Below are positions 1-32,900 of a stretch of 32,900 nucleotides of DNA, one piece after another. The stretch lies in IMG/VR virus record IMGVR_UViG_3300042154_002009, positions 1 to 32,900 of that record; one strand, given 5' to 3'. A program made the position numbers and the translations under genes. Within the stretch, counting starts at the first letter, position 1. Each line of letters begins with the position of its first letter. Source of the stretch: a virus. Under the pieces are notes generated by a model. That model was not told the DNA's origin. It did not search any database and was given only the letters and a program-made list of their open reading frames with translations.

Positions 1-98
1 ACGTTTCCATTCGGTCGGGGTGATACATAAGCGTGTTCACTGGGCTTCCGACCCACCCCCCAGTAAGGCGGTAGGGGGCTACTAGAGGGCATAACAGA
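1..98. other. Left genome end, noncoding; part of a putative cos region
   Basis: No gene fits here. The first nine bases, ACGTTTCCA, recur as the last nine bases of the window. Together with the last 50 bases of the window this forms about 148 bp of noncoding DNA lying, on the circle, between the HNH nuclease gene and the small terminase gene. That is the usual place for a cos site. Runs of C and G around 54-78 (CCACCCCCC and TAGGGGGC) can pair. The cos role is inference; the sequence shows the repeat, the gap and the neighbours. Confidence 0.5.
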
Positions 99-428
99 CT
101 AGGCAAGTGGCTTACTCCCCCTGCGACTATTACAAGACCTGTGTGCGGGTGCTAAAGGACTATCTTTATTTCCTGCGATTATGTGATCAGCAGTGAATGG
201 GTCGTTGGGGCGGGCTGGCTCGTGGCATAGGTGGCAGTAGGTAGCAGATTCTCTTATTATTTTTGCCTTCTTGCGGTACTGGCTATCGTATAGGTTTGGT
301 CTGCGAGCTTTCATCTCTTTGAGTCTGAGGTTCTCTATGGTCTGCCACTCAGCTTGGTGCTGGTCACACCTACTTAGCCCCTTTGTTAATTGACCACAGA
401 CTAGACAAGGTTTAGGGAACCTACCCAT
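99..428 (-). CDS. HNH endonuclease next to the terminase genes across the genome ends
   Basis: This 109-residue protein carries an N-terminal CLVC pair (about residues 8-11) with a later Cys-His pair. Its C-terminal half has a CHLC knuckle (65-68), then DHI near 81 and AHRSCNSRRG near 95-104, the pattern of a zinc-bound HNH nuclease. HNH proteins of this size beside terS/terL are known in HK97-like phages to work with the terminase in cos cutting. Here it is the last gene of the minus-strand early block, and terS is the next gene if the ends are joined, so a packaging role is a reasonable inference. A homing nuclease is the alternative. It overlaps the upstream zinc ribbon gene by eight bases. 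The family call is firm; the role is not proven. Confidence 0.82.
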   Translation of the reverse strand: MGRFPKPCLVCGQLTKGLSRCDQHQAEWQTIENLRLKEMKARRPNLYDSQYRKKAKIIRESATYCHLCHEPARPNDPFTADHIIAGNKDSPLAPAHRSCNSRRGSKPLA

Positions 429-669
429 CCTTACCCCAACCGATACCCATGAAGGTTACTGCTGGTGGGTCATACACTCTCACTAAGTCTTTGGCACAGT
501 TGGTGCAGAGTGGTGTTCTCTCAGGCTCTTGTATCCCTCGGATGACCGACATCTTTAGGTCACAGGTGTTGCACTTGTAATCGTATGTAGGCATTTCTTT
601 TCTTTCTTTTCTAGCATCTATGCGAGCCAACGCATCTAGGAATCCCTGCGTGTGTTCATCTAGCGGCAT
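421..669 (-). CDS. FmdB-like zinc ribbon protein
   Basis: The second part of this 82-residue protein begins MPTYDYKCNTC and has a second CTNC pair about twenty residues later. This is the four-cysteine zinc ribbon of the FmdB/CxxC_CxxC_SSSS family, usually a small putative regulatory protein. Family members normally start at the MPTYDY methionine, which here is residue 26 (ATG ending at 594). That site has only an A/G-rich upstream stretch. The longer start at 669 overlaps the stop of the ABC-GNAT gene (TAATG), typical of translational coupling, and avoids an otherwise empty 75-base gap, so I kept it. The 25-residue N-terminal part is a charged helix of unknown use. Confidence 0.65.
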   Translation of the reverse strand: MPLDEHTQGFLDALARIDARKERKEMPTYDYKCNTCDLKMSVIRGIQEPERTPLCTNCAKDLVRVYDPPAVTFMGIGWGKDG

Positions 670-1820
670 TAGGTCTTGGTGATCCCGATGTACTCATGGC
701 TATAAGTCAGTCTATTGGGGTTCATAGTCCAATCTACAAACCTTTGCCGTCTGAGTTGGCGTTGAGCATCTGAGGCAACATCAGTTCTGTATCTCTTATT
801 CTTGGTTGTCGGCTTCCACTCAATGCTTCTCTCTCTGTACTCACCTAGTCTTGGGTGAGCTGTCTTGGCAAAGAATCTCTTACCCTCGTTGATGTAAGCC
901 TGTGCCACAAAGTCTGCCAACCTTGGCCCAACACCTAGACCTTGATAGTCAGGATGAGTTACCAATCTATGCCCTCGAAATGCGTTCTTGACTGTTCCAC
1001 TTGGATAGCTGATGACTGCGTAAAAGGCTGCTGGACTACCTTCGATGATGGCTGCGAAACACCTAGCGAATGGTGAAAGGTTCGCTGTGAGGTAGTGGTG
1101 CTTAGCGTAAATGTTCCAAAGGGCAGGTTGGACTTCGTGTACTTCTGCCACCACTTGTTCACGCCAAAGACACTCCCTTGGCTTGACTGCGTACATTCCA
1201 GCATCAGTATCTATGATCCAATCAGGCTCAAGATAGCTAAGGATGTCACGATGCACAGTAGCTATGACTACACCAGTTACTCGATTGTCAGAGATGTATT
1301 TTCTAAATGACTTGCTGGCTGCCTTGGCGATGTTTCTATCAACTACTGATGTGTACTCGTCAATGACTGCATTGTCTTTTAGTCTGACTGCAAGGTCAGC
1401 CCTGAACTTCTCACCATTAGATAAGACTGCATAGGGCTTGAACCAAGTTGGGATTGAGGTAAGTCCGACAGCAAATAGTTTCTCTCTTGCCTCATCAGGT
1501 GTGTCGAAGTAATCAACTATGGCTCTGTCATCCCAAGTGTGAGGTTCGGATGATCCGTATGACTTCAGCAGAGTTGACTTACCTGTACCACTCGCACCGA
1601 CTATGACACCGATGCCAAAGGTTTCTGGCAGCGTAGGTGACAGGTATGGATAGAAGGTGGTTGTGCCGTCAGTTTGATAGTCGAAACTTTTGATTGCCTC
1701 TTGTGCCAACTCGGATACAACTACCTTGGACTCAAGTGGTGAGCTACTGCGATGTAGGTCATACCACTCATCATCAAAGACAATTTCTTTTTGATTATCT
1801 TGGGTTTCTAGCTTTGTCAT
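669..1820 (-). CDS. ABC-type ATPase fused to a GNAT acetyltransferase
   Basis: Residues 1-215 form a soluble ABC-type ATPase: Walker A GASGTGKST at 75-83, a degenerate signature LSNGE at 133-137, Walker B AVIDEY with D154/E155, and a switch histidine at 190. Residues 220-330 form a GNAT domain with the acetyl-CoA loop HPDYQGLGVG at 289-298. There are no membrane segments, so it is not a transporter. The stop overlaps the next gene, and the start overlaps the end of the Mom-like gene by four bases, which implies coupled expression. Because Mom itself has a GNAT fold and modifies adenine, a role in making or delivering a DNA base modification is a reasonable inference. Direct acetylation of a protein or RNA remains possible. 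The domain calls are strong; the function is open. Confidence 0.85.
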   Translation of the reverse strand: MTKLETQDNQKEIVFDDEWYDLHRSSSPLESKVVVSELAQEAIKSFDYQTDGTTTFYPYLSPTLPETFGIGVIVGASGTGKSTLLKSYGSSEPHTWDDRAIVDYFDTPDEAREKLFAVGLTSIPTWFKPYAVLSNGEKFRADLAVRLKDNAVIDEYTSVVDRNIAKAASKSFRKYISDNRVTGVVIATVHRDILSYLEPDWIIDTDAGMYAVKPRECLWREQVVAEVHEVQPALWNIYAKHHYLTANLSPFARCFAAIIEGSPAAFYAVISYPSGTVKNAFRGHRLVTHPDYQGLGVGPRLADFVAQAYINEGKRFFAKTAHPRLGEYRERSIEWKPTTKNKRYRTDVASDAQRQLRRQRFVDWTMNPNRLTYSHEYIGITKT

Positions 1821-2467
1821 TTTCCCTCTCTCTTTTCTGGCAACTTAGGGTATGGCTTTATCTCGTACCTAAGCTTACGCATTAGCTCTTTCTTGCGAGT
1901 CTTATTCCCTGTGAAGTAAAGGTAACGATGCTTGCGACCTCGCTCATGCTTCTCAAGCCTATCTCCATAGAATCGTTTGGCTCCCTCAATGCCACCATGC
2001 TCATCAAACAAGTGGCGTGAGTGTTGGTTCGACTGACCATCTAATCGCCACTCCACATGGCGATCACTAAGACCTGTATAAATCCAGTTGCTTGCCTGAT
2101 ACACAACGCCTGTATGACCTGCACCAATCTCGGCATAGGACACGATGATGTCATGTTCAGGTGGCAACATCTTGAGAGTTGATGCAATGAGGTATGACTC
2201 GGTGTTCTTTGGTGTGCCATCTTTGATCCAAAGTCTTGTCAACTCAATAACAGACTTGCTCTCCTCTTTGCCAGCTATACCAACACATAGGGATGGTGAA
2301 GCTGGCTTGCCGTAAATGATTGTGCCTACTAACTCCATGCCATCAAACAAACCGAAGGCGTACATGGTTGAGGCTTTGCGGTGTAGGTAATGGTTTGCGA
2401 CTGTCAGCTCATTCGCCATCTTGCCGGTGATGGGTTCAATGACATACTGCCTTGGGCTAGTTATCAT
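1817..2467 (-). CDS. mom: Mom-like DNA base modification protein
   Basis: The 216-residue protein resembles Mom of phage Mu, a GNAT-fold enzyme that converts adenine in DNA to a carbamoylmethyl-type derivative and so protects against restriction. Recognisable blocks are NHYLHRK at 25-31, the strand-turn FGLFDG at 38-43 with LVGTIIYGKP after it, ELTRLWI at 75-81 and SYAEIGAGHTGVVYQASNW at 110-128. The tail beyond 165 is very basic, fitting DNA contact. Start ATG at 2467 overlaps the upstream gene, and its stop overlaps the ABC-GNAT gene by four bases. The family assignment is from pattern memory rather than alignment. The substrate in this phage is unknown. Confidence 0.78.
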   Translation of the reverse strand: MITSPRQYVIEPITGKMANELTVANHYLHRKASTMYAFGLFDGMELVGTIIYGKPASPSLCVGIAGKEESKSVIELTRLWIKDGTPKNTESYLIASTLKMLPPEHDIIVSYAEIGAGHTGVVYQASNWIYTGLSDRHVEWRLDGQSNQHSRHLFDEHGGIEGAKRFYGDRLEKHERGRKHRYLYFTGNKTRKKELMRKLRYEIKPYPKLPEKREGK

Positions 2468-2681
2468 TCTGCTGGGGTTCAGACTTTACAATCGCCCACT
2501 CGCCACCATAAAACTTTTGTAGTGAGTTCATTCTCTTTTGAGCTGTGGCCTCTGTGCCGTAGCTAAAGCTGTTAATGACCCAAGAGTCACCTGACTGGTG
2601 AGCGATGCCAAAGGTCAAGGGTCTTTCAGATTCCCGACTAAAGACTTTGCCGTCTGGTGCTGTGGCTGAGTAGATTGTCAT
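2457..2681 (-). CDS. Small hypothetical protein, 74 residues
   Basis: I do not recognise a family. The protein begins MTIYSATAPDGKVFSR and has mixed beta-type composition with aromatic residues, ending in a polar QQNDN tail. The ATG at 2681 is preceded by GAGG at a normal distance; a TTG further upstream at 2699 is possible but less convincing. It sits in a tight series of overlapping genes leading to mom and shares about eleven bases with the mom start. It resembles its upstream neighbour in carrying a G-x-x-W/F, tag-like beta pattern with a regular 'AxxxxxxL' helix, so both could be small host-takeover proteins. That is only a guess. Confidence 0.6.
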   Translation of the reverse strand: MTIYSATAPDGKVFSRESERPLTFGIAHQSGDSWVINSFSYGTEATAQKRMNSLQKFYGGEWAIVKSEPQQNDN

Positions 2682-2685
2682 GGCT

Positions 2686-2919
2686 CTATGCCTCGTCAAT
2701 CACTTCAGGGCTGACCATTCTCCAAGCATCCGCCCAGAGTTCAGCTTTGGTGTTGAACTGATCCATTGAGTTGACTAGGCTACCAGTCAGATAATCGTTA
2801 TTCCAAATCTTGCCATTAGGTAGCCATGCTTCAAATACATAAGCTCCGGTGCTGTCATAACCCTCTTGAAACTTAGCTCCATCTTGTTGAAGCTTTTTTA
2901 TTACTTTTGCCTTGGACAT
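2686..2919 (-). CDS. Small hypothetical protein, first gene after a strong promoter
   Basis: The 77-residue protein starts MSKAKVIKKLQQDG and contains GYDSTGAYVFEAWLPNG followed by a helical C-terminus rich in Trp and Glu. I know no function. The start at 2919 was chosen because AAAGGGG lies seven bases upstream, whereas the longer reading frame to 2958 would run into the promoter. It is the leader gene of the operon that carries mom and the ABC-GNAT gene, so the promoter at 2949-2976 probably drives the whole putative modification cassette. Confidence 0.68.
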   Translation of the reverse strand: MSKAKVIKKLQQDGAKFQEGYDSTGAYVFEAWLPNGKIWNNDYLTGSLVNSMDQFNTKAELWADAWRMVSPEVIDEA

Positions 2920-2948
2920 TTGTTTCCCCTTTCTGTCCTTACATTTCA

Positions 2949-2976
2949 ATTTTACCATATTGGCTTAGGTTGCCAA
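2949..2976 (-). promoter_or_regulatory. Sigma70-type promoter for the mom operon
   Basis: Read on the minus strand, TTGGCA (2976-2971) is followed after 16 bases by TAAAAT (2954-2949), close to the -35/-10 consensus, with TGG just before the -10. The -35 is part of an inverted repeat TTGGC-n7-GCCAA, an operator-like overlap. The 5' leader to the ATG at 2919 would be about 25-30 bases and contains the ribosome site. It is the best sigma70-like promoter I found in the window. Confidence 0.65.
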
Positions 2977-2983
2977 GCACATT

Positions 2984-3027
2984 TTGATAACAGTTGTATA
3001 ACGATTTGGTAACAATTTGGTAACAAT
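2984..3027 (-). repeat. Four tandem 11-bp degenerate repeats upstream of the promoter
   Basis: On the minus strand the sequence reads as four adjacent 11-mers: ATTGTTACCAA, ATTGTTACCAA, ATCGTTATACA and ACTGTTATCAA. They begin at the stop codon of the metallophosphoesterase gene and end seven bases before the -35 of the mom-operon promoter. A spacing of one helical turn placed right upstream of a promoter suggests side-by-side binding of an activator or repressor. The binding protein is unknown. Confidence 0.6.
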
Positions 3028-4202
3028 TACAACTTATAGACAGTTCCCTGAAAGTTCTCACCCTTAGTAAGTGGGAACACAAGCAAGCCTGGGTCGCTGT
3101 CATCTCCACCCATGCCAGTTCGATACCAGCTTGAGCCAGCATCAAGGGTTGGGCATTGAATCACCCATCGGCTGTGGTTGTTTCGTCTGCCTGACTCTTT
3201 GACTGTGAGGTGATGGAAGTGTCCATGAATCAGAATGTCAGCGTCTTTTACTGGCTGGTTGCCATGCGACTGATTACGCCACCATTGGACTATGCCGTCA
3301 GGTCTTGAGGCTTGGTGTCCATGCACTAGGCCGAGAATCATCTCGTTGTCACCCCAAACATCTAGGGCAAGTGACTCATCGTTAGCTTGTGGCTCATAGA
3401 ACTTGACTGGCAAGTCTGTTTCCTGTGCGAGCCTGGCAAGCTGGCGTTGAATGTGAATCCCCCAATCGTCATGACTTGTGCCTAGTTTCTGTCTGCCTGA
3501 TCTCCAAGCACAATGATTAGAGCCGACTGAGGCAGCAATTATTGGAGCATAGTTAGCCATTAGCTTTAGGGTTTCCCACTCAAAGGTTGCCTCTAGGTCA
3601 ACCTGTTGCATCAGGCTTAGGTCGTTGGTTCGCATTGGGTTGCCACCTGACTCAAAGCCCTCGATGCTGTCACCGACATTTAGGAAGTAAATAACATCTG
3701 GCTTTTCCTTTTTTAGATAGCTGGTAAGGTTAGCTTGCTTCTCTGCGATGCGTTCAATCAGCTCAGGTGTGCCACCTCGGATGTCACCTGCCTTGCCTGT
3801 CTGAGTATCTGACCAGCAGACAACAACAGCCTTCTCAAGTGTTTCTTTTGGCTTGGCAATCTTGAGTCCCTTACGAGTGTTGGCATAAAGGGTTGGCAGG
3901 TCTATCTCGACTTCAGAGCGTGTTCTGAAGTTGAATCGCCAGCTAACTAACCAATCGCCACCCTCTCTTTGCTGCCACCTGCTAGTTCTGATTGGGCCAT
4001 AAATCTCTATTTTTTGAGGGTCGAAACCTTGCTCGATTAAGAACTCATCAAAGTTAGGTTGGTTGCCGGTAGTCGGTGGGGTTGTTGCCTCACCTAATGT
4101 GCCGTCAAACTCGACTGCTGGCCGCCAATCTTTCGGTGGTGTTACCTTTGGTGCTGGTTCTAAGTTATCTAGCACAACTGCACTCTTTCCTTCTATGAGC
4201 AA
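3027..4202 (-). CDS. Calcineurin-like metallophosphoesterase
   Basis: The expected metal-binding motifs occur in order: SDTQTG with D132, GDSIEG with D178, GSNHC with N229/H230, VHGH at 293-296 and HGHFHH at 326-331. This is the two-metal phosphoesterase fold of the Mre11/SbcD and phosphodiesterase group. About 120 residues of unassigned sequence precede the domain, with a proline-rich linker. The first codon at 4202 is TTG. A GTG at 4175 with GAAGGAAAGAG upstream is equally plausible and would remove nine residues. It overlaps the end of the preceding small gene. A role as a DNA nuclease or nucleotide phosphatase in early infection is likely, but the substrate cannot be read from sequence. 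Confidence 0.85.
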   Translation of the reverse strand: MLIEGKSAVVLDNLEPAPKVTPPKDWRPAVEFDGTLGEATTPPTTGNQPNFDEFLIEQGFDPQKIEIYGPIRTSRWQQREGGDWLVSWRFNFRTRSEVEIDLPTLYANTRKGLKIAKPKETLEKAVVVCWSDTQTGKAGDIRGGTPELIERIAEKQANLTSYLKKEKPDVIYFLNVGDSIEGFESGGNPMRTNDLSLMQQVDLEATFEWETLKLMANYAPIIAASVGSNHCAWRSGRQKLGTSHDDWGIHIQRQLARLAQETDLPVKFYEPQANDESLALDVWGDNEMILGLVHGHQASRPDGIVQWWRNQSHGNQPVKDADILIHGHFHHLTVKESGRRNNHSRWVIQCPTLDAGSSWYRTGMGGDDSDPGLLVFPLTKGENFQGTVYKL

Positions 4203-4386
4203 GAATAGGTTTCTCGCTGATTGGAATTCCCCTAGCTGTTAGTTCTCTAGCTAGTGCTGGTGCTTTCCAAGATTCATTACTTACAGCATTGACAAGTATT
4301 ACTTGATCCTTGCTGTCCAACGATTCCAAGACTGACCTTACCTTGCAAGGTGCTTTCCTTTGTGTCGGTGTCATTCCTTCTAGCAT
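4165..4386 (-). CDS. Small hypothetical protein, possibly helix-turn-helix, 73 residues
   Basis: The protein begins MLEGMTPTQRKAPCKV and ends HRRKECSCAR. The middle is helical and contains ALARELTARGIPISEKPI, which has the shape of a helix-turn-helix followed by a basic end, as in many small phage proteins that precede larger replication genes. The ATG at 4386 has AAGGG seven bases upstream, a good ribosome site. It overlaps the upstream gene by 110 bases in another frame, which is unusual, and the start of the metallophosphoesterase by up to 38 bases. I consider it real because of the ribosome site and the tidy coupling, but the function is unknown. Confidence 0.6.
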   Translation of the reverse strand: MLEGMTPTQRKAPCKVRSVLESLDSKDQVILVNAVSNESWKAPALARELTARGIPISEKPILAHRRKECSCAR

Positions 4387-4600
4387 TGTTTTCCCTTTCA
4401 GTTGTTCTTATCAAGTTTAGGGCTAAGTCCCCGATTTCTGGCTCAAGATAGTGCCACTCGACTTGCATGATTCTTTCTAATAATCTGGCAAGGTTGCGGC
4501 GTATTGCTTCTAGGTCACTTGACCAGACTAGGTTCTCATCCTTTAGCAGGTTGATTGCCTCAAAGATTTCACGCTCATCAGCGTTTGTGAAGTGTGTCAT
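4277..4600 (-). CDS. Hypothetical helical protein, 107 residues
   Basis: The first 70 residues are acidic and helical (MTHFTNADEREIFEAINLL at the start) with no family I know. The last 35 residues are low in hydrophobic content and lie over the next gene. The ATG at 4600 follows AGGGGGG at a suitable distance, and it overlaps the candidate microgene before it as ATGA. The long overlap with the 73-residue gene means the C-terminal end may have little functional constraint, or that the two genes once separated by frameshift. No enzymatic motif is visible; a cysteine pair closes the protein. Confidence 0.55.
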   Translation of the reverse strand: MTHFTNADEREIFEAINLLKDENLVWSSDLEAIRRNLARLLERIMQVEWHYLEPEIGDLALNLIRTTERENNARRNDTDTKESTLQGKVSLGIVGQQGSSNTCQCCK

Positions 4601-4719
4601 TTGACCCCCCTAGTAAAGAAGGCTACAACTAAACTTTTCAGTTGCATCCTCTTGTACGCCCAATGAACTCGAACGATACGCCAGTTGATAGGTTGCTTCT
4701 CAGCTCTGTGCTTTGCCAA
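4597..4719 (-). CDS. Candidate 40-residue basic microprotein
   Basis: A TTG-initiated frame fills the gap between two good genes. It starts in the end of the upstream gene and its TGA overlaps the next ATG as ATGA, a layout used by most neighbours. The product is basic with Trp and Tyr near the middle and a hydrophobic patch SLVVAFF near the end. The GAGGG before the TTG is rather close. Support is limited to position and overlap; it may be noncoding. Confidence 0.3.
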   Translation of the reverse strand: MAKHRAEKQPINWRIVRVHWAYKRMQLKSLVVAFFTRGVK

Positions 4720-4927
4720 TGTCCCTCACCGCCTCAATCACTTCGACTACTCGCTCAAGAGTGTCAATGTCTATGCTCAGGCTTAGGACTGCATCCTTGT
4801 GTAGTGAGTAGATCACTTGCTCGCTAAAATACTCAGCCATGTCTTTTGCGCCTTGTTCGTATCCTTTAGCAAAGGCTTTTTCTTTACCTCTGCGAATGTG
4901 ATAAGCCCAGTCAAACCTAAAGCTCAT
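4700..4927 (-). CDS. Small hypothetical helical protein, 75 residues
   Basis: The protein opens MSFRFDWAYHIRRGKEKAFAKG and then forms acidic, leucine-rich helices. I do not recognise it. It is coupled to the upstream 47-residue gene through ATGA. The pattern of a basic N-terminal helix with GYEQGAKDMAEYF resembles the neighbour at 5049-5249, which has GFKAGVRYQRESVLDFI, so the two may be distant relatives. A structural helix-bundle role is likely, but nothing specific can be said. Confidence 0.65.
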   Translation of the reverse strand: MSFRFDWAYHIRRGKEKAFAKGYEQGAKDMAEYFSEQVIYSLHKDAVLSLSIDIDTLERVVEVIEAVRDIGKAQS

Positions 4928-5067
4928 TTCTTTACCTCACCTGAGATTGCCTTGGCTCGGTACTCGATGTCTTTGGCTGTCTTGATAAGCTCAGCCAGCT
5001 CTTTGTTTATCATCGCCAAGCGAGCCTCAAATTCAAGCAGCTTGATGTCTATTTCTTTTGGCCCCAT
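4924..5067 (-). CDS. 47-residue coiled-coil microprotein
   Basis: The product starts MGPKEIDIKLLEFEARLAM and continues with heptad-like leucine and isoleucine spacing, so it is a short coiled coil. The ATG at 5067 has AAAGGA with an eight-base spacer. The end overlaps the next start as ATGA and the beginning overlaps the previous gene by 19 bases. This precise packing and the ribosome site make it a real gene despite its size. Function unknown. Confidence 0.65.
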   Translation of the reverse strand: MGPKEIDIKLLEFEARLAMINKELAELIKTAKDIEYRAKAISGEVKK

Positions 5068-5249
5068 TGTGTTTTCCTTTCGGCTAGGTTTGCTTCCATG
5101 TCAATTCGGTACTGACCTTCTATTTCCTCAGCGATGTCCTGAGCTGTGATGGCTACATTCTGCTCTGCGTGGATACGGATAAAGTCAAGGACTGACTCTC
5201 TCTGGTATCTAACGCCAGCCTTGAATCCCTCTGTGTAAAGTGTCTGCAT
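5049..5249 (-). CDS. Small hypothetical protein, 66 residues
   Basis: This helical protein begins MQTLYTEGFKAGVRYQRES and ends with a charged stretch. GAGG lies ahead of the ATG at 5249. It follows the 80-residue gene after a two-base gap and overlaps the coiled-coil microgene. The G-x-x-x-G-x-x-Y motif near the start recurs in the gene at 4700-4927, hinting at duplication. No family is recognised; it probably belongs to the set of early accessory proteins in this block. Confidence 0.65.
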   Translation of the reverse strand: MQTLYTEGFKAGVRYQRESVLDFIRIHAEQNVAITAQDIAEEIEGQYRIDMEANLAERKTQWGQKK

Positions 5250-5251
5250 GA

Positions 5252-5494
5252 TTACCTCGATGAGATGTTGTATTCAGGGTCAACATAGATTTCAATGTTG
5301 TCCACGATCTCGATAATCCTAGCGATTGCTTTGGTCGGTACTGGGTAGGCAGCCTTAATAAGGCTAAGGATTTCGTTTTTCATTAGCATCCTGCCCATGT
5401 AGATTCCGTCTGACTTAGCAACACCAAAGTTGTATTGGTGAGGCTGGAAGTCGGTTACTGCGAACTCAATCTCTTGAGGGTTATAGTTAGGCAT
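5252..5494 (-). CDS. Small hypothetical protein, 80 residues
   Basis: The sequence begins MPNYNPQEIEFAVTDFQPH and later carries a helical stretch with IIEIVDNIEI. I know no family. The ATG at 5494 overlaps the end of the 60-residue gene by eight bases and there is no strong Shine-Dalgarno sequence, which suggests coupling. The composition is mixed alpha and beta and acidic. It lies in the block of tiny overlapping early genes, which are usually fast-evolving host-interaction proteins. That role is inference from position only. Confidence 0.62.
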   Translation of the reverse strand: MPNYNPQEIEFAVTDFQPHQYNFGVAKSDGIYMGRMLMKNEILSLIKAAYPVPTKAIARIIEIVDNIEIYVDPEYNISSR

Positions 5495-5669
5495 TTGCTC
5501 TCATTTCTTTTAGTGTTTGCTTGATGTGTTGTATCAGCTCGATGCGAGCCTTGGCTTCGTTCTCGATTGTCGAATCCCTGAATGGTATCCCAACCTGGAG
5601 CGTGTATTGGTTCTCTGTCCAACGCTGAGCCTCGACAATAATGCGTTCGGCTATCTCATGTTCGTTCAT
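5487..5669 (-). CDS. Small hypothetical protein, 60 residues
   Basis: The ATG at 5669 is preceded by AAAGGAG at the ideal distance, so the longer open frame reaching 5783 is not used. The product starts MNEHEIAERIIVEAQRW and is mainly helical and acidic with a basic end. Its start overlaps the stop of the upstream membrane microprotein (ATGA). The family is unknown. The strong ribosome site implies good expression. Confidence 0.68.
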   Translation of the reverse strand: MNEHEIAERIIVEAQRWTENQYTLQVGIPFRDSTIENEAKARIELIQHIKQTLKEMRANA

Positions 5670-5827
5670 CTGCTCTCCTTTGTGAACTCGTTGATGGTAG
5701 TAAAGAAGGCAACCAGCATGGCGATTACTCCGATGCCGTAACCGAGTCCGACATGGAACTCTTGGATTGTCCAGCTTACCCAAAGGATTATTGCTAGTGC
5801 GATTATGTATAAATAGAATTTCAGCAT
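5666..5827 (-). CDS. 53-residue two-helix membrane microprotein, paralogue of its neighbour
   Basis: Translation gives MLKFYLYIIALAIILWVSW, a hydrophilic turn, a second hydrophobic segment around GIGVIAMLVAFFTTI, and a charged tail. That is two transmembrane helices. It has AAGGA upstream of ATG and couples to the next gene by ATGA. It aligns along its whole length with the 54-residue protein encoded just upstream (shared MLK start, LA.IIL, GI..GV..LVAF), so the pair arose by tandem duplication. Possible roles include membrane perturbation, superinfection exclusion or holin-like activity; none is shown. Confidence 0.62.
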   Translation of the reverse strand: MLKFYLYIIALAIILWVSWTIQEFHVGLGYGIGVIAMLVAFFTTINEFTKESR

Positions 5828-5837
5828 TTTCTTTTCC

Positions 5838-6002
5838 TTACTTGATTAGGTCTTTAGCTAATGAGTGAACTGTGATTAGGAAGGCAACAAGCACACCGAC
5901 TGCACCAATTGTGATGCCGAGAGTTGAATCTACAAGTTGCACGATAAAGCTGGACACAAGGATTACTGCCAGCGATAGAGCGTAGATAAATAGCTTGAGC
6001 AT
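5838..6002 (-). CDS. 54-residue two-helix membrane microprotein
   Basis: The product reads MLKLFIYALSLAVILVSSF for the first membrane helix, a short loop with QLVDSTLG, then GAVGVLVAFLITV for the second and a basic end. It overlaps the stop of the gene at 6002-6196 as TAATG. It is too short to be a transporter and matches the downstream protein in length, topology and many positions. Both lie far from the lysis genes, so a role at the host membrane early in infection is more likely than lysis, by inference. Confidence 0.62.
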   Translation of the reverse strand: MLKLFIYALSLAVILVSSFIVQLVDSTLGITIGAVGVLVAFLITVHSLAKDLIK

Positions 6003-6196
6003 TATGCACCTACCTTTTCCCGATTCATAAGCTCATGCATGATTGCGTCTTGTTCCTCTCGGATTGCCTCGATAAGGATTGTACGAGCTTTTATAGATAA
6101 CTTGCGGTTGGCGAAAGAGCAAAGAGCTTGGCGATCCTTAGTAAGTGCTGAATCACGAGCTTCTAGCTCTGCTGTGGTCTTGTTTTCTAAATTCAT
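6002..6196 (-). CDS. Small helical protein, first gene of the early microgene operon
   Basis: The 64-residue product begins MNLENKTTAELEARDSALT and is a charged helical hairpin ending in NREKVGA. AAAGGGAG seven bases before the ATG at 6196 defines the start; the longer frame to 6244 would enter the promoter area. It is the first of about ten tightly packed genes running down to 4165. No family is recognised. The AT-rich control region in front of it carries an operator-like inverted repeat. Confidence 0.68.
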   Translation of the reverse strand: MNLENKTTAELEARDSALTKDRQALCSFANRKLSIKARTILIEAIREEQDAIMHELMNREKVGA

Positions 6197-6309
6197 TTTG
6201 GTACTCCCTTTCTGACCTATCTGGTCATAAGTAGAGAGTAGCACAGTTTTTGCCTTTTTCTGGCAATTTTGCCAAATTTAGGTAATTTTCGGCGTGTCGG
6301 AATAAAGGG
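6197..6309 (-). promoter_or_regulatory. AT-rich control region with an operator-like inverted repeat
   Basis: This 113-bp gap separates the RusA gene from the microgene operon. At 6261-6274 the arms TGGCAA and TTGCCA face each other across two bases, on the minus strand within TTTGGCAAAATTGCCAG. A weak promoter can be proposed with TTGCCA as -35 and TGCTAC or TACTCT (6235-6240) as -10. The half-site TTGGCA also occurs in inverted pairs at the other two early control regions (2960-2976 and 9603-9634). Promoter strength is uncertain; the repeat is visible. Confidence 0.5.
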
Positions 6310-6705
6310 CTAGTTGAGGGTTTTGACGCTGATTGTGGCTCCAGGCTCGATGCCCTCGGCGTAGAGCTTCCTAGCTGAGATGCGGACTATTCGGGAGTCA
6401 TCGGTTATGACTGTCCCTGTGAGGCTGTCCCCGACTGCCCTAATGAGCTTGTCAAGATCGGGTGACACGCTGGGTAGTGGTCTAGTGACTGTCTTGGGCT
6501 TGGGCATATAGAAGTTGACTACCAGCTCACAAGGGTCATCTATGAGAGTCCAGTTATCAGGTAGGAATTCTGTTGCTGCCTGAGCGATGGCCTTACGCCA
6601 AGCCTTATGCTTCGAGCTGTTGACCTGAACGATTCTGCCCTGCATGATGGCGTGTGATCCTTGGCTGGCTGGGTCACCGGTAACGCTAAAGCTTACCTCT
6701 GCCAT
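6310..6705 (-). CDS. rusA: RusA-type Holliday junction resolvase
   Basis: RusA cuts four-way DNA junctions and in phages clears recombination and replication intermediates before packaging. The protein shows the family pattern: GDPASQGSHAI near the start, a central basic patch KPKTVTR, then SPDLDKLIRAVGDSLTG and ITDDSRIV, which supply the acidic metal ligands. At 131 residues it is of normal size. I chose the ATG at 6705; the frame opens further upstream only at a TTG. It overlaps the end of the membrane microprotein by 20 bases and belongs with the helicase and SSB-like genes upstream. Confidence 0.9.
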   Translation of the reverse strand: MAEVSFSVTGDPASQGSHAIMQGRIVQVNSSKHKAWRKAIAQAATEFLPDNWTLIDDPCELVVNFYMPKPKTVTRPLPSVSPDLDKLIRAVGDSLTGTVITDDSRIVRISARKLYAEGIEPGATISVKTLN

Positions 6706-6853
6706 GTAGTTCCCATGCTCCAATTATGGCAGCAAGGGTGTAAAGAATACCGAAGGTTAGCCCCAAACCACCTAGAACGCTTTTAGTTTGCGTGGATAGG
6801 TTTATCAGTATGCCGGCGGTGATGGCTGGGACTAACCAACGGAGATTACTCAA
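6686..6853 (-). CDS. 55-residue membrane microprotein
   Basis: A TTG-initiated frame begins inside the stop of the SSB-like gene (TTGA overlap) and ends inside rusA. The product has two hydrophobic segments, WLVPAITAGILINL and LGLTFGILYTLAAIIGAW, and a basic tail, so it should sit in the membrane. AGGGAG lies about eleven bases before the TTG. Filling the gap exactly and its clear membrane topology support it, while the TTG start and both overlaps lower confidence. Function unknown. Confidence 0.5.
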   Translation of the reverse strand: MSNLRWLVPAITAGILINLSTQTKSVLGGLGLTFGILYTLAAIIGAWELHGRGKL

Positions 6854-7182
6854 AAGGGAAGTGACTCCCTGTGTGTTGGCTCAAAGATTTCCTTGATTGC
6901 CGATAGTGGCTCTGCTGGAACTACCTTTGGGTTGTTGATGCTGACCTTGATTGACTGCTTGGCTTCTCCCTCTTTGTTAGTCCAGTTGTCTATCTCTGAT
7001 GAGTAGAGTCCCTCGACCTGAAGGGTGTCACCGACCTCAAAGGTGGTTGGTTGTGCAAGCCAGACTGTGTAACGCTTGTTGATTGTTTCGCCAGCCTTGC
7101 TTTGGAATGATTCTGTTAGCTCGATGCCCTTGCCCTCGTAAAATACTCGGCTAATTGCACCCTTTACTTTGATTATTGCCAT
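6850..7182 (-). CDS. Single-stranded DNA-binding (OB-fold) protein, probable
   Basis: The 110-residue protein begins MAIIKVKGAISRVFYEGKG and shows alternating beta strands, with TVWLAQPTTFEVGDTLQVEG in the centre and a flexible end terminating in SLPF. The OB-like strand pattern and a short acidic/aromatic tip resemble SSB proteins, whose tips bind partners. It lies between the DnaB helicase and RusA, where a phage SSB is expected. The start at 7182 has AAGGA upstream; the frame extends to 7224 but without a better site. Sequence resemblance to E. coli SSB is low, so this is a moderate call. Confidence 0.6.
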   Translation of the reverse strand: MAIIKVKGAISRVFYEGKGIELTESFQSKAGETINKRYTVWLAQPTTFEVGDTLQVEGLYSSEIDNWTNKEGEAKQSIKVSINNPKVVPAEPLSAIKEIFEPTHRESLPF

Positions 7183-7213
7183 CTCTTGTTTCCTTATCTC
7201 TTGTTGTTTTACT

Positions 7214-7489
7214 CTAGTGTTCACCTATGACATGGTTGGGGTTGGTGCAGTCAAGGTGTCCACAAGACCTAGTGCCTGGCAAGACTGGCTTGCCGTCAAA
7301 TAATGGGATGGTGAGCGTGAGCTTGTCGAACTCACCCTGCCAAGGGATGCACTTCTCGGATCCATACTTGATGACGAGAGCTTGGTGCATCCGACAGGAT
7401 TGGCACTTGAGGTCTTTACGCTTACGCTTTTGGGTGTTGACCTTCCAAGTAGAGCCACACCGACAGCACAAAGCAACATTGTCATCCAC
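7214..7489 (-). CDS. Zinc-finger/HNH-like small protein
   Basis: The 91-residue protein has CCRCG near the start, CQSC about 20 residues later and a C-terminal CGHLDCTNPNHVIGEH. The last block is the treble-clef half of an HNH-type nuclease (C-x-H-x-x-C-x-NP-x-H). The middle holds KCIPWQGEFD. Similar proteins are common in actinophage replication regions, but nuclease activity is unproven. Translation starts at GTG (7489), nine bases after the helicase stop, without a clear ribosome site. A competing frame at 7225-7530 lacks such motifs and was rejected. Confidence 0.65.
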   Translation of the reverse strand: MDDNVALCCRCGSTWKVNTQKRKRKDLKCQSCRMHQALVIKYGSEKCIPWQGEFDKLTLTIPLFDGKPVLPGTRSCGHLDCTNPNHVIGEH

Positions 7490-7498
7490 GCCATAATC

Positions 7499-8728
7499 TT
7501 AGCCGACCACTCTGGAAAGGTGTCCCTCAAACCTTAGTGCGACCTCACCGAGTCCACCATGTCTGTTCTTCGCTACCTTCATTATCATCTGGCTCTTTTG
7601 CCACTCGAACTGATCCTCGTCAACCTGCCGTCTGTGAAGCAAGATAACAGCATCCGCATCTTGCTCGATACCACCTGAATCTCTTAGGTCAGCCATGTCA
7701 GGTTCAGAATCTCTGCGCTGCTCAGGGCCTCGGTTGAGCTGGGCTAATGCGATGACAGGAACATTCAAATCTCTAGCTAGGTTCTTGAGTCCGATTGAGA
7801 TGTCAGTAATCATCTCGTAACGCTTGCGACCCTTTTCGGTGTCTTGAATCAAACCGAGATAGTCAACAACAATAGCCTCTAGTCCGTTGTTACCCTTGAC
7901 GCTGTTTGCCAAGGCTCGTATATGCATTAGGTTCTGACCTGACTTGTCATGGATAGCAAGCTGGTGAGTCTGAATGTCTTGCCTAACTTTGGCAATCCTG
8001 TCCCACTCCCACTCTTTGAGGTTTCCCTTTTCGATACTGCCGATGTAAACCTCGGCTTCCATGCTGATAATGCGGTTGTAGAGTTCGTTCTTACCCATCT
8101 CAAGGCTGTGAAAAGATACAGGGCCAGTCTTAGATAGTTCCCAAGCAATCTGCAAGCCAACGATTGTCTTACCAACACCAGGTCTTGCACCGATGATGTA
8201 TAAAGCACCTGGTCGGAATCCTGCAATGATGTCGTTGAGTAGAGGCCAAGGGCTTTCAGGGTAATGCTTTGGCTTGTCTATCTCATCAAGGTAAGGGATT
8301 AGCTCATCGGCAACATAGCTTGGCTTGACTGCCGAGTTACGATCTATGAGGTTGTCAATTTCTTTTTTAGCTGTGTCAAAGACTGTGGCCAAGTCCTCAT
8401 GCTGGGCCTTGCTGTGAATCATCGTGCCGGCGATAGCTAACCTTCGCCTTGTGGCTTCCTCGATTACCTTACTAGCGTAGAACTTCACAGAGGCAGCGGT
8501 TGGGGTAGCTGTGACCACATCGTGAAGGTAGCTTGCTAGTTTCGGCAGAGCTGCACCGACTGTCATCACATCTATTGGCTGGCGATTAGCTTTCATCTCC
8601 AGAATGGTTTTGTAAATGCGCTCATTCTGTATGTCATCAAAATCGCTGGGTGCGAGTGTCAGTTCCTCAAGTGCCTTGCCGTTAGTCAGCAAGACCGAAC
8701 CGATTACTGACTGCTCAAACTGTGTCAT
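7499..8728 (-). CDS. dnaB: DnaB-type replicative helicase
   Basis: The 409-residue protein has an N-terminal helical domain (1-100) and a RecA-like ATPase domain: Walker A GARPGVGKT at 180-188, Walker B VVDYLGLI near 286-293, and the arginine-rich block AQLNRGPEQRRDSEP with SGGIEQDADAVILLHR. These are the standard DnaB motifs for hexameric helicase action ahead of the fork. It overlaps the initiator gene by four bases and is followed by the zinc protein and the SSB-like gene. A phage primase gene was not found, so host primase is probably recruited. Confidence 0.95.
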   Translation of the reverse strand: MTQFEQSVIGSVLLTNGKALEELTLAPSDFDDIQNERIYKTILEMKANRQPIDVMTVGAALPKLASYLHDVVTATPTAASVKFYASKVIEEATRRRLAIAGTMIHSKAQHEDLATVFDTAKKEIDNLIDRNSAVKPSYVADELIPYLDEIDKPKHYPESPWPLLNDIIAGFRPGALYIIGARPGVGKTIVGLQIAWELSKTGPVSFHSLEMGKNELYNRIISMEAEVYIGSIEKGNLKEWEWDRIAKVRQDIQTHQLAIHDKSGQNLMHIRALANSVKGNNGLEAIVVDYLGLIQDTEKGRKRYEMITDISIGLKNLARDLNVPVIALAQLNRGPEQRRDSEPDMADLRDSGGIEQDADAVILLHRRQVDEDQFEWQKSQMIMKVAKNRHGGLGEVALRFEGHLSRVVG

Positions 8729-9387
8729 TTCACTCTCCCGATGAATAGCTTAGGCAAGGGTTTTGCTTCACCGACTTCAACACTCTCATAGAGTCCCTTG
8801 TTTAGCCAAGAGGCTGGGTAGGGAATGTATTTTACCTCTGGCAACTTTCCCTCAGCGTAGGCTTTGGTCAGCTTCAACAACTCATCAGCGGTTTTGCTTT
8901 TTGTTGCTTTGTTCCAGGCTTTGAGTGCATCGCCTTTGGCTATCTTTTTAGGGTAAAGATTCCAGAACTTTTCAAAGTCATCATCAGCCTGTTTCTTTGA
9001 TGGTTCTTTGATGGTTAATATTATGTTTTGCGTGCCAACAGGTGTCACCCCTGATTTACCTGAGCTGTCACCCCTGCTTACCCAGTCTGTCACCCCTGAT
9101 GTCGAATCTGTCACCCCTGACTTGATTGTGAGCCAGTAAAGATTGGTCTTGTATTGACCTCTGATAGGTGCGTTTTGTAGCTCGACTCTCAACTCACCTA
9201 GCTCTACAAGTTCCTGAATGTCACGCTTGACCGAACGCTCTGAGGCGTTAGCGTACCTGGCTAATGTGCTTATCGAAGGCCAAGCACCTTGATCCCCAAG
9301 ATGATTAGCAATTCCGAGCAGCACTAGCTTTGCCCTGCCAGTTGCTTTGGATTGGTTTAGAACGAGTGACACAGCTTCGATGCTCAT
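8725..9387 (-). CDS. Winged-helix replication initiator
   Basis: Residues 1-85 contain a helix-turn-helix of the replication-initiator type (LLGIANHLGDQGAWPSI, then SERSVKRDIQELVELGEL). A flexible Ser/Gly/Thr linker covers about 90-125. The C-terminal part, DDFEKFWNLYPKK followed by YIPYPASWLNKG, is the conserved element found in phage replisome-organizer proteins. The linker is encoded by four copies of a DNA repeat (see 9043-9120) that change reading frame, a sign that the DNA itself is the functional element. It is directly upstream of the DnaB helicase gene, as in many phages where initiator and origin lie together. It probably loads the helicase. Confidence 0.85.
   Translation of the reverse strand: MSIEAVSLVLNQSKATGRAKLVLLGIANHLGDQGAWPSISTLARYANASERSVKRDIQELVELGELRVELQNAPIRGQYKTNLYWLTIKSGVTDSTSGVTDWVSRGDSSGKSGVTPVGTQNIILTIKEPSKKQADDDFEKFWNLYPKKIAKGDALKAWNKATKSKTADELLKLTKAYAEGKLPEVKYIPYPASWLNKGLYESVEVGEAKPLPKLFIGRVK
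9008..9120. repeat. Four iteron-like repeats plus AT-rich tract; candidate replication origin
   Basis: TGTCACCCCTG(A/C) occurs on the plus strand at 9043-9054, 9066-9077, 9088-9099 and 9109-9120, at steps of 23, 22 and 21 bases, or about two helical turns. The copies fall in different reading frames of the initiator gene, giving SGVT in three places and SRGDS in one. Next to them, 9008-9036 is AT-rich (TTAATATTATGTTTTG). Iterons beside an easily melted tract inside an initiator gene are the pattern of lambda-type origins. The arrangement is seen; the origin role is inference. Confidence 0.72.
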
Positions 9388-9581
9388 TGGACACTAGCCC
9401 TGTCGAGCATGACCATCATCACAGTCGGTGAGATTACTTTCGACTCGAACGCTTCCTTGACGAGCATTGCCCAGTCACCGGCATCGAGTCCGTAGGCTTT
9501 GTAGTCCATCTCAGCCATAAAGATGTTGTTTGCGTAGTAAGGCAGAATCTCTGCCAATGATTTATTTGTCCAGTTAAACAC
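9384..9581 (-). CDS. Small hypothetical protein ahead of the initiator
   Basis: The 65-residue product begins, after its GTG start, with FNWTNKSLAEILPYYANN and is helical and acidic. AGGAAGG eight bases upstream supports the GTG at 9581. It is the first gene of the replication operon, right after the promoter region at 9603-9640, and overlaps the initiator start by four bases. Family unknown; its position suggests a replication accessory or an anti-host protein. Confidence 0.65.
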   Translation of the reverse strand: MFNWTNKSLAEILPYYANNIFMAEMDYKAYGLDAGDWAMLVKEAFESKVISPTVMMVMLDRASVQ

Positions 9582-9602
9582 TAAATGTGCCTTCCTATTC
9601 GG

Positions 9603-9634
9603 GTTGGCACACTATACTTAGTAGCGATGCCAAC
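9603..9634 (-). promoter_or_regulatory. Promoter and operator region of the replication operon
   Basis: On the minus strand TATAGT (9616-9611) is a good -10 element. It is enclosed by a perfect 7-base inverted repeat, TGCCAAC at 9628-9634 and GTTGGCA at 9603-9609. No strong -35 was found at the usual distance. A second smaller repeat, GTTG-n5-CAAC, lies at 9644-9656. Enclosure of the -10 by an inverted repeat suggests repression. The leader to the GTG at 9581 is about 25 bases. Confidence 0.55.
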
Positions 9635-9656
9635 AGTCTGATTGTTGGTTATCAAC

Positions 9657-9685
9657 GCCCTCTAGGAGTTCACCTTCTAGGGGGC
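9657..9685. terminator. Hairpin between the HNH gene and the replication promoter
   Basis: GCCCTCTAG (9657-9665) pairs with CTAGGGGGC (9677-9685) over nine positions with one G-U wobble and an 11-base loop. In the plus direction it is followed by ATCTTTTATT. In the minus direction, the direction of the genes, it lacks a U-tract. It could end leftover transcription after the HNH gene in a weak way, insulate the promoter, or stop antisense transcripts. Confidence 0.45.
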
Positions 9686-9719
9686 ATCTTTTATTCTGTT
9701 ATGTCTTTACAGTAGCACC

Positions 9720-10058
9720 TTAAAAGTATTCTGGGTCACTTTCCAGTAGGTCTTTTGTAAAGTCATCATTGAGTAGCCACCAGCCACCATGCCCAAAGAT
9801 AGGCACTTCAAGAGGGTTCTCATGGTTTCTTAGCTTCCAGCCCAGCTTGCGACCTAGCTCGGCGAACTCGGCAGAGGACTCTAGCCTTGAGTTAGCATCG
9901 GCACATAAGGGAACGATGTTGCTTGGGACATCTCTAGCTGAGCTGCCACCCATGCCCCGATTTTGTCGGTGGTGGGGTATCAGGTCATCGCCTTGGGAGC
10001 CACAATGCCAACAGCCCAAGTCACGCTCTAGGTATTTCTGGAATTGTTTTTTAGTCAT
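9720..10058 (-). CDS. HNH endonuclease
   Basis: From the ATG at 10058 the 112-residue protein starts MTKKQFQKYLERDLGCWHCG. The nuclease signature follows: C-x-x-C, HHRQNRGMGG and NIVPLCADAN, the pattern of phage HNH proteins that bind the VSR-like knuckle. The third histidine is replaced near the end of the motif, which leaves activity open. The longer frame to 10151 overlaps the preceding gene and is not needed. The start overlaps the stop of the upstream gene (coupling). It ends the recombination operon; a role in DNA processing or homing is possible. Confidence 0.78.
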   Translation of the reverse strand: MTKKQFQKYLERDLGCWHCGSQGDDLIPHHRQNRGMGGSSARDVPSNIVPLCADANSRLESSAEFAELGRKLGWKLRNHENPLEVPIFGHGGWWLLNDDFTKDLLESDPEYF

Positions 10059-10275
10059 CGAACGGATCATAAATCTTGGCTGGCATCTCTCCAGGTTGAA
10101 AGCCAATAGCGATTGTGGTTTCCGACACGCCACCATTGACTGCTTCAACAATGTCGGTTATGTCGGTGTTGTCGGTTTGACAGGTGTGCTTACGCCGCCA
10201 CTCTCGGACTAACTTGATTGCCTGAGCATCGTCAGTCTTTATTTTGGCCCCACAGGAGCAGGATTCGGCTATCAC
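10051..10275 (-). CDS. Small zinc-binding protein of actinophage type
   Basis: Its 74 residues include CSCG near the start and a third-cysteine region KHTC about 25 residues later, then a C-terminal GFQPGEMPAKIYDPFDD. Actinophage genomes often carry similar proteins of unknown function with a Cys-rich front and a 'P-A-x-x-x-DP' end. Translation starts at GTG (10275), and the end overlaps the HNH start. Nothing more specific can be concluded; it is part of the recombination operon. Confidence 0.65.
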   Translation of the reverse strand: MIAESCSCGAKIKTDDAQAIKLVREWRRKHTCQTDNTDITDIVEAVNGGVSETTIAIGFQPGEMPAKIYDPFDD

Positions 10276-10291
10276 TCGACAAGGCTACCAG

Positions 10292-10630
10292 CTAGGCGTG
10301 TCTCCATTGGAGTTCGACATTCTTGCTCATTACAGCCATCATGGTTGCTTGGTCTGACAGGGTTTTCATCTTGGTCTTGATGCGGTTGTATTCAGCCCTA
10401 GCTAGGTCAGCCTTGAGCTTTTCCTCTACTGCTTGCAACTTAGCCACAGCCTGTCGGTCTGCCACAGTCCCTGAGTTGTTGATAAAGGCTAGTGAGATAG
10501 CCCTGTCATACGCCGAGTCTGCATCTGCCAGCTTGCACTCAGCATCGTAGAGAGCGTTAGCTCCCTTGTCCATCTCTCTCGTCAGCCTTTGTAGTTCCTC
10601 GACTATGTGGCCTGGTGTAATAATTTCCAT
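10292..10630 (-). CDS. Coiled-coil hypothetical protein, 112 residues
   Basis: After MEIITPGHIVEELQRLTRE the sequence is an alanine- and lysine-rich helical hairpin with heptad spacing, interrupted by FINNSGTVADRQ, and it ends VELQWRHA. This is typical of small coiled-coil proteins near the phage exonuclease/annealing genes, where they may regulate the nuclease. The ATG at 10630 lies within the end of the preceding frame, with GAGAGG 15 bases ahead. It may be a RecE/RecT partner, but this is only inference. Confidence 0.65.
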   Translation of the reverse strand: MEIITPGHIVEELQRLTREMDKGANALYDAECKLADADSAYDRAISLAFINNSGTVADRQAVAKLQAVEEKLKADLARAEYNRIKTKMKTLSDQATMMAVMSKNVELQWRHA

Positions 10631-10772
10631 TTTTTAGTCTTGTTGCCCTCTCTCTTTGAAGTTGCCAGATGGTACTTACTAGGTCAAAATTACCAAGCAT
10701 GAATTGTTCTTGTAGGCACTCTTGAGTTTCAAGAATCGCTGCTACCAGAATCCTCTTTGCTTGTGAGTCCAT
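10557..10772 (-). CDS. Small hypothetical protein overlapping both neighbours
   Basis: The frame encodes MDSQAKRILVAAILETQECL and continues in a helical, then basic and polar, 71-residue protein. It starts in the last 44 bases of the annealing-protein gene and its last 74 bases lie under the coiled-coil gene. The helical first 45 residues look protein-like, and their end coincides with the ribosome site of the next gene. The last 25 residues are less convincing. It fills a gap of about 100 bases that would otherwise be empty, which favours a real gene. Confidence 0.45.
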   Translation of the reverse strand: MDSQAKRILVAAILETQECLQEQFMLGNFDLVSTIWQLQRERATRLKNGNYYTRPHSRGTTKADERDGQGS

Positions 10773-11268
10773 TAGCTATTGCCTTGATCTTGTCGAGAGT
10801 TGCGGTTGTTGCTCCACCTGTTTTGGCTTCGCTATACAACAATCGTAAACCCTCGATGTCACTCCCTAACGCTTCGGACATTGCCAGCCAATCTTTAGCT
10901 GTTGCCTTTGGTCTTGCATCTCTGGCAACCTTTTCCATCTCCTCTCGGCTGGCTCTCTTGTTACCTGAATAGTTTGCGTTACTCAAACACCGGCCAATCG
11001 AACTGGTCTCGCATACTTCGAGAGCCGATGTAGCTTGAGGCCCTTTAGCCGAGTCAACCTCGAACGCTAGACCTGTTGCCTTTGGTAATCCTTTGGCTTG
11101 GTCATCGGCATTGAGATAGACATAACTCTTAGTTACCCAAGTGCCAACTTGTCTGTCTTGTATGGTTGTGATGTTTTCGGTGATGATTCTGCCGTCTGGA
11201 TAATCCTTGTAAAAACGCTTGATGCGTTGCTCTACCGGCTCATAATCATTGAGGTTGAAGTGTGCCAT
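10729..11268 (-). CDS. ERF-like single-strand annealing protein, probable
   Basis: The 179-residue protein begins MAHFNLNDYEPVEQRIKRF. Its middle carries SALEVCETSSIGRCLSNANY, a close match to the ERF/Rad52-type motif with 'ALExxETSAIGRALA' found in phage annealing proteins and in a related actinophage family. A helical C-terminal region ends in a serine/aspartate tail. It follows the YqaJ exonuclease directly with no gap, the usual exonuclease/annealase pairing for recombination and end repair. The C-terminal acidic tail may contact SSB or exonuclease. Assignment rests on the motif and the neighbour. Confidence 0.7.
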   Translation of the reverse strand: MAHFNLNDYEPVEQRIKRFYKDYPDGRIITENITTIQDRQVGTWVTKSYVYLNADDQAKGLPKATGLAFEVDSAKGPQATSALEVCETSSIGRCLSNANYSGNKRASREEMEKVARDARPKATAKDWLAMSEALGSDIEGLRLLYSEAKTGGATTATLDKIKAIANGLTSKEDSGSSDS

Positions 11269-12159
11269 TTACTTTGCCCTTTCGTGGTGTAGGTATGGTG
11301 CGCCACCAGCTCTTGATCTAAGGCTGAGCAGATGCTCTCCGTAGATTAGACCTCGCTTTGCCCCATCCATTGCTTGTATAACTCTAGCCTTTAGCTCTGT
11401 CATTTTGGCGTTAGCCTTCTCAAAGTCTGTGACCGAGTTGATGTAGTGCATACCCAAGTCATCAAGGTCAACCTCGCTGTCCGAGATGCCAGGCGATAAG
11501 GCTCTGACTGTTTCTAGTGTCGAGTTGCTCCCATCCCAGTAAGGCATTTTCATATCTAGGCAAGCCTGACGGAATCTCACAGCAGCATCCCAAAGTGTTT
11601 CAGCCTCGAACTCATCCCACTCGATGTCAAACTCCATGTAGCTCGACCCTGCGAGTGCAACTAACTTAGCTTGCTTGATACCGAATACTCGCATGTACCA
11701 AAGCACCTGCGCTCGGTAAGCCTGTGGTACACCAGTCCAATAATCCCTAGAGAACTTGACCTCGACAATCCCCCACTCACCATCAGCGGTTTTGTAAAGT
11801 CCATCAGGGTTAGACCTAGCCCAAGGGTTTTCTTTGTTGGCCCATGTTCCTGTTTCGTAGATTTCTAACTCAGGATGTTCGTCAGCAAACAAGTCGAGTA
11901 TCGGTGCTTCAAGTTTTGTACCGAGCTTCATGCTCATGTTTGGTGTCACTTCGTCAGGAATCTGTCCTGTCTTTTTAGCCCACTTGGTAATTGCTGATTC
12001 CCAAGCACTCAGTCCGGTGATAGCTGCGATGTCTGAGCCACCGACTGCACCTGGTTCGTTGCGTAGATCGTGCCACTCTTGACTGCCGTTAGCAAAGTCA
12101 CCGAGTAGGACTGCATCAAACAACTCGTTAGTTTCGGCTGGTAATTTATTTACTGGCAA
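11269..12159 (-). CDS. YqaJ-family viral recombinase exonuclease
   Basis: The protein shows the YqaJ lambda-exonuclease-like pattern: WHDLRNEPGAVGGSDIAAIT near the front, then NPDGLYK, and GIVEVKFS, which supply the D...ExK metal site. It digests one DNA strand for recombination with the annealing protein. I place the start at a TTG at 12159 because GAGAGGG stands six bases upstream. The open frame continues to a GTG at 12192, where no ribosome site exists and a hairpin intrudes. With that start it has 296 residues. It is the first gene of the leftward recombination operon and diverges from whiB. Confidence 0.85.
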   Translation of the reverse strand: MPVNKLPAETNELFDAVLLGDFANGSQEWHDLRNEPGAVGGSDIAAITGLSAWESAITKWAKKTGQIPDEVTPNMSMKLGTKLEAPILDLFADEHPELEIYETGTWANKENPWARSNPDGLYKTADGEWGIVEVKFSRDYWTGVPQAYRAQVLWYMRVFGIKQAKLVALAGSSYMEFDIEWDEFEAETLWDAAVRFRQACLDMKMPYWDGSNSTLETVRALSPGISDSEVDLDDLGMHYINSVTDFEKANAKMTELKARVIQAMDGAKRGLIYGEHLLSLRSRAGGAPYLHHERAK

Positions 12160-12187
12160 GGTTTCCCTCTCTTTTCCTTGTCGCAAG

Positions 12188-12212
12188 GCCACGCTAACTC
12201 TCTCGGCGTGGC
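12188..12212. other. Hairpin in the divergent exonuclease/whiB control region
   Basis: GCCACGC (12188-12194) and GCGTGGC (12206-12212) form a perfect seven-base stem with an eleven-base loop, and flanking AAG/TTT bases could extend it by G-U or A-U pairs. It lies between two oppositely directed genes, in the 5' leader of the exonuclease gene, and just ahead of the whiB promoter. It could be a terminator, a leader structure or an operator. The sequence does not decide. Confidence 0.45.
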
Positions 12213-12213
12213 T

Positions 12214-12241
12214 TTGCTATTTAGTGTGTCTTTACTCTAAT
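12214..12241 (+). promoter_or_regulatory. Candidate promoter giving a leaderless whiB transcript
   Basis: TTGCTA (12214-12219) and TCTAAT (12236-12241) are spaced 16 bases apart. Initiation about seven bases after the -10 would fall at 12248-12250, the whiB ATG itself. No Shine-Dalgarno sequence precedes that ATG. Leaderless transcripts are common in Actinobacteria, so this arrangement is credible, but it is a weak promoter by consensus. Confidence 0.45.
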
Positions 12242-12249
12242 GTGAGCCT

Positions 12250-12519
12250 ATGACATTACGCCAGATTGAACGCAAATATATTGAGCTGCAAGAAGCAATA
12301 AGAAACAATGATGGCGTTGATTGTAGTCAAGTCCCAGAGGTGTTTTTCCCAGAGGATGAGCATGACCCAGCAACTCGAAAGTCAATGGTGCAGGTAGCAA
12401 AAGAAGTCTGCGCTGATTGCCCTGTAAGGCTGAGGTGCTTTGACTATGCGTTATCGGCAGGGATGCAAGGCATCTGGGGTGGAACTACTGCTGAGGAACG
12501 CCAGAAGCTAAGAGCTTAG
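12250..12519 (+). CDS. whiB: WhiB-family transcriptional regulator
   Basis: The 89-residue protein has the four cysteines that hold the [4Fe-4S] cluster: C25, C54, C57 and C63 (KEVCADCPVRLRC). The G(I/V)WGG turn follows at 74-78, and the end is basic. WhiB proteins bind the host primary sigma factor and occur only in Actinobacteria and their phages, where some block host whiB genes or redox responses. It is the only plus-strand gene, lies between the exonuclease and lysis genes, and its end overlaps the end of the convergent holin gene by four bases. It may switch host or phage transcription. The family call is firm. Confidence 0.95.
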   Translation: MTLRQIERKYIELQEAIRNNDGVDCSQVPEVFFPEDEHDPATRKSMVQVAKEVCADCPVRLRCFDYALSAGMQGIWGGTTAEERQKLRA

Positions 12520-12704
12520 TCCTCGTTGCTTGGCACATTACGGATAGCAAGAGCTGATCCTGTAACAGTCAAGATTGCGGCAAAGACATTTAGTAGTGGT
12601 GAGGCAAGTTCCTCAGACAAGATACCGATAGCGACCAATAGTGGAACGATTGCGGCAATAACTCCGTAAATCCATTTACGAGTTTCAGGTGTTGGGTTTA
12701 GCAT
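12516..12704 (-). CDS. Holin-like membrane protein
   Basis: From the ATG at 12704 (AAAGG seven bases upstream) the product begins MLNPTPETRKWIYGV and has two hydrophobic helices, VIAAIVPLLVAIGIL and LLNVFAAILTVTGSAL, followed by a short charged end (about 62 residues). Two-helix holins of this size with a 'T-R-x-x-I-Y-G-x-x-A' front are common in actinophages. It follows the endolysin gene after a 170-base gap. The longer frame begins at a TTG at 12740. Holin action is inferred from topology and neighbours. Confidence 0.75.
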   Translation of the reverse strand: MLNPTPETRKWIYGVIAAIVPLLVAIGILSEELASPLLNVFAAILTVTGSALAIRNVPSNED

Positions 12705-12790
12705 TTGTAGCCTTTCATCTTGTTCTATCAGTTTACCCAACCGAATAAACGCTATCCAGCCAGAAATTGAGAGGCTGTGAGGCTCGTAGA

Positions 12791-12834
12791 GGGCTTGGCA
12801 GGGGTTAGCCTAACTGATTCCCTTGCCAAAGCCC
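12791..12834. repeat. Long imperfect inverted repeat between endolysin and holin genes
   Basis: GGGCTTGGCAGGG at 12791-12803 and CCCTTGCCAAAGCCC at 12820-12834 are reverse complements apart from two extra bases. Further to the right, AAGCC and GGCTT (around 12837-12855) can form a small minus-strand hairpin followed by TTTT, a weak terminator after the endolysin. The 136-base gap from 12741 to 12876 contains no ORF I can support. It could hold a terminator pair or a structured RNA leader of the holin. Confidence 0.45.
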
Positions 12835-12876
12835 AAAAGCCGTCTATGAGGCTTACAGGGCTTTATAGGGCAATAC

Positions 12877-13635
12877 CTATGGAAGTCTGCCCCAAGTAAC
12901 CCAGCCAACAACGCCATCTACCCTGATGCCCTGCTCACGCTGGAACTGCCTGACTCTGGCATCTGTGATAGGGCCAAAGATGCCGTCAGCCTTGATACCT
13001 AGAACGCTTTGAAGGTACTTGACATTCGAGCCTGTTGATCCACGCTTTAGGAATCTAATTAGCCTTGGCTTGTTGCTGGTCGGTGGTGGTGTTGGAATAA
13101 CTGGTGCGACAGGTGCGACTGCTTGGGATGCTCTCTTGTTGCACTCGGCAACGATGTAGTCAAGCTGTGAAAGAATGAATGGCCCTGGGCAAGCGGTGGA
13201 TGAATACTGCTGATGCCAAGCAATAAAGAACTCGCTCTGTACCTGAGTCTTGATGTTTTTGGCAAAGCCTCGGTTAGCTCTTGGTGAGATGCTTGCATGA
13301 AAGATAATGACATCTATCAAAGCCTCAATAGCGGCAGATGACACAGGCCAATCGCCACCGACAGATGAGTTGTCAATCTCAAAAGTCACAGCACTAGGGT
13401 CAGGCTGTCCACCTGTTGAGTAAGGTCTGCGCTCAGGGTTTACGATTCCTGTTACTGCACCTGAGTTGGAGATGTGATAGGTCGGGTGAGAGTTTCGGCT
13501 GTTGGCGTTAGCGACATAGCTCAAGCCGTTAGTTCCTGCCACATGGTGAATGACTACTCCGTTGATAGCTTGCCCATTACGAGAGCCACCGAACCCGTTG
13601 TCTTGTATTCCTGCAACCTTTGGATACCAGCTCAT
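12877..13635 (-). CDS. Endolysin: N-acetylmuramoyl-L-alanine amidase with PG-binding domain
   Basis: Residues 1-165 are an amidase_2 domain with the zinc residues H30 or H31 (GVVIHHVAGT), H141 (AWHQ) and C149 (TACPG). It cuts the bond between glycan and stem peptide. Residues 170-186 form a proline- and alanine-rich linker. Residues 190-252 are a PG_binding_1 domain containing LKRGSTGSNVKYLQ, DGIFGPIT and VDGVVGWVTWGRL, a repeated half-motif that anchors the enzyme in the wall. No signal peptide is seen, so export depends on a holin. The start overlaps the end of the preceding membrane-protein gene. Confidence 0.93.
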   Translation of the reverse strand: MSWYPKVAGIQDNGFGGSRNGQAINGVVIHHVAGTNGLSYVANANSRNSHPTYHISNSGAVTGIVNPERRPYSTGGQPDPSAVTFEIDNSSVGGDWPVSSAAIEALIDVIIFHASISPRANRGFAKNIKTQVQSEFFIAWHQQYSSTACPGPFILSQLDYIVAECNKRASQAVAPVAPVIPTPPPTSNKPRLIRFLKRGSTGSNVKYLQSVLGIKADGIFGPITDARVRQFQREQGIRVDGVVGWVTWGRLP

Positions 13636-13880
13636 TATTTTCCTATCACTGTCAGTAGTAAACCGATTATTGAAACTATTGCGGCTGTCAAGCCTGTGTA
13701 AGCGACTCGCTCAATCCAAGCAAGTCTGGCAAGTGTGAGTTCTACTTCTCTGATTCGGTCTGGGACATCGTCAAGGTGATCTAACTTCTGAAGGACTTGT
13801 ATAAGGATCTCTCCGTGCTCAAGTTGCTTCTTGTAGATGTCGGCCTGAGTGATCCGAACTGAAGTAGTTTCCTCAGCCAT
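13635..13880 (-). CDS. Membrane protein with coiled coil, holin or antiholin candidate
   Basis: Its 81 residues form a helical front (ITQADIYKKQLEHGEILIQV) and a single C-terminal membrane helix, AYTGLTAAIVSIIGLLLTVIG. This N-in layout with one end helix is typical of phage XkdX/hemolysin-XhlA-like lysis proteins. It is exactly adjacent to the endolysin gene, with overlapping stop and start. Together with the two-helix protein at 12516 it makes a holin/antiholin pair plausible. Which is which is unknown. Confidence 0.7.
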   Translation of the reverse strand: MAEETTSVRITQADIYKKQLEHGEILIQVLQKLDHLDDVPDRIREVELTLARLAWIERVAYTGLTAAIVSIIGLLLTVIGK

Positions 13881-14113
13881 TAGCTTTTGAGTGCCGAGAT
13901 TTCGTCTGCGGTAAGTCCGAGCTTGGTGAGCTTGGCGATGGCACTAGCCTCAGCTTTGTCTTTAGCCTCTTGTTCGGCAAGGCGTTCAGCCTCAAATGCC
14001 TCGTAAGCTAGTCGGTCAACTTCACGCTGTGCCAGCTCATCCTCGGTAAGAGGTACTTGTATGGATTCGCCTGTCGAGCAGTCCACGATAACTTTGGTTA
14101 GTATTTCTGACAT
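13880..14113 (-). CDS. Small helical protein between the tail and lysis genes
   Basis: The 77-residue protein begins MSEILTKVIVDCSTGESIQV and then becomes a long charged helix rich in Ala, Glu and Lys, ending LGLTADEISALKS. Proteins with this front (a short beta hairpin with 'D.STGE') and helix end occur after tail fibre genes in many siphoviruses and may be fibre assembly factors or trimer caps. AGGAT precedes the ATG at 14113. The role is inference. Confidence 0.6.
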   Translation of the reverse strand: MSEILTKVIVDCSTGESIQVPLTEDELAQREVDRLAYEAFEAERLAEQEAKDKAEASAIAKLTKLGLTADEISALKS

Positions 14114-14130
14114 TGTTCTATCCTATCTTG

Positions 14131-14664
14131 TTAGCTAACTGTGGCTCCGCCAGAGCCTTTAGTGACTTTGTAAAGGGAAACTGTTGAGCCAGCAGCTAGG
14201 TTTGACGAACCACCGTAGATTCTTACAGTAAGAGAAGTTACTGCTGCGGTTTTGGTACATAATCCAGCAATAATGTTTTGGTCAGCCGTTGTTGCGTTGT
14301 TTTCAGCAACGCTGTCTGATGATAATGATTTTTGCTGACTCCCTGTGTAGTTTGGTATATAAATTGAATTGTTAGAAAAAGTGTTACTTGTGGCGTTAGC
14401 ACCAGGAATATCACCAATAAGAAAGTCATTAGCTCCAGTAGTTGAGCCTGAGCTTGCAGACGAGCCATTACCAGATAACCTTCTCCAAGAAGTATCCGCA
14501 GCAACAGAGTTTATGAATAATCCTGCTGAAACAAGGGTAGCAGCAGCAACACCTCGACCAGAAAGTAAAACAAGTAAGTCAGTCCCATCCTGCGGTATAG
14601 AAGTGAACTCGATTGAGGCAGCAGCAGTTCCTAGTGTCTTGGTTTCTATTAGTTGCATTGTCAT
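14131..14664 (-). CDS. Tail-tip/receptor-side protein, paralogue 3
   Basis: The 177-residue protein is rich in Ser, Thr, Ala and Gly and in beta strands. It opens with LIETKTLGTAAASIEFTSI and closes with AAVTSLTVRIYGG and the GSTVSLYKV strand. The same frame of opening and closing elements occurs in the next two proteins upstream (14665 and 15159), so the three are paralogues. Such jelly-roll-like proteins at the end of a tail operon usually form surface fibres or decoration and bind host sugars. Specific ligands are not visible. Confidence 0.65.
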   Translation of the reverse strand: MTMQLIETKTLGTAAASIEFTSIPQDGTDLLVLLSGRGVAAATLVSAGLFINSVAADTSWRRLSGNGSSASSGSTTGANDFLIGDIPGANATSNTFSNNSIYIPNYTGSQQKSLSSDSVAENNATTADQNIIAGLCTKTAAVTSLTVRIYGGSSNLAAGSTVSLYKVTKGSGGATVS

Positions 14665-15156
14665 TTAGGCCACGATCCCATACAAGCTAAATGTTCCACC
14701 AGCAGCCCAGCTACCAGTTGAAGGAAAAACTAAAATTGAGGTTATGGCTGCGGTGCTTGCCCATCGTTGAGCAATAGCCTCAACACCAGTAGAGGCAGCG
14801 TTGCTTCTCACCAGCACAGTCTTGTGTTTATCCGTTGCCGAGTAATCCATAAAATGAAGTGTTAAAAGAGCAGCTTGGCTTGTGGTTGAAAACGGCTGTG
14901 ATGAAATAACCCCGATTGTTTGGTTTGAACCACTACCAGATGTTGCCGATGAACCTGTGCCAGACATTCTTACATAGTTATAGATAGCACTTGAGCTTCC
15001 GTTTATTGTAAGTCGAGCGTCTGCCGTAGTTGTGCCTTGTGACTCAATTACTAAAATCAAATCCCGATAAGCACCAGAGATTGAGCTAAAAGTGACCGTC
15101 GCTGCTGATGACCCAAGCGTGATGTTGGCAAGAGGTGTGTATGTTGGCGTTGGCAT
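14665..15156 (-). CDS. Tail-tip/receptor-side protein, paralogue 2
   Basis: It has 163 residues, with NITLGSSAATVTFSSI near the start and AAITSILVFPSTGSW followed by GGTFSLYGIVA at the end. The beta-strand frame matches the proteins encoded on both sides. The centre, with YVRMSGTGSSATSGSG, is variable between copies, the pattern expected where strands are kept and loops change for receptor choice. It begins just below the first paralogue, two bases from its stop, and overlaps nothing else. Confidence 0.65.
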   Translation of the reverse strand: MPTPTYTPLANITLGSSAATVTFSSISGAYRDLILVIESQGTTTADARLTINGSSSAIYNYVRMSGTGSSATSGSGSNQTIGVISSQPFSTTSQAALLTLHFMDYSATDKHKTVLVRSNAASTGVEAIAQRWASTAAITSILVFPSTGSWAAGGTFSLYGIVA

Positions 15157-15158
15157 TT

Positions 15159-15710
15159 TTACCTTATTCCGTAGAGTGAGAATCGAGAACCAGTTACTAA
15201 GTTTCCAGTATTTCCAAAAATTGAAATGCTTGTTACTGCTGCTGTGTTGTTAAATAAACCTGAATGTAACATGGCGAATGATGCAGTACCGACAAGTCCA
15301 GCTAACGACCTTGTAGTAGTGTTTTTTGTCGTGCTGGCAAAGTCTGTAATGTCAATTACACCTGCTGCAAAAGAGTTAGCAACATTGCTGGTTGTACCAT
15401 TTCCACCAACAAATAAGTTAGCCCTAGAAGTAAAAGCATCAGAAGTCACACTTGAGCCATTACCAAATAATCTATGAGCAGCATAGCTTGTGCCTGTGAC
15501 TCCATTGAATGTGGCAAACATTGTTTGCGAATCAACATCTGCCCTAGCGGTGTAGCGAATTTGTAAGTGCTTGTAAATAGCTGCGTAAGCGTCTAATCCT
15601 GAAAAGGTAACTGAAGCAGTTGTCGAGCCAAGTATGGTTGTCTGTATTAGCTCGTAAGTGCCAAACCCACCACCAGCCGAACTCAAAATCCCTAAAGGTA
15701 TGAGTCTCAT
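15159..15710 (-). CDS. Tail-tip/receptor-side protein, paralogue 1
   Basis: The 183-residue protein begins MRLIPLGILSSAGGGFGTY and then shows LIQTTILGSTTASVTFSGL and a terminal GSRFSLYGIR. An N-terminal glycine-rich peptide is absent from the other copies and may attach it to the tail. LFGNGSSVTSDAF matches SGNGSSASSGS in copy 3. The start overlaps the end of the 129-residue gene by one base. Similarity to the next two genes shows duplication and divergence. Confidence 0.68.
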   Translation of the reverse strand: MRLIPLGILSSAGGGFGTYELIQTTILGSTTASVTFSGLDAYAAIYKHLQIRYTARADVDSQTMFATFNGVTGTSYAAHRLFGNGSSVTSDAFTSRANLFVGGNGTTSNVANSFAAGVIDITDFASTTKNTTTRSLAGLVGTASFAMLHSGLFNNTAAVTSISIFGNTGNLVTGSRFSLYGIR

Positions 15711-16099
15711 TAGACAACCGTTGCGTTACCGATAACTCGATACGAGTTTGTAGCCACACACAACACGGTCACAGCGTCATAGCGAGTACCGATTGCGTAA
15801 GCTGTTCCAGCCGTTCCTCGACCCGCAAGGGTGATGGCTGTTCCGCTTCGAGTAATAGTGACAGTTCCAGCACCATCTCGGATGATGTCCACACGCTCAC
15901 CAGGCTCAAAGGCAGTAGCCGTTCCGATTGTGACAGTCACAGCCGAGCCAGCAGTAAAGGAAAGAAACTTGTAGCGGTCATCTGTTGTAGCTGTGTAGGC
16001 CGTAACAGTAGAAGCTGTCAGGGTTGTTTCGTTAGACAGATAGAGGTTCACATCTGCGGCATCTAGTCTTGTAAAAGACTCAAATACTTTTCTTGGCAT
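15710..16099 (-). CDS. Beta-rich tail fibre base protein
   Basis: The 129-residue protein begins MPRKVFESFTRLDAADVNLY, a front commonly found in tail fibre base proteins (a 'F-T-R-L-D-A-A-D-V-N' anchor helix). The remaining part is a run of strands with FEPGERVDIIRDGAGTVTI. Many phages have this domain at the root of their fibres, where it joins the baseplate. It lies between the minor tail gene and the paralogous fibre proteins. AGGAAACC precedes the ATG. Structure role inferred. Confidence 0.72.
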   Translation of the reverse strand: MPRKVFESFTRLDAADVNLYLSNETTLTASTVTAYTATTDDRYKFLSFTAGSAVTVTIGTATAFEPGERVDIIRDGAGTVTITRSGTAITLAGRGTAGTAYAIGTRYDAVTVLCVATNSYRVIGNATVV

Positions 16100-16109
16100 G
16101 GTTTCCTAA

Positions 16110-17528
16110 CTATGGGCCTAGTATGTTCTGGTTAAGGATACCCTTGGTTTCGCTGTCCAGAATAAACATATTGCGTTCGTTCCTAAGTCTAAATTCTATC
16201 TCATGGCTGGTGATAGTTATACGGTGCGAAATACCTGTGATTAGTCCAGCCGTAATCTTTGGATCTCCAACCTTGTTAGGGGTAAAGCTAACGCTGATGT
16301 AATCGTCAATCTCTAGGTCTAGCACCTGAAGGCGTTCCTCAATGCTTAGGTTGCTGAGGTCAACAGTAATCGAGTCAACCCTTAGAGTCGGTTCGTAATA
16401 GTAAGTCAAGAGGTCAACTGCCACATCTAATGCACCTTGGTCGGTTGAGTTCAGCAGGTTAGTAATCGAGTAGCTTCTAACGCCATAGGTTTGTTTTGAG
16501 CCTGGGGCTGAGGCAAGTTGTAGGGTGGCACCTGGTGCTTGTGTGGTTCCCTCGACCTCATTGTAAAGGAACTCTGATCCGTAGGAAACATCTATCTTGG
16601 TGAATCTAATACCTGGCCCTGCGTCTGTAAATTCAACTGGAGTTGGCTCTGGGTTGGTAACTGTGACTGTAAGCAAAGATGGTGCGTTGCCAGCAGAGGC
16701 AGGAAAAGCAGGGGTAATCTCAACCGATGCGCTGTAAGGGCCAGAGTAGTCCGAACCAGCAGCAACAGCAACAGCGTTGATAGCAGCAACTCGGTAGTAA
16801 TACTTAGTTCCTGGGGTTAGACCTGTGTTGGTGTAAGTAAGGGTTGTTGTGCCTGTGTCAGCTACAAGGGTTGAAAAGTTGATGTTGTCGGTAGAACGCT
16901 GAATCCTGTACCCAGTAACAGCCTTACCACCATTATCTGCTGGTGCTGTCCAAGTAATCGTTGCGCTTGTTCCGGTAGAGCTGGCAGTAGGTGTTCCTGG
17001 TGCGATAGGCAAAGTATCATAAGCAATTTCAAAAACTAGCGAACCATTTGACAAAGTGACTCCACCAATACGGACAATTCCATTGTCAGTAAAATTGCCA
17101 CCTGCTGAGGTGTTGTCCATCTTGATTGAAGCACCAAAGGATGTATCAACAGAGTAAGTTATTTGTTTAGTAGATTCAATCGCAAAACCAATCCAATAGC
17201 TTGTGTTAGCAAAAACAGATCGTGTTAGTGCAGCACCTACTTGATAAGGGGTCTGTGAGTTAGGCAGAGTAAAGCTACTGGAATATACCCCACTCTGTCC
17301 AGAGCTGTTCCACATAGCTAAAGCAGTTGTGGCGTTTGAGCTGTTGTAGGCCGTTAGCTCTACATAGAGTGCAGAAACCAAACCTGGCTTGGCAGCAGCT
17401 CCAGTCTTACCAGGTGCATCCCTGCCAGAGATGTCGGGCATAGTAATAAGTTGAGCGATGTTGTATGGGGGTCTGTTACCCATGAAAGGGTCAGCCCTTC
17501 TGACTGCACCATTACTGTAACTGATCAT
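16110..17528 (-). CDS. Minor tail protein, C-terminal part with fibronectin III domain
   Basis: Residues 1-175 are beta-rich. A fibronectin type III domain spans about 176-275 (IAPGTPTASSTGTSATITW ... YRVAAINAV). Residues 285-472 match the C-terminal D-type domain of actinophage minor tail proteins (FTKIDVSYGSEFLYNEVEG, then LEIDDYISVSFTPNKVGDP and GISHRITITSHEIEF). In relatives that last domain belongs to the same polypeptide as the front of the gene at 17532. Here it lies in the same reading frame, separated by one TAG and one CCG codon. No good ribosome site precedes the ATG at 17528, so reinitiation or readthrough is likely. Confidence 0.8.
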   Translation of the reverse strand: MISYSNGAVRRADPFMGNRPPYNIAQLITMPDISGRDAPGKTGAAAKPGLVSALYVELTAYNSSNATTALAMWNSSGQSGVYSSSFTLPNSQTPYQVGAALTRSVFANTSYWIGFAIESTKQITYSVDTSFGASIKMDNTSAGGNFTDNGIVRIGGVTLSNGSLVFEIAYDTLPIAPGTPTASSTGTSATITWTAPADNGGKAVTGYRIQRSTDNINFSTLVADTGTTTLTYTNTGLTPGTKYYYRVAAINAVAVAAGSDYSGPYSASVEITPAFPASAGNAPSLLTVTVTNPEPTPVEFTDAGPGIRFTKIDVSYGSEFLYNEVEGTTQAPGATLQLASAPGSKQTYGVRSYSITNLLNSTDQGALDVAVDLLTYYYEPTLRVDSITVDLSNLSIEERLQVLDLEIDDYISVSFTPNKVGDPKITAGLITGISHRITITSHEIEFRLRNERNMFILDSETKGILNQNILGP

Positions 17529-17531
17529 CGG

Positions 17532-18713
17532 CTATAACACCCACTCAGTAGCGTAAGACTCAAAGGCTCGCTCAGGTTGATAGTCAGGTGCTTCTGGGTC
17601 TGTCGAGTTGTAAACAGGATCGTTAGCACCGTCAAAGTAAGCATCCACAACAGGTGTTGCTTCAATCAAAACAGCGTCAAGAAATACTGCGTTAGAGGAT
17701 GGTGTTTGCCTAACGCTGATACCAGAAAATAAGGTGCTGGCACTAAGGCCTGTGTTTATTCTTGTCCACTCAGAGCTAGTCACAGATGCCGTTGAAGCTG
17801 CGTGTTGTGAGTAAGCAGTCCCGCTAGGTGAGGTAAGGCTTGCCACCTCGACCACAACAGTTCCAGAGCTTGCCTTGGCGTAAAGAGATAGGTTGTATTC
17901 CACACCGACCTCACTCGTGAAGTATTGCTCAGCAGTAGCACCAGCGGCTAGTTGCCCACTTGCTGTGCCAATGTAAGCCTGAGCTGTTGATCTAGTAATT
18001 GTGCCAGCGGTAGAAATCCACCCAGTTGTATTGTTCTCAAAGCTTGGGTTGTAGCAGAGGTTGAGTCTGGTGTATTCATAGCTTGGGTTATTGACATCGT
18101 TGTTTCGACTTCGGAATACTATGCGACCCGACTTGTCAATAAAGAGTCTGCCTGGTTCTGCTTTTTCAACCTCTTGTAAATAACTGAGAGCGTTAGTTCC
18201 ATCGCTGACCTCATAGTCACCCACAGTTGCCACACCAGGGGAGATAAGCCGAGATGATGAAGGCCAAACTGCTGTGCCACCAACTTCAGGCTTTAGTAAC
18301 ACATTTAGGATTCGTGCGCTACTTAGTTGCTCGGTTGGGGTAAACGCAGCAAGAGTCTGGTTGTTTAGATTCCAGAAAGCGTCAGCGGCAACAATCTCAG
18401 CTATGGACTCACCTGTTGGGGAATAGCTAAAGTTCCAGTCAGTGATGTAGCCGGTAAAGACAATCTGGTTCTCTTTGTAAACCCTTACCTCACCAGTTGG
18501 AACAATCAAACCCTGATAAGGGCTAGGGCCGTAGTCAGGGTCATACTGTCTGCGTTCGTTGTTTAGCTGAATAGAGCAAGAGGCAGCGTTGAAGGTATCC
18601 TGCTGAGGGTCTTTACCTCTAGTAACAGATACGCTAATAACATCTGCGCTGATGTCATTGAAGTTGACAGGTACGCCAGACTCAGCGAATCCAAACTCTA
18701 CTTTGATTGACAC
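17532..18713 (-). CDS. Minor tail protein, N-terminal part with carbohydrate-binding insert
   Basis: Residues 1-220 are the tail-hub-like part of a siphovirus minor tail protein (GKDPQQDTFNAASCSIQLNN, YDPDYGPSPYQG, then FTGYITDWNFSYSPTG). After LNLCYNPSFENNTTGWIST a carbohydrate-binding module of the CBM4/9 type covers roughly 222-355 with a jelly-roll pattern. The protein ends SYATEWVL at an in-frame TAG, after which the same frame continues into the next gene. The missing C-terminal domain of the family is found there. It follows the tape measure without gap and should sit at the tail tip. Confidence 0.82.
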   Translation of the reverse strand: MSIKVEFGFAESGVPVNFNDISADVISVSVTRGKDPQQDTFNAASCSIQLNNERRQYDPDYGPSPYQGLIVPTGEVRVYKENQIVFTGYITDWNFSYSPTGESIAEIVAADAFWNLNNQTLAAFTPTEQLSSARILNVLLKPEVGGTAVWPSSSRLISPGVATVGDYEVSDGTNALSYLQEVEKAEPGRLFIDKSGRIVFRSRNNDVNNPSYEYTRLNLCYNPSFENNTTGWISTAGTITRSTAQAYIGTASGQLAAGATAEQYFTSEVGVEYNLSLYAKASSGTVVVEVASLTSPSGTAYSQHAASTASVTSSEWTRINTGLSASTLFSGISVRQTPSSNAVFLDAVLIEATPVVDAYFDGANDPVYNSTDPEAPDYQPERAFESYATEWVL

Positions 18714-20714
18714 TTAGCCTCTCCAAGCTGTACCTGATTGACGCTCAAAGTCCTTGATGGCGTTGACAACAGCTCGCCCAACATCGGCACTTGTCGCAAC
18801 TCCACCTGTAACCTCAATGCTGTAATTGTTTACTGTTCCCTGATTCTCAAAGGCTCTCTCGGTTCCAATACCAGCTATGCCACCTGCAAGGTTGCCAAAC
18901 TCATTGTATGCAGAGTTTAGCTGTTCAATAAAGCCACTACCACCACCAACTAAAGCACTTGCTAGTTGGCTACCGGCCATTGGGCCAGCCTGAATGACTT
19001 GCTGAAGTAGCGTTGAGTTTAATCCCAAGCCAGATAGCTCGGCAATGTTCTTTGCAAAGCTTCTAGTCTTTTCTAGCAACTTAGAGATGTTGCGAGTAAT
19101 ACTGTTTACTGAGTTACCCAGTGTTGGCAATGTAAAGCTAGACATAATTGTGTCTTTGATTTGACCAAAAAGGGTTTTAACAGAGTCGTTGAATGACTCA
19201 AAGGCAGACTTTCGTTTATCAAGTATTGCCTGTTCAGCAGCAGCGGCGGCCTCAGCAGCGGCTTTAGCGGCAGCGGCTCGTGATAATCCACCACCACCAC
19301 CAGAACCAATGCCAGCCAACAAGCTAGAAAAGTCTGGCAAAGATGGGCTGCTTCCACCAATTAGACCATTGGCTCTATTTTGTTCACGCAAAGCGTTTCG
19401 TCTATCTCTATCTCTATTACCTGCTCTGTTTGCGTTACCTGCTGCCTTTGAGAATTCCTCGGCAGCTCCCGTTGCAACTAAGAAAGCTCCAGTAATTTGT
19501 TTCAAGACATTTAAGTAAGGGGAGAATCTACTTGCAGAGTTGGCAATAGAAAGTGATTCAGTTTCAAATGCCCCAAGAGTGGGTAGAGTGTTTTCGATTG
19601 CTGTCTTAGTTTTTCCATACTGATCTGCCATCATCACTAAGCCAGTGATTACAGCCACAAAAGGAATTAGCCTCATGGCTTGGCTTAGTAGGTTAGTTGC
19701 AATAGTTAAAAATGTTGTTCCGGTTGCTACTTTTGCTGTCCACCAGTCTTGGATTGTTAGGGCAAGAGTAACAAGACCAGAGGCTACTGTCATCAGCTTG
19801 TAGGCTGTGTTAAGAATAAACATAGCTGCAATTACATTAAGAATGGTTTGAGCATTGTCAACCAAAAATTTAGTGAAGTCAACGACTGCTTGAATTGTAG
19901 CTTTCCAGTCAATAGACGCTATGGCTTCTTTTAGCTGTATGCCGATTATTGTTGCCATCTCTCTAATTTGTGGCATAGCCTCTGTGATAACTGGAATAAG
20001 CATGACCCCAATATCTCTAGTAAGGTTTTCAAACTCTGTACTAACAACCTTTAGTTGGTTACCAAGCGTTTCTTGGTATTTTACAAAGTCACCCTGTTGA
20101 ACTGCTGTATCTGCCAAAATTTGAGAATAGGCAGCAACCATCTTTTGCTGACTTGTAAGTGTGCCAGTTACCTTTTCACCTGTGGCGTTGTATAAGGCTT
20201 GCTTCAAGCTCAGGTCATCTAGGAATACACCAAAGTTTCTTAGAGGCTCAGCTTGGCCTTGTAGTCCAGACTGGATGGCTGCTAGGGCATCAGCGGTAGG
20301 TAGGTCATTGAAGGAACCAAGATCACCAGCAAGTTGCACCAAAGTAGTTGAAAACTTTGCTGCTTCCTCAACACTAAGTCCAGCACCAGTAGCAAACAAA
20401 CCAAATGTCTTAGACGCTCGTAGTGCCTCAGTAGCACTTAGACCAGCAGTTCTTGAGGCTTGCTCAGCAAAAGCCTGAACGCTACCAGCAGCTTCCTTGA
20501 ATACTTGATTGACACCTTCAAACTCAGCTTCAAAGTTAGAGGCTGACATAACAGCCTTACCAAGTAGAGCTGTACCAGCGACAATGCCCGCACCGACAAC
20601 GGCAAAGTTTCTACCCAGAGAACCCATAGATGTCTGTAAACCAGCAAAAGCAGCATTGGCTTGCTTTAGGCCCTTGGGGTCAAAGCTTGTGAGAATTGGA
20701 ATCTTAATTGCCAT
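18714..20714 (-). CDS. Tape measure protein
   Basis: This is the longest protein (666 residues), on which tail length is measured. It starts MAIKIPILTSFDPKGLKQAN, contains the TMP-type repeat FEAEFEGVNQVFKEAAGSVQ, and has hydrophobic helical segments between about 275 and 365. An alanine-rich coiled region follows, with GGGGGLSRAAAAKAAAEAAA near 475. The end has EVTGGVATSADVGRAVVNAI, a conserved closing element of TMP proteins. Using the usual rule of about 0.15 nm per residue, the tail would be near 100 nm, an estimate only. It is placed between the gp10-like gene and the minor tail genes. Confidence 0.93.
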   Translation of the reverse strand: MAIKIPILTSFDPKGLKQANAAFAGLQTSMGSLGRNFAVVGAGIVAGTALLGKAVMSASNFEAEFEGVNQVFKEAAGSVQAFAEQASRTAGLSATEALRASKTFGLFATGAGLSVEEAAKFSTTLVQLAGDLGSFNDLPTADALAAIQSGLQGQAEPLRNFGVFLDDLSLKQALYNATGEKVTGTLTSQQKMVAAYSQILADTAVQQGDFVKYQETLGNQLKVVSTEFENLTRDIGVMLIPVITEAMPQIREMATIIGIQLKEAIASIDWKATIQAVVDFTKFLVDNAQTILNVIAAMFILNTAYKLMTVASGLVTLALTIQDWWTAKVATGTTFLTIATNLLSQAMRLIPFVAVITGLVMMADQYGKTKTAIENTLPTLGAFETESLSIANSASRFSPYLNVLKQITGAFLVATGAAEEFSKAAGNANRAGNRDRDRRNALREQNRANGLIGGSSPSLPDFSSLLAGIGSGGGGGLSRAAAAKAAAEAAAAAEQAILDKRKSAFESFNDSVKTLFGQIKDTIMSSFTLPTLGNSVNSITRNISKLLEKTRSFAKNIAELSGLGLNSTLLQQVIQAGPMAGSQLASALVGGGSGFIEQLNSAYNEFGNLAGGIAGIGTERAFENQGTVNNYSIEVTGGVATSADVGRAVVNAIKDFERQSGTAWRG

Positions 20715-20716
20715 TT

Positions 20717-21334
20717 TTATACCTTAAGTTTCTGGTTGATTTTAGCTGCGTAGGAATCAAGGGTTTTTAACATATCGTCAGCTATGCCAGTCACCTTGCC
20801 AGCAAGAGCGGGGTAAATGTATCGTGATGGGATTCCACCAAGGTTATCTGTCATGCCCTTGCCCTGACCTGTTATGCGATAGCTAAATGACTTTGCGTTG
20901 CCACGCCTGACAACTTCTCTGGAACGTGTTGGCCTCTGCCGACCAGAGCCACCTATTCGACCTCGACCCTTGTACTCGTACTTGATAGCTGGCCCATTCA
21001 TCATCGTCTTTCTACCAGCCATGTCAGCTATCTCAAGACCAACAGCATCGCCAGGAGAGATAACCTCAATCCTTACAAGTGAGTAAGTATTGCTTGTTAT
21101 GTACCTCTTGAGGTTTAGTGTTGCCCTTACCTGTGCACCAGCAAATCTTGTGCGACCATAGTGGTTCATCCCAGATAGGGGTGCGGTCTTGGGGAGGTTG
21201 GACCTAATGGCTGAGACTGCTGGCTCGGCAATCTTGCGTATGTCTTTTCTAAGAGCTGTGATTGAGCCTGGTTGCACAGCATCTAAGAGTTGCAAGGTTT
21301 CCCTAACACCCTGAACTTTGATTGTGTCAATCAC
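20717..21334 (-). CDS. HK97 gp10-like protein in an unusual position
   Basis: The 205-residue protein begins (GTG start at 21334, with AGGAG eight bases ahead) as IDTIKVQGVRETLQLLDAV. It has the LRKDIRKIAEPAVSAIRSNL helix of gp10-type neck proteins and a basic middle, GRGRIGGSGRQRPTRSR. It normally lies between connector and tail tube genes, but here follows the chaperone and terminator. The position makes a minor tail or TMP-associated role possible. The family similarity is judged from the front helix and size only. Confidence 0.6.
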   Translation of the reverse strand: MIDTIKVQGVRETLQLLDAVQPGSITALRKDIRKIAEPAVSAIRSNLPKTAPLSGMNHYGRTRFAGAQVRATLNLKRYITSNTYSLVRIEVISPGDAVGLEIADMAGRKTMMNGPAIKYEYKGRGRIGGSGRQRPTRSREVVRRGNAKSFSYRITGQGKGMTDNLGGIPSRYIYPALAGKVTGIADDMLKTLDSYAAKINQKLKV

Positions 21335-21372
21335 TAAAGACTCCTAGATTGGATAACTGTAATAATTCTACC

Positions 21373-21400
21373 CAAAAGAAAAACCCCCTTTTGGGGGGTT
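21373..21400 (-). terminator. Rho-independent terminator after the tail assembly chaperone
   Basis: On the minus strand AACCCCC and GGGGGTT form a seven-base stem with a five-base loop and run into TTTTTCTTTT. The stem starts at the stop codon of the frameshifted chaperone. It divides the connector/tube/chaperone unit from the gp10-like/tape measure unit. Confidence 0.8.
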
Positions 21401-21814
21401 ATCTTTTTGGAGTTTGGCTTTTGTTTCTAAAAATTAGATACCGGCTAATTGTCCACAACATTCGTTCGTCTAACTTCATTAGCTCAAGAGGGCTGATGCC
21501 ACTCTCAACTGCTAGTGAAGCGATGTACCAATGAGCAGATGAGTCACCTAGCCCTTTGATGCTTTTGGGTCATCCGAAGCAGAAATGCTCTCTACTTCAT
21601 CCACCCACTCATCAAAAGACTTAGTGGTTGACTTTGTGCGTGTTTCGCTTGCCCAAGCCAGAAACAAGAGGTGAGTTATTTTTAGTTCTTTCTCTAGGTT
21701 GGCTATGGAGAGGTTGAATTGTGATTCAAACTTCACCATGTCAGACGCTAAACAAATTACTTCTTTAGGCTCACCTTGCTTGTTACTGAACTCTACTTGT
21801 AGGTTTATTCTCAT
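21399..21814 (-). CDS. Tail assembly chaperone, -1 frameshift product (GT type)
   Basis: This joined product of 138 residues is made when ribosomes slip at A AAG GGC just before the TAG at 21548-21550. The extension of 50 residues begins LGDSSAHWYIASLAVESGIS and continues with ELMKLDERMLWTISRYL. That is the well-known C-terminal signature of siphovirus chaperones. The two-frame architecture is analogous to lambda G and GT, which fold the tape measure. It stops at the terminator. Listed as one coding region with a slip; the first 88 residues are shared with the short form. Confidence 0.85.
21548..21814 (-). CDS. Tail assembly chaperone, short form (G type)
   Basis: The 88-residue protein MRINLQVEFSNKQGEPKEV is the unshifted product. 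It forms a beta-rich start and then helices, with FNLSIANLEKELKITHLLFLA and a flexible acidic end ASDDPKASKG. It follows the tail tube gene, as chaperones do. The ribosome site before the ATG at 21814 is weak. It is expected to be made in excess of the longer form. Confidence 0.82.
   Translation of the reverse strand: MRINLQVEFSNKQGEPKEVICLASDMVKFESQFNLSIANLEKELKITHLLFLAWASETRTKSTTKSFDEWVDEVESISASDDPKASKG
21551..21557 (-). promoter_or_regulatory. Programmed -1 ribosomal slippery heptamer A AAG GGC
   Basis: Read on the minus strand in the chaperone frame, the codons are TCA AAG GGC TAG. The heptamer AAAGGGC fits X XXY YYZ, and shifting back by one base gives AAA GGG CTA, the entry to the 50-residue chaperone extension. 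The stop is directly next to the slip site, so the zero frame ends right after it. Confidence 0.85.
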
Positions 21815-21831
21815 GGTCTTAGCTTAGCCGA

Positions 21832-22248
21832 TTAGGCTGCTGTTCCTCGAACAACCTCACCGGAAACCGGCCAGGTCACTGAAAGCGTGGCCAGGTCCCC
21901 GACACTACCAGCAAAAGGCTGATACTGGGTTACCAGGGCTGTGAATCGGTACTCAGGATTTGTAGCAGTTACAGTTCCAGAGGTAGGTGCAATCTTGACT
22001 GCAACAGTTGATCCCATAAGTGGGAACAGTAGTGAGTCAACAGAGCCAGCTCCGAAGTCTTGGTGAAAGTCTAAAGATACAGATGCGTCTTTTAGACCAC
22101 CAATTCTGGTGCGGTAGCCTCCGGCTGATCCAAATGATGTTGTTTCGATTTCATCTGTTGTGATATCAAGGGTTACAGATGCGATTGAGTCGCTAAGTAC
22201 AGTTGTACCTACTGTTACCTTGTAGTCTTGTGCGTAAAATTTAGCCAA
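21832..22248 (-). CDS. Major tail (tube) protein
   Basis: The 138-residue protein starts at a TTG (22248) with AGGAG seven bases upstream. It is a single beta-sandwich: AQDYKVTVGTTVLSDSIASV, then ITTDEIETTSFGSAGGYRT, and SVSLDFHQDFGAGSVDSLLF, which are typical of siphovirus tube subunits. It forms the hexameric rings of the tail. It lies between the tail terminator and the chaperone gene, its standard site. The TTG start for an abundant protein is a minor curiosity. Confidence 0.88.
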   Translation of the reverse strand: MAKFYAQDYKVTVGTTVLSDSIASVTLDITTDEIETTSFGSAGGYRTRIGGLKDASVSLDFHQDFGAGSVDSLLFPLMGSTVAVKIAPTSGTVTATNPEYRFTALVTQYQPFAGSVGDLATLSVTWPVSGEVVRGTAA

Positions 22249-22258
22249 TTTATTTCTC

Positions 22259-22660
22259 CTAGTTTGCTATGACTGTGACCGTAAAGTCAGCAGCCAGGTA
22301 TGTGGTGTCGCTGATTGTCAATGAACCAACTGAGTCCATAGACACAACTCGGCAGTCGTAGGCATAACCACCAAGAGTCTTATCTGATTCTACTGCACTT
22401 TTGACACTACTTGCCCCAGTAGAAATGTAGCCATCTAGCTTTCTTTGAGCTTCTCTCTCGGCAGCCCTGCCAACAATAACAGTAATAACAAAAGTATAGC
22501 TAGTCATGCCCTTTGCGTAGGCTCTGTCATAGGTCACAGAGTTCAAGGCAACAATGGCAACAGGTGGGTTAGGTAGATCAGGAACCTCAGCGGCTGTGCG
22601 TAAGCCTGAGATAGTGGCAAGGTTTGTAGCTAATCGAGTCCTAATCTGACTGATGCTCAT
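22259..22660 (-). CDS. Tail terminator / tail completion protein
   Basis: The 133-residue protein begins MSISQIRTRLATNLATISGL and contains VPDLPNPPVAIVAL and YTFVITVIVGRAAEREAQRK, matching the small tail-completion family (a helix then a beta sheet with 'P-P-x-A-x-V'). These proteins cap the tail at the head side. It is sandwiched between the connector and tube genes, with start and stop touching the upstream gene. The assignment relies on this order and the motif. Confidence 0.78.
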   Translation of the reverse strand: MSISQIRTRLATNLATISGLRTAAEVPDLPNPPVAIVALNSVTYDRAYAKGMTSYTFVITVIVGRAAEREAQRKLDGYISTGASSVKSAVESDKTLGGYAYDCRVVSMDSVGSLTISDTTYLAADFTVTVIAN

Positions 22661-23259
22661 TAGCCGAAGTTCCTCATAATTCTAAATGGCATTGCTAGTT
22701 GTTCAACATCTGGGTCAAGGTAGCGACCAACTCGGATAGCACCCATGTCACCAAAGCCAGCCACACCAAGAGGTGAGTCAAGACGCTTGAACAACCTTGA
22801 TGACTGAATAATAGTTGCTTGCTTGATGGCGATTGGAACTGAAGCCCAGCCCCATACGCCTGTAATGCGACACAATGCTTGCTGATCTACAACAGGCCAA
22901 GTGTAAGTGTTGACAGCCCTAATTCCTGTGTATGGCATATACAAACCATCAGAGCGACTGTTTAGTGGCTCAAGCTGATAGTCGGTTGATGTCCAGATTG
23001 TGTAGCTATCCCCAACCTCATCAGTAGAAGCAACCTCAGAAATCGAGATGGCATCGTCAATAATTAGGTTGATTGCATCGGTAGCTGCATAGTTTCTAAT
23101 AGCAGTTCCAGCGTTAGAAAAAGTGCGAGCTGTGTAGCCGTCAATCATGCGAGAGGCAGACTCAATAGCAGTTTCTAGTAAGGTGTCATCGAGATTATCG
23201 GTTATGCGAAGTGAGCTTTTAACCTCTGCGAGTGTAGCGTAGCCGTTTGTAATTGCCAT
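22660..23259 (-). CDS. Head-tail connector (Gp6-type head completion) protein
   Basis: In the 199-residue protein the front MAITNGYATLAEVKSSLRI and LDDTLLETAIESASRMIDGY is the helical signature of HK97 gp6-like connector proteins, which form a ring under the portal. After that comes a beta-strand part with NTYTWPVVDQQALCRITG and RLFKRLDSPLGVAGFGDM. It is the first structural gene after the sugar cassette. The position before the tail terminator supports the call. Confidence 0.85.
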   Translation of the reverse strand: MAITNGYATLAEVKSSLRITDNLDDTLLETAIESASRMIDGYTARTFSNAGTAIRNYAATDAINLIIDDAISISEVASTDEVGDSYTIWTSTDYQLEPLNSRSDGLYMPYTGIRAVNTYTWPVVDQQALCRITGVWGWASVPIAIKQATIIQSSRLFKRLDSPLGVAGFGDMGAIRVGRYLDPDVEQLAMPFRIMRNFG

Positions 23260-23272
23260 AATGTTCTCTATT

Positions 23273-23695
23273 CTATCGTCTGAAAAGCATACGCTCTTTG
23301 ATGGCTGTCGAGCTAATTCCCTGCGTGTATGGAATGTAGATTAGGGCAATGCCCCTAGCGTCTAACCAGTCTTGGTCAAAGTTCATCTGCTTGTGGTAAT
23401 CCTTGACAGCCCAATCCGAGCCTATTGCAATTATGTCAGGCATTACGCTATTTATTGCTTGAGTGCTATCTGGCCCACCTGAGTTGGTTATGACCTCGGC
23501 AACATAGCGACACGATCTAAGAACTTCACGCCTATCGCTAAAACTGATGACTGGTGGCTTGCCCTTGTATTCCTCAATAAACTCATCGGTGTTTAGAGAA
23601 ACAACCACATCGCCTAACTCGGCACAGCGTTGCAAGAGTCGAACATGACCTGCATGGAATAAATCAAAAGTCCCCCCTGTGTAAACTAAATTCAT
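23273..23695 (-). CDS. Cytidylyltransferase-like (TagD/RfaE-type) nucleotidyltransferase
   Basis: From the ATG at 23695 (ATGA overlap with the glycosyltransferase stop) the 140-residue protein begins MNLVYTGGTFDLFHAGHVRL. HAGH is the HxGH nucleotide-binding motif of glycerol-3-phosphate cytidylyltransferases and relatives. Later RREVLRSCRYV, IAIGSDW and TQGISSTAIKERM also match (TagD has R-T-x-G-I-S-T-T). It would make a CDP-activated small polyol or a nucleotide-sugar for the adjoining transferases. The exact substrate is unknown. Confidence 0.85.
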   Translation of the reverse strand: MNLVYTGGTFDLFHAGHVRLLQRCAELGDVVVSLNTDEFIEEYKGKPPVISFSDRREVLRSCRYVAEVITNSGGPDSTQAINSVMPDIIAIGSDWAVKDYHKQMNFDQDWLDARGIALIYIPYTQGISSTAIKERMLFRR

Positions 23696-24342
23696 TCCCA
23701 GCCGTTCTCTCGTCTTATGTCTAATGACCAACCACCTGCCGAGTAATCATTACTGTCCATTTTAGACTGGTAGTGTTTCTCGTTTCTGGAATAGGTGACA
23801 GCGTTCTTTTCCATGTATCCAGCCTTGATAGTTGAGCTGTTGTCATGTCTAATCTTGAGGTCTAACAGCCTAATGTTTACACCGACAAACTCAGCCCTTC
23901 GAGAGTAGTCATTGTCCTCAAAGTAGGCAGGGAATAGTGACTCATCAAACAAGCCGATGTCGCTGACAGCTTCATCACCCAAAGCGAAAGCTTGCCAATG
24001 AGGTGCATCACCTGTGAGGGTTATCTCATCCCTGCGAGCTTGTGAGAGTTTCTCTAAAGCACCAGGCTCAAAGATCACATCGTTAGAAACTATAAACCAG
24101 CGTTCAGCGTAAGGAAAAGACTTTATGCCCAAGTTCCACGATCCAGATACGCCCAGATTAGCCGGCATTGGTAGGTGTGTGACCTTCTTGAAGTTATCGC
24201 CAAGGTCAAGGGTCAGAGCTGTCTGATAACTTGCTCCGTTGTCAATTATTAGCAGGTGGTCAACTGGGACATCCACGCTGTTGAGCATCCGCTGAAGTAG
24301 GTCGTAGCGATTGAGGACTGGGACTATTAGGTTTTCAATCAT
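23692..24342 (-). CDS. Glycosyltransferase, family 2-like
   Basis: The 216-residue protein starts at the ATG at 24342 (AAAGGA eight bases upstream). It has the GT-A pattern: NLIVPVLNRYDLLQRML, then HLLIIDNGASYQ, NLGVSGSWNLGI and WFIVSNDVIFEPGAL, where the N-D pair stands for the DXD metal site. It should transfer a sugar from a nucleotide sugar. A YFEDNDYSRRAEF block near the end fits the acceptor side. It couples to the nucleotidyltransferase and to the preceding gene by four-base overlaps. Confidence 0.85.
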   Translation of the reverse strand: MIENLIVPVLNRYDLLQRMLNSVDVPVDHLLIIDNGASYQTALTLDLGDNFKKVTHLPMPANLGVSGSWNLGIKSFPYAERWFIVSNDVIFEPGALEKLSQARRDEITLTGDAPHWQAFALGDEAVSDIGLFDESLFPAYFEDNDYSRRAEFVGVNIRLLDLKIRHDNSSTIKAGYMEKNAVTYSRNEKHYQSKMDSNDYSAGGWSLDIRRENGWE

Positions 24343-24845
24343 TTCCAAGTTCCTTTGTATTTAGCTATGTAGCTATTCTCTAGCAGTAGGTTAGTTCTCC
24401 CATGCTTTTCTACTTGTCTTGTTGAGTTGGAATCTTTCAGGTCAGGAAATAAGACCAAAGGCTCACCTGCTACTTTTACATAGTCTTGGTGCCAAGCAAT
24501 CTCATTATCTATTGCTTCACGCTTGGTAGTAATTACTGGAACGCCTATCTGGTCAATAACCGAACGCTCATAAACACCTGCGTAACAGCCAAAGAAATAA
24601 GGATCAGCGGTTAGGGCAACAGAGCCAGAAGCATCATTGAGTAAGTCCCAAAAGGCTTCATCCTTGACTACCCAAGAATCTTGTAGAAACAAGAACCTGT
24701 CGGCATTAGTGTTCTCTATGACCCAGCCGATTTTGGCAAGCTCAAATCCAAAGCTAACAACAGCAATGTGGTCACGCTTGATTGAAGCTGAGCAGTCTGC
24801 AAGCCACTCTTGTCTATCGGGCGATGAACCGATTACTACAAGCAT
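24339..24845 (-). CDS. Glycosyltransferase-like protein, 168 residues
   Basis: It begins MLVVIGSSPDRQEWLADCSA and includes ADRFLFLQDSWVVKDEAFWD, a pattern like the GT-A donor domain with the Q-D-S block in place of a DXD, and PYFFGCYAGVYERSVIDQIG. I cannot assign a named family. It lies between two clear glycosyltransferases and overlaps the next by four bases, so the same pathway is likely. It could be a transferase of unusual type or a helper of limited catalytic ability. Confidence 0.65.
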   Translation of the reverse strand: MLVVIGSSPDRQEWLADCSASIKRDHIAVVSFGFELAKIGWVIENTNADRFLFLQDSWVVKDEAFWDLLNDASGSVALTADPYFFGCYAGVYERSVIDQIGVPVITTKREAIDNEIAWHQDYVKVAGEPLVLFPDLKDSNSTRQVEKHGRTNLLLENSYIAKYKGTWK

Positions 24846-26023
24846 TATTTCAACAGGTCAATAAGTACAGGCAACCAGTTCTCTTGCCAAACTTTTTCAT
24901 GGTCATAAGCTTGAGCAAACTCGACAGCCTTAGCTGACTTGCCTTTGCCTCTTGCGTAGGCTTGTTCCAAAGCTTCTACTATTTCTGGAACTGATGGAAC
25001 ATTCCAAAAAGAGTGTTGTGAAGGATCGTAAAGCGGCTGACCACTAACACTCCAACCATCTCCGACTAGCTCTGGGCTGGCAGTAAAGTTGCTGACAATA
25101 ACAGGTACACCACAGGCTTGAGCTTCGATTGTTGGAATACCGAAACCTTCTCCGTAGCTGGTTGCCAACATAACATCCCAAGATGAGTAGATGCCAGCTA
25201 GGGTTTCTTGCGACATTCCGTATCGGTAAGCAAGTGGGTCAGGAAAGGTTAGGTTGTCAGTTGGAATACCAAGTAACTGAGCAAACGCAACCAAGTTCCA
25301 ACCATGCTGTGAGCTTGCGTCTGCGTGGACATACAACATAGCGTCTGGGTGCTTGCGAGCAAACAAAGCAAAAGCCATAAAGTTCTCCGAGTAAGCCTTA
25401 CGGTGCAAGATACCTGATGACTTGTTAGCAGCGTTCATACCGACAATAAAGCGACCATCCTCAAAGCCCATAAACTCGTTGATTGGTTGGTCTTGTATCT
25501 TGTCTGTTTGACTAAATACTTTGGTGTCAATGCTGTGAGGTATGTAGTGACCCTTGACCCCTACATTCTCAATCTGAGATAGACCAAACTTGCTCATAGC
25601 TAAAGGTGTGACATTTTCTTTTTGTAGCCACTTTAGAACTCCTGGTGGAACTGGGTTGTGGTCAATAGGTGTCCAGCTTGCAATAGGGATTGAGTCATAG
25701 GCTTTATTGTTTAGTACCCAAACATCGTAAAGCGTAATCAGTAGATCAGGCTGGTCAGGGTTTAGAGCTTTCCAATGCTTGTGATGTGCTGGGGCAACAT
25801 CGTTTGAATAAGCATCATTGCCTCTTGCGTAAACAGGTATCTCACCGAATCCTGTGTCGTAGGTTGTGTTGACACCTTCGTTGCCGTAGTTGGAAAGTGA
25901 AGCAACATCAGCTCCGTCACGCTTGAGTAACTTTACAAGTGCCTCGGTTGCCTGTCCGTATCCTGTTGGTTGTCCAGGTGAGTTGGAAAAGACTGAAACT
26001 GTCCCTTTTATTTTCTTAGTCAT
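24845..26023 (-). CDS. Glycosyltransferase, family 4-like (GT-B fold)
   Basis: The 392-residue protein has two Rossmann-like halves. The first contains PTGYGQATEALVKLL, a glycine loop, and DLLITLYDVWVL. The second holds the donor motif SYGEGFGIPTIEAQACGVPV, in which E292 and E300 make the EX7E pair typical of GT4 enzymes. It is the first gene of the cassette and directly follows the capsid terminator. Its stop overlaps the start of the next gene. The acceptor is unknown; capsid protein or another virion protein is an attractive possibility. Confidence 0.9.
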   Translation of the reverse strand: MTKKIKGTVSVFSNSPGQPTGYGQATEALVKLLKRDGADVASLSNYGNEGVNTTYDTGFGEIPVYARGNDAYSNDVAPAHHKHWKALNPDQPDLLITLYDVWVLNNKAYDSIPIASWTPIDHNPVPPGVLKWLQKENVTPLAMSKFGLSQIENVGVKGHYIPHSIDTKVFSQTDKIQDQPINEFMGFEDGRFIVGMNAANKSSGILHRKAYSENFMAFALFARKHPDAMLYVHADASSQHGWNLVAFAQLLGIPTDNLTFPDPLAYRYGMSQETLAGIYSSWDVMLATSYGEGFGIPTIEAQACGVPVIVSNFTASPELVGDGWSVSGQPLYDPSQHSFWNVPSVPEIVEALEQAYARGKGKSAKAVEFAQAYDHEKVWQENWLPVLIDLLK

Positions 26024-26055
26024 GTAGGTTCTTTCTCTCGTCTCATAAGGATAGC

Positions 26056-26098
26056 AAAAAGATAGACCCCAAGCGAACCTACACGCTTGGGGTCTATC
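26056..26098 (-). terminator. Strong terminator after the capsid gene
   Basis: GATAGACCCCAAGCG (26061-26075) and CGCTTGGGGTCTATC (26084-26098) form a perfect 15-base stem with an 8-base loop, and on the minus strand the stem leads into TTTTTGC. This is the strongest terminator in the window and closes the capsid transcript before the sugar cassette. Confidence 0.92.
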
Positions 26099-26116
26099 AG
26101 CTTTTGTGCTAAGGGC

Positions 26117-27268
26117 TTAGCTTGCGCCACCCTTGAAGTACCCAATGTGGGTAGCGTGGGTTAGCCCACCGTCTAACCGGATTAATCCCCGGTAAGTTAC
26201 GGTGTCTGTGTTAAATGCATAGTCTGCACTCTGATCGACTCGGATTCCGCCAGCGATTCTTGTCTTAAATGACGCCTGGTGTCCAAATAACACCGATTTT
26301 GCGCCGGTTGCAACGGCAGGCAAATTCGGGTTTTCAAATACAGGGTATCCAAGCAAGGTTGCTGCTTGTCCTGGTACTGCTGAGTCGGTCCAGATGTAGT
26401 TACCGGCACCGTCTTTTAGCTTACGAGCAGCAGCAATAGCTGACTTGCCCATCTGCCAGCCGAGATTTGGGAGGACTCTCGCCCCATCGGCTATTCCATA
26501 GACCAAATCTATTAGATTCTCGTATGAAGCAGCTCCGCCAACACCAGTTCCACCAGTTACGACTGATCCAGCAGCTGAAACTAGTTTGTCGGTTAGAACG
26601 GAGTTAGCCTTTAGACCCAAAGAGGTTCCAAGCTGTTGTGCAATGTAGCTGGTGATGTTGAATCCAGCGTCAGTTACTAGTTCCTGGGCTACCTGGACAA
26701 GCGCACCATATTTCTCAGCTCCAAGAGTAATGGATGAGAATGTTGGGTTGCTCTCAGAGATAGCAGAACCAGCAGCTACTGAACCAGAGGTTGAAGTAGC
26801 GGTAACTGTCGGAATTACTAGGTTCTCTCCGCTGGTCGTGTTCAAGACCTCAGAGATAGTTAGCATAGGACCGACAAGCTGCGCAATCTCGAAAACCTGG
26901 GAGTAAAAACTTTGACCCACAGTGTTCGAGCTTGGAACTAGTGTGCGAAGCTCACGAGCGAACTCGTGTCCTCTTGTTTCACCCATAGCGATTGAGCGAA
27001 GGATGTCAGCATCGGTGTTCTCTGGAACTGATACTGATGGTGAGAATGAAGCAGCAGCCTCGGAAGCACGAGCTTCTCTGTCAGCTAGCTTGCGAGCAGT
27101 TTCGATTGTTGCATCGGCTGAGTCGATGTCAGCTTCGATACGAGCAATCTTTTGGTTTTCCTCAGCGGATAGTCCACGCTTTTCAGCCTCAGCAAAGTCA
27201 AGAACTTCTCTTGCCTGTGCGATGAGGTTGTTGCGGGCATCCATCTGAGTCTTAATGAAATCAGACAT
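26117..27268 (-). CDS. Major capsid protein (HK97 fold)
   Basis: The start at 27268 has AAAGGA five bases ahead (MSDFIKTQMDARNNLIAQAR); the open frame continues a little upstream without a better site. Residues 1-105 are a charged helix, the delta domain removed by the protease. The mature part, from about 105, shows HK97-type strands: FSSITLGAEKYGALVQVAQE, LGWQMGKSAIAAARKLKDG and LLGYPVFENPNLPAVA. It is 383 residues, a normal size. The gene stands alone between two terminators. Confidence 0.95.
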   Translation of the reverse strand: MSDFIKTQMDARNNLIAQAREVLDFAEAEKRGLSAEENQKIARIEADIDSADATIETARKLADREARASEAAASFSPSVSVPENTDADILRSIAMGETRGHEFARELRTLVPSSNTVGQSFYSQVFEIAQLVGPMLTISEVLNTTSGENLVIPTVTATSTSGSVAAGSAISESNPTFSSITLGAEKYGALVQVAQELVTDAGFNITSYIAQQLGTSLGLKANSVLTDKLVSAAGSVVTGGTGVGGAASYENLIDLVYGIADGARVLPNLGWQMGKSAIAAARKLKDGAGNYIWTDSAVPGQAATLLGYPVFENPNLPAVATGAKSVLFGHQASFKTRIAGGIRVDQSADYAFNTDTVTYRGLIRLDGGLTHATHIGYFKGGAS

Positions 27269-27303
27269 GATTTCCTTTCGGATTAGATGATTAAGGGATT
27301 TCT

Positions 27304-27346
27304 GCGGTGCTGACACTCAACAGGTACAGCGGTGCTTACACTCAAC
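27304..27346 (-). repeat. Two 18-bp direct repeats in front of the capsid gene
   Basis: Two copies, at 27304-27321 and 27329-27346, read on the plus strand GCGGTGCTGACACTCAAC and GCGGTGCTTACACTCAAC. They differ at one base and repeat every 25 bases. They lie between a terminator and the capsid ribosome site, so they are likely protein-binding sites for the capsid promoter. AT-rich DNA at 27347-27365 is next to them (on the minus strand TATAAACTTGTAAATAA). No clear -35/-10 pair was found. Confidence 0.6.
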
Positions 27347-27370
27347 TGTTATTTACAAGTTTATAGACAG

Positions 27371-27408
27371 AAAAAAACCCCAGCTCAGGAAAGGGGGCCG
27401 AGCTGGGG
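27371..27408 (-). terminator. Terminator ahead of the capsid gene
   Basis: On the minus strand CCCCAGCTC (27408-27400) pairs with GAGCTGGGG (27386-27378) over nine bases, with a 13-base loop rich in G and C, and leads into seven T residues (27377-27371). It ends transcripts from the terminase/portal/protease unit and the 58-residue gene, so capsid mRNA must begin downstream. Confidence 0.88.
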
Positions 27409-27419
27409 CTAAAGAAACT

Positions 27420-27596
27420 CTATCGGGTTTCTTTGGTATCCATAACCCTTGCTTCTTTGGCTGGGTTATATGAGTTCTTGTTGTCTAGTTCAAAGACTGC
27501 ATTAGCTAGGTCATCTGCCATGTCAGCGATTACGCCAACTGAAGGGTTGCCAGCAGCTTTGAGGATTGCGTTTTTGATTTCATCTTTAGTAGCCAT
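27420..27596 (-). CDS. Small conserved head-region protein, 58 residues
   Basis: Translation gives MATKDEIKNAILKAAGNPSV, then GVIADMADDLANAVFELD and a charged end with ARVMDTKETR. This pattern (an amphipathic helix, 'AGNPxxG', 'LAxAVxELD', ending in 'KETR') recurs just before capsid genes in many actinophages. AAGGA lies seven to eight bases before ATG (27596). The gene sits between the protease and the terminator. A head assembly or scaffold-related role is likely but unproven. Confidence 0.8.
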   Translation of the reverse strand: MATKDEIKNAILKAAGNPSVGVIADMADDLANAVFELDNKNSYNPAKEARVMDTKETR

Positions 27597-27598
27597 GT

Positions 27599-28354
27599 TT
27601 ATATCCTTTTCAATAGAAGGTCGAACTGCTTTTTCTTGAGGTCTAGTAGGTCAAGGCCGTTGTCAATTACTTCCTCAATCTCTGGCTGTGCCTTTAGCTT
27701 GTTGACCACCTCGGTAATCAAGTTAGCGTTGGCCTCGTCAAGTTCCTCACCTGACTCTAGCTTTAGCAGGGCATCGGCTAGTTGGTCAGGGTTGATGGTT
27801 GGCTGTGATCTAACTGATGCACTGGTGGACTTATAGGCCCCAAAACTAACAACGCTGACTTCGAATAATCTGACAGACTCTAGGGTGCGTGTCTGTCCAT
27901 CTCTTGACCATGAATCTTTGATGACATTGAATCCAAAGCTCATTTCTGAAATTACATTTGTGCGTAAAAGTTCTGCTACATCCCTGCCCCTTGTTGTGTT
28001 AGGGAGCTTAGCCGTAACCTTTAGTCCACGCTCATCCTCAACTAGTTGCATAGTGCCACCTCTAAGGGAAGCTAGAGGCTCACCTGAGTCATGGTTCCAA
28101 AGTAGCTTTACTTCGTTGCGAGATTGTAGAGAACGCTTGAAAGCACCAGGAGCAACATACTCAACAAAGCCGCCTAAGTCCTCGGATGGGGAATTGAATA
28201 CAGAGGCGTAGCCAGTAAAGGTCATGCCGTCACCCTCGGCTCTAACCTCAAAGTCAACGTTGTTGGTTCTTACCTCTGGCTCTTTAGTCTGTGGGCCGTC
28301 AATCTTTAGTGCGATTGCTCTGGCAACATCTAGCCACTTGTTTTTGTTTTCCAT
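27599..28354 (-). CDS. Candidate nested prohead protease (internal start)
   Basis: An ATG at 28354 (residue 267 of the long form) is preceded by AGAGGA at about ten bases. It would give a 251-residue protein starting MENKNKWLDVARAIALKIDG that is close to the usual protease length, with the C-terminal helix. The long form's own start has only GGTGG ahead of it. Both forms could be made, giving a ratio of short and long protease. This is inference from the internal ribosome site. Confidence 0.4.
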   Translation of the reverse strand: MENKNKWLDVARAIALKIDGPQTKEPEVRTNNVDFEVRAEGDGMTFTGYASVFNSPSEDLGGFVEYVAPGAFKRSLQSRNEVKLLWNHDSGEPLASLRGGTMQLVEDERGLKVTAKLPNTTRGRDVAELLRTNVISEMSFGFNVIKDSWSRDGQTRTLESVRLFEVSVVSFGAYKSTSASVRSQPTINPDQLADALLKLESGEELDEANANLITEVVNKLKAQPEIEEVIDNGLDLLDLKKKQFDLLLKRI

Positions 28355-29152
28355 GCTGTTAGTTTCCTCTGCTCTGATTCTAGCAACTACCGAATCAGCG
28401 TAGTCTTGGGTTCTTTGTGCTGCTCGCTTGCTTGGCCCTGATCCCCAAAGTAAGTGAGCCACTACACCTGCGGATGGGTAGTTGTCGGACTCTGGGTTTG
28501 CATCTGGTGAGTCAAGGTCAACTAAGTGTCGAGCAATCCAAGCGGCAATCCTTATCCACTTGTCATCGCTGACTCTACCCTCAGCCATCTCTCTTGCTTC
28601 TCTGATTGTGCTAGGTGTTACTCCGTCACCAGCAAGACCTTCCTCGTAATACTCAAGTCCACGCCGAGCTGCTGCTCTCATGTAGGCAGGTGCTTCTTGG
28701 TTGATAGCTCTTAGGTCATCTGGGCTATCGTCAATCATTTCATCACTAGGGTCAATCATTGGCTCGTCAATTTCCTCGACCTCGACAGCAATCATCTTGG
28801 GTGTCGGTATCTTTTCTAGCTGGAATACATTTATGACCATCATCTTGTCGGTTGGCTCAAAGATGCCATTCTCGTAATCGAATAGTCTGACCACAGCAAA
28901 CTGCTCTTGAACCATCTCTACCTGTGTGGCAATCTTGGGATCAAGTGGCGACCAAGAAACAAAGTCACCAATAGCTAGTGAGCCTACTGCTGCTCTTTCG
29001 CCAACAAACTCTGTTTTCTCAGCAAGGCTGATAGCAACTGCTTGGTCAATAGCTGATTGCTTAGAATCGTGACAAGCGATTAGCTCGCCGTTCTCTTTCT
29101 CAACAGCCCAGTTAGGACAGTCAGGATTTGTCTGTGTAATGTAGTAAGGCAT
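27599..29152 (-). CDS. HK97-type prohead protease with N-terminal extension
   Basis: Residues 300-450 are the serine protease that matures the capsid: FTGYASVFNSPSEDLGG, the catalytic histidine H354 (LLWNHDSGEPL), serine S405 (ISEMSFGFNV) and the closing acidic residue near E431. Before it lie about 265 extra residues: a DUF2188-like start (1-42), a Tudor/SH3-like strand set near 60-115 (AIGDFVSWSPLDP), and a helical module at 150-262 with SDDKWIRIAAWIARHLVDLD. A helical C-terminus of about 70 residues could act as scaffold. Common proteases are around 200 residues. The start overlaps the preceding stop (TAATG). Confidence 0.85.
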   Translation of the reverse strand: MPYYITQTNPDCPNWAVEKENGELIACHDSKQSAIDQAVAISLAEKTEFVGERAAVGSLAIGDFVSWSPLDPKIATQVEMVQEQFAVVRLFDYENGIFEPTDKMMVINVFQLEKIPTPKMIAVEVEEIDEPMIDPSDEMIDDSPDDLRAINQEAPAYMRAAARRGLEYYEEGLAGDGVTPSTIREAREMAEGRVSDDKWIRIAAWIARHLVDLDSPDANPESDNYPSAGVVAHLLWGSGPSKRAAQRTQDYADSVVARIRAEETNSMENKNKWLDVARAIALKIDGPQTKEPEVRTNNVDFEVRAEGDGMTFTGYASVFNSPSEDLGGFVEYVAPGAFKRSLQSRNEVKLLWNHDSGEPLASLRGGTMQLVEDERGLKVTAKLPNTTRGRDVAELLRTNVISEMSFGFNVIKDSWSRDGQTRTLESVRLFEVSVVSFGAYKSTSASVRSQPTINPDQLADALLKLESGEELDEANANLITEVVNKLKAQPEIEEVIDNGLDLLDLKKKQFDLLLKRI

Positions 29153-29418
29153 TATTTGACCACCAGTATTCTTAGGTTGCAGCTATTACTTGAGATTGCG
29201 TAAAGTTCATCCATTGGTAGTAATTGAATAACGCTTGTCTGTGTTGCAACAGCATGCATGCCATTGGTCAAAGTTACATCTGGCCCACCAATAAAGATTT
29301 CTCTGTTTTGGCTGTGTTCGTGATTGTGAATACAAACATGCTGGACACCTGTGCTGGGTGGCACTACTAGTGTTCTCACATTAGCCACAAGGTCGTAGCC
29401 ATAAGTCTTGACAGTCAT
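29152..29418 (-). CDS. Small beta-rich head-region protein, 88 residues
   Basis: The protein starts MTVKTYGYDLVANVRTLVVP and has NREIFIGGPDVTLTNGMHAV and LLPMDELYAISSNSCNLRI, a compact beta fold with a 'GGPDVT..NG' loop. Comparable small proteins follow the portal in several siphoviruses and may be head decoration or connector components. It overlaps the portal stop and the protease start by single bases. No specific function is known to me. Confidence 0.72.
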   Translation of the reverse strand: MTVKTYGYDLVANVRTLVVPPSTGVQHVCIHNHEHSQNREIFIGGPDVTLTNGMHAVATQTSVIQLLPMDELYAISSNSCNLRILVVK

Positions 29419-30755
29419 TAGACCTCGTAAACAGCTTCAGGGTCATTGGGGTCAATCTGTGCGACACCTTGAAGCATTACACTTGGCACACCTGTGTGTT
29501 CGATTGTTGGCAATCCAAGAGCAGCTAGAACTTGTTCAGGCTTAAATCCAGATGTTACCAATCGGTTAGCCATCAAAACCTTGCGGTCAGTAGCAACCAC
29601 ATCAGCTTCAGTAATGTTGATGTTTGCAAGTGGGACTCTGTACTGATCTCCACCCTCAACAGGCTCCATATCCTCAAGTCTGCGGATGTCGTTCGTAGAG
29701 TAGAAACCTGCCTGAGTACCAACCGAGTAAGACTGAACTCTTGAAACTAAATCTGCTCTTAGTAAATCATTGAACTGAAACTTGATAAAAGCATCACCTG
29801 GCAGTAGGCGTGAAAAAGCTGCCTCGACTTTTTCGGCTAGTGGCCGGAGAGTCATAGAAACAAACTGTAAATTATTTTGTTCGACTGAGGCGTAGCTTGC
29901 TGTTCCTGGTACGCCTAGTAGGTGAAGTGGGACATTGAAAGCCCTTGCAATTTCCTCAACAGCAAACTTGCGTGACTCTAGTGCTTGGCTTGCTTCAGGG
30001 TCAGTCCCAGTATTTACAAACTTAGCTCCACCAGATAGAACTCCTGTCTTGTGCGCTCTGCGTGATCCATTGCGGTGTCTAGCATCAAAGCCATCGGCTA
30101 GTTGCTTTGCTTGCTCGCTTGTCAGGTTGCCAGGGAACTCAATAACACCTTGAGCTGATGCACCTGTGCCAAAGAATCTAGCTGCGTAATCGCTGAGTGC
30201 AATGTTTAGTCCAAGTGATTGCTTTAGAGTTTCTACTCGGCTCATGCCTTTTAGTTCACCTGGCATAATCAAGTCAACAATGTGGATAACCTCATCGCTG
30301 TTTAGTGGTCTAGCCTCGTCTTGGTAGCGGTAGATTTTGCGACCAATCTTGGAACGCTCAACCTCAATCTTTTCTGGGTTTAGGTTTACTAGGTTTACAA
30401 CTTGACCCTGTGCATCCCTAAAGACTCTGGTGTAAGAGTTGCCATGAACCAACAAGCTAGAAAAGACCTGCTGAAAGAAAGCTGCTCTTGTGCTTAGGTC
30501 AATGTCTGGCTGGTCTAACCACATCGGTCTAGGGTTTAGGGGTCGGCGTGTTGCACCAATCCTTAGATACGCCCCACATGGCAAAGTCGAAATAGTATCA
30601 GAGATTAGGCTGACTGCTGAAAAGAAAGCAACAATCTCAAATGACTTTTTAGTTGTGACATTTACGCCAGCTTCAGATTGTAAACCCCAAGGCTCACCTG
30701 CACCCCAAACAGTCTGAAAACTTACAGCTCTTTGCTCAAAAAGATTACCTAGCAT
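29418..30755 (-). CDS. Portal protein (HK97 family)
   Basis: The 445-residue protein forms the dodecameric ring for DNA entry. Features are VTTKKSFEIVAFFSAVSLIS and IPF-type region TISTLPCGAYLRIG, then HGNSYTRVFRDAQGQVVNLV, the clip/stem block HIVDLIMPGELKGMSRVETL and GVPGTASYASVEQNNLQFVS near residue 285. These are the ordered HK97-portal motifs. The ATG overlaps the stop of the 45-residue gene (TAATG). Confidence 0.94.
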   Translation of the reverse strand: MLGNLFEQRAVSFQTVWGAGEPWGLQSEAGVNVTTKKSFEIVAFFSAVSLISDTISTLPCGAYLRIGATRRPLNPRPMWLDQPDIDLSTRAAFFQQVFSSLLVHGNSYTRVFRDAQGQVVNLVNLNPEKIEVERSKIGRKIYRYQDEARPLNSDEVIHIVDLIMPGELKGMSRVETLKQSLGLNIALSDYAARFFGTGASAQGVIEFPGNLTSEQAKQLADGFDARHRNGSRRAHKTGVLSGGAKFVNTGTDPEASQALESRKFAVEEIARAFNVPLHLLGVPGTASYASVEQNNLQFVSMTLRPLAEKVEAAFSRLLPGDAFIKFQFNDLLRADLVSRVQSYSVGTQAGFYSTNDIRRLEDMEPVEGGDQYRVPLANINITEADVVATDRKVLMANRLVTSGFKPEQVLAALGLPTIEHTGVPSVMLQGVAQIDPNDPEAVYEV

Positions 30756-30892
30756 TACTTACTTCTTTCAATCGCTATACCAAAAATTAGAAGCCCTGCA
30801 CCCAGCAAAATAAGACCTGCTGGCGGAAAGATAAACCCTGCACCTAATGAGATTGTCAAGATACCTACTGCTTGAAGTATTGTCGCTGTCAT
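30755..30892 (-). CDS. 45-residue membrane microprotein between terminase and portal
   Basis: The small gene begins MTATILQAVGILTISLGAGF and continues with GLILLGAGLLIFGIAI before a basic ERSK end, so it has two membrane helices joined by a proline pair. AGGTTGG lies before the ATG (30892), and its TAA overlaps the portal ATG. Short membrane proteins at this place are common in actinophages, but their role (often unassigned) is unknown. The exact fit between two certain genes supports it. Confidence 0.75.
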   Translation of the reverse strand: MTATILQAVGILTISLGAGFIFPPAGLILLGAGLLIFGIAIERSK

Positions 30893-30899
30893 TACCAAC

Positions 30900-32435
30900 C
30901 TAAATAAAAAATTGTGGAGTCAGTTCCTCAGACTCTACTCTACCAACAGTTGCTCTATCAAAGGCTATGACAGCAGCCACAGCAGCGTCAATCTTTCGTG
31001 GTGAGCCTCGATGCTCTTTTACTATTCTTGGGCCAAGCCTGTCAATCTTGATAACAGCGTTGGTGAGGTGTCTAGATAAGGTTGGGTTGCCATCATGGGT
31101 TATGTTTCCCTCTGTGACAGCGGTGTAGAACTTAGAGCAAGCCGGAACCATTCGGCTAGGACTTGATGAGGGATACTCGACCACAGGTAACCCTAAGTCT
31201 TGCATGGCTTCCATAGTGCGTTGCCAGCGGAAAGGGTCACAGGCTATCTCTTTTACATTGTATTTCTGGCAGAATTGGATAATCTCATCCTCGACCTCTG
31301 AGGTGCTAACACGCCAATCATCGGTATCCTCTGGCTGTTTCTCCCAAACCCTGATTAGTCCGACATGAGGGAACTCATCATCTTTAGGAATTGTGCAGTA
31401 GGTCAGGGCTGTGCAGTCACCATTGAAAGAGCCGTCAAAGCCAACGATGACAGGCTGGTCAGGGTCAAGTTCTATCTCGGCATCTAGCTGTTCCCACTTA
31501 CCAGTTGGTAGCCAAGCATTGAGCGAGCTAACCCATTGGTTGAGTCGCTTGGTTCTAAACTCTGGCTCAGGTGTTCTATTGACTGCTGAGGCAAAGTCAT
31601 CCTTAGCAACTAGATCGTTATATCCAGGATTAGCTGATTCCCAAGTGGTTTCAAGTCTGTGGTCTGCCTCTGGCTCAGCTTCCCACCAAGACATAAAGAA
31701 TGTTGGGTCAACTACCTCACCAGTTGATACTCGCTTGCCGTACTGGTAAAGACTGTAAGCGATTGAGTCTTGGCCTGTCATGTCTGTCTTTTGACCGGCT
31801 GTGGTAACCGCTAGTAGCTGAGCCAGCTTGCCTCGGTTACCCATTGAGAGTGAAAGCACATCGAATAGTTCTCGATTCTTGTGAGCATGGATCTCATCCA
31901 CAATCGCTCGGCTAACATTCAGACCTTCTTTTGAGTAAGCCTCGGCTGATAGAACCTTCATCACAGAGTTGGTTGATGGTACATAGATAGCATCTCGATA
32001 CAGCGTGCAAAGCTCTGATAGCTCACTAGCCTCGACCATGCGCTTAGCTTCACCAAAAATAATGCGAGCTTGTTCTTTCTCGGCAGCGGCCACCACGACT
32101 TCGCCTCCCTCGATGCCTTCAGCAATCAGACTGTAAAGAGCCAGCGTTGACGCCAATGCGCTCTTGCCTGATTTCCTGGGTGTGCCTACAAGTGCCACTC
32201 TTGCCCTTAGTCCACCATCTGAATCTCTGGCAAAGATGCGCCTGACTAGTTCCTTTTGCCAAGGTCTTAGGCGTAGTGCCTCCCCTGTCCGACCAGCTAT
32301 TCCGTCTTTACCGATAGTCCCAAAGGCTTCAGCAAACTCAACAGCTAAATCGCCGTCACCTTTGTCAATGGCCTCTTGGGGTACAGGGGTTAGCCAGCGT
32401 GGGGGCCAGCTACTGCTTGGCTTGTCGCTTGGCAA
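30900..32435 (-). CDS. terL: Terminase large subunit
   Basis: The 511-residue protein packages DNA into the capsid. The ATPase domain has Walker A GTPRKSGKS (84-92) and Walker B RAIVDE (D180/E181), with the coupling motif VTTAG at 210-214. The nuclease domain has D334 (VGFDGSFNGD), D400 (EIACDPFRW) and D483 (KIDAAVA), the three acids of the RNase H-like cut site. It overlaps the small subunit gene by 26 bases. Confidence 0.95.
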   Translation of the reverse strand: MPSDKPSSSWPPRWLTPVPQEAIDKGDGDLAVEFAEAFGTIGKDGIAGRTGEALRLRPWQKELVRRIFARDSDGGLRARVALVGTPRKSGKSALASTLALYSLIAEGIEGGEVVVAAAEKEQARIIFGEAKRMVEASELSELCTLYRDAIYVPSTNSVMKVLSAEAYSKEGLNVSRAIVDEIHAHKNRELFDVLSLSMGNRGKLAQLLAVTTAGQKTDMTGQDSIAYSLYQYGKRVSTGEVVDPTFFMSWWEAEPEADHRLETTWESANPGYNDLVAKDDFASAVNRTPEPEFRTKRLNQWVSSLNAWLPTGKWEQLDAEIELDPDQPVIVGFDGSFNGDCTALTYCTIPKDDEFPHVGLIRVWEKQPEDTDDWRVSTSEVEDEIIQFCQKYNVKEIACDPFRWQRTMEAMQDLGLPVVEYPSSSPSRMVPACSKFYTAVTEGNITHDGNPTLSRHLTNAVIKIDRLGPRIVKEHRGSPRKIDAAVAAVIAFDRATVGRVESEELTPQFFI

Positions 32436-32850
32436 TGATTTCCTCTAGTTTGGTTTTGGTCTTGGCAGATACTAAGCCAAGGCGTGTTCGGTCAGCAGGG
32501 CTGAAACCTAGCAAAGACAGTCCAGTAACAATGGCCTTTTCAACCTCGTTAGCTTGGCGATACCAAGTAGGGTCGGTTGGGTCTGCCTGTATCTGTTGCT
32601 TGATTAGCTCACGCCTGTCGAGTTGCTCACAGACAAGTTGAACTAATTGGGTGTCAGTCTTTATGCTGATCCAAAGCTCACCTGCTCCAAAGATTGAATC
32701 CCAGAACTGCTTGCCTACCTCACCAAGCTCAATAGGTGGCTCAATGTAGCCGTACTCAAGTGGGGCAATAGCGTCATTGGTGCGTATCGAACGCTTGCCA
32801 GGATTGCCTTGAATCATCTTTAGCTCGGCTGGCTTTGGTGGGTTTGGCAT
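32410..32850 (-). CDS. terS: Terminase small subunit (P27 family)
   Basis: The 146-residue protein starts MPNPPKPAELKMIQGNPGKR, the typical P27-type N-terminus, followed by a helical DNA-binding and oligomerisation part (KQFWDSIFGAGEL, then QLVCEQLDRRELIKQQIQ) and a final helix with GLVSAKTKTKLEEI. It recognises the packaging site and loads the large subunit. It is the first gene of the late minus-strand block, 50 bases from the end of the window, opposite the HNH nuclease gene across the joined ends. Confidence 0.9.
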   Translation of the reverse strand: MPNPPKPAELKMIQGNPGKRSIRTNDAIAPLEYGYIEPPIELGEVGKQFWDSIFGAGELWISIKTDTQLVQLVCEQLDRRELIKQQIQADPTDPTWYRQANEVEKAIVTGLSLLGFSPADRTRLGLVSAKTKTKLEEIIAKRQAKQ

Positions 32851-32900
32851 AGGTCTAGCTTACCCCCGATGGTTTTGAACTGCGGAGATGCACGTTTCCA
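32851..32900. other. Right genome end, noncoding; part of a putative cos region
   Basis: These 50 bases hold no gene. The last nine equal the first nine of the window (ACGTTTCCA). A run CCCCCGATGG lies next to the end of terS. Together with 1-98 it makes the intergenic region between HNH and terS on a circular molecule, the usual cos location. The terS ribosome site is weak (TAGACCT before ATG). Confidence 0.5.

Follow-up and report, generated by a model that had tools for sequence, protein, structure and literature searches.

The window, i.e., the whole analysed stretch of 32,900 nucleotides, is a compact tailed-phage genome of roughly 32.9 kb in which the main genes are encoded on the minus strand. 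Contig L014 (1840-1900) bridges the window ends, continuing from position 1 to position 32900, and the ends overlap by 9 bp (TGGAAACGT). The window thus probably represents a whole genome of about 32,891 bp that was assembled as a circle. No close DNA match to isolated phages was found for window positions 1-25000. The genes studied here fill a slot that varies among relatives; a metallophosphoesterase gene borders it on one side, and the genes for the zinc ribbon, the HNH protein and the terminase on the other. In the direction of transcription, the features are:

3027 to 4202, minus strand: metallophosphoesterase gene (exonuclease family phrog_284, E 1.4e-49), the conserved upstream boundary of the slot in relatives
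2992 to 3028, minus strand: array of 11-bp repeats, consensus TTGTTACCAAA on this strand; conserved in the sister contig L135
2949 to 2976, minus strand: sigma-70-like promoter site TTGGCA-16-TAAAAT with TG before the -10 element, 10/12 matches; conserved in L135
2686 to 2919, minus strand: small ORF (MSKAKV...), the first gene after the promoter site; also in L135
2457 to 2681, minus strand: small ORF (MTIYSATAPDGK...), directly 5' of mom; found before mom in contigs L135-L138 and before a DNA methyltransferase gene in L329
1817 to 2467, minus strand: mom, 216 aa, predicted from its family to be a DNA adenine-modification protein
669 to 1820, minus strand: ABC ATPase-GNAT fusion, 383 aa, with the ABC half at about 1182-1766 and the GNAT half at about 672-1178
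421 to 594, minus strand: FmdB-type zinc ribbon (PF09723, E 2e-10), conserved start at 594, ORF open to 669
99 to 428, minus strand: HNH endonuclease-like gene (PHROG HNH families, best E 2.6e-8), kept in relatives, which closes the variable slot before the terminase
30900 to 32435, minus strand: terminase large subunit (phrog_9, E 2e-112), lying 3' of the slot once the window ends are joined

Both small ORFs (2457-2681 and 2686-2919) are without a Pfam match. Since the promoter site precedes these two genes, mom and the fusion are the third and fourth genes of the operon. The original prediction placed them behind the best promoter of the phage and took them to be switched on early. The score of 10/12 is tied with other sites in the window and does not exceed chance, shuffled sequences contain promoter-like sites at least as often, and the site lies two genes upstream of mom. 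That is, neither the ranking nor early expression finds support. The predicted array of 11-bp repeats upstream is present: TRF reports 2.7 copies of 11 bp at 2999-3028 (94% match), adjoining the promoter site, and a fourth, degenerate copy is visible by eye. The array is a probable operator. The strongest terminator-like site found in the window is a 15-bp perfect stem followed by T on the minus strand (26061-26098), located between structural genes. The structural block also contains a glycosyltransferase gene (24845-26023, minus strand; PF00534, weak match to a GT4-conflict family), whose target could be a virion protein or DNA.

Mom is a family known for long, found by BLAST in 294/50,697 phage records. 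The product of 1817-2467, originally described as Mom-like, is a true Mom. PF25680 (Mom) covers the ORF with E 5.3e-45 (model positions 2-202 of 202; 154 bits vs. a curated cut-off of 27.1), phrog_1384 matches with E 1.2e-56, and the Mu Mom structure 8bv8 aligns end to end (E 9e-21, 31% identity). Based on an alignment with 8bv8 and 13 other Moms, the window Mom and Mu Mom have H-Y, ELxRxW, PxN(T/S)E, S(Y/F)A(D/E) and YQASN in common. The claimed four-base overlap with the fusion gene is likewise present (ATGA), both ORFs being on the minus strand. A Pfam scan of the neighbours of mom gave no match to Com.

The description of the partner as a soluble ABC ATPase fused to a GNAT domain, with Walker A, signature and D154/E155, is borne out. 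Family phrog_11143 matches with E 5e-93 over residues 30-381, i.e., over both domains, and Pfam GNAT PF00583 is above cut-off (E 1.4e-5). Across 64 diverse relatives, there is no or almost no variation in the ABC motifs GASGTGKS, LSNG, AVIDE and VVD, in the switch His190 or in the acyl-CoA loop PDYQGLGxG, which is intact in the GNAT half. Respective invariant positions are G75, G80, K81, S134, G136, D154, E155, H190, Q293, G294 and G298, with G296 nearly so. The AlphaFold model is confident (pLDDT 89.8, pTM 0.83) and contains both domains; the solved structures matching its first half are ABC ATPases (MalK, Wzt, MJ0796), and those matching its second half are GNATs. Weak matches to PADLOC defence families are confined to the ATPase part. 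We rejected a role as transporter ATPase, as implied by public labels ('ABC transporter', 'hemin importer', 'siderophore'), since the family match is full-length through the GNAT half. The base composition of the fusion is genome-like (GC 0.464 vs. 0.469) and gives no signal of foreign origin. With regard to Mom, the GNAT half shows weak profile similarity via an HY(L) motif (P 0.0005, compared to 0.13-0.17 for the ATPase half); we count this alignment in favour of the main reading given below, although it establishes nothing beyond shared GNAT descent.

The combination of domains had been called rare, while it in fact represents a common family. The fusion has matches in 61 phage records at E 1e-5, some of which are weak and ABC-only, and elsewhere in at least 589 viral stretches plus 462 genome stretches. 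Furthermore, PMC7824862, citing Iyer 2013, already lists ABC ATPase-GNAT proteins as a predicted DNA nucleobase acyl modification, with QAX98348 as example accession. This Aeromonas protein is the best phage match of the window fusion (40% identical).

To assess the link between both genes, we examined 214 fusion loci, i.e., 134 viral ones and 80 from cellular genomes. Mom is adjacent to the fusion in 6/134 viral loci (the window, L043, L064, L110, L117, L118), and a fixed Mom/fusion cassette was therefore rejected. The original prediction had named wide occurrence of the fusion without a mom-like neighbour as evidence against its proposal, and this is what we find for the other 128 viral loci. 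A Mom over cut-off is present anywhere in 9/100 fusion records that were searched whole; the fusion is present in 4/50 Mom records. In the tree, Mom-adjacent fusions fall into about four distinct branches (window, L117/118, L043, L064/110), each beside Mom-less fusions, and two of these branches show a 4-bp overlap in the opposite gene order. By these raw counts, Mom-fusion adjacency thus recurs, yet it is neither fixed nor frequent.

Among the 80 fusion loci of bacterial genomes, 55 have a ParB-like neighbour, mostly in Planctomycetota and actinomycetes. At two loci, a tiny ORF just 5' of the fusion (L013:5756-5905, L011:5669-5866) matches the C-terminal part of this ParB-like partner, which suggests that the small C-terminal domain is the part needed by the fusion. 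Another arrangement is found at L043:5585-8018, where a cytidylyltransferase-like gene, the ABC-GNAT gene and a gene for a divergent 307-aa Mom follow each other with 4-bp overlaps.

Close relatives of the window were compared as assembled metagenomic contigs. L135 is 91.6% identical over window positions 6019-1834 and 93.6% over 6715-6183, and its Mom is 98% identical to the window Mom on amino acid level (93-98% across L135-L138). The fusion is absent from L135, i.e., the alignment jumps from window position 1834 to 606. That is, the zinc ribbon gene, which in the window lies directly 3' of the fusion, directly follows mom. L136-L138 are about 80% identical where alignable near mom and show the same order without the fusion. 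From the arrangement in these four agreeing contigs, it follows that mom is kept without the fusion in close relatives.

Additional relatives were gathered via the terminase, and the domain calls within their slots were confirmed by Pfam. N6/N4 methyltransferases occupy the slot in L303, L313, L319, L329, L330 and L338, a C5 methylase is present in L330, and divergent Moms in L323 and L338. The gene order in L338 is Mom, methyltransferase, zinc ribbon, such that the methyltransferase takes exactly the position of the window fusion. In L325 and L326, a Mom gene comes just after the HNH gene and is overlapped by a ParB-like gene, while the slots of L344 and L335 contain little else, the latter with non-modification ORFs. 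Since the fusion is missing from close relatives, or its place is taken by other DNA-marking enzymes, the slot looks like a swappable anti-restriction toolbox and not like one two-step machine.

Two further observations concern the slot and its surroundings. The overlap of ParB-like and Mom genes at L325:4760-6089 mirrors the ParB plus ABC-GNAT pairs. Furthermore, ORFs of 269-353 aa in three slots (L341:2330-3391, L303:6515-7327, L334:403-1212) end in NDELKACGNGVVPQ; they have no Pfam match and resemble by eye the C-terminal part of a C5 methyltransferase.

The fusion is also found exchanged for mom in other phage groups. In Pseudomonas phage Komp_PAO1_1, which is marked as Mu-like by its Gam-like and late-activator genes, Com (PF10122, E 9e-21) is encoded just upstream of the fusion, which in turn overlaps a formyltransferase gene; in Mu, com-mom occupies the corresponding place. 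In P. gingivalis prophages, flanks that are 91% identical over 5.5 kb end either in Mom (E 2e-55) or in the fusion plus a formyltransferase. In addition, a family of Com-like small zinc proteins adjoins the fusion in L091 and its relatives as well as Mom in L198. Small zinc-ribbon ORFs within 400 nt were counted for 19/98 Moms, 20/214 fusions and 26/558 background ORFs; related contigs inflate the number for Mom, and some of the ORFs counted for the fusion are spurious. We read this pattern of gene content as the fusion being functionally interchangeable with Mom.

We consider it likely that the locus is a modular anti-restriction island with two independent DNA-modification genes, in which the fusion is a separate ATP-dependent nucleobase acyltransferase. 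The sequences show both genes, their intact motifs, the presence/absence pattern and the replacement by methyltransferases and by Mom within the slot; that the fusion acts on DNA, along with its acyl donor, target base and benefit, we infer. The originally proposed hypermodification cassette that shields the phage from restriction is hence kept in one respect, i.e., the context gives good support for DNA modification as a means against restriction, and given up in the other, namely as a single two-step pathway.

In such a pathway, Mom would attach a group that the fusion acylates or extends, or the fusion would make Mom's donor, resulting in one hypermodified adenine. The adjacency on about four branches, two of them in reverse order with a 4-bp overlap, leaves room for cooperation; the overlaps, found in both orders across these separate lineages, favour the pathway, as do the similar GNAT folds of both proteins and their common HY(L) motif. 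We reject the pathway as the main reading, and with it the claim that both GNAT folds act in sequence, since mom persists in sister phages that have no fusion and the majority of fusions come without Mom. Both record counts given above (9/100 and 4/50) and the methyltransferase at the fusion's position in L338 also speak against the pathway, which we regard as unlikely. GNAT folds are also known to acetylate proteins or small molecules. The fusion could thus acylate a host or phage protein, e.g., RNA polymerase or a defence protein, and lie in the island because morons gather there. There are phage GNATs that act on proteins (phiKMV Rac, PMC7824862) and the slot sometimes carries non-modification ORFs (L335), but DNA is indicated by the exchanges for mom, both under Com and at the mom locus of P. 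gingivalis, and by those for methyltransferases, and an ABC ATPase half is unexpected in a simple protein acetylase, such that we assign a protein target a low probability. That the fusion is a recently captured, non-functional passenger appears very improbable. It is missing in the sister phage, and its usual ParB and formyltransferase partners are missing in the window, but its frame is full-length and intact with all invariant motifs, a confident fold, translational coupling on both sides and the genome-like GC content reported above.

For the preferred reading of two independent modification genes, we propose the following mechanism. Mom alone would mark adenine, by analogy to phage Mu, and the fusion would be a second enzyme that was acquired separately. 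With ATP, the ABC half probably forms a dimer around DNA; judged from ABC ATPases in general, it may clamp the DNA or flip a base. The GNAT half would transfer an acyl group from CoA to an exocyclic amine of a base, in the manner of an ATP-driven nucleobase acetyltransferase such as TmcA. Both marks together would broaden the protection from host restriction. We know of no chemistry for any ABC-GNAT.

With regard to the donor, the genes of ParB and the fusion are followed in phage Jace (L005:5438-8203) by those of an aspartate decarboxylase (PF02261, E 2e-33) and a CoA-transferase of family III (PF02515, E 2e-8), all in a row. From known enzymology, the latter two could yield beta-alanyl-CoA, and we thus infer an acyl-CoA as donor for the GNAT half, with an acyl part that differs from phage to phage. 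No donor genes were recognised in the window, which makes acetyl-CoA the simplest donor there. Local profiles identified no ParB-like or formyltransferase partner within the whole window, and the fusion may therefore lack something needed. A more specific version of our reading, which we hold tentatively as a serious possibility, is that the fusion lays an undescribed ATP-dependent acyl mark distinct from that of Mom. The acyl group would be set by neighbouring donor genes in other phages (e.g., beta-alanyl in Jace, formylated in Gordonia and Porphyromonas phages), the fusion would replace Mom under the same Com-type regulator, and the phage studied here would carry two bulky marks at once.

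New here are the operon of Mom and fusion, this phage group's modification slot and the observation that the fusion can take the place of mom under Com. An incomplete search of the literature, in which Iyer 2013 was covered via PMC7824862, returned no description of these three. In this literature, ABC ATPase-GNAT proteins have been predicted for over a decade to make a DNA base mark, and no test of the prediction was found. Nearly isogenic natural phages that share mom and differ in the presence of the fusion next to it provide a direct way to find the mark, as do the Mu-like Pseudomonas and Porphyromonas phages in which the content of the mom slot was exchanged. The slot shows how a phage group evades restriction by exchanging unrelated DNA-marking enzymes within a single locus; therefore, its other uncharacterised genes are candidates as well.

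Compared to known systems, the window mom product is a full-length member of the family of phage Mu Mom (PF25680; 8bv8). In the Mu mom operon the activator Com adjoins mom, whereas in the window no Com is recognised and mom is found between unrelated small ORFs (5') and, further 3', an FmdB-type zinc ribbon. A Com neighbour is, however, a trait of the Mu operon and not of the Mom protein family. The fusion shares full-length architecture and motifs with the ABC ATPase-GNAT family (phrog_11143; QAX98348), but differs in context: its relatives usually neighbour ParB-like, formyltransferase or CoA-transferase genes, while the window fusion comes after mom. Phage DNA methyltransferase morons occupy the same slot as the window pair but are SAM-dependent and of unrelated fold. 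The RNA cytidine acetyltransferase TmcA/NAT10 has the same chain layout as the fusion, i.e., ATPase and GNAT in one chain, with a nucleobase amine as target. Its ATPase is of helicase type and its substrate RNA, whereas the fusion has an ABC-type ATPase half, and both the GNAT-loop profile match and the structural match are weak. We refer to TmcA/NAT10 as the nearest working analogy for the fusion and not as a claim of family membership.
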